From assembly GCA_022652545.1 (NCBI GenBank), contig JALCRM010000003.1:142885-206884 (forward strand): a stretch of DNA of 64,000 nucleotides. The letters are read 5' to 3'. The stretch is from Lachnospiraceae bacterium. GTDB lineage: Bacteria > Bacillota > Clostridia > Lachnospirales > Lachnospiraceae. Shown piece after piece: positions 1 through 64,000 of this stretch. The notes under the pieces are model-generated. The model saw nothing but the letters and a program-made list of their open reading frames with translations. It had not been told where the DNA came from and did no database searches. The translations under genes were made by a program, and so were the position numbers. Positions within the stretch are counted from its first letter, which is position 1. Each line of letters begins with the position of its first letter.

Positions 1-1
1 A

Positions 2-364
2 CAGACGGGCGAGATCCTGGTGGACGGCCTGGGCGTAGGGGATGTGGGAAACGTGGTGCTGAGAGACAGGCAGCACCTTGCGGAGGACGGCATCGTGATC
101 GTGTCCTTTGCCATGGACGGCTATACGGGAGAACTGGCTGCCGGACCGGAGATCACCTCGCGCGGCTTCGTGTTTGTCAAGGAGTCGGACGTCATGATGG
201 AGGAAGCGGTTTCCGTGGCGCGCGAAGCGATCGAAAAAGTGAGTGCACGCGGTATTTCCGACTGGAACAAGTACAAAGCGGCGGTTCGCGATGAGCTGGG
301 GGACTATTTCTGGAAGAAGACCCAGCGCAAGCCGATGGTCATTCCCATGATCCTGGAGACCTGA
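2..364 (+). CDS. rnj: Ribonuclease J, C-terminal part (cut by window edge)
   Basis: The reading frame is open from the first bases, so the gene begins upstream of the window. The visible 120 residues match the C-terminal end of RNase J (metallo-beta-lactamase/beta-CASP ribonuclease), including the segment SRGFVFVKES and the final tetramerisation-type domain ending in a Trp-Lys-Lys-Thr run with basic residues. RNase J is the 5'-3' exo- and endoribonuclease for mRNA turnover and rRNA maturation in Firmicutes. The catalytic histidines are outside the window and cannot be checked. The next gene starts about 100 bases downstream, and the order rnj, mltG-like, O-methyltransferase, U32 protein suggests one transcription unit. 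Confidence 0.9.
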   Translation, partial: QTGEILVDGLGVGDVGNVVLRDRQHLAEDGIVIVSFAMDGYTGELAAGPEITSRGFVFVKESDVMMEEAVSVAREAIEKVSARGISDWNKYKAAVRDELGDYFWKKTQRKPMVIPMILET

Positions 365-467
365 TGCAGGGCGCCCGGCTGCAGACGGATGTTTTTACGC
401 AACAGTTGTCCTGTGCCGCGCTGCGCAGGGATGAAGGGGAAAACAGGCTTTGAAAGGCAGATATCCG

Positions 468-992
468 ATGAACGGAAGACAATCTGTGCTGGATATGATC
501 GTGACGGTCGCAAAGTGGGTCCTGATCATCCTTCTGGTCCTCTTTTTCGTAAGGGAGGGGCAGAAGTACTACAGGATCGGGTACAGCGTCTTTTCTCCTA
601 CCGCGATGGACGCGGAAGGAAGCGGGAAGGACGTCGAGGTGACCATTACAAAGGACATGTCTGTAAAGGACATCGGCGCACTCCTGGAAAAGGACGGGCT
701 GATCCAGAACGGCAGCGTGTTTTATTACCAGGAACTTTTTTCCGCGTACCACGGCAAACTGATGCCCGGTACGTACACGCTGAACTCTTCCATGCTTCCG
801 GACGAAATGATGAAGACCATGAGCGCGGACTATGCCGATACGGCAGCTACGGGTGAATCGGCTTCGGAAGCGGGATCTTCGCTGACGTCAGATACCGCAT
901 CCTCGGATGCGTCTGCCGCGGGCGACAGCATCCTTCCGGCGGACAATGCCCCCGCCGCTGGCGACGGCACGGCAGCGGACGGTGCACAATGA
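468..992 (+). CDS. Short MltG/YceG-like membrane protein with Ser/Ala/Asp-rich tail
   Basis: A basic N-terminus and one membrane segment (about residues 12-32) are followed by an extracytoplasmic region resembling the LysM-like N-terminal subdomain of MltG/YceG (VTITKDMSVKDIGALLEKDG, then a GTYTL strand). At 174 residues it is far shorter than full MltG (about 340), and the catalytic domain is absent. The last 50 residues are low-complexity Ser/Ala/Asp/Thr. I chose the ATG at 468, with GAAAGG 10 bases upstream; an in-frame TTG at 450 is possible. A role in cell-wall remodelling is inferred from the family. The stop overlaps the start of the next gene (ATGA), implying translational coupling. 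Confidence 0.7.
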   Translation: MNGRQSVLDMIVTVAKWVLIILLVLFFVREGQKYYRIGYSVFSPTAMDAEGSGKDVEVTITKDMSVKDIGALLEKDGLIQNGSVFYYQELFSAYHGKLMPGTYTLNSSMLPDEMMKTMSADYADTAATGESASEAGSSLTSDTASSDASAAGDSILPADNAPAAGDGTAADGAQ

Positions 993-1648
993 AGGATGAA
1001 CGGGAGATACGGCTGACGGCTTTCATTGAATCGGTGAAGACCGTACAGCCGGCATATCTTGAAGAACTGCTGAATAAGGCGCTGGGCGAAGGGGTACCGG
1101 TCATAAGGCCCCAGACCCGGGGCCTTATTCGGTTTTTGCTCGAAACGGTACGCCCCCTGCAGATCCTGGAAGTGGGTACCGGGGTGGGGTATTCTGCACT
1201 GTTCATGCGGGAGTACGCGCCGGCGGCCGCCATCCTGACGATCGAAGCGGATCCGGCCCGCGCGGAAGAGGCGCGGCAGAATTTTGCAAAGGCGGGGGCA
1301 CAGAACATTACTCTCGCGGAGGACGATGCCGCAAAAGTACTTCCGGAACTTTCCGGCCCGTACGATTTTGTTTTCATGGACGGCCCGAAAGCGCAGTACC
1401 TGCATTATCTGCCGGAGGTCAAACGCCTGATGGCAGAGGGAGCCGTTCTGCTGTCGGACAACATCCTGCAGGAGGGAGAGATCCTGGAGTCCCGCTATGC
1501 GGTGACCCGCAGGAACCGCACGATCCATGCCAGGATGCGCAGCTATCTGGAAGCGCTGACGGAGGACCCCGGCCTGACCACGGTGATCCTCGGGACAGGG
1601 GACGGTGCGGCGATCACGTTGAAAAGGAGAAAGACCGGACATGAATGA
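989..1648 (+). CDS. SAM-dependent O-methyltransferase (family 3)
   Basis: This 219-residue class I methyltransferase has the SAM-binding glycine motif (EVGTGVGYSALFM, about residues 54-66), an acidic strand end (TIEADPARAEEA) and the DFVFMDGPKAQY segment typical of the family 3 O-methyltransferases (TrmR/YrrM-like). TrmR of Bacillus subtilis makes 5-methoxyuridine in tRNA wobble positions, and its gene also sits beside U32 genes, so tRNA modification is the best guess here. It starts by ATGA overlap with the preceding gene and overlaps the next start by 8 bases, so the four genes are tightly coupled. Confidence 0.85.
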   Translation: MKDEREIRLTAFIESVKTVQPAYLEELLNKALGEGVPVIRPQTRGLIRFLLETVRPLQILEVGTGVGYSALFMREYAPAAAILTIEADPARAEEARQNFAKAGAQNITLAEDDAAKVLPELSGPYDFVFMDGPKAQYLHYLPEVKRLMAEGAVLLSDNILQEGEILESRYAVTRRNRTIHARMRSYLEALTEDPGLTTVILGTGDGAAITLKRRKTGHE

Positions 1649-2897
1649 TCCTGCACGTATCGGAAGAACAGGCCGGAAGCCGGAGCTGCTGGTGCCGGCC
1701 GGCAGTCTCGGCGTGCTGAAGACCGCCGTACGGTTCGGGGCCGACGCCGTCTATATCGGCGGGGAAGCCTACGGACTGCGGGCCAGGGCCAGAAATTTTG
1801 ACCGGGATGAAATGGCGGAGGGCATCCGCTATGCGCACGAACACGGTGTCCGCGTGCATGTGACAGCCAATATCATCGCACACGACGAAGATCTGCCGGG
1901 GGCGGAGGCGTACTTCCGCGAGCTGGCGGAACTGCGGCCGGATGCGCTGATCATCGCGGACCCGGGCATGCTGCGGCTGGCGCAGGAGAACTGCCCGGGC
2001 ATCGAACTGCACATTTCCACACAGGCCAACAGCACGAACAGGCTGACGTTCCGGTTCTGGCACGAGGCAGGCGCTTCGCGCATCGTCTGTGCCAGGGAGC
2101 TGAGCCTTGCCGAGATCCGCGGCATCCGCGAGGCGGTGCCGGACGATCTGGAGATCGAGGCCTTTGTGCACGGGGCCATGTGCATCTCCTACTCCGGGCG
2201 CTGCCTGCTGTCATCGTACCTGACCGGCAGGGACGCGAACCGCGGGGAGTGTGCGCACCCCTGCCGCTGGAAATACGCGCTGCAGGAAGAGAAGAGGCCC
2301 GGCCAGTATTTTCCCATTGAGGAGAACGGGCGGGGCTCCTATATTCTGAACTCGAAGGATCTGTGCATGGTCGGGCACATACCGGAACTGCTCGCAGCGG
2401 GTATCGACGCGTTCAAGATCGAAGGCAGGATGAAGACCGAACTGTATGTGGCCACGGTGGCGCGCACCTACAGGAAGGCGATCGATGACTGCATGGAGAG
2501 CGAGGCAAAATACCGCGCAGCCCTGCCCTGGTACATGGACGAGATCCGCCGTTGCACCTGCCGGGAATTCACGACCGGCTTCTATTTCGGAAAACCTTCG
2601 GAGGAGTCCATGGAATATGCGGATGCGCTTTATGTGAGCGAGGCGGTCTATCTGGGCACCGTGGATGCCGTGGACGGAGAAGGCCGTGCGCACTTTGAGC
2701 AGAAAAACAAGTTCTCCCGGGGCGACACGATCGAGATCATGAAACCGGACGGCCGCGACGTGAAGGCAGAGGTGCTTTCCCTTCAGACGGAAGACGGTCT
2801 GTATACGGAAAGCGCGCCGCATCCGCAGGAAAAACTGTGGGTGACCCTGTCTGAAAAGCCGTCCCCGGGCGACCTCCTGCGCAGCTGCCGGGCGTGA
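1641..2897 (+). CDS. Peptidase U32 family protein (TrhP/RlhA type RNA hydroxylation factor)
   Basis: The 418-residue protein has the N-terminal TIM-barrel start ELLVPAGSLGVLKTAV and the U32 signature around residues 173-192, including EAFVHGAMC and SGRCLLSS. Four cysteines (AMC, GRC, GEC, HPC) fit the iron-sulfur site of this family. Although named peptidases, characterised members (TrhP, RlhA, UbiU/V) hydroxylate tRNA, rRNA or quinone precursors using prephenate-linked chemistry or an Fe-S cluster. The neighbouring TrmR-like methyltransferase fits the tRNA pathway in which U34 is hydroxylated and then methylated. That pathway assignment is inference; the family call is strong. Confidence 0.88.
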   Translation: MNDPARIGRTGRKPELLVPAGSLGVLKTAVRFGADAVYIGGEAYGLRARARNFDRDEMAEGIRYAHEHGVRVHVTANIIAHDEDLPGAEAYFRELAELRPDALIIADPGMLRLAQENCPGIELHISTQANSTNRLTFRFWHEAGASRIVCARELSLAEIRGIREAVPDDLEIEAFVHGAMCISYSGRCLLSSYLTGRDANRGECAHPCRWKYALQEEKRPGQYFPIEENGRGSYILNSKDLCMVGHIPELLAAGIDAFKIEGRMKTELYVATVARTYRKAIDDCMESEAKYRAALPWYMDEIRRCTCREFTTGFYFGKPSEESMEYADALYVSEAVYLGTVDAVDGEGRAHFEQKNKFSRGDTIEIMKPDGRDVKAEVLSLQTEDGLYTESAPHPQEKLWVTLSEKPSPGDLLRSCRA

Positions 2898-3005
2898 GAA
2901 AAGCCGCGCGCGGACAGTGCCGCTGCACGGCAGGCTTGTTTTTTTCGGCGGCCGGGTGCATCTTATATATATTATTTTCGAAACAGCAGAGTTGATTGGC
3001 GAGGG

Positions 3006-3025
3006 ACTGCCTGCAGACAGGCAGT
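3006..3025 (+). promoter_or_regulatory. Perfect 8-bp hairpin in the glutamine synthetase leader
   Basis: ACTGCCTG, the loop CAGA and CAGGCAGT form an uninterrupted 8-bp stem ending 18 bases before the glnN start. No U-run follows, so it is not an intrinsic terminator. It lies just upstream of the Shine-Dalgarno sequence (AACGGAGAGG) and could affect mRNA stability or translation. The role is inference. Confidence 0.4.
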
Positions 3026-3043
3026 GCCGCAGAACGGAGAGGT

Positions 3044-5155
3044 ATGACGGATAAGATCAATGTCGAAGAGATATTCGGTGAAGACGTGTTTTCACTGAGT
3101 ACGATGCGTGAACGCCTGCCCAAGAGCGTTTTCCGCAAAGTCGTCAGCATCATGGACGAAGGCGGGGAACTGACCCGGGCGGAAGCGGACGTCATCGCGA
3201 AGGCCATGAAGGACTGGGCCATGGAAAACGGAGCCACGCACTATACGCACTGGTTCCAGCCGCTCACGGGGATCACGGCCGAAAAGCACGACTCCTTCGT
3301 CAACAGTCCGGACCGCGAGGGCCATATGATGATGGAGTTTTCCGGCAAGGAACTCATCATGGGCGAGCCGGACGCTTCGTCCTTCCCTTCCGGCGGGCTG
3401 CGCTCCACGTTCGAGGCGCGCGGCTACACGACCTGGGACGTTACTTCCCCGGCTTTCCTCAAGAAGACCGGCGCCGGTTCGACGCTCTGCATACCCACCG
3501 CATTCTGCTCCTACAGGGGAGAGGCTCTGGACAAAAAGACGCCCCTTCTGCGTTCGATGGAGGCGCTGAGCACGCAGGCAGTGCGTCTGCTGCGCATTCT
3601 CGGCGATACGGAGACCAGGAAAGTGATCCCCAGCGTGGGTGCCGAGCAGGAATATTTCATCGTGAATGCGGAAAAATATAAAAAGAGGCCCGACCTAATC
3701 TTCACCGGCCGTACGCTGTTCGGCGCGCCCGCCCCGAAGGGCCAGGAAATGGAGGACCATTACTTCGGCGTCATCCGCGAGCATGTCGGCGAGTATATGA
3801 AGGACCTGAACACGGAGCTCTGGAGCCTGGGTGTGCCTGCCAAAACACAGCACAACGAAGTGGCTCCGGCCCAGCACGAGCTGGCGCCGATCTATGAAAA
3901 CGCCAACATCGCCTGCGATCACAACCAGATCGTCATGGAGGCCATGAAACGGGTGGCCGAACACCACGGCCTGCGCTGCCTGCTGCACGAGAAGCCGTTT
4001 GCGGGCGTCAACGGTTCCGGGAAACACAACAACTGGTCGCTGACCACGGACAAGGGACAGAACCTGCTCGATCCCGGCGAATCTCCGGAAGACAACGTCC
4101 AGTTCCTGCTGGTGCTCTCCTGTATCCTCAAGGCAGTGGATATCCACGCGGATCTGCTCCGGCAGAGCGCTTCGGATGTCGGCAACGATCACCGTCTCGG
4201 CGAGAACGAGGCGCCGCCGGCCATCGTTTCCGTATTCCTCGGCGAGCAGCTCGGCGACGTCGTGAAACAGCTCCTGGAAACAGGCACGGCAGCCAAGCAT
4301 ATACAGGGCGGCGTGTTGCGTACCGGCATTTCCACGATGCCCGACCTCAGGATGGATGCGACCGACCGCAACCGTACGTCGCCGTTCGCCTTCACGGGCA
4401 ATAAGTTCGAGTTCCGCATGGTGGGTTCCGCGGATTCCATCAGCAGCTGCAATACCGTGCTGAACGCCATTGTGGCGGAAGCCTTCAGCGACGCTTCCGA
4501 CAGGCTGGAGAAGGCGGCTTCCCTCGACATTGCCGTACACGATCTCATCAAGGAAAACCTGAAGGACCATCAGCGCATCATCTTCAACGGCAACGGCTAC
4601 GCCGACGCGTGGGTCCGCGAAGCGGCCCGCAGGGGACTGCCCAATATCCCCAGTTCGATCGAAGCCGCACCGGCGCTCACGACGCCGAAGGCGGTCGCGC
4701 TGTTCGAGAGGTTCGCGATCTTCTCCAAGTCGGAGCTTGTTTCGCGCGAGGAGATCATTTACGAGACCTACGCCAAGACGATCACGATCGAGGCGCGCAC
4801 GATGATCGATATGGCAGGCAGACAGATCATTCCGGCCTGTGTCGACTATGCCGGGAGCCTGGCCGGAGATGTCAATGCGCTGAACGAAGCGGGCGTTTCG
4901 TCGGCAGCCGGTACGGATCGCCTGCGCGAGATCGCGGACAATATCGATACCGCCCAGAACGCGCTGCGTAGCCTGCAGGCGCTGGATGCAAAATGCATCA
5001 GCCTGAAGGATGTGAAAGAGAAGGCCTTCTTCTGCAAGGACTCCATGAAGCCGGCCATGATTGCGCTGCGCCGTCCCTGCGACCGTCTGGAGAACCTCAT
5101 CGACAAGTCCGTGTGGCCGTTCCCTACCTATGAGGATCTGATGTTCGAGGTGTAA
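3044..5155 (+). CDS. glnN: Type III glutamine synthetase (GSIII)
   Basis: Makes glutamine from glutamate, ammonia and ATP in the cytosol. The protein is 703 residues, the usual size for the GSIII family and much longer than GSI (about 470). It begins with the family N-terminus (VEEIFGEDVFSLSTMRERLPK) and contains the GSIII core motifs KTQHNEVAPAQHE, NGSGKHNNWS and LGENEAPPAIVS, which carry metal and ATP ligands. The ATG at 3044 has GGAGAGG directly upstream; an upstream in-frame TTG at 2996 has no such site. It is a single gene, followed by a tRNA-Gln gene with its own promoter. Confidence 0.95.
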   Translation: MTDKINVEEIFGEDVFSLSTMRERLPKSVFRKVVSIMDEGGELTRAEADVIAKAMKDWAMENGATHYTHWFQPLTGITAEKHDSFVNSPDREGHMMMEFSGKELIMGEPDASSFPSGGLRSTFEARGYTTWDVTSPAFLKKTGAGSTLCIPTAFCSYRGEALDKKTPLLRSMEALSTQAVRLLRILGDTETRKVIPSVGAEQEYFIVNAEKYKKRPDLIFTGRTLFGAPAPKGQEMEDHYFGVIREHVGEYMKDLNTELWSLGVPAKTQHNEVAPAQHELAPIYENANIACDHNQIVMEAMKRVAEHHGLRCLLHEKPFAGVNGSGKHNNWSLTTDKGQNLLDPGESPEDNVQFLLVLSCILKAVDIHADLLRQSASDVGNDHRLGENEAPPAIVSVFLGEQLGDVVKQLLETGTAAKHIQGGVLRTGISTMPDLRMDATDRNRTSPFAFTGNKFEFRMVGSADSISSCNTVLNAIVAEAFSDASDRLEKAASLDIAVHDLIKENLKDHQRIIFNGNGYADAWVREAARRGLPNIPSSIEAAPALTTPKAVALFERFAIFSKSELVSREEIIYETYAKTITIEARTMIDMAGRQIIPACVDYAGSLAGDVNALNEAGVSSAAGTDRLREIADNIDTAQNALRSLQALDAKCISLKDVKEKAFFCKDSMKPAMIALRRPCDRLENLIDKSVWPFPTYEDLMFEV

Positions 5156-5194
5156 GCGGACACCTGCGGCAGGGCAGGAGCCTTTATAAAACTC

Positions 5195-5223
5195 TTGCAA
5201 TATCGCAGGCCGTCTTGTATAAT
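5195..5223 (+). promoter_or_regulatory. Sigma-A promoter of tRNA-Gln
   Basis: TTGCAA at 5195-5200, a 17-base spacer and a perfect TATAAT at 5218-5223. The predicted start falls about 30 bases before the tRNA. Confidence 0.85.
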
Positions 5224-5263
5224 TCTGTCTTGCAGTTGGCGGAGAACCTTCTGCGGGACATAA

Positions 5264-5336
5264 TGGGCTATAGCCAAGCGGTAAGGCAACGGACTCTGAC
5301 TCCGTCATTTCGCTGGTTCGAATCCAGCTAGCCCAG
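5264..5336 (+). tRNA. tRNA-Gln (anticodon CTG)
   Basis: A full cloverleaf can be drawn. Acceptor stem TGGGCTA pairs with TAGCCCA, the anticodon stem ACGGA/TCCGT encloses the loop CTCTGAC with anticodon CTG, and the T arm GCTGG/CCAGC encloses TTCGAAT. The discriminator base is G, as usual for tRNA-Gln. The CCA end is not encoded, so it must be added by the nucleotidyltransferase, a candidate for which is encoded at 44505. The CTG anticodon reads CAG, a codon frequent in these GC-rich genes. Confidence 0.96.
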
Positions 5337-5341
5337 CGATG

Positions 5342-5378
5342 AAGACCCCCGGGAAACACTCCCGGGGGTCTTGTTTTT
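5342..5378 (+). terminator. Intrinsic terminator after tRNA-Gln
   Basis: A 13-bp perfect stem (AAGACCCCCGGGA with TCCCGGGGGTCTT) and a 5-base loop are followed by GTTTTT. Confidence 0.93.
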
Positions 5379-5409
5379 ACAGTCACGTGACAGAAGGAAA
5401 GGAAATATC

Positions 5410-6189
5410 ATGTACTATACTTTTGACAGCAGGATACGCTACAGCGAAGTGGATGCCGAAGGACTGCTGCGGATGGACGCGCTGGTGCAGTACTTTCAGG
5501 ACTGCTCCACGTTCCAGTCGGAGGACGGCGGAGTAGGGATCGGCTATATGCAGGACAACGACGCCCACTGGCTTGTGAATTATTACCAGATAGACGCGTC
5601 CCGCCTGCCGGTGTACGGGGAGCGGGTAAGGATCGGCACGGTCCCCTACGAGCAGAAGAGCTTTCTGGGCATCCGTAACTTCTTTATGGAAACGGAAGCG
5701 GGCGAGCGGCTGGCCGTCGCCAATTCCGTCTGGTCCCTGATCAACATGGAACGCATGAAGCCGGTCATGGTCCCGCAGAAGATGCTGGACTGCTACGTCA
5801 TTCACGACCGCCTGGAGATGGATTACAAGCCGCGCAAGATGAAGGTCCCGGAAGGACCCGGGAAGGCGGGAAAGCCGATCGAAGTGACGGAGACGCACAT
5901 GGATTCCAACCGCCATGTCAACAATGTGCAGTATGTGCGTTTTGCCATGGATATGGTGCCGGAAGGCAGCCTCATCACCGGGCTGCGGATCGAATACAAA
6001 AAGCAGGCAAAACTGGGCGATATCATCACACCAGTGTGCTGGGAAAACGGCGGACTGCTGGTCACTTCGCTGAACGGAGAAGACGGGACACCCTTCGCGC
6101 TCACGGAGATGAAGGTGCGCGAAAGGACAGCGGCGGAAACGGATGCCTGGCGCCGCCTGAAGCCCGGGGAAGAGGGACCGATATGCTGA
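5410..6189 (+). CDS. Acyl-ACP thioesterase
   Basis: A 259-residue double-hotdog protein of the FatA/FatB-like bacterial acyl-ACP thioesterase family, which releases free fatty acids from acyl carrier protein. The first hotdog starts with FDSRIRYSEVDAEGLL. The second carries the Asn/His active-site region HMDSNRHVNNVQYVR near residue 170. The ATG at 5410 follows GAAGGAAAGGAAA. The gene lies downstream of the tRNA-Gln terminator. Its stop overlaps the start of cvfB by 7 bases, so the two are probably co-translated. Confidence 0.88.
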   Translation: MYYTFDSRIRYSEVDAEGLLRMDALVQYFQDCSTFQSEDGGVGIGYMQDNDAHWLVNYYQIDASRLPVYGERVRIGTVPYEQKSFLGIRNFFMETEAGERLAVANSVWSLINMERMKPVMVPQKMLDCYVIHDRLEMDYKPRKMKVPEGPGKAGKPIEVTETHMDSNRHVNNVQYVRFAMDMVPEGSLITGLRIEYKKQAKLGDIITPVCWENGGLLVTSLNGEDGTPFALTEMKVRERTAAETDAWRRLKPGEEGPIC

Positions 6190-7025
6190 AACTCGGAGAA
6201 AAACAGGAACTGCAGATCGAAAAGACCGTCGATTTCGGCTGTTATCTGACGGACCCGGAGGATGCCGGAGAACGGGTGCTGCTGCCGAAGTCGCAGGTGC
6301 CGGAAGGCGCCGCAGACGGTGATATCGTGGAGGTCTTTCTCTACAGGGATTCGGAGGACAGGCTCATTGCCACACGGAAGGAGCCGGCCCTCACGCTGCA
6401 CACTCCCGGTTTCCTTACGGTAAAACAGGAGACTTCCGCCGGGGCATTTCTGGACTGGGGCCTGGACAAGGACCTGCTGCTGCCGTTCCGCGAACAGCCG
6501 CGCGGTGTCAGGGTGCACGAGGGGCAGAGCTGCCTGGTGGCGCCTTACATTGACAAAACAGGGCGCCTGTGCGCGACGATGAATGTCTATCCGTATCTGC
6601 GCACCGACAGTCCGTACAAGGCAGGGGACCACGTCACCGGCCTGGTCTACTGGACGAGCGACAACTTCGGCACCTTCGTGGCCGTGGACAACCTCTATTC
6701 GGCGCTGATCCCGAAACGCGAGCCGGCCAGGCAGCTGCAGCCCGGCGAAACTGTTACGGCGCGCGTATCGGCGGTAAAACCCGACGGCAAACTGGACCTG
6801 AGCCTCCGCGAAAAGGCGTACATCCAGATGGATACCGACGCAGACAGCCTGCTGCATAAAATGGAAAGCTGCGGCGGCAGCCTGCCTTTCACTGACCGCG
6901 CGGATCCCGGGCTGATCCTTCGGGAAACGGGCATGAGTAAAAACGAGTTCAAGCGCGCGGTGGGGCGTCTGCTGAAGAACGGCCGCATCGAGATCACGGA
7001 GGATGCGATACGCCTGACCAGATGA
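6183..7025 (+). CDS. cvfB: CvfB-family S1 RNA-binding protein
   Basis: The 280-residue protein contains repeated S1-like OB folds (an N-terminal GCYLTD segment, a central GAFLDWGLDKDLLLP and a third TFVAVDNLYSALIP) and a C-terminal winged helix (GMSKNEFKRAVGRLLKNGRI). This is the CvfB/YitL layout. Known members bind RNA and influence virulence or stress gene expression, but the molecular role is not settled. The start at 6183 overlaps the thioesterase stop and has AGAGGGA upstream. Confidence 0.87.
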   Translation: MLKLGEKQELQIEKTVDFGCYLTDPEDAGERVLLPKSQVPEGAADGDIVEVFLYRDSEDRLIATRKEPALTLHTPGFLTVKQETSAGAFLDWGLDKDLLLPFREQPRGVRVHEGQSCLVAPYIDKTGRLCATMNVYPYLRTDSPYKAGDHVTGLVYWTSDNFGTFVAVDNLYSALIPKREPARQLQPGETVTARVSAVKPDGKLDLSLREKAYIQMDTDADSLLHKMESCGGSLPFTDRADPGLILRETGMSKNEFKRAVGRLLKNGRIEITEDAIRLTR

Positions 7026-7037
7026 ACGTCCGGGAGA

Positions 7038-7060
7038 ACAGGCCGGCTGCCGGCTTGTTT
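7038..7060 (+). terminator. Probable terminator after cvfB
   Basis: ACAGGCCGG pairs with CCGGCTTGT (one G-U) around a CTG loop and runs into TTGTTTTGA. The U tract is short and overlaps the -35 box of the next promoter, so efficiency is uncertain. Confidence 0.5.
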
Positions 7061-7086
7061 TGACAGCACGGCAATCATGCTATAAT
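7060..7086 (+). promoter_or_regulatory. Promoter of the repeat leader and CPBP gene
   Basis: TTGACA at 7060-7065 and TATAAT at 7081-7086 preceded by TG (extended -10). The spacer is only 15 bases, which the extended -10 may compensate. The transcript would start just before repeat copy A. Confidence 0.65.
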
Positions 7087-7114
7087 GAAAAAACATCCGC
7101 ATCCGCGCAGGTAC

Positions 7115-7237
7115 ATGCCGCTGATGCGGCACTTTCAAACCGCAGCAGCGGTGCTGACGCACCGGCTGCAACAGCGGCGCGAAGTGTTGCCGATGTTCAT
7201 TTCGGAGAATCTGAAGATTCTCCTCATGGAGGGATAA
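7115..7237 (+). repeat. RBS-hairpin leader element, copy A (also a 40-codon ORF)
   Basis: This is the first of two tandem copies. Its parts in order are: TGCGG/CCGCA stem; a bulged stem GCAGC-AG-CGGTGC, loop TGAC, GCACCG-GCTGC (7142-7169); then the hairpin GGAGAATC/TGAA/GATTCTCC (7204-7223), linker TCAT and the Shine-Dalgarno sequence GGAGGG (7228-7233). The copy is also an open frame from ATG 7115 to TAA 7237, encoding 40 residues beginning MPLMRHFQTAAAVL and ending ISENLKILLMEG. Copies B (7240), C (34729) and D (57172) share its 3' half. Confidence 0.8.
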
Positions 7238-7239
7238 GT

Positions 7240-7341
7240 TTGAAATTGCCGCTGATGCGGCTCTTTCAAACCGCAGCATCGGTGCTGGCGCACCGGCTGC
7301 CCATTTCGGAGAATCTGAAGATTCTCCTCATGGAGGGAGAT
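7240..7341 (+). repeat. RBS-hairpin leader element, copy B
   Basis: Near-identical to copy A in its shared parts. It has the bulged stem GCAGC-AT-CGGTGC, loop TGGC, GCACCG-GCTGC (7273-7300), the hairpin GGAGAATC/TGAA/GATTCTCC (7308-7327), linker TCAT and SD GGAGGG (7332-7337), four bases before the CPBP ATG. Copy A's 28-base insert between the two hairpins is missing here. The frame corresponding to copy A's ORF stays open into the CPBP gene, so a TTG at 7240, served by copy A's SD, could add 34 residues to that protein. Confidence 0.8.
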
Positions 7342-8322
7342 ATGTCATCAAAAAAAGCGGGAAGCCTGTTTCTGACTGCTGTTTTGCTGGATCTTATCGT
7401 TTATGTACTGGCTGCCGGAGCGGCCGGCTATTTTCCCTGGCTGTATGATATGGTGCCTTCTTCGGTACTTTCCGAAGGTGTTCTGGTGCTGCCTCTGCTC
7501 ATTTTTGCGCTCTGCACGCCGGCGCGCTTTTGCGAGATGTTCCCGTTCCGCAGGATCAGGATCCCGGTGATCCTCCTTTCGCTGCTCCTCATGGCAGTCC
7601 TGCTCCCGATGATGGTGCTCTGCAACTGGCTCACCATGCTGGTCACGAGCAATACGGCGGCCCTGCTCAGCGGCTCCATCACGGCGGAACCGATGTGGCT
7701 GATGATCCTCATCGTGGGTGTGATCGCTCCCTTCTGTGAAGAGATCGCGTTCCGCGGCTATATTTTCAGCTCCTTCCGCACGACCGGCCGCATCTTCGGT
7801 TCGGCTGTCCTCTCTGCACTTCTTTTCGGCCTGATGCATATGAACCTGAACCAGACCTGCTACACCTTCGCGGTGGGCATTTTCTGGGCACTGGCGGTGG
7901 AAGCGAGCGGAAGTCTCTGGACCTCCGTCCTCATGCACATGTCGTTCAATACAGTCGAAGTACTGAGCATGTACTACACCCTGGATCTGCAGACCGACGG
8001 GAGCGCCGGACAGCTGGTCAACGCTCTCGAGGGCAGTGCGGACATGCAGAGCTCCTCGCTCATGATCCTCTGCATCATGGCTGCAGCCGGCGTTGTACTG
8101 GCCGTACTGCTTCTGCACGCGATCGCCGCCCTGCAGGGCAGGCCTTTCGGCATAAGGCGCCGGAAGAATGCGGCTTCCCCGGCCTTCCAGGGGGAACCTG
8201 ATGCTTCAGCATCAGGCTCTGATGCGGCTGTTTCCTCAGCCGCATTATGTAACATCCCGCTCCTGCTCGGGATCCTGCTGAGCGTCGCCTACATAGCGCT
8301 CTCCCTTTGGCTGGTGCCCTGA
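7342..8322 (+). CDS. CPBP-family intramembrane metalloprotease
   Basis: A 326-residue, very hydrophobic protein with about eight membrane segments. It carries the three CPBP (Abi/CAAX protease-like) motifs: EEIAFRG (about residue 134), FGLMHMNLNQ and HMSFN, which hold the catalytic Glu and metal-binding His residues. Members process prenylated or peptide substrates in membranes; some act in bacteriocin immunity or regulated proteolysis. The substrate cannot be told. The start at ATG 7342 follows copy B's GGAGGG; a TTG start at 7240 is the alternative. A Ser/Ala-rich cytosolic segment near the C-terminus is encoded by two strong palindromes. Confidence 0.85.
   Translation: MSSKKAGSLFLTAVLLDLIVYVLAAGAAGYFPWLYDMVPSSVLSEGVLVLPLLIFALCTPARFCEMFPFRRIRIPVILLSLLLMAVLLPMMVLCNWLTMLVTSNTAALLSGSITAEPMWLMILIVGVIAPFCEEIAFRGYIFSSFRTTGRIFGSAVLSALLFGLMHMNLNQTCYTFAVGIFWALAVEASGSLWTSVLMHMSFNTVEVLSMYYTLDLQTDGSAGQLVNALEGSADMQSSSLMILCIMAAAGVVLAVLLLHAIAALQGRPFGIRRRKNAASPAFQGEPDASASGSDAAVSSAALCNIPLLLGILLSVAYIALSLWLVP
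8197..8245 (+). repeat. Two palindromes inside the 3' end of the CPBP gene
   Basis: CCTGATGC/TTCA/GCATCAGG (8197-8216, 8-bp stem) is followed at once by ATGCGGCTG/TTTCCT/CAGCCGCAT (8222-8245, 9-bp stem). The second resembles the 5' stem of the upstream leader element (GATGCGGCTCTTTC in copy B, GATGCGGCTGTTTC here). They encode the low-complexity linker EPDASASGSDAAVSSAA. Confidence 0.55.
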
Positions 8323-8483
8323 CGGAAGAGAACTGTCCCTGATTCGTATTTCTGCACAAATCCGGGCCCGGTTTTTATGGATTTTTTTGTGAGCATGCTA
8401 TAGAATATTGCTGAATCCTCAGGTATGGGGCGACAAATCATCCGGTGCAGACCGGAAGGAAAAAGCGGGAGGCATACGGCAGT

Positions 8484-9581
8484 ATGGTCTCGACACAGGT
8501 GCTGCAGAGCACGATTGAAGGTATCAGGGATATCACGCATGTTGAGATAGGCATCATGGATCCGGAAGGCAGGGAAACGGCGGTAACGGCGCCGGTCTTT
8601 GCAGAAGCTTCCGCTTTTGTCCCGAAGTTTGCGCAGTCCCCGGCGGATTCGCAGAGCTGGGGGGAATTTGAATTTTTCAAGATTTTCGATGAACAGGTGC
8701 CGGAATTCGTCCTGGTGATCCGCGGCGGCGGAGACAACAGCCTGATCATCGGCAAAATGGCAGCCTTTCAGATCACCGGCCTGCTGGCAGCTTCCAAGGA
8801 ACGCTATGACCATGACAGCTTCATTAAGAATCTGCTGCTTGACAATCTTCTGCTGGTCGACATCTACAGGCGGGCCAAAAAACTGCATATTGCGGTAGAG
8901 GCGCCCCGCGTCGTGCTGATCATCGAGACCGGCGGCAGCAAGGACTTCAATGTGCTGGAGTATATGCAGCAGTATATCGGGACCGGTACGACGGATTTTG
9001 TAACGGCCGTGGATGAGAACAACGTCGTTGTCGTCAAGGACCTCAGCGAAGCGCTCCACACCAGGGATGTGGCCAAGACGGCCGAAGCCATAGCGCAGTA
9101 TCTGCGCGGGACCGGCATGCAGAAGGTCCATATCGCCTACGGGACTGCGGTCGACGAGATCAAGGATGTCAGCCGTTCCTACAAGGAAGCCAAAATGGCC
9201 CTGGATGTGGGCAAGATCTTCTTTGAGGACATGGACATCGTCGCCTACAGCCAGCTGGGCATAGAACGGCTGATCTACCAGCTCCCCATCCCGCTGTGCA
9301 AGATGTTTATCCGCGAGATCTTCGGAGGACGGAACCCGGACGATTTCGACGAGGAAACGCTGATCACCATCAACAAGTTCTTCGAGAACAACCTGAATGT
9401 GTCCGAAACGTCCAGGCAGCTGTTCATTCACAGGAACACGCTGGTCTACAGGCTGGACAAGCTGCAGAAGAGCACGGGGCTGGACCTCCGGGTGTTCGAT
9501 GATGCCATTACTTTCAAAATCGCACTGATGGTAGTAAAGTATATGAAATATATGGAATCGCTGCAGGATTTTGAGTACTGA
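8484..9581 (+). CDS. PucR/CdaR-type transcriptional regulator
   Basis: The 365-residue protein has an N-terminal sensor region of uncertain fold, a central GGDEF-like/regulatory stretch and a C-terminal PucR helix-turn-helix (LNVSETSRQLFIHRNTLVYR, then LDKLQKSTGLDL). Such proteins regulate sugar-diacid, purine or other catabolic genes, but no catabolic gene lies nearby. In this window it directly precedes ftsE, 41 bases away. The ATG at 8484 has GGGAGG 11 bases upstream; a GTG at 8445 is an alternative. The effector is unknown. Confidence 0.78.
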   Translation: MVSTQVLQSTIEGIRDITHVEIGIMDPEGRETAVTAPVFAEASAFVPKFAQSPADSQSWGEFEFFKIFDEQVPEFVLVIRGGGDNSLIIGKMAAFQITGLLAASKERYDHDSFIKNLLLDNLLLVDIYRRAKKLHIAVEAPRVVLIIETGGSKDFNVLEYMQQYIGTGTTDFVTAVDENNVVVVKDLSEALHTRDVAKTAEAIAQYLRGTGMQKVHIAYGTAVDEIKDVSRSYKEAKMALDVGKIFFEDMDIVAYSQLGIERLIYQLPIPLCKMFIREIFGGRNPDDFDEETLITINKFFENNLNVSETSRQLFIHRNTLVYRLDKLQKSTGLDLRVFDDAITFKIALMVVKYMKYMESLQDFEY

Positions 9582-9622
9582 TATCGCGCGGAACGGGCAT
9601 TCTGTTTTGGTAAGGGGATCTT

Positions 9623-10462
9623 ATGGCAAGACGCAGAAAACAACAGTATGAAATTCCGGAGGGAAACGTCATCACGATGCGGAACGTCTGCAAGTCGTAT
9701 GACAGGAGCGCACCGGCGCTGAACGGCGTTTCTCTGGATATAAAACAGGGAGAGTTTGTCTTTATCGTGGGGGATTCCGGCTCGGGAAAATCCACGCTGA
9801 TCAAGCTGCTCCTGCGTGAACTTACGCCGAACACGGGCTTTATCAATGTCCTCGGCTATGAGCTGACGTCGATCAAGCACAGGAAGATCCCGAAGTTCCG
9901 CAGGAACCTGGGGATCGTGTTCCAGGACTTCCGTCTGCTCAGGGACCGGAATGTGTATGAGAACGTGGCCTTTGCCCAGCGCATTATCCAGGAGCCCAAT
10001 TCCCACATCAAAAAGAACGTACCCAGGATACTGGCAACCGTCGGTCTTGCGGACAAATACAAGAGCAGGCCGAATGAGCTCTCCGGAGGGGAACAGCAGA
10101 GAGTCGCACTGGCGAGGGCTCTGATCAACCATCCGTATATCCTTCTGGCGGATGAGCCTACCGGCAACCTGGATCCCCGGAACTCCTGGGATATCATGCA
10201 GCTTCTGAACCAGGTGAACAGGGAAGGCACGACCGTGCTTGTCGTCACACACAACCGCGAGATCGTGAATGCGATGCACAAGCGCGTCATCACCATGAAG
10301 CAGGGCATCATCCTGGACGATGAGATGCACGGTGAGTACTCCGCGGAAGAAAACGAAACGTACGAGCAGAGTGAACTGGAAGAAGTGTACGAGGAAGACT
10401 ACGAATCGGCTCCCGAAGACAGCGGGATGCAGGACGACGGGTACAACGGGGACTATCAATGA
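9623..10462 (+). CDS. ftsE: Cell division ATP-binding protein FtsE with acidic tail
   Basis: ATPase of the FtsEX complex, which drives peptidoglycan hydrolases at the division site or side wall. Visible motifs are Walker [10 protein letters not shown] (about residues 53-61), signature LSGGEQQR, Walker [13 protein letters not shown] and the H-loop VVTHN. At 279 residues it is about 50 longer than typical FtsE (about 228). The extra part is a very acidic tail rich in Glu, Asp and Tyr. The stop overlaps the ftsX start (ATGA). The downstream M23 hydrolase is the likely partner. Confidence 0.93.
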
Positions 10463-11355
10463 GAATCGGTTCATTTTTCTACACAATCGGACAGGGGTTC
10501 AGGAACCTGAGACGCAACAGGCTGTTCACTATGGCTTCCATCGCCACGATCGCAGCATGTCTTTTCCTGTTCGGACTGTTTTACGCGATCCTGGCAGACT
10601 TCCAGAACGTTGTCAAAACAGCGGAGCAGGGCGTATCGGTCACGGTCTTTTTCAATGAAGGCACGACCGAGGAGCAGATCAATCAGCTCAAGGTTGCCAT
10701 CGAGGAACGGCCCGAAGTCAAGAATGTCAAATACATATCCGCCGATGAAGCCTGGAATTCCTTCAAGGACGAGTATCTCGGGGACTATGCGGAGGGCTTT
10801 ACGGAAAATCCGCTGCAGAACAGCGCCAACCTGGAGATCTATCTGAAAGACGTGTCCAAGCAGAACGACCTGGTGGATTTTCTGAAAGGGCAGGACAACG
10901 TGCGGGAGGTCAACCGTTCCGAACTTACGGCGTCCACGCTGAGCGGGTTCAACAGCCTGATCACTTACATTTATCTCGGGATCGTGCTGATCCTGCTGGC
11001 GGTGTCCATATTCCTGATCAGCAATACCGTTACGATCGGCATAGCGGTTCGGAAGGAAGAGATCAGCATCATGAAATACATAGGGGCCACGGACTTCTTC
11101 GTGCGTGCGCCGTTTGTGATCGAAGGCATCATCATCGGTATTGTGGGATCCGTGATCCCGCTGGTTCTGATTTATTTTATCTATGACAAGGCGATCGCTT
11201 ACATAGCGGAGCGGTTTTCCATGCTCTCCAAGCTGATGAGCTTTCTGCCCGTACAGAACATCATGCAGCAGCTGATCCCGATCTCTCTCATTCTTGGTAT
11301 TGGCATCGGCTTCTTCGGAAGCGCGGTGACTGTCAGGAGGCATCTCAAGGTTTGA
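10459..11355 (+). CDS. ftsX: Cell division protein FtsX
   Basis: A 298-residue permease-like protein with four membrane segments: one near the N-terminus (about residues 25-45) and three in the C-terminal half. A large extracytoplasmic domain between the first and second segments starts at VVKTAEQGVSVTVFFNEGTT. This is the FtsX topology. FtsX passes conformational signals from FtsE to murein hydrolases outside the membrane. It overlaps ftsE by 4 bases, and the hydrolase gene follows within 23 bases. Confidence 0.93.
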   Translation: MRIGSFFYTIGQGFRNLRRNRLFTMASIATIAACLFLFGLFYAILADFQNVVKTAEQGVSVTVFFNEGTTEEQINQLKVAIEERPEVKNVKYISADEAWNSFKDEYLGDYAEGFTENPLQNSANLEIYLKDVSKQNDLVDFLKGQDNVREVNRSELTASTLSGFNSLITYIYLGIVLILLAVSIFLISNTVTIGIAVRKEEISIMKYIGATDFFVRAPFVIEGIIIGIVGSVIPLVLIYFIYDKAIAYIAERFSMLSKLMSFLPVQNIMQQLIPISLILGIGIGFFGSAVTVRRHLKV

Positions 11356-11378
11356 AGACAGGCAAAGGCGGACCTATC

Positions 11379-12614
11379 GTGAAAATGAGAAACAGCCTGC
11401 GGTATGCCCTTCTGGGCATATTGCTTTTTACAGCGCTGACTGCACAGCTGACGCTGCCGTCCCTTACGCTGCGCGCCGATGCCGAGGAGCTGACGAATGA
11501 CAGCATCAAGGCGAAGGAAGCGGAGATAGAATCCGCCAAGCAGGATCGCGAGAACATGCAGAATACGCTCAGCGACATGAAAGACCTGAAGACCAAGCTC
11601 GAAAGCGACAAGAGCGACCTTCAGCAGTATGTCACGACCCTGGATTCCTCGCTGACGGATATCCAGGCCAAGATCGACGACCTGAAGCAGAAGATCTCGG
11701 ACAAGGAAGCGGAGATCACCAAAGAGGAGCAGGAACTGGAAGAAGCCCAGAAGGTCCAGGATGCGCAGTATGCCGCCATGAAAAAGCGCATCCAGTTCAT
11801 CTATGAAAAGGGCAACGGATATATCCTGGAAGAGATCATCACAGCCGGCAGTTTCGGAGAGATGCTGAACCGTGCGGATTACATCGACGAACTCTCCGCG
11901 TACGACCGGCAGAAGCTGCAGGAGTACAAGGAACAGACAAAACTTGTGGAAGTGACGAAAAAAGCGCTCCAGGAGGAGCGTACGACGCTGAACCAGGCGA
12001 AATCAGACCAGGAGACCGAAGAGGCCAACATGCAGAACCTGATCGAACTGAAATCTTCGCAGATCAACAGCCTCGAAGGGGACATCAGCAACAAGGAGGC
12101 ATCCATCGCCGAATACCAGCAGGAAATAGAGACGGAGAATTCCACCATCTCGGCACTGGAGGCGGCAGTGGCGGCGGAGAAGGCAAAACTTGCCGAATCG
12201 CAGAGACGCCATTACAGCGGCGGCATCTTTACCTGGCCGGCGCCTCAGTATACCAGCATCACCTCCGAATTCGGCTACCGCGTGCATCCGATCTACGGGG
12301 ACACACGTTTTCACAGCGGCCTGGATATGGCGGCGCCCTACGGTTCTCCTATCCTTGCGGCTTATGACGGCACCGTTGTGGCTGCCGGCTACAATTCTTC
12401 GATGGGCAATTATGTCATGATCGACCACGGTGACGGTCTGTATACCATTTACATGCATGCCTCCGCGCTCGATGTTTCGACAGGTGCGAATGTGACAGCC
12501 GGACAGCAGATCGCGGCAGTCGGGAGCACAGGGGCGTCAACAGGGCCGCACCTGCATTTCTCGGTAAGACTGAACGGACAGTATGTGAATCCGTGGAGTT
12601 ATCTCGGAAAGTGA
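11379..12614 (+). CDS. Murein hydrolase activator-like protein: coiled coil plus M23 (LytM) domain
   Basis: A secreted protein of about 411 residues. An N-terminal signal peptide (basic start, then LLGILLFTALTAQLTL) precedes a long coiled coil (about residues 40-280, rich in Glu, Lys and Gln) and a C-terminal M23 domain with zinc motifs HSGLDMAAP and HLHFSV. The coiled coil resembles PcsB and EnvC, which dock on FtsX. The M23 zinc residues look intact, so it is probably an active endopeptidase. The GTG at 11379 has AAGGCGGA upstream; ATG 11385 is nearly equivalent. Confidence 0.9.
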   Translation: MKMRNSLRYALLGILLFTALTAQLTLPSLTLRADAEELTNDSIKAKEAEIESAKQDRENMQNTLSDMKDLKTKLESDKSDLQQYVTTLDSSLTDIQAKIDDLKQKISDKEAEITKEEQELEEAQKVQDAQYAAMKKRIQFIYEKGNGYILEEIITAGSFGEMLNRADYIDELSAYDRQKLQEYKEQTKLVEVTKKALQEERTTLNQAKSDQETEEANMQNLIELKSSQINSLEGDISNKEASIAEYQQEIETENSTISALEAAVAAEKAKLAESQRRHYSGGIFTWPAPQYTSITSEFGYRVHPIYGDTRFHSGLDMAAPYGSPILAAYDGTVVAAGYNSSMGNYVMIDHGDGLYTIYMHASALDVSTGANVTAGQQIAAVGSTGASTGPHLHFSVRLNGQYVNPWSYLGK

Positions 12615-12635
12615 TCCGAGAAGGGGAAAACACAG

Positions 12636-14480
12636 ATGGAAAATAACAGTAACGAAAATATGGAAGACAGCTGCATACCGCAGTTCGGGACAGCAAACGG
12701 ACAGCAGCCCGTCGCGCAGTCCGGGACACAGCCGGGCACACAGTTTGACGCGCAGTCCGGGGCACAGCCGGGCGCGCAGTCCGACGCGCAGCCGTGGGCA
12801 CAGTCCGTCACCGCAGCCGGACCCGTCGCAGCTGCACAGGCTGCTTACAGAACGGCGCCGTCCTACGGCGCTGCGGGCAGCGGTGCGGGGACAGCTCCGC
12901 AGAGATCTTCGCAGACTGACGGACGGCCGCATCACATGAGCGGCCGGATCTTTTTCGGCGGTTTTCTTTCGGGACTGCTTGTCGCGGCCGTTCTTCTTTC
13001 GCTGGCTGCCGTCATCGGGCTGCGCAGCGGAACGCTGCTGCGTTTTGCGGAGCAGGCAGGCGCTTCGGCGGAAACATCCGGAAGCTCCCCGGCTGCCGCG
13101 CAGACTGCGGACAGTTCTTCCGCGATCAACAATCAGTCCGTTTCGAAACTGCAGCAGCTGGAGTCACTGATCGACAGCAAATATTACTATGCGGATGACG
13201 TGACCGTGCAGCAGAAGGAAGACGGCATGTACAGCGGCCTTCTGAAATCCCTGGACGACCCGTATTCCGTGTACTACAACGCGGATGAGCTGAAGGACCT
13301 GAATGCCTCCAGCGAGGGCGTGTTTTACGGCATCGGCGCCTATGTCACACTGGATCAGGAGACCCAGTATCCGCTTATCACGGGCACGGTAAAGGATTCA
13401 CCGGCGGAGAAGGCCGGACTGCAGGCCGGCGATATCATCTACAAGGTGGACGGTACCGACGTGGCAGGCAAGGACCTGGATGAAGTGGTCAACATGATCC
13501 ACGGCAAGGAAGGCACCAAGGTCAAACTGACGATCTACCGCAAGGGAGCGGCCGATTACATCCAGGTTGAGATCACAAGGGCAAAACAGAGCTCCACGAC
13601 TGTCTACTCCGAGATGCAGGACGGAAAGATCGGCTATATCGGCATCACGGAATTTGACGATGTGACAAGCGACCAGTTTGCCACAGCTCTGGCGGACCTG
13701 AAGGCACAGGGCATGAAAGGGCTGATCATAGACCTGCGCGGCAACCCCGGCGGCAATGTTACCACGGTGACCGCCATTGCACAGCAGATCCTGCCCAAGG
13801 GACTGATCTTCTACTGGGAAGAACGAAACGGAGAAAAGACGGAGTTCGACTGCGACGGCAGCAATGAGCTGCAGGTGCCGCTTACGGTACTGGTAAACCA
13901 GTATTCGGCCAGCGCTTCAGAGATCCTGTCAGGCGCTATCCAGGATTCCGGGATCGGCACGGTCATAGGGACGCAGACCTATGGGAAAGGCGTCGTGCAG
14001 GATGTTTACGACCTTAAGGACGGCACCGCTGTCAAACTGACCGTGGCAGCTTATTTTACGCGCAACGGCCGCGACATCAATCATAAGGGGATCACCCCTG
14101 ATATTGCACTGGACTTCGATACGGATGCCTATGCATCCGGCACGGATAACCAGCTGGAGGAGGCGCAGAAGGTCCTGAAGGAAAAGATCGACGGCACCTT
14201 CGACCTCGACAGTGAGAATGCCTCCATATCCGCTTCTGCGGATACGGCGTCCTCAGCGGAAACGGCTTCCACTGCCGGGCCCGCCGGCATCGCCGCCACT
14301 TCGGATACGGCATCCTCAGCGGAAACGGCATCTTCTGCGGATACGGCGTCTTCTGCAGAAACGTCATCCTCTGCGGACGAAGCGTCTTCTGCGGGAGCAG
14401 CTTCTTCCTCGGACACAGCTTCCTCGGCAGCCACGGGATCCTCTTCGGATACGGCGTCCACGGGAAAATCCGCAAAATAA
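12636..14480 (+). CDS. S41 C-terminal processing protease with repetitive flanks
   Basis: A 614-residue CtpA/B-type protease. Residues 1-105 are a Gln/Gly/Ala/Ser-rich cytosolic region with a repeating QSGAQPGAQS pattern. A membrane anchor follows at about 108-130, then a PDZ domain (TGTVKDSPAEKAGLQAGDII) and the S41 domain with LRGNPGG, the catalytic Ser in SASASE and the Lys in TYGKGVVQ. The last 90 residues are Ser/Ala/Thr/Asp-Glu repeats on the ASSADTASSAET theme. It completes the ftsEX-M23 group and may trim wall or division proteins. The tail is probably extracytoplasmic, like that of the MltG-like protein at 468. Confidence 0.9.
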   Translation: MENNSNENMEDSCIPQFGTANGQQPVAQSGTQPGTQFDAQSGAQPGAQSDAQPWAQSVTAAGPVAAAQAAYRTAPSYGAAGSGAGTAPQRSSQTDGRPHHMSGRIFFGGFLSGLLVAAVLLSLAAVIGLRSGTLLRFAEQAGASAETSGSSPAAAQTADSSSAINNQSVSKLQQLESLIDSKYYYADDVTVQQKEDGMYSGLLKSLDDPYSVYYNADELKDLNASSEGVFYGIGAYVTLDQETQYPLITGTVKDSPAEKAGLQAGDIIYKVDGTDVAGKDLDEVVNMIHGKEGTKVKLTIYRKGAADYIQVEITRAKQSSTTVYSEMQDGKIGYIGITEFDDVTSDQFATALADLKAQGMKGLIIDLRGNPGGNVTTVTAIAQQILPKGLIFYWEERNGEKTEFDCDGSNELQVPLTVLVNQYSASASEILSGAIQDSGIGTVIGTQTYGKGVVQDVYDLKDGTAVKLTVAAYFTRNGRDINHKGITPDIALDFDTDAYASGTDNQLEEAQKVLKEKIDGTFDLDSENASISASADTASSAETASTAGPAGIAATSDTASSAETASSADTASSAETSSSADEASSAGAASSSDTASSAATGSSSDTASTGKSAK

Positions 14481-14483
14481 ATG

Positions 14484-14513
14484 TAGACAGAGATACATGT
14501 ACTGTGATATATT
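14484..14513 (+). promoter_or_regulatory. Promoter of the ABC exporter leader
   Basis: TAGACA (14484-14489), an 18-base spacer and TATATT (14508-14513, preceded by TGTGA). The spacer contains the perfect dyad TACATGTA (14494-14501), a possible operator. I see no terminator between the S41 gene and this promoter. Confidence 0.5.
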
Positions 14514-14567
14514 TTGTCCGCAGCACTGGTGCGGGCAGATGCCCGACAGTTAAGGAAAGGAGGCAGA

Positions 14568-14660
14568 ATGATGCGGTCTTTATTTGCAGGATATGAAACG
14601 GAAAACAGCATATTTCAGTTTGCCTCCGGCCTGGTTCCCCTGGTGGCGCCGTTCTTGTAG
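14568..14660 (+). CDS. 30-residue leader peptide ORF before the ABC exporter
   Basis: A short ORF with an excellent Shine-Dalgarno sequence (AAAGGAGG, 5 bases before the ATG) encodes a 30-residue hydrophobic peptide beginning MMRSLFAGYETEN and ending GLVPLVAPFL. It stops 34 bases before an intrinsic terminator, and the two exporter genes lie beyond that. The layout matches BmrB of Bacillus subtilis, a leader peptide that controls the BmrCD exporter by ribosome-mediated attenuation. I infer a similar role; sequence identity to BmrB is not apparent. It could instead be a small membrane peptide. Confidence 0.6.
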   Translation: MMRSLFAGYETENSIFQFASGLVPLVAPFL

Positions 14661-14694
14661 TCCGGCGTTCCGGGATCCGAAATACGATGATCGA

Positions 14695-14723
14695 GCCGCG
14701 GCAGGATATGCCGCGGCTTTTTT
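14695..14723 (+). terminator. Intrinsic terminator/attenuator in the ABC exporter leader
   Basis: GCCGCGGCA, loop GGATA and TGCCGCGGC form a perfect 9-bp GC-rich stem followed by six T. It lies between the leader ORF and the first exporter gene, 21 bases before that gene's TTG start, so reading through it is necessary for exporter expression from the upstream promoter. Confidence 0.85.
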
Positions 14724-14743
14724 ACGCGAATGAGGGAGTTACG

Positions 14744-16447
14744 TTGAAAATTTCAAAATACATATGGCAAAACAAATGGTCCTATCTGCTGGCGGTGGCC
14801 TCGCTTGTCATAGCGGTGTCGCTGGATATGCTGGCCCCGCTCCTGACGCAGCATGTGGTGGACGATGTGATCACGGGCGGCAGGACGGCTCTTCTGCCGA
14901 AACTGCTCCTCGGCTATCTGGGGATCGGCGTCGGACGCTGCATCTTCCAGTATGTCAAGGAATATGAATTCGACAGGACGAGCAGCCGTATCGCCGCCCG
15001 GATCCGCCGGGACACGTTCCGGCACATACAGTCGCTCAGCGCGGACTTTTTTGACAGGAACAGCACGGGCGTGCTGATGGCCAGGGTCAAGGAAGACGTC
15101 GACCACATCTGGGATGCCCTGAATTTTGTGGGGATGCTGCTGATCGAGGTGACCTACCACACGGTGGTCATTCTCGTATGCATGTCGCGGATCAGTCTGC
15201 GCCTTACGGTCATTCCGCTGTGCGCGATGATCTTCTGCGGCTGGACTGCGGTCGTCCTGGAAAAGAAACTGGACACGGTCTACGAGGAGATCAGCGACGA
15301 GAACGCGGCCCTGAACCGGGTCGCGGAGGAGAACCTCGAAGGCGTGCGCACCGTCCATGCCTTCGGACGCGAGAAGTACGAGATCCAGAAGTTCCTGTCC
15401 CACAACCAGAAATACTATGACCTGAATATGCAGCAGTCCCGTATGTTCGCAAAATACTACCCGCTGTTCTCGGTCATGACGGCGATCGTGCCGATCCTTT
15501 CGCTGCTGGCGGGGGGATACAGTGTGATGCAGGGCACCCTGACGCTCGGACAGCTTTCCGCCTTCATCGAATATTCGTTCAATATCGTCTGGCCGATGGA
15601 GATGCTCGGCTGGCTGGTGAACAGCTTCAGCTCGGCTGTCTCCTCCGATAAAAAACTGCAGAAGATCTTTGAGGAGAAGCCCACCATTACGGAAAAAGTA
15701 CCCTGCACACGGCTGGATAAGGTGCGCGGCAGGATAGAGTTCCGGCATGTTTCGTTCCACAAGGCAGACGGGCACGAGATCCTGCATGACATCAGCTTCG
15801 TGCTGGAGCCGGGGAAGACGCTGGGGATCATGGGCGCCACCGGAGCCGGTAAAACTTCGATCGTACAGCTGCTGCAGCGCATGTACGATGTGACGGACGG
15901 CAGCATACTGCTCGACGGCGTGGATATACGCGACCTTCCGCTCGCACAGCTGCGCAGGACTTTTTCCTTTGTTTCGCAGGAAGTCTTCCTGTTTTCGGAT
16001 ACGATCGGCGAAAACATCGCCCTCGGCAGCCGGAAGGAAACGGGGAAAGAGACCGTGGAAGCCGCGGCGGGGGAGGCGCAGGCCAGCGATTTCATCGAGC
16101 GGCTGAGCGACCGGTATGATACCGTCATCGGCGAACGCGGCGTGGGTCTGTCCGGGGGACAGAAGCAGAGGATCAGCATCGCGCGCGCACTGGCCAAGAA
16201 CGACCCGGTGCTGGTGCTGGATGATTCTACCTCGGCGCTGGACATGGAGACGGAGCATGAGATACAGAAGATGCTCGAAGACAAGAAGGAAATGACGAAG
16301 ATCATCATCGCACACCGGATCAGTGCCGTGCAGAAAGCGGACGAGATCATTGTGCTGGAAGACGGCCGGATCGCCGAACGCGGCACCCATGCTTCGCTGA
16401 TGGCGCAGAACGGCCTGTACCGGGAGACCTGCAGGGCGCAGTCGTAA
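14744..16447 (+). CDS. ABC exporter half-transporter, degenerate-site subunit (BmrC-like)
   Basis: A 567-residue protein with a six-helix membrane domain (residues about 15-300) fused to an ATPase domain with Walker A GATGAGKTS and signature LSGGQKQR. Its Walker B reads VLVLDDSTSALD, so an Asp replaces the catalytic Glu. That is the mark of the degenerate half of heterodimeric exporters such as BmrC, LmrC and TM287. The start is TTG 14744 with GAGGGAG 5 bases upstream. An ATG at 14687 lies inside the terminator region and is unlikely. The partner follows at 16515. Drug or lipid export is inferred from family. Confidence 0.88.
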   Translation: MKISKYIWQNKWSYLLAVASLVIAVSLDMLAPLLTQHVVDDVITGGRTALLPKLLLGYLGIGVGRCIFQYVKEYEFDRTSSRIAARIRRDTFRHIQSLSADFFDRNSTGVLMARVKEDVDHIWDALNFVGMLLIEVTYHTVVILVCMSRISLRLTVIPLCAMIFCGWTAVVLEKKLDTVYEEISDENAALNRVAEENLEGVRTVHAFGREKYEIQKFLSHNQKYYDLNMQQSRMFAKYYPLFSVMTAIVPILSLLAGGYSVMQGTLTLGQLSAFIEYSFNIVWPMEMLGWLVNSFSSAVSSDKKLQKIFEEKPTITEKVPCTRLDKVRGRIEFRHVSFHKADGHEILHDISFVLEPGKTLGIMGATGAGKTSIVQLLQRMYDVTDGSILLDGVDIRDLPLAQLRRTFSFVSQEVFLFSDTIGENIALGSRKETGKETVEAAAGEAQASDFIERLSDRYDTVIGERGVGLSGGQKQRISIARALAKNDPVLVLDDSTSALDMETEHEIQKMLEDKKEMTKIIIAHRISAVQKADEIIVLEDGRIAERGTHASLMAQNGLYRETCRAQS

Positions 16448-16514
16448 AGGCGGCCGTAAAGACGGTCGTTAACGGCGCTGCGGCGCCGGCATGGACAGTG
16501 CATCTTAAGGGAAA

Positions 16515-18362
16515 GTGAACAATATTATGGCATTCAATTCATTCAGGACCAATGAAAAACAGAAAAAGGTAACGGAAAAGAGCAAGCTGCAGACCATGCG
16601 CAGGCTGTTTTCCTACATGAAGGATTACCGGCGGCAGGTAACGGTCGTGCTGCTGCTCATGGGCTACGGCATAGCGGTGAATATCATCAATCCGCTGCTC
16701 ATTCAGTCGGCAGTGGACAAGGATATCGGAGGGCACGATATGACCGGCCTGACGCGCATCGTCTGCGTCGCCCTCGTGCTGAACGGCGCGCTGTTCCTCA
16801 CGATCCGGACCAGGATGACGATCATGGCGGATGTCTGCAACCGCATCCTGCTTACGATACGGCAGGAACTGTACAGCCACATCCAGGAGATGGACTTCCA
16901 CTTCTTTGACAGCAGGCCGCACGGAAAGATCCTCTCCCGCATTATCGGCGATGTGAACTCGCTGCGCGATGTTTTGAACAACAGCGTCACCTCGCTGATC
17001 CCGGATGCCCTGACGGTCGCGGCCGTCGTGGTGATCATGTTTGCGGAGAATCCCAGGCTCGCGGCAGCAGCCCTGATCTCCACGCCGTTCATGGCCCTGG
17101 GGACCTGCGCGATAGAGATCAAAGCCCACAAACACTGGATGGATTTCCGGCAGAAGTCCGCGAACCTCAATGCCTATGTACACGAGGACCTGGCGGGCAT
17201 CCGCGTGATCCAGAGTTTTGCCGCGGAGGAGGAGACCCAGGAGACGCTGGACGGGCTGCTGAAGGAACACAGGGATTCTTTTCTGCAGGCGGTGCGGCTG
17301 GCCGACGGCTTCGGCTCGGTCATCGATCTGGCCTGGAGCGTAGGCTGTATCTGTCTGTACTGGTACGGGATCATCGTACTGGCCGGAGAGCACATCAGCG
17401 TAGGTACTTTCATGGCGTTCTCGGTCTATCTCAACATGTTCTGGCAGCCGATCAACAGCATCAGCAGTTTTTACAACCAGCTGGTCACCAACATCGCGGG
17501 GGCAGAGCGTATCTTTGAGATCATGGATGTCGAGCCGGGGATCCGGGACCGCGCCGGTGCCGGGCAGCTGCCGCCCCTGCAGGGGGAGGTGGAGTTCAGA
17601 CATGTCGGGTTCACCTACGAAGACGGCGGCGGGGAGAACGAACAGACTGCCGGAGAGGACGGGGAGAGCGCACAGGTGCTGCACGATGTTTCCTTCCTCG
17701 TAAAGCCCGGCGAAACGGTGGCGCTGGTAGGGCCCACCGGAGCAGGAAAATCCACGATCGTGAACCTGATCGCCCATTTTTACGAGGCGCAGGAGGGAGA
17801 GATCCTGCTGGACGGCGAAGACATACGAAACTATACGATCGAGAGCCTGCACAGCCAGATGGCGATCATGACGCAGGACAGTTTCCTGTTTTCCGGCACA
17901 ATACGCGAAAACATCCGGTACGGGAAGCTCGACGCGACCGATGCCGAGGTAGAGGAGGCTGCCGCCGCGGTGGGTGCGGACGGCTTCATCCGGCAGATGC
18001 CGCAGGGCTATGACACGGAACTCACCGAGTGGGGAGGCGGCCTTTCCGGCGGACAGAAACAGCTCATCGCGCTCGCGCGGACCATGCTTTCAAAGCCGCG
18101 CATCCTGATCCTCGACGAAGCGACTTCGAGCATTGACACCCGTACGGAGCTGCTGGTGCAGGCAGGGATCGCAAAGCTGCTGAAGGGCAGGACCTCCTTT
18201 GTCATTGCGCACAGGCTTTCCACGATCCGGAACGCAGACCGCATTTTTGTCATCGACGGCGGGGGGATCGCGGAGGAAGGCAGCGCGAAGGAACTGATGG
18301 CAGAGAAAGGGCTGTATTACCGCATGAGCATGGCCCAGAGCATCGTGCAGTGCGGCCCCTGA
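16515..18362 (+). CDS. ABC exporter half-transporter, canonical subunit (BmrD-like)
   Basis: The 615-residue partner of the preceding protein has an N-terminal six-helix domain and an ATPase domain with Walker A GPTGAGKST, signature LSGGQKQL and Walker B ILILDEATSSID with the catalytic Glu intact. One degenerate and one canonical ATPase half encoded in tandem strongly suggests a heterodimeric exporter. An acidic insert (GGGENEQTAGEDGESA) lies just before the ATPase core. The start is GTG 16515 with AAGG close upstream, or ATG 16527. The 67-base gap before it holds a small GGCGC/GCGCC hairpin. Confidence 0.88.
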   Translation: MNNIMAFNSFRTNEKQKKVTEKSKLQTMRRLFSYMKDYRRQVTVVLLLMGYGIAVNIINPLLIQSAVDKDIGGHDMTGLTRIVCVALVLNGALFLTIRTRMTIMADVCNRILLTIRQELYSHIQEMDFHFFDSRPHGKILSRIIGDVNSLRDVLNNSVTSLIPDALTVAAVVVIMFAENPRLAAAALISTPFMALGTCAIEIKAHKHWMDFRQKSANLNAYVHEDLAGIRVIQSFAAEEETQETLDGLLKEHRDSFLQAVRLADGFGSVIDLAWSVGCICLYWYGIIVLAGEHISVGTFMAFSVYLNMFWQPINSISSFYNQLVTNIAGAERIFEIMDVEPGIRDRAGAGQLPPLQGEVEFRHVGFTYEDGGGENEQTAGEDGESAQVLHDVSFLVKPGETVALVGPTGAGKSTIVNLIAHFYEAQEGEILLDGEDIRNYTIESLHSQMAIMTQDSFLFSGTIRENIRYGKLDATDAEVEEAAAAVGADGFIRQMPQGYDTELTEWGGGLSGGQKQLIALARTMLSKPRILILDEATSSIDTRTELLVQAGIAKLLKGRTSFVIAHRLSTIRNADRIFVIDGGGIAEEGSAKELMAEKGLYYRMSMAQSIVQCGP

Positions 18363-18368
18363 CGAATC

Positions 18369-18382
18369 CGAACATATGTTTG
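18369..18382 (+). promoter_or_regulatory. LexA (DinR-type) SOS box
   Basis: CGAACATATGTTTG matches the Gram-positive LexA consensus CGAACRNRYGTTYC at 13 of 14 positions. It overlaps the -35 hexamer of the uvrB promoter, a position that fits repression. Confidence 0.85.
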
Positions 18383-18409
18383 CACTTTCAGCATCCGCTG
18401 TGCTATAGT
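18380..18409 (+). promoter_or_regulatory. uvrBA promoter
   Basis: TTGCAC (18380-18385), an 18-base spacer and TATAGT (18404-18409). It overlaps the LexA-like box. Confidence 0.75.
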
Positions 18410-18471
18410 ATTGACTGCACAGCGGATGTTTTGCGGGGCGGAAGATGCGCCGCGCGGTACGCGAGGAAGAG

Positions 18472-20466
18472 ATGGATCATTTCAGGTTGGTTTCACCATA
18501 CAGTCCTACCGGCGATCAGCCGGAGGCGATCAGGCGCCTGGTGGACGGTTTCCGTGAGGGAAACCAGTTCGAAACGCTGCTCGGCGTGACCGGGTCCGGC
18601 AAAACATTTACCATGGCCAATGTCATTGCCGCCATGAACAAGCCGACGCTGGTCATTTCGCACAACAAGACGCTGGCAGGCCAGCTGTACGGGGAGTTCA
18701 AGGAATTCTTCCCCGACAACGCCGTGGAATATTTCGTTTCCTATTATGACTATTACCAGCCGGAGGCCTACGTGCCTTCGAGTGATACCTACATAGCCAA
18801 GGACTCGGCTGTCAATGACGAGATCGACAGGCTCCGGCTCTCGGCGACGGCAGCCCTGACCGAGCGGCGCGACGTGATCGTTGTGGCTTCTGTGTCCTGC
18901 ATCTACGGCCTGGGCAGCCCGGACGACTATGAGAAGATGTCCATTTCCCTGCGCCCCGGCATGGAGAAAAAGCCGGAGGAGGTGGCGGACCGGCTGATCG
19001 CGATCCACTACACAAGGAACGATGCGGACCTGCAGCGCGGATGCTTCCGTATGCGCGGGGATGTTATGGAGATCAACCCTGCGGAGGGCAGCGACTACAT
19101 CATCCGCGTGGAGTATTTCGGCGATACGATAGACAGGATCACGGAAGCCGACCCCGTCACAGGGCGCGCGCACGCCGAACTGACGCACGTCGATGTTTTT
19201 CCCGCTTCCCACTATGTCGTGCCGAAGGAAAAAATAGACCGCGCCTGCGATGAGATCCAGAAGGAACTGGACGAACGGGTGCAGTGGTTCCGCAGCAGGG
19301 ACAAGCTGCTGGAAGCGCAGCGCATTGCCGAGCGCACGAATTTCGACATCGAGATGCTGCGGGAGACCGGCTTCTGTTCCGGCATAGAGAACTATTCAAG
19401 GCCGCTCAGCGGCAGGGCGCCGGGTTCCGCCCCGATGTGCCTGATGGACTTTTTCCGCGGCGATTTCATGATCATGATCGATGAGTCCCATATCACCGTA
19501 CCGCAGATCGGCGCCATGTACCACGGGGACCAGTCCCGGAAACGCACGCTGGTGGACTATGGATTCCGGCTGCCGTCTGCGCTGGACAACCGTCCGCTCA
19601 GCTTCGAGGAGTTCGAGCAGCGCATCGACCAGATGCTGTTTGTTTCGGCCACGCCCGGGCCGTACGAAGCGGAGCACGAGCTGCTGCGCGCGGAGCAGAT
19701 CATCCGGCCGACAGGCCTGCTCGATCCGGAGATCTCGGTACGTCCCGTCAAAGGGCAGATCGATGATCTGATCGGCGAGATCCGCAAAGAGACCGGCAGG
19801 AAGAATAAAGTCCTGATCACCACACTGACCAAGAAGATGGCGGAGGATCTTACGGAATATCTGAATGAGGCCGGTATCCGCGCAAAGTATCTGCATTCCG
19901 ACATCGATACCCTGGAGCGCGCGCAGATCATCCGCGACATGCGCCTCGATGTGTTCGATGTACTTGTGGGCATCAATCTGCTCCGGGAGGGACTGGATAT
20001 ACCCGAGATCTCGCTGGTCGCGATCCTCGACGCGGACAAGGAAGGCTTCCTGCGTTCGGAGACTTCTCTGATCCAGACGATCGGACGGGCGTCCCGGAAC
20101 TCGGACGGCCACGTGATCATGTATGCCGATACGGTCACGGACTCCATGCGCAGGGCCATCGACGAGACGGACCGGCGCCGTTCCGTACAGCAGAAATACA
20201 ACGAAGAACACCATATAGAGCCGCAGACCATACGGAAGGCGGTCCGCGACCTGATCGCCGTCACGAAGGAGATCACAAAGGAAGAGGTGGCTTTCGAGAA
20301 AGACCCGGAATCCATGAGCCCCGGGGAACTGGAAAAGCTGATCGCAAAGACGGAGAAGCAGATGCGCTCGGCGGCCGCAGACCTGAATTTCGAATCCGCA
20401 GCAGAGCTGCGTGACAGGCTGATCATGCTGAAACAGCACTACAACGAAGCGACAAAGGGAAAGTAG
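18472..20466 (+). CDS. uvrB: Excinuclease ABC subunit B
   Basis: Helicase-like damage-verification subunit of nucleotide excision repair. The 664-residue protein shows Walker [11 protein letters not shown], the beta-hairpin segment [13 protein letters not shown], helicase motifs through LREGLDIPE and QTIGRASRN, and a C-terminal UVR motif that binds UvrC. The ATG at 18472 ([17 protein letters not shown]) matches the normal UvrB N-terminus and has GAGG 5 bases upstream; an upstream ATG at 18445 would add nine residues. uvrA follows 9 bases after the stop. The LexA-like box predicts damage induction of both. Confidence 0.97.
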
Positions 20467-20475
20467 GAAGATTTC

Positions 20476-23409
20476 ATGGCAGAAAACAAAAAGATCGATT
20501 ACTGGCCTGCACTGCGGGCGGATGAAATCAAATTCGCGGAAGACAGTAGGTCGGACGAAGCACGGCGCAAGATGATCCACAAGGACGACTGCATCCGCAT
20601 CCGCGGCGCCAGCGAACACAATCTCAAGCACATCGACGTGGACATCCCGCGCAACGAACTGGTGGTCCTGACCGGGCTTTCGGGCTCGGGCAAGTCCAGC
20701 CTGGCTTTCGATACCATTTATGCGGAAGGGCAGAGGCGCTACATGGAGTCCCTGTCCTCCTATGCGAGACAGTTCCTCGGACAGATGGAAAAACCGGAGG
20801 TGGACGATATTTCCGGGCTTTCTCCGGCCATTTCCATAGACCAGAAGTCGACGAACCGCAACCCGCGTTCCACGGTGGGCACCGTCACGGAGATCTATGA
20901 CCACTTCCGCCTGCTGTATGCGCGGATCGGCACGCCGCACTGTCCGAACTGCGGAAGGGAGATCTCCAAACAGACGGTGGACCAGATGGCTGACCGCATC
21001 ATGCAGCTGCCGGAGGGCAGCCGGATCCAGATCCTGGCGCCGGTTGTGCGGGGCCGCAAGGGCATGCACGAAAAGGTCCTGGACCGCGCGCAGCGCGCCG
21101 GCTATGTCCGCGTCCGCGTGGACGGCAGTCTCTACGATCTGTCCGAGGAGATCCACCTGGATAAAAACATCAAGCACGATATCGACGTCGTGGTCGACCG
21201 GCTGGTCGTAAAACCCGGTATCGAGCGGCGTCTCACTGATTCTGTGGAAAATGCACTGGGCCTTGCCGAAGGACTGCTGACGGTGGACGTCATCGGCGGG
21301 GAAAGCATGGCATTCAGCCAGACCTTCTCCTGCCCCGACTGCGGCATCAGCATTCCGGAGATCGAACCGCGCAGCTTTTCCTTCAACAATCCGTTCGGAG
21401 CCTGTCCGGAATGCGCCGGTCTCGGGTACAAGATGGAGTTCGACCCGGATCTCATCGTGCCGGACAAGCGGCTTTCCATCAACGAAGGCGCCATCGCCGT
21501 GACGGGATGGCAGAGCTGCATGCAGAAGGGCAGCTTTACCAATGCGATGCTCCGGGCGCTGACAGAGCACTTCGGCTTCAGCCTGGATACGGCGTGGAAA
21601 GACCTGCCGCAGAAGATCACCGACATGCTGATGTACGGTACGGAGGAATCCGTGGATGTACATTACACGGGACAGCGCGGCACCGGCGTCTATCCGATCA
21701 CCTTCGAAGGACTCATCCGCAACACCGAACGGCGCTACCGTGAGACCTTTTCAGAGAGTTCCAAGGCGGACTATGAGACCTACATGCGCATCACGCCGTG
21801 CAAAGCGTGCGGCGGCAGGCGACTGCGTCCGGAATCTCTGGCCGTGACGATAGCAGGCCGCAACATCTACGAAGTGACCTGCATGTCCATACGCGACCTG
21901 CAGCAGTTCCTTCTGCACCTTGAACTGCGGGAAACCCAGCAGTTCATCGGGAAACAGGTTCTCAAGGAGATCAATGCCCGCGTGGGATTCCTGATCGACG
22001 TGGGCCTGGATTACCTGACGCTGGCGCGTGCCACCGCGACACTGTCCGGCGGCGAGGCACAGCGTATCCGGCTGGCCACGCAGATCGGGTCCGGCCTGGT
22101 AGGCGTCTGCTATATCCTCGATGAGCCGAGCATAGGCCTGCACCAGCGCGACAACAACAAACTGCTCAATACCCTGAAGCATCTGCGCAACATGTGGAAT
22201 ACCGTGATCGTGGTGGAGCACGACGAAGACACGATGCGCGCCGCGGATTACATCATTGATATCGGCCCCGGGGCCGGTTCCCACGGCGGCGAAGTCGTCG
22301 CATGCGGGACGGCGGACGAGATCACGAAGGTGCCCGGCTCGATCACCGGACAGTATCTGTCCGGAAAACTCTGCATCCCGATCCCGGCAGAGCGCAGAAA
22401 ACCCGGCGGATGGATCACCGTGCACGGCGCAGAGGTCAACAATCTCAAGCATATCGATGTAAAGTTCCCTCTGGGAGTCATGACCGTCGTTACCGGCGTG
22501 TCCGGCTCCGGGAAGAGCTCGCTCGTCAACGAGGTACTGTACAAGACCCTGGCCCGCGACCTGAACCGCGCGCACATAGTGCCCGGGAAGAACGACGGCA
22601 TCGAGGGGATCGACGGACTCGACAAGGTCATCGACATCGACCAGTCGCCGATCGGCAGGACGCCCCGCTCGAATCCCGCGACATACACCGGTGTATTTGA
22701 CCTGATCCGCACCCTGTTTGCGGGCACGAACGATGCAAAATCGCGCGGATACGACAAAGGCAGATTCAGCTTCAACGTAAAGGGCGGCCGCTGCGAAGCC
22801 TGCGGCGGCGACGGGATCATCAAGATCGAAATGCACTTCCTGCCGGATGTCTACGTGCCCTGCGAGGTATGCCACGGCAAACGCTACAACAGGGAGACGC
22901 TGGAGGTCAGGTACAAGGGGAAAAACATATTCGACGTGCTGGATATGACGGTGGAGGAGGCGCTTTCCTTCTTTGAAAATGTGCCCTCCATACGGGACAA
23001 GATCCAGACACTGTACGATGTCGGGCTGGGGTATGTAAAACTCGGCCAGCCGTCCACGGAGCTTTCCGGCGGCGAGGCGCAGCGTATCAAGCTGGCTGCG
23101 GAACTTTCACGCAGGAGCACGGGCAACACGATCTATATCCTGGATGAGCCGACCACCGGACTGCATTTTGCGGATGTCGGAAAACTGGTCTCCATCATGC
23201 AGCGCCTGGTGGAAGCGGGCAATACCGTGATCGTGATCGAGCACAACCTGGACGTGATCAAATGTGCGGATTATATCATCGACATGGGACCGGACGGCGG
23301 CGACGCCGGCGGCACGGTCATTGCCCGTGGCACGCCCGAAGAGATCGCGAAGTGCCATGATTCCTATACGGGCTACTATATAAACAGGATCCTTTCCGGA
23401 AAACGGTAA
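20476..23409 (+). CDS. uvrA: Excinuclease ABC subunit A
   Basis: Damage-recognition ATPase of nucleotide excision repair, 977 residues. Two ABC-type ATPase modules are visible: Walker [10 protein letters not shown] and GVSGSGKSS, and two signatures, each LSGGEAQRI. Zinc modules are present (CPNCG, CPDCG, CPECAG and CEACGGDG with CEVCHGKRY). Compared with Escherichia coli UvrA, the N-terminus carries about 35 extra residues before the first conserved strand. It follows uvrB directly and shares its promoter; AGGAAG precedes the ATG. Confidence 0.97.
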
Positions 23410-23440
23410 ACGGCCGGAATGCAGACCCGATAAAAAAATT

Positions 23441-23470
23441 TTGCAAAACATAGGAGGCATAGTTTATAAT
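23441..23470 (+). promoter_or_regulatory. mreB promoter
   Basis: TTGCAA (23441-23446), an 18-base spacer and a perfect TATAAT (23465-23470), with the coding start about 85 bases downstream. That leader holds no obvious structured element. Confidence 0.8.
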
Positions 23471-23554
23471 GATTGTCACTTGCGGGACCGGGTGCTTTTT
23501 TCCGGCGGCAGGCAGCAGTCGTTTTGTGGTGTTTTGAAAGGAAAGAGGTCATAC

Positions 23555-24556
23555 ATGCAGTTTACCGACATAGGGATAGATCTCGGCACGGCAAGCGTGC
23601 TGGTTTATATACGCGGCAGGGGCGTGGTGCTCAAGGAACCCTCCGTGGTGGCATTTGACAGAGATACCAACAGGATCAAGGCGATCGGAGAGGACGCGCG
23701 CCTGATGCTCGGCAGGACGCCGGGCAATATCGTGGCGGTCCGCCCGCTGCGGCAGGGCGTTATTTCCGATTATACCGTGACCGAGAAAATGATGAAGTAC
23801 TTCATCCAGAAGGCGGTCGGACGCAAGACCTTCCGCAAGCCCAGGATCGCGGTCTGCGTACCCAGCCAGGTCACGGAAGTCGAGAAGAAGGCAGTCGAAG
23901 ACGCGACGTTCCAGGCAGGTGCACGCGAAGTGTACATCATTGAAGAGCCCATCGCCGCGGCGATCGGGGCCGGCATCGACATCGCCAAGCCCTGCGGAAA
24001 CATGATCGTGGACATCGGCGGCGGCACGACGGATATTGCGGTCATTTCCCTGGGCGGCACGGTCGTCAGCACTTCCATCAAAGTGGCGGGCGATGACTTC
24101 GATGACGCGCTGGTCCGTTATATGCGCAAAAAGTACAATCTGCTCGTCGGCGAACGTTCGGCGGAGGACATCAAGATCAAGATCGGGACCTGCTACCCGC
24201 TGCCCGAACCGGAATATATGGAAGTCCGCGGCCGCAACCTGGTCACCGGCCTGCCCCGTACCATCAAGGTCTCTTCGGACGAGACCGAAGAGGCACTGCG
24301 CGAACCGACCAACCAGATCGTGGAAGCGATCCACAGCGTGCTTGAAAAAACACCGCCCGAACTGGCGGCGGATATCTCCGACCGCGGTATCGTACTGACC
24401 GGCGGCGGCTCCCTGCTGCAGGGACTGGAGGAACTGATCACATCAAAGACCGGCATCAATACCGTGACCGCCGAAGACCCCATGACGGCAGTGGCGATCG
24501 GTACCGGAAAATACGTGGAATTCCTGTCCAGCGGCATCGGTTCCGGAGAAGCATGA
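23555..24556 (+). CDS. mreB: Rod shape-determining protein MreB/Mbl
   Basis: Bacterial actin that guides side-wall peptidoglycan synthesis. The 333-residue protein has phosphate 1 motif DIGIDLGTASVLVY, phosphate 2 MIVDIGGGTTDIAVISLGG and the adenosine motif LTGGGSLLQGL. It is probably cytosolic and membrane-associated. No mreC or mreD follows, so this copy could correspond to Mbl or MreBH rather than the operon MreB. ATG 23555 is preceded by GAAAGGAAAGAGG; the longer frame upstream includes the promoter and is not coding. Confidence 0.93.
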   Translation: MQFTDIGIDLGTASVLVYIRGRGVVLKEPSVVAFDRDTNRIKAIGEDARLMLGRTPGNIVAVRPLRQGVISDYTVTEKMMKYFIQKAVGRKTFRKPRIAVCVPSQVTEVEKKAVEDATFQAGAREVYIIEEPIAAAIGAGIDIAKPCGNMIVDIGGGTTDIAVISLGGTVVSTSIKVAGDDFDDALVRYMRKKYNLLVGERSAEDIKIKIGTCYPLPEPEYMEVRGRNLVTGLPRTIKVSSDETEEALREPTNQIVEAIHSVLEKTPPELAADISDRGIVLTGGGSLLQGLEELITSKTGINTVTAEDPMTAVAIGTGKYVEFLSSGIGSGEA

Positions 24557-24596
24557 TCCCTGTCTGACAAGACGGGCCGGAAAGCCCGCCCTTTTC

Positions 24597-24626
24597 AACG
24601 TGCGCCAGGCGGCGCACGTTTTCATT
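24597..24626 (+). terminator. Terminator after mreB
   Basis: A perfect 10-bp stem AACGTGCGCC/GGCGCACGTT with loop AGGC is followed by TTCATTT. A smaller hairpin (CGGGC/GCCCG then CCCTTTTC) lies just before it. The recD2 start is only 13 bases downstream, so some read-through would be needed to express recD2 unless it has its own promoter. Confidence 0.7.
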
Positions 24627-24638
24627 TCAGGTAATTGC

Positions 24639-26927
24639 ATGGAAGAGATCAAAGGGTACGTCTCGGATATTATCTTCCGCAATGAAGACAATCTCTATAC
24701 CGTTTTTGAGATCACGACCGTTGACGGAACATTGACATGCACCGGCAGCCCGGCCTCCGTCAGTGTGGGGGAAAGCTGTGTCCTGACAGGCGAATACCGG
24801 GAACATCCGGTGTACGGCCTTCAGTTTCACATGGCATCCTACCGTTCCGCGCCCCCGGAAGGGGCGGCAGCGGCACAGCGCTATCTTGCCTCCGGCGCAG
24901 TAAAGGGCATCGGCGCAGCTCTCGCAGCGCGCATTGTGAAAAAGTTCGGCGATGATACGCTGAAGATCATGGAAGAGCAGCCGGAGAGACTGTCCGAAGT
25001 GAAGGGGATCAGCGAGAACGGCGCGCGGGAGATCGCCGCCGTCATGGGAGAGCGCAGGGATCTGCGCGATGCCATGCTGTTCCTGCAGCGCTACGACATC
25101 GGGAACGCCCTCGCTGTACGCATATGGAAGACCTACGGCATGGCCATGTACGGGATCCTGCGTGAGAACCCGTACAGGCTGGCAGAGGACGTGGACGGTG
25201 TGGGCTTTGTCAGGGCGGACGGGATCGCACGCCGCATCGGCATCCGGGCGGATTCCGAATACCGCATCCGCTGCGGGCTGCTGTATGTTTTGTCTGCCGC
25301 CATGGGAGAAGGCAGCAGCTGCCTGCTTTCCGAAGAACTGACCGCGCGCGCGTCTGACCTGCTCGATGTTTCTACGGAAGAAACGGAAGTGCAGCTGGAA
25401 AATCTCAGCATGGACCGCCGCATCGTGCGCAGGCAGACAGCGGACGGCACTCTCGTGTTTTCCGCGCAGGCTTATTCCACGGAGCAGGCGATCGCGCATC
25501 TTCTGCTCGATCTGAATGCCGCGGAGCCGGAAGGCTGTGCGGCGCCGGGCACCGGGGACGAATGTATCCGGAGCCTGGAAGCAGCGGAAGGGATCACTCT
25601 GGACGGGATCCAGCGCGAAGCGGTCCTCGCCGCGGCAGAGCATTCGGTCCTGCTGATCACAGGCGGGCCGGGCACGGGCAAAACAACTACGATCAATACG
25701 ATCATCCGATATTTCCGTGCACAGGAAATGGATGTCCTGCTGGCTGCCCCGACAGGCCGTGCAGCCAAGCGCATGGCGGATGCAACGGGTTTTGAGGCTT
25801 CGACCATCCACCGCATGCTCGGCGTAAGGGCAATGAACAGGGAAACGGCAGCGGGAGAACGGGCGCAGGGCGACGGGACAGGCGGAGGCGCCGGCTTCAC
25901 CGTCTTTGAAAAAGGGAAGGACGATCCGCTGGAAGCGGATGTGATCATTATCGACGAGATGTCCATGGTGGACATGAACCTCTTCCGCTCGCTGCTGGAA
26001 GCGGTCGTGCCCGGAACGCGCCTCATCATGGTCGGAGATGCGGACCAGCTGCCCAGCGTGGGGCCCGGACGCGTACTGCAGGATCTTCTCGAGAGCGGGG
26101 CGTTTCCCTGCATCCGCCTGAAAAAGATCTTCAGGCAGGCCGCCGAAAGCGATATTGTCATGAATGCGCACCGGATCAACGAAGGCCAGCCTGTCCGGAT
26201 GGACAACAGAAGCAGGGATTTCTTCTTTCTTGAGAGAAGCGATCCGGCGGTGATCTGCAAGCACACGGTGCAGCTGCTGCGGGACAAGCTCCCGGGCTAT
26301 GTGCACTGCGCGTCCGGCGAGATCCAGGTGATCACGCCGATGCGCAAGGGCAGGCTGGGCGTGGAGCAGCTGAATGCGGCGCTGCAGGAAACACTCAACC
26401 CGCCGTCTGCGGACAAGGCCGAATACCGGCGGGGAGATGCGGTTTTCCGGGTCGGCGACAAGGTGATGCAGATCCGGAACAACTACCAGCTGGAGTGGGA
26501 AGTACGAGGCAATTTCGGCATTGCAGTCGACCGCGGGCAGGGCGTTTTTAACGGGGACTTCGGCGTCGTGAAATGTATTGACAATACCGCCAGGATCTTT
26601 ACCGTATGTTTTGACGAAGGCAGGGAGGCGGACTATCCCTTCGAAGACACGGACCAGCTGGAGCTGGCTTATGCCGTCACGGTCCATAAATCGCAGGGAT
26701 CGGAGTATCCGGCCGTGATCATGCCGCTGCTTTCCGGCCCGGCGGCGCTGATGACGCGCAACCTTCTCTACACCGCGGTAACACGGGCCAGAAAATGCGT
26801 CGTCATTCTGGGCTCCTGCGAACAGGTGGAGAGAATGATCGCAAACGCCGGGCAGAACGGGCGGCGCACAGGGCTGCAGGAAAGCATACGCGCGTATCAG
26901 TCCGCAATGCGGGAGGAGACGCCGTGA
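24639..26927 (+). CDS. recD2: RecD2-type (RecD-like) 5'-3' DNA helicase
   Basis: An SF1B helicase of 762 residues. It has an N-terminal OB-like region, helix-hairpin-helix motifs (VKGIGAALAARIV, VKGISENGAREIA), Walker A GGPGTGKTTT (about residue 345), IIDEMSMVD as motif II and motif VI TAVTRARKCV, with a HKSQGSEYP motif V/Va. RecD2 acts without RecBC in replication fork and mismatch-linked repair. The ATG at 24639 has only a weak AGG upstream. It overlaps comFC. Confidence 0.93.
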   Translation: MEEIKGYVSDIIFRNEDNLYTVFEITTVDGTLTCTGSPASVSVGESCVLTGEYREHPVYGLQFHMASYRSAPPEGAAAAQRYLASGAVKGIGAALAARIVKKFGDDTLKIMEEQPERLSEVKGISENGAREIAAVMGERRDLRDAMLFLQRYDIGNALAVRIWKTYGMAMYGILRENPYRLAEDVDGVGFVRADGIARRIGIRADSEYRIRCGLLYVLSAAMGEGSSCLLSEELTARASDLLDVSTEETEVQLENLSMDRRIVRRQTADGTLVFSAQAYSTEQAIAHLLLDLNAAEPEGCAAPGTGDECIRSLEAAEGITLDGIQREAVLAAAEHSVLLITGGPGTGKTTTINTIIRYFRAQEMDVLLAAPTGRAAKRMADATGFEASTIHRMLGVRAMNRETAAGERAQGDGTGGGAGFTVFEKGKDDPLEADVIIIDEMSMVDMNLFRSLLEAVVPGTRLIMVGDADQLPSVGPGRVLQDLLESGAFPCIRLKKIFRQAAESDIVMNAHRINEGQPVRMDNRSRDFFFLERSDPAVICKHTVQLLRDKLPGYVHCASGEIQVITPMRKGRLGVEQLNAALQETLNPPSADKAEYRRGDAVFRVGDKVMQIRNNYQLEWEVRGNFGIAVDRGQGVFNGDFGVVKCIDNTARIFTVCFDEGREADYPFEDTDQLELAYAVTVHKSQGSEYPAVIMPLLSGPAALMTRNLLYTAVTRARKCVVILGSCEQVERMIANAGQNGRRTGLQESIRAYQSAMREETP

Positions 26928-27706
26928 AAAGCGACCTGTCCTTTGCGGAAAAGTATCCCGCATGCAGGAAGGCTGCGGGACTGCTGACAGATCTTCTGTT
27001 TCCGCGGCGCTGCCCCGTCTGCGACAGGCCGGTGCAGCCGTTCGGAGCGCTGATCTGCGGATCCTGCCGCGACAGGCCCGTGAGGATAGGCGGGGCGACA
27101 TGCCGGCGCTGCGGCAAGATGCTGCAGGACGCCCGCACGGAGTACTGCCGCGACTGCGCGTCGATCCCGCACCGGTACCGGAAGGGCGCGGCGGTCTTTG
27201 CATACCGCAGCGTATCGGGCGCAGTCTATCGCTTCAAGTATGAGGGCAGGCGGGAATATGCCGATTACTTTGCCGGCGAGATGGCGGATCTGCTTAAGGA
27301 AAAGCTGCGCAGCGGCTATTTTGAACGTCCGGATCTCCTGATCCCGGTCCCGCTCTCGAAGGAGAGACTGCGGCGGCGCGGATACAATCAGAGCGGCCTT
27401 CTGGCGGAGTGCATGGCGAAAAGCACGGGCATCGCAGCGGAGACTGCTTCACTGTGCCGCATCCGCAATACAAAGCCGATGAAAGAAATGGACCTTTCCG
27501 ACCGGCGCAGCAATCTAAACGGGGCTTTTCATGTATACGGAAATGCGGTAAAATGTAAAAAAATATTGATTATCGATGATATTTATACCACCGGAGCAAC
27601 GATCGATGCCTGTGCCGAAGCTCTGTACGGAGCCGGCGCTTCCTCGGTCTGTTTTATGACTCTGGCAATCGGGGTACAGGCAGAGAGGCCGGAGTATGCT
27701 CAATGA
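26924..27706 (+). CDS. comFC: ComFC-family phosphoribosyltransferase-like protein
   Basis: A 260-residue ComF protein. The N-terminal zinc-binding part (CPVCDRP, CGSCRDR, CRRCGK, CRDCAS) is followed by a phosphoribosyltransferase fold with the PRPP motif IIDDIYTTGATID. ComFC is needed for DNA uptake in transformable Firmicutes and is widespread in others; its reaction is unknown. GTG 26924 has GGGAGGAG upstream and overlaps the recD2 stop, so it is translationally coupled. The comFA helicase that often precedes comFC is absent here. Confidence 0.9.
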   Translation: MKSDLSFAEKYPACRKAAGLLTDLLFPRRCPVCDRPVQPFGALICGSCRDRPVRIGGATCRRCGKMLQDARTEYCRDCASIPHRYRKGAAVFAYRSVSGAVYRFKYEGRREYADYFAGEMADLLKEKLRSGYFERPDLLIPVPLSKERLRRRGYNQSGLLAECMAKSTGIAAETASLCRIRNTKPMKEMDLSDRRSNLNGAFHVYGNAVKCKKILIIDDIYTTGATIDACAEALYGAGASSVCFMTLAIGVQAERPEYAQ

Positions 27707-28091
27707 GGAAAAGATCCGCCTGATGACGCGGCTGGCGCTTTATGAGAAGAACCAGCTGAAAGAAGACGAGACGGCGGAGAACTATTTTAAAACGGACTAC
27801 ATTTCAAAACAGCTGCTGGGCTCGCTGGTGAGCGGGACGATCGCATTTCTGGTCGCGGCGGGAGCATATGCAGCCTATAATTTCGATATAATCATGCTGA
27901 GCATCTATTCCGCGGACGTCAAAGGGCTTCTGCGGCAGGTGCTTTTTGATTATGTTCTTTTCATGGCGGCTTTTCTGCTGATCACCTGGGTTATATATGC
28001 GGCACGCTACCGGAAATCCAGAAGAGGGCTTCACAGATATTTTTCCGCGCTGAAAAAACTGCTGCGCGGCTACGGGGAGGACCCGGAATGA
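27696..28091 (+). CDS. Small membrane protein of unknown function
   Basis: I do not recognise a named family. The 131-residue protein has a charged N-terminal 40 residues, two membrane segments (about 42-62 and 88-108) and a basic C-terminal tail (RYRKSRRGLHRYFSALKKLLRG), which puts both ends in the cytosol. It overlaps comFC by 11 bases and the next gene by 4, so it is translated with the polytopic membrane protein that follows. The position just upstream of cdaA suggests a link to c-di-AMP or envelope control, but this is guesswork. Confidence 0.75.
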   Translation: MLNEEKIRLMTRLALYEKNQLKEDETAENYFKTDYISKQLLGSLVSGTIAFLVAAGAYAAYNFDIIMLSIYSADVKGLLRQVLFDYVLFMAAFLLITWVIYAARYRKSRRGLHRYFSALKKLLRGYGEDPE

Positions 28092-29188
28092 CGACATTAC
28101 TGGAGATACGAGAATACATCAAGGGGCTTTACGCAAGGTTCGGTGCCGTTCTGACACCCATTGCCCGCTTTGCGGTAGCGCTGATCGCTCTCGGCATGAT
28201 CAATTCCGGGATCGGTTACAATGAGACGCTGAAGGGCGCGCTGCCGACGGTCATCGTGGCGCTGTTCTGCGCGCTGATCCCCGCCAATGCAGGCTGTGCA
28301 CTGATCGCTGTGGTCATACTGGTGCATATGTATTCCCTTTCCCTGCTTGCACTGGGATTTACGGCAATGCTGTTCCTGCTGCTTTTCCTTCTCTATTTCC
28401 GTTTCACACCCAGGACAGGCATCCTGGTCGTCCTGACGCCGGTCTGTCTGAAGCTGGGTATTCCGTATGTCGTTCCGCTTTCCGCGGGCCTGTTTACGGC
28501 CCCGGAATCCGCACTCAGCATCGTGGTGGGCGTAGTTGTCTACTATTATCTTGTGTTCATCGGCGGCAGCGGCGCGACAACCGGCACCGGCAGCGTGGAT
28601 CAGATCCTGACGTCGCTGCGGAGCCTCATGGACGGGATCGCCGGGAACCACAGCATGATCATCATGGCCCTGACGCTGGCTGTGGGCGCGGTCATTGTCT
28701 GCTATGTCCGCAGGCTGCGCATCGCGCATGCCTGGTCTGTAGCGGTCGCAGTCTCTTCCGTCGTCATGCTGATCGTCCTTTTTGCGGGCGACATAGCCTA
28801 TAACACCGGCATGTCCATCGGGATGGCATTCCTCGGAATGATCGTTTCGGCGGGCATTGCGGAAGTGCTGGTCTTCTTCTTTTTCAATATGGATTATTCA
28901 CGCATTGAGAGCGTGCAGTTCCAGGACGATGATTATTACTATTACGTCAAAGCTGTTCCCAAGGTGACGCTGGCGGCAAAGTCGCATACGGTCCAGCGCT
29001 TCAGCGGCCCCGAGGCGGAGGAAGACGGTATATATTACAACGGGCCGGATGATTTCGATTACCAGAATATCGACGAGGATGCCGACCGGAGCGACAGACC
29101 GGAGGACGGCGGAGAAAGCGGAGACGGCAGAGAAAGCCGCGGCAGCAGAGACAGCGGAAACAGCGGAGACGACAGGCCCGGTGAATGA
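28088..29188 (+). CDS. Polytopic membrane protein of unknown function
   Basis: 366 residues with about eight membrane segments between residues 20 and 280. A cytosolic tail follows, containing an aromatic acidic patch (FQDDDYYYYVKAVPK) and ending in an Asp/Glu/Gly/Ser/Arg-rich disordered stretch. The tail's DNA is a purine-rich near-repeat (29100-29180). I recognise no transporter signature. It overlaps the preceding small membrane protein gene by ATGA and sits 59 bases before cdaA, so the two unknowns and the cdaA-cdaR-glmM group are probably one operon. Confidence 0.75.
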   Translation: MTTLLEIREYIKGLYARFGAVLTPIARFAVALIALGMINSGIGYNETLKGALPTVIVALFCALIPANAGCALIAVVILVHMYSLSLLALGFTAMLFLLLFLLYFRFTPRTGILVVLTPVCLKLGIPYVVPLSAGLFTAPESALSIVVGVVVYYYLVFIGGSGATTGTGSVDQILTSLRSLMDGIAGNHSMIIMALTLAVGAVIVCYVRRLRIAHAWSVAVAVSSVVMLIVLFAGDIAYNTGMSIGMAFLGMIVSAGIAEVLVFFFFNMDYSRIESVQFQDDDYYYYVKAVPKVTLAAKSHTVQRFSGPEAEEDGIYYNGPDDFDYQNIDEDADRSDRPEDGGESGDGRESRGSRDSGNSGDDRPGE

Positions 29189-29247
29189 CCGGCTGCCGGA
29201 ACGGCTCCTGACGGAGCGCGGGACGGCGGCCCTGCAGAAAGGCATGC

Positions 29248-30177
29248 ATGCAGGAACTGATCAGGCGGATAGAAAATTATCTGACAAATGTACAGAGCTT
29301 GCCGAAAATGCGGCTGACGGATTTTATCGAGATCCTGATCATCGCGTTTCTGCTTTACCACATCATGCTCTGGCTCAAGCATACCCGTGCGTGGGCCCTT
29401 TTCAAGGGACTTATCGTGATCGGCGTCTTTATTGTTATTGCGGAGATCTTCCACATGTCCACGATCCTGTGGATCGTACGGAATGTCATGGGGATCGCCG
29501 TCATCGCGATCGTCATCATCCTGCAGCCCGAACTGAGAAAGGCGCTGGAGGAACTGGGACAGAAAAACATACTGGCGGCGTTCATCACCAACAGCGGGCG
29601 CTCTCATATCGAAGGCCTCTTTTCCGACCATACGCTGAATGAGATCGTACGCGCCAGCGTGGAGATGGCCAAGATCCGCACCGGTGCGCTGATCGTCATC
29701 GAAAAAGACACTACTCTGCGGGATTACGAACGCACAGGCATCGACGTCGATGCCATCGTGAGCAGCCAGCTCCTGATCAATATTTTTGAAAAGAACACGC
29801 CTCTTCACGACGGCGCTGTGATCATACGCGGCGACCGCGTTATTTCTGCGACCTGCTACCTGCCGCTTTCAGAGAACAGACTCGACAAGGACCTGGGCAC
29901 CAGGCATCGCGCGGGTGTCGGTATTTCGGAAGTGACGGATTCCCTCACGATCATCGTTTCCGAGGAAACCGGCAACATCAGCACAGCGTACCGGGGCAGG
30001 CTGGACCGCGCCGTCGGACAGGCAAAACTGAAGGAGACGCTGATGCATTTCCAGCACCATGAAATGGAAGGGGAAACAGGTGTTTCATTCTTCGGTATGA
30101 ACCGGAAGGACGACCCGGCGAAGCCGAACGACCAGAAAGGGCACGATGAAGGAAAAAAAGAAGCCGGATCTGTTTGA
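29248..30177 (+). CDS. cdaA: Diadenylate cyclase CdaA
   Basis: Makes cyclic di-AMP from two ATP. Three N-terminal membrane segments (residues about 25-90) precede a short coiled region and the DAC domain with catalytic motifs LHDGAVII and GTRHRAGVG, both intact. The 309 residues include a hydrophilic Asp/Lys-rich C-terminal extension of about 30 residues. GAAAGG lies 5 bases before ATG 29248. It overlaps cdaR by 32 bases, and glmM follows, the standard cdaA-cdaR-glmM order. CdaR and GlmM are known regulators of CdaA. Confidence 0.95.
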   Translation: MQELIRRIENYLTNVQSLPKMRLTDFIEILIIAFLLYHIMLWLKHTRAWALFKGLIVIGVFIVIAEIFHMSTILWIVRNVMGIAVIAIVIILQPELRKALEELGQKNILAAFITNSGRSHIEGLFSDHTLNEIVRASVEMAKIRTGALIVIEKDTTLRDYERTGIDVDAIVSSQLLINIFEKNTPLHDGAVIIRGDRVISATCYLPLSENRLDKDLGTRHRAGVGISEVTDSLTIIVSEETGNISTAYRGRLDRAVGQAKLKETLMHFQHHEMEGETGVSFFGMNRKDDPAKPNDQKGHDEGKKEAGSV

Positions 30178-31504
30178 AAATCTGGGGCTCCGGATCATAG
30201 CACTCATCGCGGCCGTCATCACCTGGCTGCTGGTGACGAACATCAATGATCCCGTGACCTATATGCAGTTTTACAATGTACCCGTAAAGATCCTGAACAC
30301 GGCTCTCATCACGGACCAGGGGGATGTATATACCGTACTGGACGACAGCGATGTGATCCCCGTGGTCACGGTCACCGCACCGCGCTCGATCATCGATGCC
30401 CTGGGTGAAGAAAATATCATCGCAACGGCAGACGTAAAGAACCTTTCCTCCCTGAACACGGTCTCGATCTCCCTGACCACGAACAAGTACTACAACAAAA
30501 TAACGAGCATCAAGGGAAGCATCGATACGGTGCGCCTTTCCGTGGAGAGCAAGTCCACTTCGATTTTTGCCCTGAATTACGAAGTAAAGGGCAAGCCGGC
30601 AGACGGCTATGTACAGGGCGATGTGACGCTTGACCAGAACCAGGTGCGCATTTCCGGCCCTGCGTCCGTTGTCTCCGGGATCAGCAAGGCCGTGGCTTCC
30701 GTGGATATCGGAGGTGCTTCCGCCACCATTACGACCAGCGTGGACGTGAAGCTGTACGATGCCGCCGGCAACGCCGTGGATACCGAGTCACTTATCATGA
30801 ACATCAGCAGTGTGAAGATGACCGTGACCATACTGCCGACCAAGGATGTCACCGTGACAGGCAAGGCACAGGGCACACCTGCGGACGGCTATCTTCTGAC
30901 AGGCAAGGTCACGTTCGACCCGGAGACGGTGAAGCTGGCCGGGAGAGCGTCCGTACTCGCTTCTGCGGAAGCGATCGATATTCCTGCGGATGTGCTCGAT
31001 GCCACAGGGGCGACGGGCGATACGGAAAAGACGATCAATATCAAGCCCTATCTGCCGGAGAACACTTCCTTTGCCGACAAGGACTTCGACGGTACGGTGA
31101 AGGCGGTGATCGGTGTAGAGGCAGCGTCTGCAAAGGTATTTGAGATCGATCCGGCGGAGATCGCCCTGCGCAACGTGCCGGACGGGTGCACTGCGGAGAT
31201 CACCGCGGGGGCGGATGAGCATGGCAACGCAGCCACAAAAGAGGACATGAAGAAACTCAGTGTCACGCTGAGCGGCCTGGCTTCCGTTCTGGATGGCATG
31301 AGCGTATCCGATCTTTCGCCGTATGTCGATGTCGGCAAGCTGGCGGGAGGCGGAAAGAGCGGTGTATACAGTACGGAAGTGTCGTATTTTCTTCCCGAAT
31401 TCGTTACGGCGGCAGACAGGATCCGGGTGGCGGTCACGGTGAACAACGCAGCGGATGCTGCGGCACAGGACAGCTCTGCTTCAGGAAGCAGCACCGGCGG
31501 CTGA
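30146..31504 (+). CDS. cdaR: CdaR (YbbR-domain) regulator of CdaA
   Basis: A 452-residue protein anchored by one N-terminal membrane segment (about residues 16-34, ALIAAVITWLLV), with an extracytoplasmic chain of YbbR repeats. Repeated elements such as YVQGDVTLDQNQVRISGPASVV and YLLTGKVTFDPETVKLAGRASVL (given here only as the pattern G-Y, V, T, D, V, I/L-x-G) recur at about residues 150 and 245. CdaR binds CdaA and tunes c-di-AMP synthesis. The start lies inside cdaA's 3' end. Confidence 0.92.
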   Translation: MKEKKKPDLFENLGLRIIALIAAVITWLLVTNINDPVTYMQFYNVPVKILNTALITDQGDVYTVLDDSDVIPVVTVTAPRSIIDALGEENIIATADVKNLSSLNTVSISLTTNKYYNKITSIKGSIDTVRLSVESKSTSIFALNYEVKGKPADGYVQGDVTLDQNQVRISGPASVVSGISKAVASVDIGGASATITTSVDVKLYDAAGNAVDTESLIMNISSVKMTVTILPTKDVTVTGKAQGTPADGYLLTGKVTFDPETVKLAGRASVLASAEAIDIPADVLDATGATGDTEKTINIKPYLPENTSFADKDFDGTVKAVIGVEAASAKVFEIDPAEIALRNVPDGCTAEITAGADEHGNAATKEDMKKLSVTLSGLASVLDGMSVSDLSPYVDVGKLAGGGKSGVYSTEVSYFLPEFVTAADRIRVAVTVNNAADAAAQDSSASGSSTGG

Positions 31505-31535
31505 AGCCGGAATCTTTATCACGGAGGAAAATTCA

Positions 31536-32885
31536 ATGTCACGTTTGTTCGGAACGGACGGCGTGCGGGGGGTCGCAAACAGCGAACTTACGCCGCTGCT
31601 GTCCATGCAGCTGGGGGAAGCGGGCGCCTATGTGCTGTCAAAACAGAATGCACATCAGCCGCTGATCCTTGTAGGATGCGATACCAGGATCTCGGGAGAC
31701 ATGCTGAGCAGCGCCCTGATGGCAGGTGCCTGTTCTGTCGGCGCCAATGTCGTGTTTCTAGGCATTCTGCCCACACCGGCAGTGGCATACCTGGTAAAGA
31801 AGCACCGTGCGGATGCGGGTGTCGTGATCTCGGCATCCCACAATCCCATGGAATTCAACGGCATCAAGTTTTTTGACGGGGAGGGCTTCAAACTCCCGGA
31901 TTCGACCGAGGATGAGATCGAAGCCGAGATCCGCTCCGGGATGCAGGACATTGTCTTTCCGACCGGAGAAGGCGTCGGGAAGATTACCTATGATTTTGAA
32001 ATGCGCAGGGAGTATATCGACCATGCGCTGGAGACCGTAAAAGTGGACCTGACAGGCCTCAAACTGGTCATGGACTGCGCGGAAGGCGCCTCCGCATGCA
32101 CCAATGCGGAAGCGGTACGCAGACTGGGCGCGGATCTGGTCACGATCCACTGCGCGCCGACAGGCACCAACATCAACAGGAACTGCGGTTCCACCCACCT
32201 TTCGGACCTGCGGAAGAAGGTCGTGGAGGAAGGCGCCGCGGCCGGTCTGGCGTTTGACGGTGATGCGGACCGGTTCCTTGCGGTGGATGAAAAGGGCCAT
32301 GAGGTAAACGGCGATCAGATCATGGCGATCGTGGGCCGGTCCATGAAACAGAAGGGCGAACTCAGCAAGGATACGGTCGTCGTGACGGTCATGAGCAACC
32401 TCGGTTTCTTCCAGATGGGGGAACGCGAGGGACTGCATATTGAAAAGACGAAGGTCGGGGACCGCTATGTGCTGGAGCGTATGCAGGAGATCGGCGCCAA
32501 CCTCGGCGGCGAACAGTCCGGACATGTCATTTACCTCGCGGAAAATACCACAGGCGACGGCCTGCTTTCCGCACTGCACCTTCTGCAGGTCATGCAGGAG
32601 ACCGGGAAACCCCTGTCCGAACTGGCATCCGTCTGTGAGGTACTGCCGCAGGCCCTCGTCAATGCCCATGTCGCGCCGGAAAAGCGGGATCACTATCTGG
32701 ACTATCCGGAAGTGGCGGAAGCCTGCCGGAAGCTGGAGCAGAAGTTTGCCGGGGACGGCAGGGTACTGATCCGCCCGTCCGGAACGGAGCCGCTTGTGCG
32801 TGTCATGATCGAGGGACGGGACCAGGCACTGATCCATGAGGAGGCCAGGAAACTGGCCGATCTGATAGAAAAGGTCATGGCCTGA
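31536..32885 (+). CDS. glmM: Phosphoglucosamine mutase
   Basis: Converts glucosamine-6-phosphate to glucosamine-1-phosphate for UDP-GlcNAc and hence peptidoglycan. The 449-residue protein shows the start MSRLFGTDGVRG, the phosphoserine loop ISASHNPMEFNG, the metal loop FDGDADR and the phosphate-binding RPSGTEPLVRVM. ACGGAGGAAA precedes ATG 31536. It lies 31 bases after cdaR. GlmM of other Firmicutes also inhibits CdaA, so the operon joins wall precursor supply to c-di-AMP. Confidence 0.97.
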   Translation: MSRLFGTDGVRGVANSELTPLLSMQLGEAGAYVLSKQNAHQPLILVGCDTRISGDMLSSALMAGACSVGANVVFLGILPTPAVAYLVKKHRADAGVVISASHNPMEFNGIKFFDGEGFKLPDSTEDEIEAEIRSGMQDIVFPTGEGVGKITYDFEMRREYIDHALETVKVDLTGLKLVMDCAEGASACTNAEAVRRLGADLVTIHCAPTGTNINRNCGSTHLSDLRKKVVEEGAAAGLAFDGDADRFLAVDEKGHEVNGDQIMAIVGRSMKQKGELSKDTVVVTVMSNLGFFQMGEREGLHIEKTKVGDRYVLERMQEIGANLGGEQSGHVIYLAENTTGDGLLSALHLLQVMQETGKPLSELASVCEVLPQALVNAHVAPEKRDHYLDYPEVAEACRKLEQKFAGDGRVLIRPSGTEPLVRVMIEGRDQALIHEEARKLADLIEKVMA

Positions 32886-32888
32886 TCA

Positions 32889-33803
32889 ATGGATTACAGA
32901 GCAATCACGCTGGATGACAGAAGTCTGATCGACAAATACGCCGGGTACGCGGAGGGATCCTGTCAGTATTCATTTCCCGCCATGTTCTGTCTGCAGGCAA
33001 AATACGGAGACAGCATCCGCGAGGAAAACGGCTGGCTGTATATTTTGCGCAGCAGGCTCGGCACCAGGCAGTATCGTACCTGCCTTTTTCCGCTGGGAGA
33101 GGGCGATCCTGCGGAACCGATCGTCAGGATCCTCGGGGAGGCGCGGAAGGAAGGGCGGCGGACACGCTTCCTGACCGCGACGAAGCGCCAGAGAGATATC
33201 CTGGACAGTCTGTATCCCGGAAGATTTTCCGCTTGTGAGGACAGGAGCCTGGCGGAGTACCTCTACGACAGGGAAAGGCTCGCCGGCCTGAGCGGGCACC
33301 AGCTTCACACGAGAAGAAAGGAATGCGAGCAGTTCCGGCTGACGTACGGGGGCAGGGCGGAGATACGGAATATATCGCCTGCCGACCTCCCGGAGATCAG
33401 GGAATTTCAGGCGAAGTGGATGGCGGAACACGGCACCGGTACCGAAAACAGCTATCTGCAGTATGAAAGCGAATCCACGGAGCTGGCTCTGGACAATTTC
33501 GAGGGGCTCGGCCTCAGGGGCATACTGATCAGGATCGACGGCAGCGTACGCGGATATTCTTTCGGCTATCTCATGACGCCGGATTATATGGACGGCCAGC
33601 ACGAAAAATGCGATACGTCCTGCCAGGGGATCTACAGCGTACTGAAACAGGCATTTGCGTGCGCGGCCGGCAGCGCAAAGTATATCAACTGGGAAGAGGA
33701 TCTCGGGATCCCGGGTCTGCGTCAGCATAAACTTTCCTACAGGCCGGATATCCTGCTGACAAAATATGTCATAAGTGAGGCGGCATCGGATGAACAGACT
33801 TGA
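32889..33803 (+). CDS. DUF2156 (LPG_synthase_C-like) GNAT-fold protein
   Basis: A 304-residue soluble protein related to the C-terminal aminoacyl-transfer domain of phosphatidylglycerol lysyltransferases (double GNAT fold). Typical segments are the ITLDDRSLIDKY start, LHTRRKECEQF and NWEEDLGIPGLRQHKLSYRP near the end. It lacks the membrane flippase of MprF, and its acceptor is unknown. It starts 3 bases after glmM without a clear Shine-Dalgarno sequence, suggesting coupling, and overlaps the following transporter gene by 14 bases. Confidence 0.78.
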   Translation: MDYRAITLDDRSLIDKYAGYAEGSCQYSFPAMFCLQAKYGDSIREENGWLYILRSRLGTRQYRTCLFPLGEGDPAEPIVRILGEARKEGRRTRFLTATKRQRDILDSLYPGRFSACEDRSLAEYLYDRERLAGLSGHQLHTRRKECEQFRLTYGGRAEIRNISPADLPEIREFQAKWMAEHGTGTENSYLQYESESTELALDNFEGLGLRGILIRIDGSVRGYSFGYLMTPDYMDGQHEKCDTSCQGIYSVLKQAFACAAGSAKYINWEEDLGIPGLRQHKLSYRPDILLTKYVISEAASDEQT

Positions 33804-34722
33804 AGCCAACATTTCTCTTCTTGCCATAACTTTTTTTGCGGCCCTGCAGTATGTGTTCCTGCAGGCTGTGCCATCTGACGTGTCGAATTTTGCGTTTCTC
33901 TTCGTTACCAATCTGATCGGCTTCATCTTTTCCCTGTTTTTCTTTTTCGGAGAATTGTTTCGTATAGACAGGCAGCAGGTGTTTTTCAGCATCCTGCTGG
34001 CAGCCGAACTTTTCTGCTTCAACCTTCTGCTCCTCATGGGATCGAGGGAGATGGATGCGACTGCAGTGGCGGGGATCGCCGCCATCTATTTTATTTTTAT
34101 CCCGATCATACTGATCATCCGGCACAGGAAGGTCGGCAAAGACTGTGTACAGGGGACCGTCCTGGTCCTCCTGGGCGTGCTGATGACGCTGGAGTTCAAT
34201 ACCGGCAGCATCCTGAACGTACATGTCATCTATCTGATCCTGGCGGATATCTGCGTGGCAGCCTACCTCCTGACGGTCGAACGGTTCTGCCAGCGGTCCA
34301 ACCCGGCGATCCTGGCCATGGGGCAGATGCTGTTCGGCAGTATTTTTGCATTTGCCGCCTGGTGCGCGGAGTCCGCGCTGGGCGGGACCCGGATGTCCCT
34401 GCCCCTGCAGCCGGCTTTCTGGAGCAGCGTGTTTTTTATCAGCTTCTTCATCCGCGGACTCTATGGTGTGGTCCAGATCTATGCGCAGCGCTATGTGAGC
34501 GCACTGAATACCTCTCTGATCTTTTCGACGGAAGTCATAATAACGCTGTTCCTTTCTCCGCTCCTGGCACAGCAGCTGGGTGTGAAGGCAGAGCCGGTGA
34601 CCCTGCTGAAAGTATTCGGCTGTCTGCTGATCGCGGCAGGGGTGCTTACCGCCGACGGGCTGCCGAAGCGTCTCATGACTCTTTACTACGGAGGCAGTAA
34701 GTCCGGAAGGAAGAAAGTTTGA
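33790..34722 (+). CDS. DMT-superfamily (EamA) transporter
   Basis: A 310-residue membrane protein with about ten hydrophobic helices arranged as two five-helix EamA halves, as in drug/metabolite transporters. The substrate cannot be predicted. The ATG at 33790 has GAGGCGG 6 bases upstream and lies inside the end of the DUF2156 gene; a GTG at 33775 is possible. Its stop codon (34720-34722) immediately precedes leader element copy C of the next gene. Confidence 0.83.
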   Translation: MNRLEANISLLAITFFAALQYVFLQAVPSDVSNFAFLFVTNLIGFIFSLFFFFGELFRIDRQQVFFSILLAAELFCFNLLLLMGSREMDATAVAGIAAIYFIFIPIILIIRHRKVGKDCVQGTVLVLLGVLMTLEFNTGSILNVHVIYLILADICVAAYLLTVERFCQRSNPAILAMGQMLFGSIFAFAAWCAESALGGTRMSLPLQPAFWSSVFFISFFIRGLYGVVQIYAQRYVSALNTSLIFSTEVIITLFLSPLLAQQLGVKAEPVTLLKVFGCLLIAAGVLTADGLPKRLMTLYYGGSKSGRKKV

Positions 34723-34777
34723 AAGCACTGCCGATGTTCATTTCAGAGAACCTGACGGTTCTCCGTATGGAGGTAAA
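34716..34777 (+). repeat. RBS-hairpin leader element, copy C (short)
   Basis: The shared sequence TGCCGATGTTCATTTC (34729-34744, as in copy A) leads into GAGAACC/TGAC/GGTTCTC (34746-34763, 7-bp stem), the linker and SD GGAGG (34769-34773), 4 bases before the next ATG. The bulged GCAGC/GCTGC stem of copies A, B and D is missing. AGTTTGAA at 34717 also matches the sequence before copy B. The copy's peptide frame (MFISENLTVLRMEVK) ends in TGA, overlapping the ATG of the next gene as ATGA. Confidence 0.7.
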
Positions 34778-35683
34778 ATGAGCGGAAAAACAAAGCAAAA
34801 CGGGCCGGTAAAGTTTATCCTGCTGCCGGCCGTTCTGTATTTTCTGCTGGATACGCCGGCCCGCCTGAGCGGTTTCATGAATCTTCCGGGTTTTGCAGGC
34901 CCCAAAAATTTCCTGCCTGCGACACTCGGACTGCTTCTGGGTCCGTGGAGCGCCGCCGGCATGTGCCTGGGCGCCGCGGCGTCTTCGCTGCTGGCGGGGG
35001 ACAGTCTGAAGGATTATTCCGCGGAGGCGTTCGGGATCATTGTTATTTCCGTACTTTTCTGGATCCTCTGGTACGTCCGCGCTTCCCGCCCGTTCTGCCT
35101 GAAAAAAGGGAGAGATTACCTCCGCTTCACAGCGATCGCGGCCCTGCTTTCCGCAGTGAGCGGTTTTCCCGGTCAGCTGCTGCTCGGCGGCGTGACCTGG
35201 ATGGAGACGATGTTCAGTTACTTCTCCTTTACGCTCTTTGTGGGGGTGCCGGTGCTCATTCTCGTGACGTCGGTGTTTTGCCTGCATCCGGTCTGCCCTG
35301 CGGCGAAGGAGACAGAGCCGGACATTGAGGCTGTGATCGGGGCGGATGCCTCAAATCTGGAAGAGACCAACGAAAAGATCGGAGACTTTTACACTGCACA
35401 CAGGATGCCGTTCCGGCAGTCCTTTGCCACGCAGAACTGCCTGGAGGAATTTGTCGTCCGCATTCAGGGCGGGACGGGCGGTGCCCCTGTCACTGTCCGG
35501 ATGTATATCCGCGACAGCGTATCGCTGGAGATCGCCTATCTGGCCGACAGGTACAATCCCCTGCAGCGGCAGAACGGCGAGACCGAAGAAGACCTTCTCG
35601 GCCTGCTCCTGATCCGACAGCACGCGCTCCGCGCGTCCTACAGCCACAGCGGAAGAGAAAATCATTTATATATAGTGATCTGA
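34778..35683 (+). CDS. Membrane protein with degenerate RsbW-like ATPase domain
   Basis: A 301-residue protein. Residues about 10-175 form five or so membrane helices. The last 120 residues align by eye with the RsbW-like protein encoded at 37884: YNPLQ matches FDPLA, and LGLLLIRQHALRASYSHSGR matches LGIYMVRKSMSRVTYLREDG. The Asn-containing N-box and the glycine-rich G boxes are not preserved, so ATP binding or kinase activity is doubtful. It probably acts as a membrane-bound partner or decoy in the adjacent phosphatase/kinase/STAS cluster. No named family is recognised. GGAGG of element C precedes the ATG. Confidence 0.75.
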   Translation: MSGKTKQNGPVKFILLPAVLYFLLDTPARLSGFMNLPGFAGPKNFLPATLGLLLGPWSAAGMCLGAAASSLLAGDSLKDYSAEAFGIIVISVLFWILWYVRASRPFCLKKGRDYLRFTAIAALLSAVSGFPGQLLLGGVTWMETMFSYFSFTLFVGVPVLILVTSVFCLHPVCPAAKETEPDIEAVIGADASNLEETNEKIGDFYTAHRMPFRQSFATQNCLEEFVVRIQGGTGGAPVTVRMYIRDSVSLEIAYLADRYNPLQRQNGETEEDLLGLLLIRQHALRASYSHSGRENHLYIVI

Positions 35684-35696
35684 CCGGAGGGAAACA

Positions 35697-37832
35697 ATGC
35701 GTAAAGAAAAACAAAGAGTATCTATTCGACAGAAACTTCAGAATGTCATGCTTTCGCTGTTTGCCATTGCCCTGGTGATCAACGGGATCGTGGGTGTTGT
35801 GAGCCTCCAGCTGCAGCGGCAGCGGGTGCGTGCTTCCGACGATTTACTGGGGAACACGGCAGCGGAAGACAACGCCGTCGTGCTGCTCAGCCAGATGAAA
35901 CAGAGTCTGCAGGATATCGTCACCACGAAGGCAGAACTCGCAGACGCCAGACTGGGCAGGTACTCTTCCGAGGTGCAGGTGTTTTCGGAGTATCTCGGGT
36001 CGCTGTACAAAAACGCGGACACGACAGCCCGGATAGAGGTGCAGCCGCCGCAGAAGAAGAACGGCGGCGTGCTGATCATGCAGCGGGGGCTGGAGAACAA
36101 GTCCCTGAAGTATGCCGACGTCGCGGACGAGTGTTCCCTGCTGGCCAACGGACAGTACGTTTTCGATCCTGTCATACGGGAGACGGGCAACAACGTGGCC
36201 ACGATCTATCTGGCTACGGAGAGCGGTCTGATGCTGAGCTATGATGCTTCTTCCGATACCGCGTCAGACAATGACGGCGAGATCTATTACGAGTTCCGGG
36301 ATTCGGACTGGTACCAGTCGGCGAAGGAAGCCGGAAAGCCTGTTTTTACGGATACGTATACAGACAGTTTCGGAAGAGGGATGACCGTTACCTGCGCAGC
36401 GCCGTTTTATAAAGAGGACGGTTCCTTCGCCGGCGTGGTCGCGATGGATATTCTGCTTTCCGACCTGAACAGCAGTATCATCAACATCAATCTCGGCACC
36501 GGCACCTATGCGGTCCTGATCAACAGGAACGGCGAGATCATCGCTTCCCCGAACATGTCGTCCGACGATGAGACGCTGCAGAACATACACAGTGAGGACT
36601 CGCCCATGTACAAGGTGGCTGATCAGGTCATGAGCGGAGAGACCGGCTTCCTGCAGGCCAGCGACGACGTCTATTATGCGTATACGCCGATCACTGCCGC
36701 AGACTGGACGTTTGTGATCCACATTCCGTCCACCAAGATCACTTCTTCTTCGGACCAGGTAAAAAAGTCTATTTCCGAGAATACGGCAAATGTGGAGAAC
36801 CAGCTGGACCAGCAGATCAGGGCGACGATCACGATCTACATGATCTTCTTCTTCTCGGTCATGCTGGGAGTCGTACTTCTGCTGCGCAGGTTCGCTCGCA
36901 GTCTGACGAAGCCCATTATCGGGCTCACGAAGGACGTGAAGGTGATCAGCGACGGCGACCTGGACCACAGGGCGGCTGTCAGCGGAAACGATGAGGTGGG
37001 AGATCTTGCGAATGCATTCAACACAATGACCTCCAGCATCAAGAAATACATAAGCGACCTGACCGCGGTCACGGCGGAAAAGGAAAGGATCGGAGCGGAG
37101 CTGAGCGTGGCCACGAAGATCCAGGAGGATATGCTTCCCCGTATCTTCCCGCCGTATCCGGACCGGCCGGAATTTGACCTGTACGCAACGATGCAGCCGG
37201 CCAAGGAAGTGGGCGGGGACCTGTACGATTTCTTTATGCCGGACGCAGACCACCTGGCCATCGTCATCGGCGACGTTTCGGGAAAGGGCGTTCCTGCCGC
37301 CCTGTTCATGGTCATTTCCAAGACCCTGATCAAGAACTATGCGATGATGGGACTGCCTGTGGACGAAGTGCTTACGAGAACGAACAACGACCTCTGCGAA
37401 GGCAATGATGCCGGACTGTTCACAACGGCCTGGATCGGGATCTATGAGATCAGCACCGGCAGGCTGACCTTCGCGGATGCCGGACATGAGACGGCGATGA
37501 AGCTGAAGCCGGACGGAAAGGTGGAACTTCTTAAGCCTGTGAAAAAGAAGATGGTCCTGGCGGCCATGGAGAATATCCGCTATATCGTCAACGAGGCGGA
37601 ACTCGACGTAGGCGACATGCTTTATATTTACACCGACGGCGTCACGGAAGCTACCAGCGCACAGAATGAACTGTACGGCATGGACCGCCTGGAGTCTGTC
37701 GTGAGCATGCACCGCGGTCCCGATACGCACGCGCTCCTGAGGGAAGTGCGCACGGATGTGGATAAGTTTGTGGGAAGTGCCCCGCAATTCGACGATATCA
37801 CCATGCTGGCCCTTTATATCAACAGCCGCTGA
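35697..37832 (+). CDS. Cache-HAMP-PP2C serine phosphatase (RsbU/SpoIIE family)
   Basis: A 711-residue transmembrane sensor phosphatase. A membrane segment at about 16-38, a periplasmic-type Cache domain (to about 370, with DTYTDSFGRGMTVTCAAPFY), a second membrane segment (about 375-395), a HAMP domain and a PP2C/SpoIIE domain starting near residue 470 are visible. The phosphatase has GGDLYDFF, GDVSGKGVPAALFM and DGVTEA, which carry the metal-binding acidic residues. It probably dephosphorylates the STAS protein encoded at 39037 in response to an external ligand. It is followed by the RsbW-like kinase gene. Confidence 0.93.
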   Translation: MRKEKQRVSIRQKLQNVMLSLFAIALVINGIVGVVSLQLQRQRVRASDDLLGNTAAEDNAVVLLSQMKQSLQDIVTTKAELADARLGRYSSEVQVFSEYLGSLYKNADTTARIEVQPPQKKNGGVLIMQRGLENKSLKYADVADECSLLANGQYVFDPVIRETGNNVATIYLATESGLMLSYDASSDTASDNDGEIYYEFRDSDWYQSAKEAGKPVFTDTYTDSFGRGMTVTCAAPFYKEDGSFAGVVAMDILLSDLNSSIININLGTGTYAVLINRNGEIIASPNMSSDDETLQNIHSEDSPMYKVADQVMSGETGFLQASDDVYYAYTPITAADWTFVIHIPSTKITSSSDQVKKSISENTANVENQLDQQIRATITIYMIFFFSVMLGVVLLLRRFARSLTKPIIGLTKDVKVISDGDLDHRAAVSGNDEVGDLANAFNTMTSSIKKYISDLTAVTAEKERIGAELSVATKIQEDMLPRIFPPYPDRPEFDLYATMQPAKEVGGDLYDFFMPDADHLAIVIGDVSGKGVPAALFMVISKTLIKNYAMMGLPVDEVLTRTNNDLCEGNDAGLFTTAWIGIYEISTGRLTFADAGHETAMKLKPDGKVELLKPVKKKMVLAAMENIRYIVNEAELDVGDMLYIYTDGVTEATSAQNELYGMDRLESVVSMHRGPDTHALLREVRTDVDKFVGSAPQFDDITMLALYINSR

Positions 37833-37883
37833 ACGGAAAAAATCCGGACAGCCGTGCCGCGTCCGCAAACGGCAGGAGGTATT

Positions 37884-38276
37884 ATGAAAGAACTGAAAAC
37901 AGAGCCGAAAATAGAAAACATGGAAGCGGTCTCGGACTTCGTGGAAAGCAGCCTGCAGGAGGATAACTGCCCGGTCAGGGCAGTTATGAAATTTCTGGTG
38001 GCACTCGATGAAATGCTCAACAATGTCGTGAGCTATTCCCACGCCCATGAAGTCGACATTCTGGTCGGCAGGGACGGAAAGAGATATTACGTGAGACTGG
38101 AGGATGACGGAAGCCCCTTTGATCCGCTTGCGCAGCCGGAACCGGACATATCGCTGGCAGCCGAGGACAGAGGCGTCGGCGGCCTCGGTATCTATATGGT
38201 GAGGAAGAGCATGAGCAGGGTCACGTACCTCAGGGAAGACGGAAAAAACAAGTTATGCATGGAACTGGACACCTGA
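37884..38276 (+). CDS. RsbW-like anti-sigma/serine kinase (HATPase_c_2)
   Basis: A 130-residue GHKL-type protein with the N-box ALDEMLNNVVSYS, G1 box LEDDGSPFDPL and G2 box GVGGLGIYMVRK, so the ATP site looks intact. RsbW and SpoIIAB relatives phosphorylate a STAS anti-anti-sigma factor and hold a sigma factor when the STAS partner is phosphorylated. GGAGGT precedes the ATG. No sigma factor gene lies within reach, so the target may be elsewhere or not a sigma factor. Confidence 0.9.
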   Translation: MKELKTEPKIENMEAVSDFVESSLQEDNCPVRAVMKFLVALDEMLNNVVSYSHAHEVDILVGRDGKRYYVRLEDDGSPFDPLAQPEPDISLAAEDRGVGGLGIYMVRKSMSRVTYLREDGKNKLCMELDT

Positions 38277-38285
38277 CAGTAAATT

Positions 38286-38315
38286 TTGCATGAACGGGAG
38301 AAAATCATGTATAAT
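38286..38315 (+). promoter_or_regulatory. Promoter inside the partner-switching cluster
   Basis: TTGCAT (38286-38291), an 18-base spacer and a perfect TATAAT (38310-38315) with an upstream TG. It can drive the next two genes separately from the phosphatase and kinase. Confidence 0.8.
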
Positions 38316-38359
38316 AGGGAAGACCTCTTGCGGAGGAGCATTGTTGAGGAGGAACAGAC

Positions 38360-38950
38360 GTGAGGACAGACATTTGTGTTTTGAACAACGGCAGGGCAGA
38401 GACTTATGAAAAAGCACTGTCCATCATCGATGATATGGCCGCACACAATGGACTTGCGCATCGTGAGGCGCTGCTTCTGAGACTGATCGCAGAAGAGACG
38501 CTCGGGCTCCAGAAGAATATCCTGGGCTGCAATGAGGGCGAGTTTTACGCGGAGAATGACGGCATGCAGTACGCCGTGCACCTGCGTGCGGATATGAAGA
38601 TCAACGAGGTGGAACGGGAAGAGTTCATGAACGCCGCGACTGACAGAAAAAACAGCGCATATCAGGGATTCAAGGGAAAACTCAGAATGATCGCTGACGC
38701 CATGTCCAATGACGAACTGAACGACTACGCCTATGCGGGCATCGATGCCGGGATCGCTTCGAGCGGCGAGTTCTGGATGCCGACTACGGTCAGCAGTGCA
38801 TGGTCTTATACGAAGTACAGGAACGGGCTGGACAAGCAATCGTCGGAATGGGACGAACTGGAAGAGTCCATCCTTGCCAAGGTGGCGGACGAGATCGTCG
38901 TGGCTGTCAGGAACAGGATGGCGGAGATCGTCGTCGTCAAGAAATTCTGA
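38360..38950 (+). CDS. Unknown protein with N-box-like motif
   Basis: A 196-residue soluble protein that I cannot assign to a named family. LLLRLIAEETLGLQKNIL resembles the N-box helix of GHKL ATPases, and GEFYAENDGMQYAVHLRAD resembles the following strand. No G1 or G2 glycine boxes follow. The C-terminal half (KLRMIADAMSNDE through a final IVVVKKF) is unlike RsbW. It may be a decayed or regulatory relative. GTG 38360 is well supported by AGGAGG 6 bases upstream. It has its own promoter and precedes the STAS gene. Confidence 0.7.
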   Translation: MRTDICVLNNGRAETYEKALSIIDDMAAHNGLAHREALLLRLIAEETLGLQKNILGCNEGEFYAENDGMQYAVHLRADMKINEVEREEFMNAATDRKNSAYQGFKGKLRMIADAMSNDELNDYAYAGIDAGIASSGEFWMPTTVSSAWSYTKYRNGLDKQSSEWDELEESILAKVADEIVVAVRNRMAEIVVVKKF

Positions 38951-39036
38951 AGAAGTTTTCAAACGGGTACCATGGCTGCCCGGAGACGGGACGGCATTTT
39001 ACAGATAATCTGCGGAATATTACGGAGGAAATGAAG

Positions 39037-39333
39037 ATGACCATTCAGGATGACAGGAACGGAAGCAGTCTCACAGTCAAAGTGGGAGGCAGGCTCGATA
39101 CGACAACGGCACCGGAGCTGGATACGCATCTGGCTTCGGCTCTGGACGGTGTCAAGGATCTGGTATTCGATTTTTCGGATCTGGAATATATTTCCAGTGC
39201 AGGCCTGCGCGTGCTTCTTGCCACGGTCAAGAGAATGAACAAGCAGGGCACCATGGTCGTGAAGAACGCAAATGAGATCGTGAAGGAAGTTTTCGATGTC
39301 ACGGGCTTCATGGATATTCTTAACGTGCAGTGA
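39037..39333 (+). CDS. STAS-domain anti-anti-sigma factor
   Basis: A 98-residue STAS protein of the SpoIIAA/RsbV type. The phosphorylatable serine lies in YISSAGLRVLL, preceded by DLVFDFSDLE; the N-terminal strand is GSSLTVKVGGRLDTTTAPELD. It should be phosphorylated by the RsbW-like kinase (37884) and dephosphorylated by the PP2C phosphatase (35697). ATG 39037 sits 8 bases after GGAGG; ATG 39031 is too close to it. The next gene, an HPr-like protein, has its own promoter. Confidence 0.92.
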   Translation: MTIQDDRNGSSLTVKVGGRLDTTTAPELDTHLASALDGVKDLVFDFSDLEYISSAGLRVLLATVKRMNKQGTMVVKNANEIVKEVFDVTGFMDILNVQ

Positions 39334-39346
39334 CGCCGGCAGGTGG

Positions 39347-39374
39347 TTGAATCCGCTTTGCTTTATGCTATAAT
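39347..39374 (+). promoter_or_regulatory. Promoter of the HPr-like gene
   Basis: TTGAAT (39347-39352), a 16-base spacer and a perfect TATAAT (39369-39374) preceded by TG. Confidence 0.75.
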
Positions 39375-39450
39375 GATTACATTTCTTATGCTCCGCGGCA
39401 GAGAAGGCAGTGCAGCCTTCGCGGCGCGGATGCGGAAACCGGGGACAGCG

Positions 39451-39714
39451 ATGGTCAGTCAGAAGGTCACGATCAAGAATCCCACGGGCCTGCACCTGGG
39501 GCCTGCAGGTGTCCTATGTAAGGACGCGATGCTATTCAAGTCTCAGATCACTTTCCAGTTCAAAGAGACTACGGCGAATGCAAAGAGCGTGCTGAGTGTA
39601 CTCGGTGCCTGCGTAAAATCCGGCGATGAGATCGAACTGATCTGCAATGGGGAAGACGAAAAGGAAGCTCTGGATTATCTTGTGGGTGCGATCAACAGCG
39701 GCCTGGGAGAATAG
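39451..39714 (+). CDS. HPr-like phosphocarrier with altered active-site loop
   Basis: An 87-residue HPr-fold protein. In the PTS, HPr carries phosphate from Enzyme I to Enzyme II on His15, and in Firmicutes HPr kinase modifies Ser46. Here the loop reads NPTGLHLGPAGV. His15 is present, but Arg17 of the usual HARPA/HLRPA loop is Gly. The Ser46 region (ANAKSVLSVL) is intact. ATG 39451 follows GGGGA; upstream starts in the same frame overlap the promoter. It may be a poor PTS carrier with a regulatory role, or a variant that still works. No ptsI is adjacent. Confidence 0.87.
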   Translation: MVSQKVTIKNPTGLHLGPAGVLCKDAMLFKSQITFQFKETTANAKSVLSVLGACVKSGDEIELICNGEDEKEALDYLVGAINSGLGE

Positions 39715-39740
39715 ATCACAATTCGGTGCAGCATGAATGG

Positions 39741-39777
39741 AAAGCCGGTCTGAGACAGAACTCGGACCGGCTTTTTT
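39741..39777 (+). terminator. Terminator after the HPr-like gene
   Basis: AAAGCCGGTCTGAG pairs with CTCGGACCGGCTTT (14 bp, one G-U) around ACAGAA and runs into a T tract. Confidence 0.92.
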
Positions 39778-39800
39778 GACTGTTTTCAGGACACGGCAGC

Positions 39801-39819
39801 GGTGCCGGCAGGCGGCACC
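39801..39819 (+). promoter_or_regulatory. Hairpin in the leuA leader
   Basis: GGTGCCG/GCAGG/CGGCACC, a 7-bp stem about 25 bases before the leuA start. No leader peptide rich in Leu and no T-box consensus is visible. The role is unknown. Confidence 0.35.
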
Positions 39820-39844
39820 GGCCGCAAAGATCACGGAGGTGTAT

Positions 39845-41542
39845 ATGTTAAAATATTCCCGCTATCAGAAGAATCCCGTCGTCGATTTCCCGGAGCGTAC
39901 ATGGCCGAACAGGGAGATCACCAAAGCGCCGCAGTGGTGCAGCGTGGATCTGCGCGACGGCAACCAGGCGCTGGTGGATCCAATGGTCGTGGACGAGAAG
40001 ATCGAACTGTTCGACGAACTTGTCAAAATAGGTTTCAAAGATATCGAGATCGGCTTCCCGGCTGCCAGCCAGATCGAGTACGATTTTCTCCGCCGCCTCA
40101 TCGATGAGCACCGTATCCCGGACGACGTCCGGATCCAGGTGCTGGCACAGTGCCGCAAAGAGCAGATCGACAAGACCTTTGAGGCCATACGCGGCTGCCG
40201 CAATGTGATCTTCCACATCTACAATTCCACCTCGACGCTGCAGAGGGACGTCGTCTTCAAAATGGGCCGGGAGGAGATCATCAGTATCGCGGTGCAGGGC
40301 ACGAAATGGGTAAAGGAAGGCGCCGCGGGCTTCGACGGCGATCTGACGCTGGAGTACTCGCCGGAATCCTTTACCGGCACAGAGCTGGATTTCGCTCTGG
40401 AGATCTGTACGGCTGTACAGAAGACCTGGGGCCCGACAAAGGAACATCCGATGATCATCAATCTGCCTTCTACCGTGGAGATGACGACGCCCAACGTTTT
40501 TGCGGACCGCATCGAATGGATGGGCAGTCACTTTGAGGACCGCGATACGATCGTGCTTTCCGTGCATCCGCACAACGACCGCGGCACCGGCGTGGCTTCC
40601 ACGGAACTGGCCCTGCTTGCAGGCGCGGAGCGCGTGGAAGGTACGCTCTTCGGCAACGGGGAGCGCACGGGCAACGTCGATGTGCTGACAGTGGCTTACA
40701 ACATGTTTTCACAGGGCGTGGATCCGCGGCTTGCGATCGGGGATATCAACGAGATCACGGAAGTCTACGAGCGCTGCACCAAGATGCCCGTCGATGCACG
40801 CCATCCGTACGCGGGCAAACTTGTTTTCACGGCATTCTCCGGTTCTCATCAGGATGCGATCAACAAGGGCGTGGCGGCCATGAAAGCCAGACAAAGCCAG
40901 ACATGGCAGGTGCCCTATCTGCCGATCGACCCGGCCGACATCGGGCGGCAGTACGAACCGATCGTGCGGATCAACTCGCAGTCCGGCAGGGGCGGCGTGG
41001 CCTTCGTCATGGATACCTATTTCGGCTTCAAGCTGCCGAAGGGCATGCAGAGGGAATTTGCGGATGTGGTCCAGTCCATATCCGAAAAGCAGGGCGAGGT
41101 GTCGCCGGAAGAGATCATGCAGGCTTTCCGCAGCGAGTATCTGGACCGGAAGGAACCTCTGCATTTCGCGAAGCTCCAGGTGTCCGACCTTTCCAACGAG
41201 AGCGACAGCGAATTCGATACGGGCATCGAACTGGCGTATACGGAACACGGGGAACCGAAGAGCCTCAGCGCTGTCGGCAACGGCCCGCTGGACGCCCTCA
41301 AGCGCGGCGTAAGGGAAGCGCGCGGCATGGACTACAGGATCCTGGATTACGAGGAACATGCCCTGACCGCGGGCTCTGATTCGCAGGCGGCGGCATATAT
41401 TCATCTGCTGGACACCGAGTCGGGGAAGGTGACCTGGGGCGTGGGCGTGAGCTCCAATATCACGCGGGCTTCCGTGCGCGCCTTCTTCTCGGCGATGAAC
41501 CGTCTGGGCGTGGGGGAAGCAGTGGACAGGGAGACCTTCTGA
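39845..41542 (+). CDS. leuA: 2-isopropylmalate synthase (LeuA2 type)
   Basis: Condenses acetyl-CoA with 2-oxoisovalerate, the first committed step to leucine. The 565-residue protein has the pyruvate-carboxyltransferase-like barrel with catalytic SVDLRDGNQALV (residues about 33-44), metal motif HPHNDRGTG and GNGERTGNVD. A C-terminal LeuA dimer (allosteric) domain follows from about residue 440. The length and N-terminus (YPNRTW-like PERTWPNREITKAP) are of the longer LeuA2 family. ATG 39845 follows CACGGAGG. It stands alone without other leu genes. Confidence 0.94.
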   Translation: MLKYSRYQKNPVVDFPERTWPNREITKAPQWCSVDLRDGNQALVDPMVVDEKIELFDELVKIGFKDIEIGFPAASQIEYDFLRRLIDEHRIPDDVRIQVLAQCRKEQIDKTFEAIRGCRNVIFHIYNSTSTLQRDVVFKMGREEIISIAVQGTKWVKEGAAGFDGDLTLEYSPESFTGTELDFALEICTAVQKTWGPTKEHPMIINLPSTVEMTTPNVFADRIEWMGSHFEDRDTIVLSVHPHNDRGTGVASTELALLAGAERVEGTLFGNGERTGNVDVLTVAYNMFSQGVDPRLAIGDINEITEVYERCTKMPVDARHPYAGKLVFTAFSGSHQDAINKGVAAMKARQSQTWQVPYLPIDPADIGRQYEPIVRINSQSGRGGVAFVMDTYFGFKLPKGMQREFADVVQSISEKQGEVSPEEIMQAFRSEYLDRKEPLHFAKLQVSDLSNESDSEFDTGIELAYTEHGEPKSLSAVGNGPLDALKRGVREARGMDYRILDYEEHALTAGSDSQAAAYIHLLDTESGKVTWGVGVSSNITRASVRAFFSAMNRLGVGEAVDRETF

Positions 41543-41595
41543 ACCGGCCTCTGCGGAACAGGCAGGGCGGGAAGGTTGTCACTCAGTGAATACGG

Positions 41596-41633
41596 GCGCT
41601 GCTTCGATTGACAATCGAACGCAGCGCTTTTAA
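41596..41633 (+). terminator. Terminator after leuA
   Basis: GCGCTGC-TTCGATT, loop GAC, then AATCGAA-C-GCAGCGC. This gives 14 bp with a single bulged C, followed by TTTTAAAATT. Confidence 0.85.
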
Positions 41634-41727
41634 AATTAGCAGTAAAATGCGGCGCACCGGGGACCGGGAACGGCCGGCTGCGAAAATATGCCGCACGGAG
41701 CGGCCTTCCGGCTGCGGAAAGAGTACG

Positions 41728-43170
41728 ATGGCGGACGAGAAAAAATTTGTGGAGCAGATCACCCCGCGTGATACGGACTTCACACAGTGGTACACGGATG
41801 TAGTCATCAAATCCAACCTCATTGCCTATTCAAACATCAAAGGGTTCATGGTCATCAAGCCGGCGGGCTATGCGATCTGGGAAAACATTCAGAAGCTCTT
41901 GGATGCACGCTTTAAGGCTACGGGCGTGCAGAATGTTTCCATGCCGATCCTGATCCCCGAATCCCTCATGAAAAAAGAAGGGGACCTTGTCAACGGCTTT
42001 GCCCCCGAAGTGGCATGGGTCACGGCGGGCGGCACGGAACCCCTGACGGAGCGTCTGTGCGTGCGCCCTACTTCAGAGACGGTGTTCAGCGATTTCTATG
42101 CGCAGGATGTACATTCCTACCGCGACCTTCCGAGACTTTACAACCAGTGGTGCTCCGTTGTCCGCTGGGAGAAGGAGACCAGGCCTTTCCTGCGTTCCCG
42201 CGAGTTCCTGTGGCAGGAAGGACATACGATCCACGCGACGGCAGAGGAAGCGGAGGAGCGCACGCAGCAGATGCTGCAGGTGTATGCCGATTTCCTGTCC
42301 GAGGATCTGGCGGTCCCGACGATCAAGGGCCAGAAGACCGAGAAGGAAAAATTTGCAGGGGCTGCTGCCACCTACACAGTCGAAGCGCTCATGCACGACG
42401 GCCGTGCGCTGCAGTCCGGCACCAGCCATTATTTTGCCGACAATTTCTCGAAGGCATACGGCATTCAGTTCACGGACCGGGACAACAAAATGAAATTTGT
42501 GCACCAGACTTCCTGGGGCATGTCCACGCGCGTCATCGGTGCCATGATCATGGTCCACAGCGATGATTCCGGCCTGGTCATACCTCCGAGGGTGGCGCCG
42601 ACCGAAGTCGTGATCATCCCGATCCAGCAGCGCAGGGAGGGCGTCCTCGAAAAGGCGCGCGAGATCGCGCAGATGCTGAAGGACCGCCGCGTGAAGCTCG
42701 ACGATACCGACCGCAGCCCGGGATTCAAGTTTTCGGAGCAGGAGATGAACGGCGTGCCGCTGCGTATCGAGATCGGCCCGAAGGATCTCGAGGCCGGAAA
42801 GGCCGTGCTCGTCCGCAGGGACACCAGGGAAAAGACCGAGTGTGCGATCGAAGAGATCCCGCAGACCGTCGACCGCCTGCTTGTCCGGATCCAGGATGAC
42901 ATGCTCGCAAGGGCCAGGGAGCATCTGGCAAAACATACCTACGAGGCGCACAGCAAAGAGGAGTTTGAAGAGATCTTTTCCGAGAAGAGCGACAGGCACG
43001 GCTTTGTCAAGGCCATGTGGTGCGGAGACCGGGCCTGCGAGGACAGGATCAAGGAACAGCTCGGTGTCACCAGCCGCTGCATACCGTTTGAACAGGAGGA
43101 ACTGTCAGGGACCTGCGTATGCTGCGGAAAGCCGGCGAAGAAAATGGTGTGCTGGGGCAGGGCTTACTGA
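41728..43170 (+). CDS. proS: Prolyl-tRNA synthetase, archaeal/eukaryote type (ProS type 3)
   Basis: Charges tRNA-Pro. The 480-residue enzyme has class II motif 2 ([24 protein letters not shown], of which the arginines and Glu are the key residues) and motif 3 ([15 protein letters not shown]). There is an anticodon-binding domain and a C-terminal zinc-type domain ([15 protein letters not shown], ending in WGRAY). The editing domain of standard bacterial ProS is missing, as in type 3 enzymes. ATG 41728 follows GGAAAGAG; the longer upstream frame begins within the leuA terminator and is unlikely. Confidence 0.95.
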
Positions 43171-43234
43171 GAAGCCTGCGGTCCCGGGAAAGGGCAGGCC
43201 GGAGCGGCCGCCCTGCGTAGCGAATGGAGGAGCC

Positions 43235-44449
43235 ATGAATATTCTCGTCATCAATTGCGGAAGTTCTTCATTGAAGTATCAGCTGATCGACAGCCATTCG
43301 GAGAAGGTCATTGCCAAAGGCCTCTGCGAACGGATCGGAAGCGAGGGCGCCTGCATTACGCACACGCCTGCGGGCGGTGAAAAGAAGACGGACACGGTCC
43401 CCATGCCGGACCACAACGCAGCCATACAGGCAGTCATAGCCAAACTGACGGACAGCAGCGTGGGAGTCATCACTTCGCTGTCACAGATCGGCGCAGTAGG
43501 GCACCGTATCGTACACGGAGGGGAAAAGTTCAACAAGGCGGTCCTCATCGACGACGAGGTCATTTCGGCGATCGAAGAGGTCTCCGATCTGGCGCCGCTG
43601 CATAACCCGGCCAACCTGATCGGGATCCGGGCCTGCATGAAACTGATGCCGGGCGTACCGATGGTCGCGGTATTTGATACCGCCTTCCATCAGACCATGC
43701 CGAAGGAGGCATATCTCTACGCACTGCCGCTGTCCTATTACAGGGACTACAAGATCCGCCGCTACGGCTTTCACGGCACCAGCCACGACTACGTGAGCCG
43801 CCGCGCCGCAGAGATCCTCGGGAAAAAACGGGAAGACCTGCGCATCATCGTCTGTCACCTCGGAAACGGCGCTTCCGTAACGGCAGTTGACCACGGCCGT
43901 TCCATCGATACGACGATGGGCCTCACCCCGCTGGAAGGCCTGATCATGGGCACCCGCTGCGGCGACATCGACCCGGCCATCATTACTTTCCTGATGAATA
44001 AACTGCACTGCAGTGCGGAAGAAGTTCTGAACATCTGCAATAAGAAATCCGGCATGCTCGGTCTGTCCGGCGGCATCTCAAACGACTTCCGGGATCTTTC
44101 GAAAGCCGCGGAGCAGGGCAATGAAGATGCCGAAACAGCACTGCAGGCCTATGCACTGCGCGTCGGCAAGTACATCGGCGCCTATGCGGCCGAGATGGAC
44201 GGCGCGGACGTCATCGTCTTCACGGCGGGCGTCGGCGAGAACGACGGACCCATGCGCCGCAGGATCTCCAATTACACGGAATTCCTCGGCACCTCGGTGG
44301 ATCCCGAGAAAAACAGGATCCGCGGAGAGGAAGTCATCCTGTCCGCCCCGGGCGACAAAGTCGTCACGATGGTCGTCCCCACCAACGAGGAGCTGGCGAT
44401 CGCAAGACAGACGCTGGAGATCGTGGAGACAAAACAGAACGCGGTATAA
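43235..44449 (+). CDS. ackA: Acetate kinase
   Basis: Interconverts acetyl phosphate and acetate with ATP yield, a main energy step in fermenters. The 404-residue protein shows the phosphate-binding start MNILVINCGSSSLKY, RYGFHGTSH, HLGNGASV, GLMMGTR-like GLIMGTRCGDIDP and TAGVGEN with the catalytic Arg/His region in place. ATGGAGGAGCC precedes ATG 43235. The pta partner gene is not adjacent. A fermentative anaerobe is suggested. Confidence 0.96.
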   Translation: MNILVINCGSSSLKYQLIDSHSEKVIAKGLCERIGSEGACITHTPAGGEKKTDTVPMPDHNAAIQAVIAKLTDSSVGVITSLSQIGAVGHRIVHGGEKFNKAVLIDDEVISAIEEVSDLAPLHNPANLIGIRACMKLMPGVPMVAVFDTAFHQTMPKEAYLYALPLSYYRDYKIRRYGFHGTSHDYVSRRAAEILGKKREDLRIIVCHLGNGASVTAVDHGRSIDTTMGLTPLEGLIMGTRCGDIDPAIITFLMNKLHCSAEEVLNICNKKSGMLGLSGGISNDFRDLSKAAEQGNEDAETALQAYALRVGKYIGAYAAEMDGADVIVFTAGVGENDGPMRRRISNYTEFLGTSVDPEKNRIRGEEVILSAPGDKVVTMVVPTNEELAIARQTLEIVETKQNAV

Positions 44450-44466
44450 ACGGAAATGGAAAAGGG

Positions 44467-44499
44467 GCCCGGCTGCTTTGAAACAGCCGGGCATATTTG
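44467..44499 (+). terminator. Possible terminator after ackA
   Basis: GCCCGGCTG pairs with CAGCCGGGC (9 bp) around CTTTGAAA and is followed by ATATTTGG. The weak U tract and the closeness of the next start (6 bases) make it uncertain. Confidence 0.5.
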
Positions 44500-44504
44500 G
44501 GTAA

Positions 44505-45848
44505 ATGAAGGAGATCACAGTTCCGGAAAAAGTGAATACGGTACTCGATACCCTCCAGGATGCCGGCTTCGAGGCCAGCATCGTGGGCGGCTGCGTACGG
44601 GATTCCCTGCTGGGCCGTACGCCGGACGACTGGGACATCACGACGTCGGCGCTGCCTGCGCAGGTCAAAGCCCTGTTCCGCAGGACAGTGGACACGGGCA
44701 TCCGGCACGGTACGGTCACGGTGCTTCTCGGCAGGGACGCCTTCGAGGTAACGACGTACCGGATCGACGGCGCTTACGAAGACGGCCGCCATCCCACGAA
44801 CGTGACCTTCACGGCCAGTCTCTCGGAGGATCTGAAGAGGCGGGACTTTACGGTCAACGCCATGGCATGGGACCGGAAAAAGGGACTGACGGATCTTTTT
44901 GACGGCGTGGGGGACCTGGAGCGAGGCGTGATCCGTGCGGTAGGAGATCCCGTACTGCGGTTCGGGGAGGACGCCCTGCGCATGATGCGCGCCGTGCGCT
45001 TCGCGGCGCAGCTGGGCTGGACCATTGACCCGGGGACGGCCGCGGCCATCACGCAGCTGGCCCCCAGTCTTGCGCAGACCAGCGGAGAACGTGTGCATGC
45101 CGAGCTTTCGAAGCTGCTGATGTCTGCCCACCCGGAGGAGATGCGCACGCTGTACGCCACCGGCATCACCGCTGTCATCCTCCCGGAATTCGATGCCTGT
45201 ATGCGGACGCCGCAGCACAATCCCCATCACCGGTACAATGTGGGGGAGCACATCATTCATTCCCTGCAGGCGGTGCGTGCGGAGACGGTCCTGCGCTGGA
45301 CCATGCTTTTCCACGATCTCGGAAAGGCCGTCTGCCGTACCACCGACGCGGACGGCGTGGACCATTTTTACGGGCATGCCGCACACAGCGCAGAAATGGC
45401 GGCGGACATCATGAAGAGGCTGCGTTTTGACAATGCCACGGCGCAGAAGGTGGAAACACTCGTCAGGTACCACGGGCTCGAGATGGAGGCGACGCCGTAC
45501 GGCGTCAGGAAAGGGATCGTCACGGTCGGCGAAGATCTCTTTCCGCTCCTGCTGGAAGTGAAGGAGGCTGACGGCGCGGCACAGAGCGAATACCGGGCTG
45601 CGGAGAAAAAGGCCAGGACAGAGGTCTGGGCGAAGATCTACGCGCAGATCCTCGCAGAAGGCAACTGCCTGACACTGAAGGACCTGGCGGTCACAGGCAG
45701 GGACCTCGAGGAAGCGGGGATGAAGCCCGGAAGGGAAATGGGTGAACTGCTCCGGGAAATGTTGCAGGAGGTCCTGAAAAATCCGGTAAACAACACAAAA
45801 CCATGGCTTCTGGAACATTTCAAATACAAAATGCGAAAAAACGGTTAA
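44505..45848 (+). CDS. cca: CCA-adding tRNA nucleotidyltransferase with HD domain
   Basis: Adds CCA to tRNA 3' ends. The 447-residue class II enzyme begins with the catalytic site IVGGCVRDSLLGRTPDDWDIT (key residues GG, R and the two aspartates of DDWD), then RRDFTVNAMAW and an RNA-binding region. A C-terminal HD phosphohydrolase domain contains LFHDLGK and GHAAHS. The tRNA-Gln gene in this window lacks encoded CCA, consistent with a need for it. The Shine-Dalgarno sequence is weak, so the exact start is less sure. Confidence 0.93.
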   Translation: MKEITVPEKVNTVLDTLQDAGFEASIVGGCVRDSLLGRTPDDWDITTSALPAQVKALFRRTVDTGIRHGTVTVLLGRDAFEVTTYRIDGAYEDGRHPTNVTFTASLSEDLKRRDFTVNAMAWDRKKGLTDLFDGVGDLERGVIRAVGDPVLRFGEDALRMMRAVRFAAQLGWTIDPGTAAAITQLAPSLAQTSGERVHAELSKLLMSAHPEEMRTLYATGITAVILPEFDACMRTPQHNPHHRYNVGEHIIHSLQAVRAETVLRWTMLFHDLGKAVCRTTDADGVDHFYGHAAHSAEMAADIMKRLRFDNATAQKVETLVRYHGLEMEATPYGVRKGIVTVGEDLFPLLLEVKEADGAAQSEYRAAEKKARTEVWAKIYAQILAEGNCLTLKDLAVTGRDLEEAGMKPGREMGELLREMLQEVLKNPVNNTKPWLLEHFKYKMRKNG

Positions 45849-45895
45849 AAACGTTGCCCGATCGACCGGAAACCGCGCAAAATGGCCATTTCTTG

Positions 45896-45924
45896 TTGAC
45901 AAATCCGGACTGACAATATATAAC
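45896..45924 (+). promoter_or_regulatory. HU gene promoter
   Basis: Perfect TTGACA (45896-45901), a 17-base spacer and TATAAC (45919-45924); a strong promoter as expected for an abundant protein. Confidence 0.87.
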
Positions 45925-45987
45925 AGATTTGTACCGATGAAAGTAAGCGGTGCAAAACCTAACCTAAATATCACCAGGAGGACAAAA

Positions 45988-46260
45988 ATGAACAAGACTG
46001 AATTGGTTGCTGCAATTGCCGAGAAGGCAGGCCTTTCCAAGAAGGATGCAGAAGCAGCTCTCAAGGCTTTCACTGAGACTGTTACCAAGGAACTTAAAAA
46101 GGGCGGCAAGGTCCAGCTCGTTGGCTTCGGCACTTTTGAAGTTGCCAAGAGGGCAGCAAGAGAAGGAAGAAATCCTCAGACCGGCAAGGCCATGAAGATC
46201 AAGGCTTCCAAGGCTCCGAAGTTCAAAGCAGGCAAGGCCCTGAAGGATTCCATCAACTAA
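45988..46260 (+). CDS. hup: HU family DNA-binding protein
   Basis: Abundant histone-like DNA-bending protein. The 90 residues start MNKTELVAAIAEKAGLSKKD. They contain the beta-arm region GFGTFEVAKRAAREGRNPQTG and end in the Lys/Ala-rich KAPKFKAGKALKDSIN, the normal HU length. AGGAGGAC precedes the ATG. Codons are plainer and more A/T-ending than in neighbours, as in highly expressed genes. Its own strong promoter and terminator flank it. Confidence 0.97.
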   Translation: MNKTELVAAIAEKAGLSKKDAEAALKAFTETVTKELKKGGKVQLVGFGTFEVAKRAAREGRNPQTGKAMKIKASKAPKFKAGKALKDSIN

Positions 46261-46283
46261 TTGATTCAGCAGTTTATTCGGAG

Positions 46284-46312
46284 TGCCCGGGGAGCGATCT
46301 CCGGGCATTTTT
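46284..46312 (+). terminator. Terminator after HU
   Basis: TGCCCGGGGA/GCGA/TCTCCGGGCA (10 bp, one G-U) is followed by TTTTT. Confidence 0.92.
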
Positions 46313-46330
46313 GATAAGGACGGGACGGCG

Positions 46331-46570
46331 ATGCGCCTGGACAAATATCTGAAGATCTCACGGCTGATCAAGCGCAGAACGGTGGCCAATGAAGCCTGCG
46401 ACAACGGACGTGTGCTCCTGAACGGCCGTACGGCAAGGGCTTCGGCGGAAGTGAAGGCCGGCGACGTCATCGAGATCCTGTTTGGGGACCGCAGTACGAA
46501 GGTAGAGGTGACTGCGGTCGAAGAGTACGTCCGAAAAGAAGCGACGGGCGAACTTTTCAGGTATCTGTGA
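46331..46570 (+). CDS. rqcP: S4-domain RNA-binding protein RqcP
   Basis: A 79-residue S4 protein (MRLDKYLKISRLIKRRTVAN, then GRVLLNGRTARASAEVKAGD). The size and sequence fit RqcP/YabO, which works with RqcH on stalled 50S subunits during alanine tailing; Hsp15 is a relative. The order hup, rqcP, divIC, tilS, hprT, ftsH is the conserved Firmicute arrangement near the yabO-divIC region. AAGGACGGGA precedes the ATG. Confidence 0.9.
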   Translation: MRLDKYLKISRLIKRRTVANEACDNGRVLLNGRTARASAEVKAGDVIEILFGDRSTKVEVTAVEEYVRKEATGELFRYL

Positions 46571-46593
46571 GCTTCGCAGCGGAGTGATCGCCT

Positions 46594-46935
46594 ATGTCAG
46601 TGAGAGACAGGGAAAGAAACGGTTCCGGCCCCGGAAAGCCGAAGAAGCGCAGACGGAAGCACAGCGGCCTGCTGCTGATCGCACTGGCCGTGGGTGCCAT
46701 GGTCATTGTCATCGGGGTCAGATGTGCCGCGCTGCAGAAGACGCTGACCGAGAGCCAGGCAAAGGAAGCCGAGCTGACGGCCGAGCTGAAAACAGAGACG
46801 GACCGCACGCAGCAGATCGAAGAGTACGGAAAATATACCAAGACCCAGAAATATATCGAGGAAGTAGCCAAAGACAAACTGGGCCTGGTACATGATGATG
46901 AAACCATATTCAAGAACGAGGACAGCAGCAAGTAA
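46594..46935 (+). CDS. divIC: Septum formation initiator DivIC/FtsB-like
   Basis: A 113-residue bitopic protein. A basic cytosolic N-terminus (KPKKRRRKHSG), one membrane segment (about residues 25-42), an extracytoplasmic coiled coil and the family end KYIEEVAKDKLGLVHDDETIF are visible. DivIC binds FtsL and DivIB in the divisome. It lies between rqcP and tilS as in Bacillus subtilis. The start at ATG 46594 has AGCGGAG upstream. Confidence 0.88.
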   Translation: MSVRDRERNGSGPGKPKKRRRKHSGLLLIALAVGAMVIVIGVRCAALQKTLTESQAKEAELTAELKTETDRTQQIEEYGKYTKTQKYIEEVAKDKLGLVHDDETIFKNEDSSK

Positions 46936-46958
46936 GCGGCCGCCCTCGTTTTTCGTCC

Positions 46959-48986
46959 GTGAAGTACAGGCAGATGTACTTCGGAAAGGTGCGGCAGCCA
47001 ATGCCCTCCGGCACACTTGCACAGCGCGTAGGCAGAAGAATACAGGAAGACGGCATGATCGTGCCGGGGGATCGCGTGATCGCGGGCGTTTCCGGCGGTG
47101 CCGACTCTGTGTGTCTGCTCCTGCTCCTTGCGGAACTGCGGGAGCGGGAAGGCTTTTCCCTGCGCGCCGTCCACGTCCATCATGGTCTGCGTGCCGATGC
47201 GGACGGGGACAGGGACTACGTCAGTATGCTCTGTGCGAAGGCCGGGATCCCTCTGACGGTGGAACAGGTCCGGGCGGGAGAGTATGCGCGCCGCCGGCAC
47301 ATGAGTACGGAGGAAGCCGGAAGGGTCCTCCGGCAGCAGGCCTTTGCGCGGGAGGCAAAGCGCTGGGATGAAGAGGCTGCGGAAGCGGGAGAAAAGACAG
47401 TCAGGCCGTGCCGCATTGCCCTTGCCCATCATCTGGAGGACTGTGCGGAAACGGTGCTTTTCAATCTGTGCAGGGGTTCCTCCCTCGCCGGGCTGCGCGG
47501 TATACTGCCCGTGAACGGCAGCACGATCCGCCCGCTCATAGGAGAACGGCGCGAAGAGATCGAAGCGTATCTGCGCGCAGGAAACGTCACCTGGCGCACG
47601 GACGAGAGCAATGCGAGTCCTGCCTATACTCGGAACCGCATCCGCGGAGACATCCTGCCGCTGCTGGAATCGGAAGTGAACAGCGGCGCAGCAAAACACA
47701 TCGCCGCGGCGGGTGCGGAGGCTGCGGCCGCGGAGGCTTTCCTGGAGACACAGACGGCAGCGGCGGCCGGGCGCTGCCTTTCCGCGGACAGCATCTGCGC
47801 AGGTGCAGGAAAAACTCCTGCCCGCGGCCGCGTATGGACGGTCCGGCTCACGGCGCTGCGCATGGAACCGGAGATCCTGCAAAGGCGCGTGCTGTACAGG
47901 GTGCTCGCGGAGTGCGCCGGGAAAAAGAAAGACCTGGAGGCAGTGCATGTGGAAGCGCTGCTCCGTCTGGCAGGGCGGCGCGGGAACGGCTCTCTTTCAC
48001 TTCCCTGCGGAATAACGGCAGTAAAAAGCTACGGAGAGCTGCGGCTCAGCCGCGGAGACACGGCTCCTTCTGCGGCGGAAGACGACCTGGCCGCGACAGG
48101 TCTCCCGGTCTCCGGAACAGCGTACGAATACAGTAAATTTGCCTATGTTCCCGGGCTGTCCGCAATCCCGCAAAATAATTATACGAAATGGTTCGATTAT
48201 GATAGAATATCAGCATCTCTGTCGTTCCGGAGGCGCCGGAAGGGCGACCGCATCACCGTGACGGATGAAGGAGCTTCCAAGACGCTGGCACGCTACATGA
48301 TCGATGAAAAGATCCCCGTATCATACAGGGACCGTATCGTGATGCCGGCAGACGGCAGTGAAATATTGTGGATACCAGGGCATCGCATCAACGCACACTA
48401 TAAAGTTACGGATAAGACGAAGAGAGTGCTCCAGATCAGCCTGCCCGATTTACGGAGGAAAGAAATGAACGAACAGATCGACGTACTGATCGAAGAAAAA
48501 GACATTGAAAAGCGCATCTGCAGCCTGGGGGAACAGATCTCCAGGGACTATGAAGGACGCGAGGTGCATCTGATCGGCATTCTCAAGGGCGCGAGCTTTT
48601 TTATGTGCGAACTTGCAAAGCGCATTACCGTGCCGGTCTCCATCGACTTCATGTCGGTCTCGAGCTACGGGAGCGGAACGGAATCCAGCGGCGTGGTCCG
48701 CATCAAGAAGGACATGGACGAACCGATCGAGGGCATGGATGTCATCGTTGTCGAAGATATCGTGGATTCCGGGCGCACCCTGAGCTTTCTCGGAGACCTG
48801 CTGAAAAAGAGAGGCGCTGCCAGCATCCGGTACTGCACGCTGCTCGACAAGCCGGACCGCCGCGTGACCGACCTCAAGGTCGATTACACCGGTTTTGTGA
48901 TCCCCGACAAATTCGTGGTCGGCTACGGTATGGACTATGACCAGAAATACAGGAACCTGCCTTATATCGGCGTGGTGAAGCTCTGA
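46959..48986 (+). CDS. tilS: Fused tRNA(Ile)-lysidine synthase / hypoxanthine phosphoribosyltransferase
   Basis: One frame of about 660-675 codons encodes TilS (residues 1 to about 490) and then a full HPRT. TilS has the PP-loop [43 protein letters not shown] and a C-terminal domain ending [14 protein letters not shown]. It makes lysidine in tRNA-Ile for AUA decoding. No stop codon separates it from the HPRT part. The exact start is unclear: GTG 46959, ATG 46974 or ATG 47001 (best fit to TilS length). Listeria is known to have a TilS/HprT bifunctional protein. Here a strong internal start could also give free HPRT. Confidence 0.88.
48465..48986 (+). CDS. hprT: Hypoxanthine phosphoribosyltransferase (internal start within the fusion)
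   Basis: From ATG 48465 the frame encodes a complete 173-residue HPRT (salvage of hypoxanthine and guanine to IMP and GMP). It has the PRPP motif [29 protein letters not shown] and a final [20 protein letters not shown] at 48454-48458 lies 6 bases before this ATG, a textbook ribosome-binding site inside the tilS frame. I therefore list it as a probable separate translation product. The alternative is that only the fusion is made. Confidence 0.75.
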
Positions 48987-49002
48987 TCGGGAAGGAACTG
49001 TT

Positions 49003-50883
49003 TTGGATACTAAAAATCAGAGAAACGCAAATGCATATCTTTGGGTAATGATCGTCGTACTGTTCTCTTTCATGATGCTGTTCCAGCTTGTGCGCGGCGA
49101 TATGACGGCTGACGCTTCCGTTTACACGGAGGGGCAGTACCGGCAGGACCTGGCGGACAGCAATGTGACCGGCGTCGTCATCATCCCCAACCGCGAGACG
49201 CCGACCGGCGCCGTGCAGGTCACCATGAAGGACGGCACCGAGAAAACACTCTATGCGACGGATGTGACAGTGCTGGAGAAGGAAGCGTCTGACAGCGGGA
49301 TCGACCCGGTCGTACGCGACGTGCCCCAGCAGAGCTGGTTCATGACGAGCCTGCTTCCTGTTTTGATCGCTGCGGCCATCTGCTTTTTCTTCTTCTTTGT
49401 CCTGAACGCGCAGAATGCGAATGCGGGCGGCGCCAATGCCAAGATGATGAACTTCGGCAAGAGCCGCGCCAGGATCGACGACGGCGGCCACAAGGTCACC
49501 ATGCAGGACGTTGCGGGGCTGCAGGAGGAGAAGGAAGAGCTGGGAGAGATCATCGATTTTCTGAAGGATCCCGGCAAGTATACCTCCGTAGGCGCGCGCA
49601 TTCCCAAGGGCGTGCTGCTCGAGGGCGCACCCGGCACAGGCAAGACCCTGCTCGCACGGGCTGTGGCCGGTGAAGCGGGGGTGCCTTTCTTCAGCATATC
49701 GGGCTCCGACTTTATGGAAATGTTTGTCGGCGTCGGCGCATCCCGTGTGCGGGATCTTTTTGAGGAAGCCAAGAAAAAATCGCCATGCATCGTCTTCATC
49801 GACGAGATTGACGCGGTCGCGAGGCGCAGAGGTACCGGCCTGGGCGGCGGACACGACGAAAGAGAGCAGACGCTGAACCAGCTGCTTGTGGAGATGGACG
49901 GTTTCGGTGTCAATGAAGGGATCATCGTCATGGCGGCTACCAACCGGGTGGACATTCTGGATCCTGCGATCCTCCGGCCAGGCCGTTTTGACAGGAAGAT
50001 CACGGTCAGTCTGCCGGATGTGCGCGGCCGGGAGGAGATCCTCAAGGTACATGCACGCAACAAGCCGCTGGCAGATGATGTGGACCTGGCGGAAGTGGCC
50101 AGGACTACCGCGGGCTTTTCGGGCGCCGATCTGGAGAATCTGCTGAATGAAGCGGCGATCCATGCGGCGGCGGAAAACAGGAAGTTCATCACCCAGGAAG
50201 ACATACGCCAGTCCTTTATCAAAGTGGGGATAGGTTCCGAAAAACACAGCCGCGTCATCTCGGACAAAGAAAAACGCATCACCGCCTACCACGAGGCGGG
50301 CCATGCGATCCTCTTCCACGAGCTGCCGGATGTGGGACCGGTCTATACAGTCTCCATCATCCCTACGGGACTGGGAGCGGCAGGCTATACAATGCCTCTG
50401 CCGGAAAAGGATGAAATGTTCATGACGCGCGGCCGTATGCTGCAGGATATCATGGTGGCCCTGGGCGGACGCATTGCGGAGGAACTGGTACTGGACGATA
50501 TTACGACCGGCGCTTCCTCGGATATCAAGAAGGCGACGGACGAAGCCCGCAAGATGGTCACGCGCTACGGTATGTGCAAGAACATCGGCGTGATCAACTA
50601 TGAACAGGAAGAAGAGGATGTTTTCCTCGGCTACGATCTGGGACACACCAGCCGGCACTCTGAGCTGATGAGCGGAGAGATCGACAAGGAAGTCAAAAAC
50701 ATCGTGGATGAATGCTATTCGAAGGCAAAACAGATCATCATGGGACACGAGGACGTTCTGCATAAGGCGGCCGCGCTGCTGATCCGGAAAGAGAAGATCA
50801 CAGGTGCGGAATTTGACGCCCTGTTCGGCGGCACAGCGCAGGCGGCGCCTGCAGAGGCGGCGGTTTCCCCGACAGAGGCTTAA
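49003..50883 (+). CDS. ftsH: ATP-dependent zinc metalloprotease FtsH
   Basis: Membrane-anchored AAA+ protease of 626 residues. Two membrane segments (about 12-32 and 108-130) flank a small outer domain. The AAA module has Walker A GAPGTGKT, Walker [17 protein letters not shown], the pore loop FVGVGASRV and the SRH. The M41 peptidase carries HEAGH (about residue 428). The C-terminus is an Ala/Pro/Glu-rich tail. The start is probably TTG 49003, with AAGGA about 8 bases upstream; it lies 16 bases after hprT. Confidence 0.95.
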
Positions 50884-51163
50884 GGGCGGAAAGCACCGGC
50901 TGTGCATGTAAAAATCAACAAAAATCTACGGCAAAAACTAGTAAATTTGTGAAATTCCCGCATTTACCCTTTTCGGGGGCGGTGATACTATTCACTCGTA
51001 ACCCCCCGATACATTTAGTTTTACCCCAGAGATTTACCTTCTCCGAAAAAAGACAGGCCCCCCAAGCACTGTCTTTTTTTTGTGCATTTCCGGGCCTTAC
51101 TTTCCGGCTTTCCCGTCCGCCCGTTCCTCCATGTGCTAAAATAACGCCAGGAGTCTGTAAAAA
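50884..51163. other. Intergenic region between ftsH and the GH13 gene
   Basis: 280 bases that look more A/T-rich than the neighbouring genes. It holds a CGGGGG/CCCCCG stem with a 23-base loop (50974-51008) and the terminator at 51046. TAAAAT preceded by TG at about 51137 is a possible -10 for the glucosidase gene, but I find no convincing -35. A 97-codon open frame across it lacks coding character. I see no recognisable RNA. Confidence 0.5.
51046..51081 (+). terminator. Bidirectional-type terminator after ftsH
   Basis: AAAAAAGACAG pairs with CTGTCTTTTTT (11 bp including an A/T run) around a 12-base C-rich loop and is followed by more T. Confidence 0.85.
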
Positions 51164-53209
51164 ATGGATGAAGAAGCAATATTCAGTGATTATTCCCCGG
51201 CTTTTATACAGCCGTGGGAGCCGGCAGCCTATTCACAGGTGACGCTGCGGCTGCGTACGCCGCAGCAGGATGTTTCGCACTGCACGGTATCCCTGCGCGG
51301 AGACCGGGACCAGGAAATGATCAAAACAGGCGAGGACGGGCGTTTTGCCTGGTATGCGGCTGTCGTACAGCTCGACGCCGTGAAGATCTCCTGGTTTTTC
51401 AATGTCTATACTGCGGATGGCCGCAGGGTCATGTACACGCGGCGCGGCCCGGCGCAGAACATAGAGGATGCATCGTTCTGGAACCTTGTGCCCGGCTACA
51501 GCACGCCCGAATGGATGTGCGGCGCCGTTATGTACCAGATCTTCGTGGACCGCTTCCGCAACGGCAGCCCTGAAAACGATGTACTGACGAATGAATTCAA
51601 TTACCTCGGCGCCAGGTCGCAGCATGTGGACGACTGGTACCGCGATCCTGCCGCTGACGATGTGCGGGAATTCTACGGCGGCGACCTGCAGGGCGTTATG
51701 GAAAAACTGGATTATCTGCAGGATCTCGGCGTGGAAGTCATCTATTTCAATCCGCTTTTTGTCTCGCCTTCCAATCACAAATACGACAGCCAGGACTACG
51801 ACCATATCGACCCGCATATAGCCAGGATCGTGCGCGACGGGGGCGACCTCCTTGCGGACGGACAGTCCGAAAACCGCTTTGCCGGGCGATATATCCGACG
51901 GACGACGGATCCGGCCAATCTTTCGGCGAGCGATGAGCTGTTTGCGGATCTGGTGCGGGAGGCGCACAGCCGCGGGATCCGTGTGATCATTGACGGCGTT
52001 TTCAACCACTGCGGCTCGTTCAACAAGTGGATGGACCGCGAGCGGATCTATGAGAGCGGCGGGTCGGAGGAGGCAGGAGCTTTTGTTTCGGCCGATTCGC
52101 CCTACCGCGATTTCTTCAGCTTCCGGAGGGAGGGACACTGGCCCTACAATCCGTGTTACGACGGCTGGTGGGGACACGATACACTTCCCAAACTGAATTA
52201 CGAGGGATCCCAGAAACTGACTGACTATATCATGCATGTGGCGCGAAAATGGGTCTCACCGCCCTACTGTGCCGACGGCTGGCGGCTGGATGTGGCAGCG
52301 GATCTCGGGCACTCCGCAGAATTCAATCACGAGTTCTGGAAACGGTTCAGAGCGGAGGTGCACGACGCCAATCCCGAGGCGGTGATCCTGGCGGAGAATT
52401 ACGGAAATTCCGCACCTTGGCTGCAGGGCAGCGAGTGGGACACCATTATGAACTACGAAGCCTTTATGGAACCGCTCACCTGGTTCCTGACGGGGATGGA
52501 AAAGCACAGTGACGATTTTCGCCCGGACAAGCTGAACGACGCTTATGATTTCTGGAAGACCATGACCTATTACTGGAATGCGGAAATGACCTTCCCCACC
52601 ATGTTCATCAGCATGAACGAACTTTCCAACCACGACCACTCGCGCTTCCTGACCCGTACGAACCGGCGCGTGGGGCGGCTCGCGACGCGCGGGGCCGCAG
52701 CGGCGGGGGAAGGTGTGGACAAGGCAGTGCTGCGTGAGGCCGTGGCGATCCAGATGACCTGGCCGGGAGCTCCGACGGTCTACTACGGCGACGAGGCCGG
52801 CCTGTGCGGCTGGACGGATCCGGACGACCGGCGTACGTATCCCTGGGGCAGGGAAGACATGGAGCTGATCCGCTACCACAAGTTCATGATCTCCCTCCGC
52901 AGATCCAGTCCCTGCCTGCGCAGGGGCGCCCTGCGGTGTATGAAACTGGACAGAGGTTTTGTCTCCTACGCGCGTTTCCTGGATGGGGAGGCGATCATTA
53001 CGGCAGTCAACAACAACGACGGCGAGGTGTACGGGGAACTGCCGGTATGCTATGCCGGCGTGCCGGACTGCTGTGAACTCGAAGTTCTGATGCAGTCGGA
53101 CGGCGGCGGGTTCCTCGACGCCGGCCTCGAAGGCGTGGCCATTTCGGAAGGCCGGCTGGCCATGCGTTTCCCGGCGCATTCGGCCACGGTATTCCGCTGG
53201 AAAAAATGA
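51164..53209 (+). CDS. Glycoside hydrolase family 13 alpha-glucosidase/cyclomaltodextrinase-like
   Basis: A 681-residue cytosolic enzyme (no signal peptide). An N-terminal CBM34-like beta domain (about 1-130) precedes the GH13 barrel. Barrel motifs are DGVFNHCG, the nucleophile region GWRLDVAADL, the acid Glu in VILAENYGN and NHDHSRFLTR. This neopullulanase/cyclomaltodextrinase/maltogenic-amylase layout acts on imported maltodextrins. No transporter or other maltose gene adjoins it. AGGAG lies 10 bases before the ATG. Confidence 0.9.
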   Translation: MDEEAIFSDYSPAFIQPWEPAAYSQVTLRLRTPQQDVSHCTVSLRGDRDQEMIKTGEDGRFAWYAAVVQLDAVKISWFFNVYTADGRRVMYTRRGPAQNIEDASFWNLVPGYSTPEWMCGAVMYQIFVDRFRNGSPENDVLTNEFNYLGARSQHVDDWYRDPAADDVREFYGGDLQGVMEKLDYLQDLGVEVIYFNPLFVSPSNHKYDSQDYDHIDPHIARIVRDGGDLLADGQSENRFAGRYIRRTTDPANLSASDELFADLVREAHSRGIRVIIDGVFNHCGSFNKWMDRERIYESGGSEEAGAFVSADSPYRDFFSFRREGHWPYNPCYDGWWGHDTLPKLNYEGSQKLTDYIMHVARKWVSPPYCADGWRLDVAADLGHSAEFNHEFWKRFRAEVHDANPEAVILAENYGNSAPWLQGSEWDTIMNYEAFMEPLTWFLTGMEKHSDDFRPDKLNDAYDFWKTMTYYWNAEMTFPTMFISMNELSNHDHSRFLTRTNRRVGRLATRGAAAAGEGVDKAVLREAVAIQMTWPGAPTVYYGDEAGLCGWTDPDDRRTYPWGREDMELIRYHKFMISLRRSSPCLRRGALRCMKLDRGFVSYARFLDGEAIITAVNNNDGEVYGELPVCYAGVPDCCELEVLMQSDGGGFLDAGLEGVAISEGRLAMRFPAHSATVFRWKK

Positions 53210-53212
53210 GGG

Positions 53213-53231
53213 CCCGGCAGGCCGGCTTTTC
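53213..53231 (+). terminator. Weak terminator after the GH13 gene
   Basis: GCCCGG/CAGG/CCGGC (5 bp with one bulge) is followed by TTTT. Confidence 0.4.
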
Positions 53232-53241
53232 CGCGCTGCCC

Positions 53242-53270
53242 TTGCACCTGCGCTGCCGGTGGCATATAAT
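53242..53270 (+). promoter_or_regulatory. fba promoter
   Basis: TTGCAC (53242-53247), a 17-base spacer and a perfect TATAAT (53265-53270), about 75 bases before the fba start. Confidence 0.85.
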
Positions 53271-53344
53271 TACTTAGCAGTGCTGAAAAGCACGGACGGA
53301 TCGAAGACCCGATATCATAATCCCAAAGAAAGGTGGTAAAAATT

Positions 53345-54283
53345 ATGCCCATAGTAACAAGTACCGAACTGTTCAAGAAGGCCTATGACGGAGGATACGC
53401 CATCGGCGCTTTCAACATCAACAACATGGAGATCGTACAGGGGATCACCGATGCAGCTGCCGAACTGAAGAGCCCCGTTATCCTGCAGGCTTCCCAGGGC
53501 GCCAGGAAATATGCCAATTCCGTCTACCTTGTAAAGCTGGTCGAAGCGGCATCCGAACTGCATCCCGAAGTTCCGATCGTACTTCACCTGGACCACGGCG
53601 CGGATTATGAGACCTGCAAGGACTGCGTTGACAACGGATTCACTTCCGTCATGATCGATGCTTCCTCCAAGCCGTTCGAAGAGAACGTTGCCACTTCCAA
53701 GAAAGTCGCCGAGTATGCACATGCGCACGGCGTAGTCGTCGAAGCGGAACTCGGCACTCTGTCCGGCATCGAGGACGCTGTCAGCGTCGAGGCCGACAAG
53801 GCAATGTACACCGATCCCGATCAGGTCGAGGAATTTGTAAAGAAGACCGGCGTCGATTCACTGGCCATCGCCATCGGCACGAGCCACGGCGCATATAAGT
53901 TCAAACCCGGCACGAAGCCGCAGCTGCGTCTTGACATCCTTGCAGAAGTTGCAAGAAGACTGCCCGGATTCCCGATCGTCCTGCACGGTTCTTCTTCCGT
54001 TCCTCAGGAATATGTACAGATCATCAATGCAAACGGCGGAAAACTTGTCGATGCGATCGGCGTACCGGAAGATCAGCTGCGCCAGGCTGCATCAGGCGCT
54101 GTCTGCAAGATCAATATCGATTCCGACCTGCGTCTCGGCATGACCGCAGGCATCCGCAAGCACTTCATTGACCATCCGGATCACTTCGATCCCAGACAGT
54201 ATCTCGGTGATGGCCGTGCCAATGTGAAAGCCATTGTTGCACACAAGATCAAGGATGTGCTTGGTTCGGACAACAAGATCTGA
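53345..54283 (+). CDS. fba: Class II fructose-1,6-bisphosphate aldolase
   Basis: Zinc-dependent glycolytic aldolase of 312 residues. Motifs are GAFNINNMEIVQG at the start, the zinc/catalytic HLDHGADYETCKD, GTSHGAYKFKPG and LHGSSSVPQEYVQ, all as in class II FbaA/Fba of Firmicutes. AGAAAGGTGG precedes ATG 53345. Codon use is biased to a small set, as for an abundant enzyme. It is transcribed from its own promoter. Confidence 0.96.
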   Translation: MPIVTSTELFKKAYDGGYAIGAFNINNMEIVQGITDAAAELKSPVILQASQGARKYANSVYLVKLVEAASELHPEVPIVLHLDHGADYETCKDCVDNGFTSVMIDASSKPFEENVATSKKVAEYAHAHGVVVEAELGTLSGIEDAVSVEADKAMYTDPDQVEEFVKKTGVDSLAIAIGTSHGAYKFKPGTKPQLRLDILAEVARRLPGFPIVLHGSSSVPQEYVQIINANGGKLVDAIGVPEDQLRQAASGAVCKINIDSDLRLGMTAGIRKHFIDHPDHFDPRQYLGDGRANVKAIVAHKIKDVLGSDNKI

Positions 54284-54434
54284 AAACTGCCGGGCTGCCG
54301 GCTGCTGAAGGAGTGATCCCGGATGCGGGGGGCGGCAAACGGAAGGCGGGAAAGATCATCGGTGCATGCCGGTGGTCTTTCTTTGTCTGCAGAGGTGGCG
54401 CACAATACCGCAGAGGTGCGCGGAATGGAGTAAT

Positions 54435-55565
54435 ATGGCTGTTTCAGAAGAAAAGTCAAAAGTGTATTTTACGGATTTCCGCACGGTCATGGATGTGCCG
54501 GTCACGGAAAAACTGAAGAGGCTCTGCCGCCGTGCAGGCCTTGATACCATCGATATGGACGGAAAGTTCGTAGCCATCAAGATGCATTTCGGCGAACTGG
54601 GCAATCTGTCCTATCTGCGGCCGAATTATGCCAGGGCAGTCGCCGAGATGGTAAAGGACAAGGGCGGAATGCCCTTCCTGACGGACTGCAATACCCTATA
54701 CCCCGGCAGCCGCAAAAACGCGCTCGAGCATCTGGACTGTGCGGAGATCAACGGTTTTAATCCGACCACGACAGGCTGCCACGTCATCATAGCGGACGGA
54801 CTGCGCGGCACGGATGAAGTGGCGGTACCTCTGGAGGGCACGCAGTATATCAAAGAGGCATACATCGGCAAGGCGATCATGGACGCGGATGTCGTTATCA
54901 GCCTTACGCACTTTAAAGGCCATGAGATGACCGGCTTCGGCGGCACGATCAAAAACCTCGGCATGGGGAGCGGAAGCCGCGCGGGCAAGATGCAGCAGCA
55001 CAACAGCGGTAAACCGCATGTGGACCCGGAACTCTGCCGCTGCTGCCGGCGCTGTGCGAAGGAATGCGGATCCGGAGCGATCTCGTACGATACCGGGAAA
55101 GCATATATCGACCCGGCGGTCTGCAAGGGCTGCGGCCGCTGTATAGGTGCGTGCGCGTTCGATGCCATATCCAATGAAAACTACAATGCGAACGAGATCC
55201 TGTGCTGTAAAATGGCGGAATATGCCAAAGCTGTCTGCCAGGACCGCCCCTGCTTCCACATCAGCCTGATCATGGATGTTTCCCCGAACTGCGACTGCCA
55301 TGCGGAAAACGACGCGCCCATCCTGCCGAATATCGGCATGCTGGCTTCCTTTGATCCCATCGCGCTGGACCAGGCCTGCGCGGATCTCTGCCAGCAGGCG
55401 GCGCCTGTGCGCAACAGCCAGCTCGGCGACAACATGGCCGAACCGCACTGGCATACCCACGGGGATGTCTGGACGGACAGCAACCCCAATGTGAAGTGGA
55501 AGGAAATGCTGGAACACGGCGAAAAGATCGGACTCGGAACGAGAAATTACGAACTTGTGAAATAA
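54435..55565 (+). CDS. DUF362 protein with two 4Fe-4S clusters
   Basis: A 376-residue protein with an N-terminal DUF362 domain (KMHFGELGNLSYLRP, LTHFKGHEMTGFGG), a ferredoxin-like insert with two Cys-x2-Cys-x2-Cys-x3-Cys motifs (CRCCRRCAKEC and CKGCGRCIGAC) and a DUF362 C-terminal half. Such proteins are common in anaerobes and are annotated as iron-sulfur cluster-binding; the reaction is unknown, though electron transfer is likely. ATG 54435 follows ATGGAG; the open frame further upstream has no better site. Confidence 0.87.
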   Translation: MAVSEEKSKVYFTDFRTVMDVPVTEKLKRLCRRAGLDTIDMDGKFVAIKMHFGELGNLSYLRPNYARAVAEMVKDKGGMPFLTDCNTLYPGSRKNALEHLDCAEINGFNPTTTGCHVIIADGLRGTDEVAVPLEGTQYIKEAYIGKAIMDADVVISLTHFKGHEMTGFGGTIKNLGMGSGSRAGKMQQHNSGKPHVDPELCRCCRRCAKECGSGAISYDTGKAYIDPAVCKGCGRCIGACAFDAISNENYNANEILCCKMAEYAKAVCQDRPCFHISLIMDVSPNCDCHAENDAPILPNIGMLASFDPIALDQACADLCQQAAPVRNSQLGDNMAEPHWHTHGDVWTDSNPNVKWKEMLEHGEKIGLGTRNYELVK

Positions 55566-55570
55566 GGAAA

Positions 55571-55604
55571 ATGCCGGCTGCGGAGAAGATCCCGCAGCCG
55601 GCAT
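55571..55604. terminator. Bidirectional terminator between convergent genes
   Basis: ATGCCGGCTGCGG pairs perfectly with CCGCAGCCGGCAT (13 bp, 8-base loop). CTTATTTT follows on the + strand and TTTTCCTTATT on the minus strand, serving both the DUF362 gene and murG. Confidence 0.9.
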
Positions 55605-55619
55605 CTTATTTTCCGGTGA

Positions 55620-56726
55620 CTATCCGGCTTTTCCGGAAGCTGCCGCGTTTTTGATCAGCTCCAGGATCAGCGGGATGGCATTGACCTGCAGACTGTCAGC
55701 CATGGCAGCGGAATATTTTTCGCGGTCGCGGTAGAGCTCGTGCACGGCGTCGGTGATCCGGTCGGTCAGTTCATCGTCGGGCACGACCATGCTGTAGCCC
55801 TGACGGCGGAAGGAATCGGCGTTGAGAAGCTGGTCTCCGCGGCTGCTCCCGGAAGGCAGGGGAACCAGGATATTGGGCTTGCGCAGGGCGAGGAGCTCAC
55901 AGATCGAGTTGGCGCCGGCCCTGGAGATCACGATGTCGGAAAGTGCGAACAGGTCGCAGAGCTCTGCCTTTACGAAATCGAACTGGCGGTAGCCGGGAAT
56001 GGTGAGTTTCAGGTTGTCCATCTTGTCTTTTCCGCAGATGTGGACGATCTGGAAGTCCTTCAGCAGTGCGGGCAGGTTTTCACGGACGGCCTCGTTCACG
56101 CTCTTTGCGCCGAGGCTGCCGCCGATGACCATGAGAACGGGCAGATCTTTGGTAAAGCCGCAGAGTTCGCGCCCCTTTTCCGCATCGCCATGGAGCAGTT
56201 CGGGGCGGATCGGCGAGCCGGTCAGCACTGCCTTGGAAGCGGGAAGCAGCGGCAGCGTCTCCGGAAAATTGCAGCATACCTTTTCCGCGGAAGAGACACA
56301 GAGCTTGTTTGCGAGTCCGGGCGTCATGTCGGATTCGTGTATGATGCAGGGAATGTGCAGGGAGGCCGCCGCGCGCACGACGGGGACACTGACATAGCCG
56401 CCCTTGGAAAACAGCACGTCGGGACGGTACTCCTTCAGGATCCTGCGCGCCTGGTTGTAGCCGCGGATCACGCGCAGCGGATCCGAGAAATTTTTCGGGT
56501 CAAAATACCGGCGCAGTTTGCCGGTCTCGACTCCCCTGTATTCTACGCCGTAATCGGCGATCAGCTTTTTTTCGATGCCGTTTTCCGAGCCGATGTAGAG
56601 AATGTCGTAGCCCGCGGCCCGGAGACCGGGAAGCAGGGCAATATTCGGTGTCACATGGCCTGCGGTACCTCCGCCGGTCAGGACGATCTTTTTCTTCTGC
56701 TGCGGAACTGATTCGATTTCAGACAT
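55620..56726 (-). CDS. murG: UDP-GlcNAc transferase MurG
   Basis: Adds GlcNAc to lipid I to make lipid II on the inner membrane face. The 368-residue GT-B protein has the glycine loops LTGGGTAGHVTPN and GGSLGAKSVNE and the UDP-GlcNAc site SRAGANSICELLALRKPNILVPLP (key residues G, E and the PLP run). The start at 56726 follows GGGAGCGTAAA on the minus strand; longer upstream starts are less likely. Unusually it is away from a mur/fts cluster and reads against its neighbours, with only a TSCPD-protein gene upstream. Confidence 0.94.
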   Translation of the reverse strand: MSEIESVPQQKKKIVLTGGGTAGHVTPNIALLPGLRAAGYDILYIGSENGIEKKLIADYGVEYRGVETGKLRRYFDPKNFSDPLRVIRGYNQARRILKEYRPDVLFSKGGYVSVPVVRAAASLHIPCIIHESDMTPGLANKLCVSSAEKVCCNFPETLPLLPASKAVLTGSPIRPELLHGDAEKGRELCGFTKDLPVLMVIGGSLGAKSVNEAVRENLPALLKDFQIVHICGKDKMDNLKLTIPGYRQFDFVKAELCDLFALSDIVISRAGANSICELLALRKPNILVPLPSGSSRGDQLLNADSFRRQGYSMVVPDDELTDRITDAVHELYRDREKYSAAMADSLQVNAIPLILELIKNAAASGKAG

Positions 56727-56740
56727 TTTACGCTCCCGGG

Positions 56741-57004
56741 TCATTGCTGCTGCGGTTCCGCCAGGGCGATCGCCTGACGCAGTGCCCTTGCCAGCTGATC
56801 CGGGCACGAAGTGGCTTTGTATCCGCACCGGATCCCTTCCAGTTCACTAATGACATCTTCCGCTTTTTTGCCGCGGACGAGCCGGCAGATCCCCTGAAGG
56901 TTTCCGTTGCAGCCGCCCGTGAACGACACACTGCGTATGATGTGGTCATTGTCCAGTTCCAGGTCGATCTGTGTGGAGCAGGTGCCTTTTGTCCTGTAGA
57001 TCAT
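56741..57004 (-). CDS. TSCPD-domain protein (TIGR03905 type)
   Basis: An 87-residue protein containing TSCPD, the motif also found at the C-terminus of B12-dependent ribonucleotide reductases. The core GGCNGNLQGICRLVRG and ATSCPDQLARAL holds four cysteines that may bind metal. The function of the stand-alone family is unknown. GGAGG lies 6 bases before the ATG on the minus strand, and murG starts 14 bases after its stop, so the two form one operon. Confidence 0.85.
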   Translation of the reverse strand: MIYRTKGTCSTQIDLELDNDHIIRSVSFTGGCNGNLQGICRLVRGKKAEDVISELEGIRCGYKATSCPDQLARALRQAIALAEPQQQ

Positions 57005-57078
57005 CAGTTGCCTCCGTATTTCGGAATTCGCGGACTGTCCTCTGTTCCGGGGATGCCAGAACCCGATTATCGCGATTC

Positions 57079-57107
57079 AGTTTACCTTATGAAATGAAGA
57101 TTTACAA
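57079..57107 (-). promoter_or_regulatory. Promoter of the TSCPD-murG unit
   Basis: On the minus strand TTGTAA, a 17-base spacer and TAAACT. It diverges from the pgi promoter about 10 bases away. Confidence 0.6.
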
Positions 57108-57113
57108 GCATGG

Positions 57114-57142
57114 TTGTTTTTTCACGTGTGCGCTGATAAACT
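57114..57142 (+). promoter_or_regulatory. pgi promoter
   Basis: TTGTTT (57114-57119), a 17-base spacer and TAAACT (57137-57142), the same -10 as the divergent minus-strand promoter. The transcript would carry leader element copy D. Confidence 0.55.
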
Positions 57143-57171
57143 AACCCCTGAAAACAGGTGCGCGCAGAGCG

Positions 57172-57261
57172 CTGCGGCGGGGAAGAAACCGCAGCATCGG
57201 TGCCGACGCACCGGCTGCTCATTTCAGAGAACCTGAAGGTTCTCTTCATGGAGGGGAAAAA
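57172..57261 (+). repeat. RBS-hairpin leader element, copy D
   Basis: CTGCGG/CCGCAG stem, the bulged stem GCAGC-AT-CGGTGC, loop CGAC, GCACCG-GCTGC (57191-57218), the hairpin AGAGAACC/TGAA/GGTTCTCT (57226-57245), linker TCAT and SD GGAGGGG (57250-57256), 5 bases before the pgi ATG. Relative to copies A and B, two base pairs of the final hairpin change together (G-C to A-T and T-A to C-G), so pairing is preserved. Confidence 0.8.
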
Positions 57262-58611
57262 ATGGCAAAAGTATCTTTCGATTATTCCAGAGCAGGTGCT
57301 TTCGTAAGACAGGAAGAAGTAGACAACATGGAGCGCCAGGCACTTGCGGCGCGTGAGCTTCTCCTTTCAAAGCAGGGTGCCGGGAACGATTTCCTGGGGT
57401 GGATCGATCTGCCGGTAAACTATGACCGTGACGAGTTCGAACGCATCGGGAAGGCCGCGCAGAAGATCCGCAGCGATTCAGAGGTCCTGCTGGTACTCGG
57501 GATCGGCGGCTCCTATCTCGGCGCATGCGCAGCGGTCAATTTCCTGGGCCACAGTTTTTACAATACCGTTTCGAAAGAGATCCGCAAAGGACCGGAGATC
57601 TACTACGCGGGCAATTCCATCAGCTCCAATTATCTTTCCGACCTTGCGGAAGTGATCGGCGACCGCGATTTCTCGATCAACGTCATTTCGAAGTCCGGCA
57701 CCACGACCGAAACTTCCATCGCATTCCGTCTGTTCCGTGAGATGGCGGAGAAGAAATACGGCAGGGAAGGCGCTGCAAAGAGGATCTACGCAACGACCGA
57801 CAAGGCCCGCGGAGCCCTGAAAACGCTTGCCGATGCCGAAGGCTATGAGACCTTCGTCATTCCGGACGATGTAGGCGGACGTTTCTCCGTGCTCACTGCC
57901 GTAGGTCTGCTGCCGATCGCCGTATCCGGTGCGGATATCGGCGCCCTGATGAAGGGAGCCGCGGAGGCAAGGGAACGTGCGATCCGCGACGATTACGCTG
58001 AAAATGACGCCCTGAAATATGCGGCACTGCGCAACATCATGCTGCGCAAGGGCAAAGCGGTCGAGATCATGGCCAACTATGAACCCAGCCTGCACTACAC
58101 CTCCGAATGGTGGAAACAGCTGTACGGGGAAAGTGAAGGCAAGGACCAGCGCGGCCTGTTCCCGGCCAGCGTCGATCTGACCACCGACCTGCACTCCATG
58201 GGGCAGTTCATCCAGGACGGCTCGCGTATCATGTTCGAGACCGTGCTGAATGTGGAGACCAGCCGGAAGACGGTAACGATCGGCAAGGATGAGGAAAACC
58301 TGGACGGCCTGAATTTCCTGGCCGGAAAGACCATGGATTTTGTCAACAAGAGTGCGATGAACGGAACGATCCTTGCGCACACGGACGGAAACGTGCCGAA
58401 CTTTATGGTCACGATCCCGGAACAGACGGAGGAATACCTCGGGCAGCTGTTTTACTTCTTTGAGTTTGCCTGCGGCGTGAGCGGCTATATGCTCGGCGTC
58501 AATCCGTTCAACCAGCCGGGCGTCGAGAGCTACAAGCACAACATGTTCGCCCTGCTGGGCAAACCCGGCTTCGAGGATATGACGGCGCAGCTGCTCGGCA
58601 GGCTGAAATAA
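57262..58611 (+). CDS. pgi: Glucose-6-phosphate isomerase
   Basis: Interconverts glucose-6-phosphate and fructose-6-phosphate. The 449-residue protein is the short Firmicute form. Motifs are [28 protein letters not shown], the catalytic Glu in [12 protein letters not shown] and the final [15 protein letters not shown]. The start follows element D's Shine-Dalgarno sequence. It is a single gene, with a terminator after it. Confidence 0.96.
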
Positions 58612-58661
58612 GGCGGGGCATCAGGCGGGCTTCCGCTGCCGGAAAAGCTACATGAAAACAG

Positions 58662-58696
58662 AAGGGCTGTGCACCCGCAGGATGCGCAGCCCTTTT
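58662..58696 (+). terminator. Terminator after pgi
   Basis: AAGGGCTGTGC pairs with GCGCAGCCCTT (11 bp, one G-U) around an 11-base loop and continues TTCC; the U tract is short. Confidence 0.7.
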
Positions 58697-58748
58697 CCGG
58701 CTTTCAAAGGGCTGCGGGACCGGCGGCAGCACTTTGCGATATCTATGT

Positions 58749-58754
58749 TATAAT
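58749..58754 (+). promoter_or_regulatory. Extended -10 box of the flavodiiron gene
   Basis: TATAAT preceded by TG and one base. No good -35 is found at 16-18 bases. Confidence 0.5.
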
Positions 58755-58802
58755 AAACTATTATTGCGGGGAGACCCGGGTGTTCAGAAAGGAGTTCCGA
58801 CC

Positions 58803-60002
58803 TTGAAAAATCTGACAAATATCTCGGAAGATGTTGTGGCAATAGGAGCCAGCGACCGCAGGCTTTCGCGCTTTGAGAACCTGTTTCCGCTGCCGCACGG
58901 CGTCTCATATAACAACTACGTGCTCCTGGACGAAAAGACGGTGCTGATGGATACTTCCGACACCTCTGTCGCGGATCAGTTCATGGAAAACCTGAAGGCG
59001 GCACTGAACGGCCGACCGCTCGACTACCTCGTCATACAGCACATGGAGCCGGACCACGCTTCGGCAGTAGCGTCCCTCCTGGCTCTTTATCCGGGTGTGA
59101 CGGTGGTTTCATCCAAAGCAGGGCTCACGATGCTGGGGCAGTTTTTCCCGGCGGCGGTGCAGGGCATGCATGCGCAGGAAGTCAAAGAAGGGGATGCTCT
59201 GAAGACCGGAAGGCATACGCTGCACTTTGTGGCGGCGCCGATGGTGCACTGGCCGGAAGTGATCATGACCTATGACGAGACCGACAGGATCCTGTTTTCA
59301 GCCGATGCGTTCGGTACATTCGGCGCGGTGGACGGATCGGTCTTTGCCGACGAACACGATTTTGACAGGGAGTACCTTGACGATGCACGGCGCTACTATG
59401 CCAATATCGTCGGGAAGTTCGGCCCGCAGGTGCAGTGCGTGCTGAAGAAGGCCGCGAAGCTCGACATCGCCGTGCTCTGCCCGCTGCACGGTCCGGTCTG
59501 GCGCAAAGACCTCGGCCGTATCCTGGATCTTTATGAGAAATGGAGCACATACGTACCGGAAAGCGACGACACGCTGATCGTCTACGGCACTCTGTACGGG
59601 CATACCGCCAGTGCCGCGGAAGCGGCAGCCGCGCAGATCCGCGCAAAGAGCGGGAAAAAGGTGGCGGTGTACGATGTTTCCGAAACGGATGTCTCATATC
59701 TGATCTCCGAGGTGTGGCGCTGCGGAAAGATCGTGCTGTTCTGCCCCACCTACAACATGGGCATCTATCCGAAGATGGAGAGTTTCCTTTGCGACATGGC
59801 GGCGTTGCATGTGCAGGACCGCACCTTCGCGGTCGCGGAGAACGGCACCTGGGCACCGGCCGCCGGCCGCCTTATCGCCGAGCGCCTTTCATGCCTGAAG
59901 AACGTGCGTGTCCTGGAAAACAGGCTGACGATACGCAGTGCGCTGACGGAAAAAGACGCGGCTGCGCTCGAGGCATTCACGGACGCAGTGGCAAAAGCCT
60001 GA
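58803..60002 (+). CDS. FprA-type flavodiiron protein
   Basis: A 399-residue two-domain protein that reduces oxygen and/or nitric oxide to protect anaerobes. The N-terminal metallo-beta-lactamase-like domain carries diiron ligands in HMEPDH, in VHWPEV (His), in SADAFGTF (Asp) and in LHGPVW (His). The C-terminal flavodoxin domain starts near residue 255 with LIVYGTLYGHTASAAE. No rubredoxin or reductase domain is fused. TTG 58803 is 8 bases after GGAG and gives the usual N-terminus; upstream ATG 58734 lies before the promoter. Confidence 0.92.
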   Translation: MKNLTNISEDVVAIGASDRRLSRFENLFPLPHGVSYNNYVLLDEKTVLMDTSDTSVADQFMENLKAALNGRPLDYLVIQHMEPDHASAVASLLALYPGVTVVSSKAGLTMLGQFFPAAVQGMHAQEVKEGDALKTGRHTLHFVAAPMVHWPEVIMTYDETDRILFSADAFGTFGAVDGSVFADEHDFDREYLDDARRYYANIVGKFGPQVQCVLKKAAKLDIAVLCPLHGPVWRKDLGRILDLYEKWSTYVPESDDTLIVYGTLYGHTASAAEAAAAQIRAKSGKKVAVYDVSETDVSYLISEVWRCGKIVLFCPTYNMGIYPKMESFLCDMAALHVQDRTFAVAENGTWAPAAGRLIAERLSCLKNVRVLENRLTIRSALTEKDAAALEAFTDAVAKA

Positions 60003-60077
60003 GCATACGGCAGGGCAGCGGCGGGGCGGATCGAAGGATCTGCGGCCTCCGCCACAGATATCGGAGGACAGAAGCAT

Positions 60078-61499
60078 ATGCGCAAGACCAAGATCGTCTG
60101 CACCATCGGACCGGCGAGCGAGAGCGAAGACATGCTGCGCAGCCTGATCCAGGCGGGCTGCGACGTTACGAGATTCAATTTTTCGCACGGTACGCACGAG
60201 GAGCACAGGGCTAAATTCGAACGGGTGGTAAAGGTCCGCAGGCAGCTGAACCTTCCGATCGCCACGCTTCTCGATACAAAGGGGCCGGAGATCCGTCTGC
60301 GCAACTTCAGCGCCGGCAGCATCGAGCTGGCCGAAGGGCAGAAATTCACCCTGACCACGGACGAGATCGACGGGGATGCCGCACGCGCGTCCATTACCTA
60401 CAAGGGACTCGTCAACGATGTGAAGCCGGGAGCTCCCATCCTTATCGACGACGGGCTCATTGAACTGCGGGTGGACAGTATCGAAGGCGGGAAGGACATC
60501 GTCTGCACGGTCATGAACGGCGGCCCTGTCAGTGACCACAAGGGGATCAATGTGCCGGGCACGGAGCTTTCGATGCCGTTCATCAGTGATCAGGACCGGT
60601 CGGATATCATCTTCGGCTGCGACTTGGGTTTTGACCTGCTCGCGGCTTCCTTTACCAGGTCGGCGGAGGATATCCGCGAGATCCGGAAAATACTGCAGGA
60701 ACACAACAGCAGCATGAAGATCATCGCCAAGATCGAATCCCTGCAGGGGGTGAAAAACCTGAAGGAGATCCTTGACGAGGCGGACGGCATCATGGTGGCG
60801 CGCGGAGACCTCGGCGTGGAGGTACCTCTCGAATATGTGCCGGTGCTGCAGAAGCAGATGATCAAGATGGCGGAAGCGGAAGGAAAGACGGTGATCACCG
60901 CAACGCAGATGCTGGATTCCATGATCCACAACCCGAGGCCTACACGCGCCGAGGCGACCGACGTCGCGAACGCCATTTACGACGGGACCTCCGCGATCAT
61001 GCTTTCAGGTGAAACGGCGGCAGGCAGGTATCCGCTGGAGGCTGTGAAAACAATGGCCCGCATCGCGGAGCGCACCGAAGAGGACATCGACTACAAGCGG
61101 CGCATGACCAGGCGAACCGTAGACGATGTGATCAAGGACATTACGTCCGCCATTTCGCATTCGGCCTGTACGATCGCGGAAGACATCGGCGCCGCTGCGG
61201 TCATCACCGTCACGATCTCCGGCTTCACGGCCAGGAGACTGGCACGCTACAAGCCCACCTGCCCCATCATCGCCTGTACGACCAGGAGCCGCGCGGCCTG
61301 CCAGATGAACCTGCTGTTTGATGTTTATCCGATCCTGATCCAGGAGGAGGACAATACCGAGCAGCTGTTCGACGCGGCGGTCGAAAGAGCGCAGCTGGCC
61401 GGATACATCAGGCCGGGAGACAAAGTGGTGCTCACGGCCGGCGTACCGCTCGGACAGTCCGGCAACACCAACATGGTGCGCGTGATCGAAGTGAAATGA
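60078..61499 (+). CDS. pyk: Pyruvate kinase
   Basis: Last ATP-forming step of glycolysis. The 473-residue protein shows KTKIVCTIGPASES, NFSHGTHEEH, DTKGPEIRLRNF, the catalytic Lys region IIAKIESLQGVKN, MVARGDLGVEVP and ITATQMLDSMIHNPRPTRAE (read with the Lys, Glu and Asp ligands in place). It lacks the extra phosphohistidine domain found at the C-terminus of Bacillus enzymes. ATCGGAGGA precedes the ATG. The stop overlaps the alternative start of the next gene. Confidence 0.96.
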   Translation: MRKTKIVCTIGPASESEDMLRSLIQAGCDVTRFNFSHGTHEEHRAKFERVVKVRRQLNLPIATLLDTKGPEIRLRNFSAGSIELAEGQKFTLTTDEIDGDAARASITYKGLVNDVKPGAPILIDDGLIELRVDSIEGGKDIVCTVMNGGPVSDHKGINVPGTELSMPFISDQDRSDIIFGCDLGFDLLAASFTRSAEDIREIRKILQEHNSSMKIIAKIESLQGVKNLKEILDEADGIMVARGDLGVEVPLEYVPVLQKQMIKMAEAEGKTVITATQMLDSMIHNPRPTRAEATDVANAIYDGTSAIMLSGETAAGRYPLEAVKTMARIAERTEEDIDYKRRMTRRTVDDVIKDITSAISHSACTIAEDIGAAAVITVTISGFTARRLARYKPTCPIIACTTRSRAACQMNLLFDVYPILIQEEDNTEQLFDAAVERAQLAGYIRPGDKVVLTAGVPLGQSGNTNMVRVIEVK

Positions 61500-61543
61500 C
61501 GGACCATGCGGCAAAACAGCAGAAGCGCTGCGGAAGGACCCCG

Positions 61544-62173
61544 ATGCATCATATATTCTGCATAATGGGAAAGAGCGCGTCCGGCAAGGACACCATATAT
61601 GCGAGGCTGCTGGCAGACCCGTCGCTCCGGCTGCACCGCATCGTGCCGTATACGACACGGCCCATGCGGGAGGGCGAGGAAGAAGGACGGGAATACTGTT
61701 TTGTCTCGACAGAGCAGTTCCGGGCCCTGCAGGCAGCCGGACGCATCATAGAAGAACGCTGCTACCATACGGTTTACGGGGACTGGTATTACTTTACCGC
61801 AGATGACGGACAGATCCGGCTGGAAGAGGAAAGCTGCCTGACCATCACGACCCTGAAGGGTTTCCGCGCACTGAAAAAGCGTTTCGGCGCGGCTGCGGCG
61901 GTGCCGCTCTTCATTACCCTGGACGAGGGCGAACGTCTCGCCCGCGCGCTCGAGAGGGAGCGCAGGCAGGCAGAGCCGAAATACGAGGAAATGTGCCGGC
62001 GGAGCCTGGCGGACGCCGCTGATTTTTCGCCCCGCAGGCTGGCGGCAGCGGGCATAGGCAGGGATGACACGTTTGAAAACGACGATCTGGAGCGCTGCAT
62101 TGCCGCGATCCGGGAGAGGATCGCCGCCTGCCTCCGCGGGGACGGCGGGGAAACGCACGGAGAAGGACAGTGA
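61544..62173 (+). CDS. Guanylate kinase-like P-loop protein
   Basis: A 209-residue protein with P-loop IMGKSASGKDT, GMP-site motif YTTRPMREGEEEG and a following EYCFV strand, as in guanylate kinases. Other parts diverge: the lid and C-terminal regions are Arg/Glu-rich and unlike standard Gmk. It may be a second guanylate kinase or a related nucleotide/regulatory kinase. ATG 61544 has GGAAGGA 5 bases upstream; ATG 61496, overlapping the pyk stop, would add 16 residues. It overlaps holB by 4 bases. Confidence 0.78.
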   Translation: MHHIFCIMGKSASGKDTIYARLLADPSLRLHRIVPYTTRPMREGEEEGREYCFVSTEQFRALQAAGRIIEERCYHTVYGDWYYFTADDGQIRLEEESCLTITTLKGFRALKKRFGAAAAVPLFITLDEGERLARALERERRQAEPKYEEMCRRSLADAADFSPRRLAAAGIGRDDTFENDDLERCIAAIRERIAACLRGDGGETHGEGQ

Positions 62174-63189
62174 GCAGATTTACCGACGTGATCGGACAGG
62201 AACAGATCACGGCGCACCTGCAGAAGTCGCTGCAGGACGGCCGGATCTCCCATGCGTACATACTCGACGGGCCGGAAGGCATCGGGAAGAGGATGCTCGC
62301 GGATATTTTTGCACAGACACTGCTCTGCTCTTCCCCGGAGAAGGACAGCAGCGGGCTGCCGGAGCCCTGCGAAAAGTGCGATTCCTGCATTCAGGCGCAG
62401 ACGGGCAACAATCCCGACATCATCCATGTCACGCACGAAAAGGAGAAGACCTTCCGCGTGGACGAGGTGCGGGCAGTGCGCGACGACATCGTGATCAGGC
62501 CGGTCGGTGCGTATAAGGTCTACATCCTGGAAGATGCGCACCTGATGAATCCGCAGGCGCAGAACGCTCTGCTGAAGACGCTGGAGGAGCCGCCGTCCTA
62601 TGCGGTGCTCATGCTGCTGGCCGACGGGACGCAGAATTTTCTGCCCACCATCCTTTCCCGGGCAGTCACGCTGCGGTTGAAGCAGGTGCCGGATGCGGCC
62701 GTCGCCGCCTGGCTGGAGGAAAACTGCGGGATAAGCCATACAAGGGCGCTGGCGGCAGCGGGACTGTCGGGCGGACGCCCCGGACATGCGGCTGCGCTCG
62801 CTGCGGACGAAAATTTCGAAGCGGACCGCAGGCAGATACTGGATGCACTGACAGGGCTCGCATCGAGCGATGCCGCCGGCATAGCCGAAACGGCTGCGCT
62901 GCTGTCCGGCAGGAAAGAGCTGACCGCCGCAGGGGCCCTGCGCCTCTGGCTGCGGGATATTTCCGTCCGGAAGGCGGCAGCCGGGACGAAGGCGCCGGAA
63001 CCTGTTTTTCCGGATTATGCGGAGGCGACCGCAGCTGCGGCGTCTGCGCTTACGTACGAGGATCTGGGCAAGATCACGGATGCGCTGAATGAATATGACC
63101 GGCGTGTCAGGGTCAACATCAAGGAAGAGACCGCGCTGGACCTGCTGCTGCTTTCTGCCAGGGACACGATGCGGAGAGAAAAGGGGTAG
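62170..63189 (+). CDS. holB: DNA polymerase III delta-prime subunit
   Basis: Clamp-loader subunit of 339 residues. The N-terminal AAA+ fold begins FTDVIGQEQITAHLQ and has GPEGIGKRMLA (a modified Walker A), the zinc module CEKCDSC and the family segment LMNPQAQNALLKTLEEPPS. A three-helix collar domain follows. GTG 62170 is preceded by GGAGAAGGA and overlaps the previous stop. The order gmk-like, holB, PSP1 gene (yaaT-like) matches the Firmicute holB-yaaT arrangement. Confidence 0.92.
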   Translation: MSRFTDVIGQEQITAHLQKSLQDGRISHAYILDGPEGIGKRMLADIFAQTLLCSSPEKDSSGLPEPCEKCDSCIQAQTGNNPDIIHVTHEKEKTFRVDEVRAVRDDIVIRPVGAYKVYILEDAHLMNPQAQNALLKTLEEPPSYAVLMLLADGTQNFLPTILSRAVTLRLKQVPDAAVAAWLEENCGISHTRALAAAGLSGGRPGHAAALAADENFEADRRQILDALTGLASSDAAGIAETAALLSGRKELTAAGALRLWLRDISVRKAAAGTKAPEPVFPDYAEATAAAASALTYEDLGKITDALNEYDRRVRVNIKEETALDLLLLSARDTMRREKG

Positions 63190-63192
63190 AAA

Positions 63193-64000
63193 ATGTCTGA
63201 TGACGAACTGAAGATCATCACCATCGTACACGATGAAGCGGAGAACGGCGCGGCAGCGGACGGTATCCTGCCGGAGCATCCGGTGTATCCGATGCCGGCA
63301 GATCCCGCGCAGGATGCGCAGGCCGGGGATGACGCACCGGCTGTGCCGGCTGCGGATGCTGACCCGGAGATGCCGGCCGAAGCGGACCGGCTGGAGGAAG
63401 AGGGAGAGAAAGCCGCTATCCTGCTGGAGGAGAGCGGGGACGAAGTCCTCTCCGGCGACGAGGAAGACGACGATGACAGGCCCGTGTCGGAGGACAGGCC
63501 GCTGGCTGACCTTACGGCGGCACCTGAGGATACCGCAGCCGAAGATCCGGATGCGGAGGAGGCTGACGTCACGGAAGCGCCGGATGTCACGGAGGACGGA
63601 GAAATGCCGCTGCCGCTGTTCGGGCCCGGCCCGGGCGACGAGGCCGAGGAAAAGCGCGTTCCGGTCGTAGGTGTCCGCTTCCGCCCCGCGGGGAAGATCT
63701 ACTATTTTGACCCGGGCACGCTTGCGCTGGAACACGACACGCATGTGGTCGTGGATACGGTCAAAGGCGCGGATTTCGGCATTGTTACGGGCAAACCGTT
63801 CATGCTGCCGGCCTGCAATATGAAGCAGCCTCTGCGCCGGGTGCTGCGCATCGCCGAAGAAGCGGATGAAAAACGGCGCAGCGACAATCTGGAAAATGAG
63901 AAGAGCGCGTTCAAAATCTGCCAGGAAAAGATCCGGCAGCACGGACTGGACATGAAGCTCACATCCGCGGAGTACGCTTTTGACGGCAGCAAGATCATGT
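63193..64000 (+). CDS. PSP1-domain (YaaT/RicT-like) protein with acidic N-terminal extension, cut by window end
   Basis: The frame runs off the window. Residues about 155 onward are the PSP1 core (VVGVRFRPAGKIYYFDPG, DTVKGADFGIVTG), as in YaaT/RicT, which with RicA and RicF forms an Fe-S complex affecting RNase Y processing and sporulation. The first 137 residues are an unusual Asp/Glu/Ala/Pro-rich stretch. An internal ATG at 63604 has GGAGG upstream, so the core could also be made alone. ATG 63193 has only a weak site (GGGG, 3 bases after the holB stop) and is probably coupled. Confidence 0.82.
   Translation, partial: MSDDELKIITIVHDEAENGAAADGILPEHPVYPMPADPAQDAQAGDDAPAVPAADADPEMPAEADRLEEEGEKAAILLEESGDEVLSGDEEDDDDRPVSEDRPLADLTAAPEDTAAEDPDAEEADVTEAPDVTEDGEMPLPLFGPGPGDEAEEKRVPVVGVRFRPAGKIYYFDPGTLALEHDTHVVVDTVKGADFGIVTGKPFMLPACNMKQPLRRVLRIAEEADEKRRSDNLENEKSAFKICQEKIRQHGLDMKLTSAEYAFDGSKIM

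Follow-up and report, generated by a model that had tools for sequence, protein, structure and literature searches.

A dispersed hairpin repeat that ends in its own Shine–Dalgarno sequence and probably spreads as a mobile element in Lachnospiraceae

The window, a 64,000-nucleotide stretch from the genome of a Lachnospiraceae bacterium, contains four copies (A to D) of a hairpin element that ends in a Shine–Dalgarno (SD) sequence (Table 1). Copies A (7116-7232) and B (7238-7336) stand back to back 5′ of a CPBP gene (Pfam Rce1-like), and copy D precedes pgi; sequence and family matches agree on this with a first-pass annotation of the window. The gene that follows the shorter copy C, which had been called unrelated, gave no family match. 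The annotation had described a hairpin (here H3), a TCAT or GTAT linker and GGAGG at the end of each copy, and a stem GCAGC-NN-CGGTGC/GCACCG-GCTGC in A, B and D with the loops TGAC, TGGC and CGAC, all of which the sequence bears out. It had not reported a first hairpin (H1), an optional module (M3) or a short outer helix in which the two leading G residues of the SD are paired. Two other features of the window were observed: a mechanical open reading frame with a TTG start (7060-8322, 420 aa) runs through copies A and B into the CPBP gene, and an array of an 18-nt direct repeat (family D1; 10 copies in register) occupies 14220-14464.

Table 1. Positions of the parts of copies A to D within the window.
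Copy	Feature	Position	Strand	Basis
A	H1 remnant (TGCCGC-TGAT-GCGGCA)	7116..7131	+	sequence, fold
A	hairpin H2 (GCAGC AG CGGTGC TGAC GCACCG GCTGC)	7142..7169	+	sequence, fold
A	optional module M3, imperfect hairpin	7170..7197	+	same module in other own-genome copies
A	hairpin H3	7204..7223	+	sequence, fold
A	element-borne SD GGAGG; copy B sits behind it	7228..7232	+	sequence
B	hairpin H1	7238..7271	+	sequence, fold, covariation
B	hairpin H2	7273..7300	+	sequence, fold, covariation
B	H3 (7308-7327) with 5′ side of outer helix, CCAT (7301-7304)	7301..7331	+	fold; SD-adjacent pair standard in 39/41 copies, three pair types
B	element-borne SD of the CPBP gene (ATG 7342)	7332..7336	+	sequence, ORF
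C	shortened copy: H1 piece joined to the last part of M3, followed by H3 and SD	about 34716..34773	+	sequence, comparison with other copies
C	H3	34745..34764	+	sequence
C	SD	34769..34773	+	sequence
C	ATG of downstream ORF	34778	+	sequence
D	copy without H1	about 57186..57254	+	sequence, fold, NCBIfam match for pgi
D	H2	57191..57218	+	sequence
D	H3	57226..57245	+	sequence
D	SD	57250..57254	+	sequence
D	ATG of pgi	57262	+	sequence

A full copy consists of H1, H2, the optional M3 and then CCAT-TTC-H3-TCAT-GGAGG, where H1 is GTTTGAAAG..GC-YGAT-GC..CTTTCAAAC and H2 is GCAGC AN CGGTGC..GCACCG GCTGC. RNA folding of A, B and D against shuffles gave z = -3.7, -4.1 and -3.0, respectively. The predicted outer helix around H3 takes in the first GG of the SD; in copy B, CCAT pairs with ATGG, the last two bases of which open the SD. 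The pair adjacent to the SD (CCX/YGGAGG) was readable in the 41 of 75 own-genome copies that fit the pattern used, and was A-T in 31, G-C in five, T-A in three (all from one array) and unpaired in two. The SD is thus a part of the element, a standard pair being kept next to it in 39 of these 41 copies. Two functional readings of the element were rejected. A hairpin CTCC-TCAT-GGAG that would hide the SD does not form in the minimum-energy folds of copies A, B and D. A leader peptide was suggested by two frames that are open in the copies of the window's own genome and of RUG554 (by eye), and was dropped because the copies of other species carry stops there.

The element is abundant in the window's own genome (G000; 2.67 Mb, 81% complete). 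BLAST of positions 7115-7345 returned 58 rows at E<=10; 48 were strong (E<=2.1e-12), two of them being the window's own A+B and D; a second BLAST query added loci, and the surrounding stretches were then re-searched with four query types. The merged set comprises 75 copies, five of them below 50 bits. They lie at 55 loci, 38 with one copy, 14 with two and 3 with three, and 75 is a lower bound because the re-search covered the window and the stretches around BLAST matches. At 52 of the 55 loci, the last copy ends in an SD 4-11 nt (mode 5) 5′ of an ATG that opens a reading frame of at least 100 codons, an arrangement found at 917 of 40000 random sites (2.3%) in the same fragments. The exceptions are C4:165041, a broken copy, C10:69354 and C1:178731, where the ATG lies 13 nt from the SD and opens 205 codons. 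Thus, the further copies that the annotation had expected exist, at positions and in orientations that are not random, and its proposal that the element runs in the sense of the gene and brings the ribosome-binding site holds at these 52 loci. Its spacing of 4-5 nt between GGAGG and ATG agrees with the mode and is too narrow for the genome-wide range.

The sense orientation at SDs, the strong folds and the covariation down to the SD-adjacent pair would all be expected of a cis-regulatory RNA leader family, such as a riboswitch, a thermometer or a protein-binding leader, that pairs the first bases of the SD and was spread by duplication; outside this species, CTC or CCTC is also often retained beside the SD at the foot of the last hairpin (by eye). 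For H1+H2, 29 copies chosen from several species show pairing in 92.2% of 754 cells; both sides have changed in 54 cells, against 16.9 in shuffles (0/500), while further pair types showed no excess (18 against 18.2). The covarying stems that the annotation had anticipated for an RNA family are therefore present in the hairpins as well as beside the SD; covariation alone would fit an RNA too.

The types of mismatch speak, if weakly, for the other side. If a stem were maintained at the RNA level alone, G-U should be accepted more readily than A-C. H1 has 12 G-U and 17 A-C among 660 cells (44 distinct hairpins with element-like arms), and in the own genome alone four and nine among 255. The counts before filtering were 17 and 21 of 795 (53 hairpins, including chance ones from unrelated genomes); the filter against chance hairpins also dropped one or more true own-genome copies, leaving the direction unchanged. 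In H3, 183 of 189 cells are Watson-Crick, two G-U and three A-C (27 distinct own-type hairpins). This lack of a wobble excess weakly favours a palindrome maintained at the DNA level, the support being weak in view of the relatedness of the copies and the young or decaying state of many of them. In individual copies, H1, H2 or H3 has been lost with the gene and the SD still in place; H3 has been lost and the SD kept at C10:82248, C2:153020 and C1:373960.

The genes behind the element also argue against a regulatory RNA. Downstream proteins were scanned at 15 of the 55 loci (10 in NCBIfam, eight in Pfam, three in both), and the common function expected of genes under a riboswitch was not found among them. 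The 12 with a family match are diverse in function (PGI, TrpS, AroQ, Asd, SufB, CPBP, FMN reductase, glycosyltransferase, NADH:flavin oxidoreductase, GH113, Pta-like and OppF-like proteins, the last two below curated cut-offs), and the remaining three had no family match. Among genus-mates, 21 of 22 asd orthologues have no recognizable copy in the 90-nt upstream stretch (by eye). A signal shared by these genes is thus unlikely, since they are diverse and the asd orthologues mostly lack the element. The asd gene of RUG227 (L317) has a hairpin element of a different kind, in the position that the element occupies in the window's genome; the gene may have been hit independently, or an old site may have been turned over. 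Rfam matched only a tRNA in the whole window, and its four matches at E<=10 to 7080-7360 all fell far below the gathering thresholds, in keeping with the annotation's statement that no named RNA family fits. What it had proposed as a new RNA family is indeed a structured, dispersed family with many copies; nevertheless, we favour a mobile repeat over a regulatory RNA and regard an RNA leader family as quite unlikely, also in view of the close relative described below, in which orthologous genes stand without the element.

That relative is RUG12688 (G452), which forms a close pair with RUG554 (G006). The joined flanks of eight insertions in RUG554 were searched in four genomes. Seven of the eight loci were found in RUG12688, and four of the eight insertions are missing there, two cleanly (L068 and L252) and two less so (L062 and L059), which is the presence and absence at orthologous sites that marks a MITE-type element. 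In RUG554, the occupied L068 site has the sequence ..GGTGCAGGGAGTAA|GTTTGAAAG....CTCATCGAGGTATAA|ATATGATC, and RUG12688 has kept GGTGCAGGGAGTAA 5′ of ATATGATC, together with a small tandem duplication. At L252, RUG12688 has GTGGAAGGTAGATATG; in RUG554, the left side keeps GGAAGG and the right side reads CAGCGGGGTATGG. In all four of the missing insertions, the host SD stands on the left and the element contributes an SD on the right; at L068 and L252 these two SDs differ. L062 can be aligned on both sides, but in each genome its own SD forms part of GCGGCA..GGGG, a sequence reminiscent of the end of some other hairpin element. L059 is clean at the SD and the right flank and differs further left. 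The other RUG12688 sites hold remnants of another hairpin element (L247 and L249) or only a short SD-like tail (L255, era), and the joined-flank search found no match for L251. A further RUG554 locus has two copies against one in RUG12688 (L091/L127). For six loci of the window's own genome, no empty site was resolved among 62 genus genomes, which include no close enough relative; the best short matches were about 82-86% identical.

The arrangement of the copies suggests where the element lands. An SD-like tetramer lies within 16 nt upstream of 16 of the 19 full-length first copies, and in some cases it is the SD of an earlier copy; among first copies that are truncated or of the M3 type, only seven of 36 have one. 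Of these 36, 18 start no more than 10 nt from a stop codon on their upstream side, against six of the 19 full-length ones. From these numbers we infer insertion behind an SD, followed by deletion from the left. The right ends of the element are nearly constant, and 36 of the 55 loci begin with a 5′-truncated or M3-type copy. Reverse transcription or rolling-circle (Y2) insertion would likewise give fixed right and variable left ends. Half of these shortened copies nevertheless start beside a stop codon, as deletion after insertion would explain equally well, and RVT_1 has matches in six and Y2_Tnp in two of 12 carrier genomes, so that we consider either route improbable.

Insertion behind the SD of an earlier copy would also account for arrays. 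Of 20 adjacent pairs, 11 have neighbours that score closer to copies elsewhere than to each other, four are closer to each other and five are mixed; the A-B pair of the window belongs to the 11 (a score of 70 between the two, against 165 and 177 with copies elsewhere). Separate insertions that became stacked explain most arrays, and tandem duplication some. As regards a target duplication, the spacers to the left and right of the element match at C20:17806 (CGGAA) and C1:175983 (AAC), and differ at C1:47711, C7:835 and C10:82248. At the first of these loci (G000 C20:17806-17906, L017), the upstream SD lies inside an apparent upstream gene, to which GTT TGA of the element gives a new stop one residue later (by eye). 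Copy D (window 57186) and the copy at G000 C1:418188 both lack H1, share the same first base (AAACCGCAGC) and have an SD-like sequence upstream, as if the shorter form were mobile too.

Relatives of the element are patchily distributed. A pattern scan for H1 covered 84,980 species genomes; among the matches listed, H1 stands 5′ of genes in named Lachnospiraceae and Clostridiales records, with scattered chance matches in other phyla. The exact H1 pattern, which misses diverged forms, occurs in 12 of 62 genomes of the genus and in four of 397 of the family. A covariance-model search of the same 397 genomes, with at most 12 candidates scored per genome, matched four, which are not all those found with the exact pattern. 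In RUG554, RUG14180, RUG285 and UBA7012, the last hairpin is wholly different, GGCAAAACCGC-ATNC-GCGGATTTTGCC or close to it, and GAGG, GGGG or a similar SD follows. In XPB1003, NC2008, RUI526 and others, H1 and H2 have been rebuilt too, and the order of hairpins, SD and ATG is kept. Searches of viral contigs with the last hairpin of the RUG554 type and with the own-type H3 plus SD gave no match, and their single match to the H1 pattern (L190) looks by eye like a terminator hairpin and lies in a phage-like contig; one query against plasmids and phages gave none. Such a patchy, species-specific distribution counts for a mobile repeat. A second hairpin element, with another last hairpin (GTGCCGC..GCGGCAC, then GGGG TATAAG), occupies the same kind of site at L137, L215, L256 and L051, either stacked with the H1-H2-H3 element or alone 5′ of an ATG.

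Many of these genomes are metagenome bins, and some contigs of relatives end inside copies, as they might if the family were an artefact of repeat assembly, or a product of recombination or gene conversion between similar SD regions, and not mobile. However, the copies of the own genome are embedded in long contigs with differing flanks, element-free sites exist, and records without a MAG label (NK3A20, XPB1003, NC2008 and Marseille-P6806) also carry H1 5′ of genes. A non-mobile origin is therefore very improbable.

The chemistry of the IS200/IS605 group, with hairpin ends, no terminal inverted repeats and oriented insertion 3′ of a short motif, invites comparison. The present element also has hairpins at its ends; these ends (GTTTGAAAG.. 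and ..GGAGG) are by eye not inverted repeats of each other, and the element appears to insert in one orientation behind a motif that recurs at its right end. An IS200/IS605-, REP- or PATE-like element, with a Y1 HUH transposase cutting behind GGAGG, would thus be a natural candidate. Yet Y1_Tnp gave no match in the window's own genome, nor in seven of the 12 exact-H1 carriers in all, including the fairly complete G448 (96%), G433 (96%) and G006 (93%), and it is rarer in the carriers (5/12) than in the other genomes of the genus (39/50). We therefore judge this candidate unlikely. Y2_Tnp was not found in 10 and RVT_1 in six of the 12 carriers; none of the three enzymes is universal among them, on counts from which incomplete bins could hide some enzyme genes. 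No larger copy with a coding gene inside it came to notice among the copies read for other purposes.

Similar small repeats are known from other bacteria. REP, BIME and REPIN sequences, which are moved by RAYT (TnpA_REP), are short, high-copy hairpin repeats with a short tag beside the hairpin. The present element resembles them in its short hairpins and high copy number, and the SD-like sequence upstream of 16 of the 19 full-length first copies, with the SD at the right end, could correspond to a short cleavage motif. It differs in its position 5′ of starts, in carrying an SD and in the seven of 12 carriers without a Y1_Tnp match. With MITEs, including those derived from IS200/IS605, it shares the dispersed, palindromic and apparently non-autonomous form of about 100 bp, but no terminal inverted repeats were seen and no partner IS was found, and its spacers agree at some loci and not at others, so that any target duplication would not be constant. 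The hairpins and partly paired SD recall translational riboswitches and RNA thermometers, from which the lack of an Rfam match, the unrelated genes and the insertion polymorphism set it apart. The closest known kind appears to be BOX, and the element is best described as a small interspersed repeat of the BOX/REP-like type. BOX of Streptococcus pneumoniae, treated together with RUP and SPRITE, is modular and structured, is judged parasitic, and is built of boxA, boxB and boxC modules with ends that have been likened to an IS (PMC3049150). Both are small, structured, interspersed repeats near genes with a variable number of modules; the likeness is one of description, and the portion of PMC3049150 available to us describes neither an SD position nor an SD end. 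Searches of the open-licence PMC literature, in narrow wording that makes absence weak evidence, found no repeats that target or carry SDs. On SDs, start codons and related groups, PMC12306157 gave passages about translation only, and PMC3733652 gave none.

We conclude, with considerable confidence, that the element is a non-autonomous mobile repeat that lands behind SDs and replaces the SD of the host with its own, rather than a dedicated regulatory RNA. This reading follows from the polymorphism between close relatives, the upstream SDs, the stacking of unlike copies, the species-specific stems, the unrelated genes and the loss of hairpins; a regulatory side effect may nonetheless exist. The repeat, of about 100-130 bp with a few hairpins (usually two to four) and its own SD at the end, would insert in the sense orientation into the few bases between the SD and start codon of a host gene. 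The old SD would be stranded upstream and that of the element would take over, so that the insertion would cost the gene little. A new copy could land behind the SD of an earlier one, producing stacks. Later deletions would trim away the left side, in many cases as far as the preceding stop codon, and would spare the SD because the gene now depends on it. Active transposition would presumably depend on a trans-acting enzyme, whose substrate would probably be single-stranded or circular DNA with the SD as its end or joint.

Mobile elements are noted mostly for their effects on promoters or for breaking genes. An element that replaces translation-initiation sites would represent a distinct way of coexisting with dense operons. 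More tentatively, with a chance that we put somewhat short of even, these repeats may belong to a class of Lachnospiraceae transposable elements that integrate at the ribosome-binding site: a recombinase would recognize the folded DNA of the element and join it behind an SD, and the end of the element would serve as a working translation start, allowing spread through operons with little damage. The copies of the window's own genome may also mislead annotation by producing false N-terminal extensions, since they are open in two frames. If such a class exists, the related shapes in other genera would represent an old lineage that changes its stems and keeps its landing site. Many genes of these bacteria would then have been handed the same mobile ribosome-binding site, which would offer a testable route to a new recombinase.
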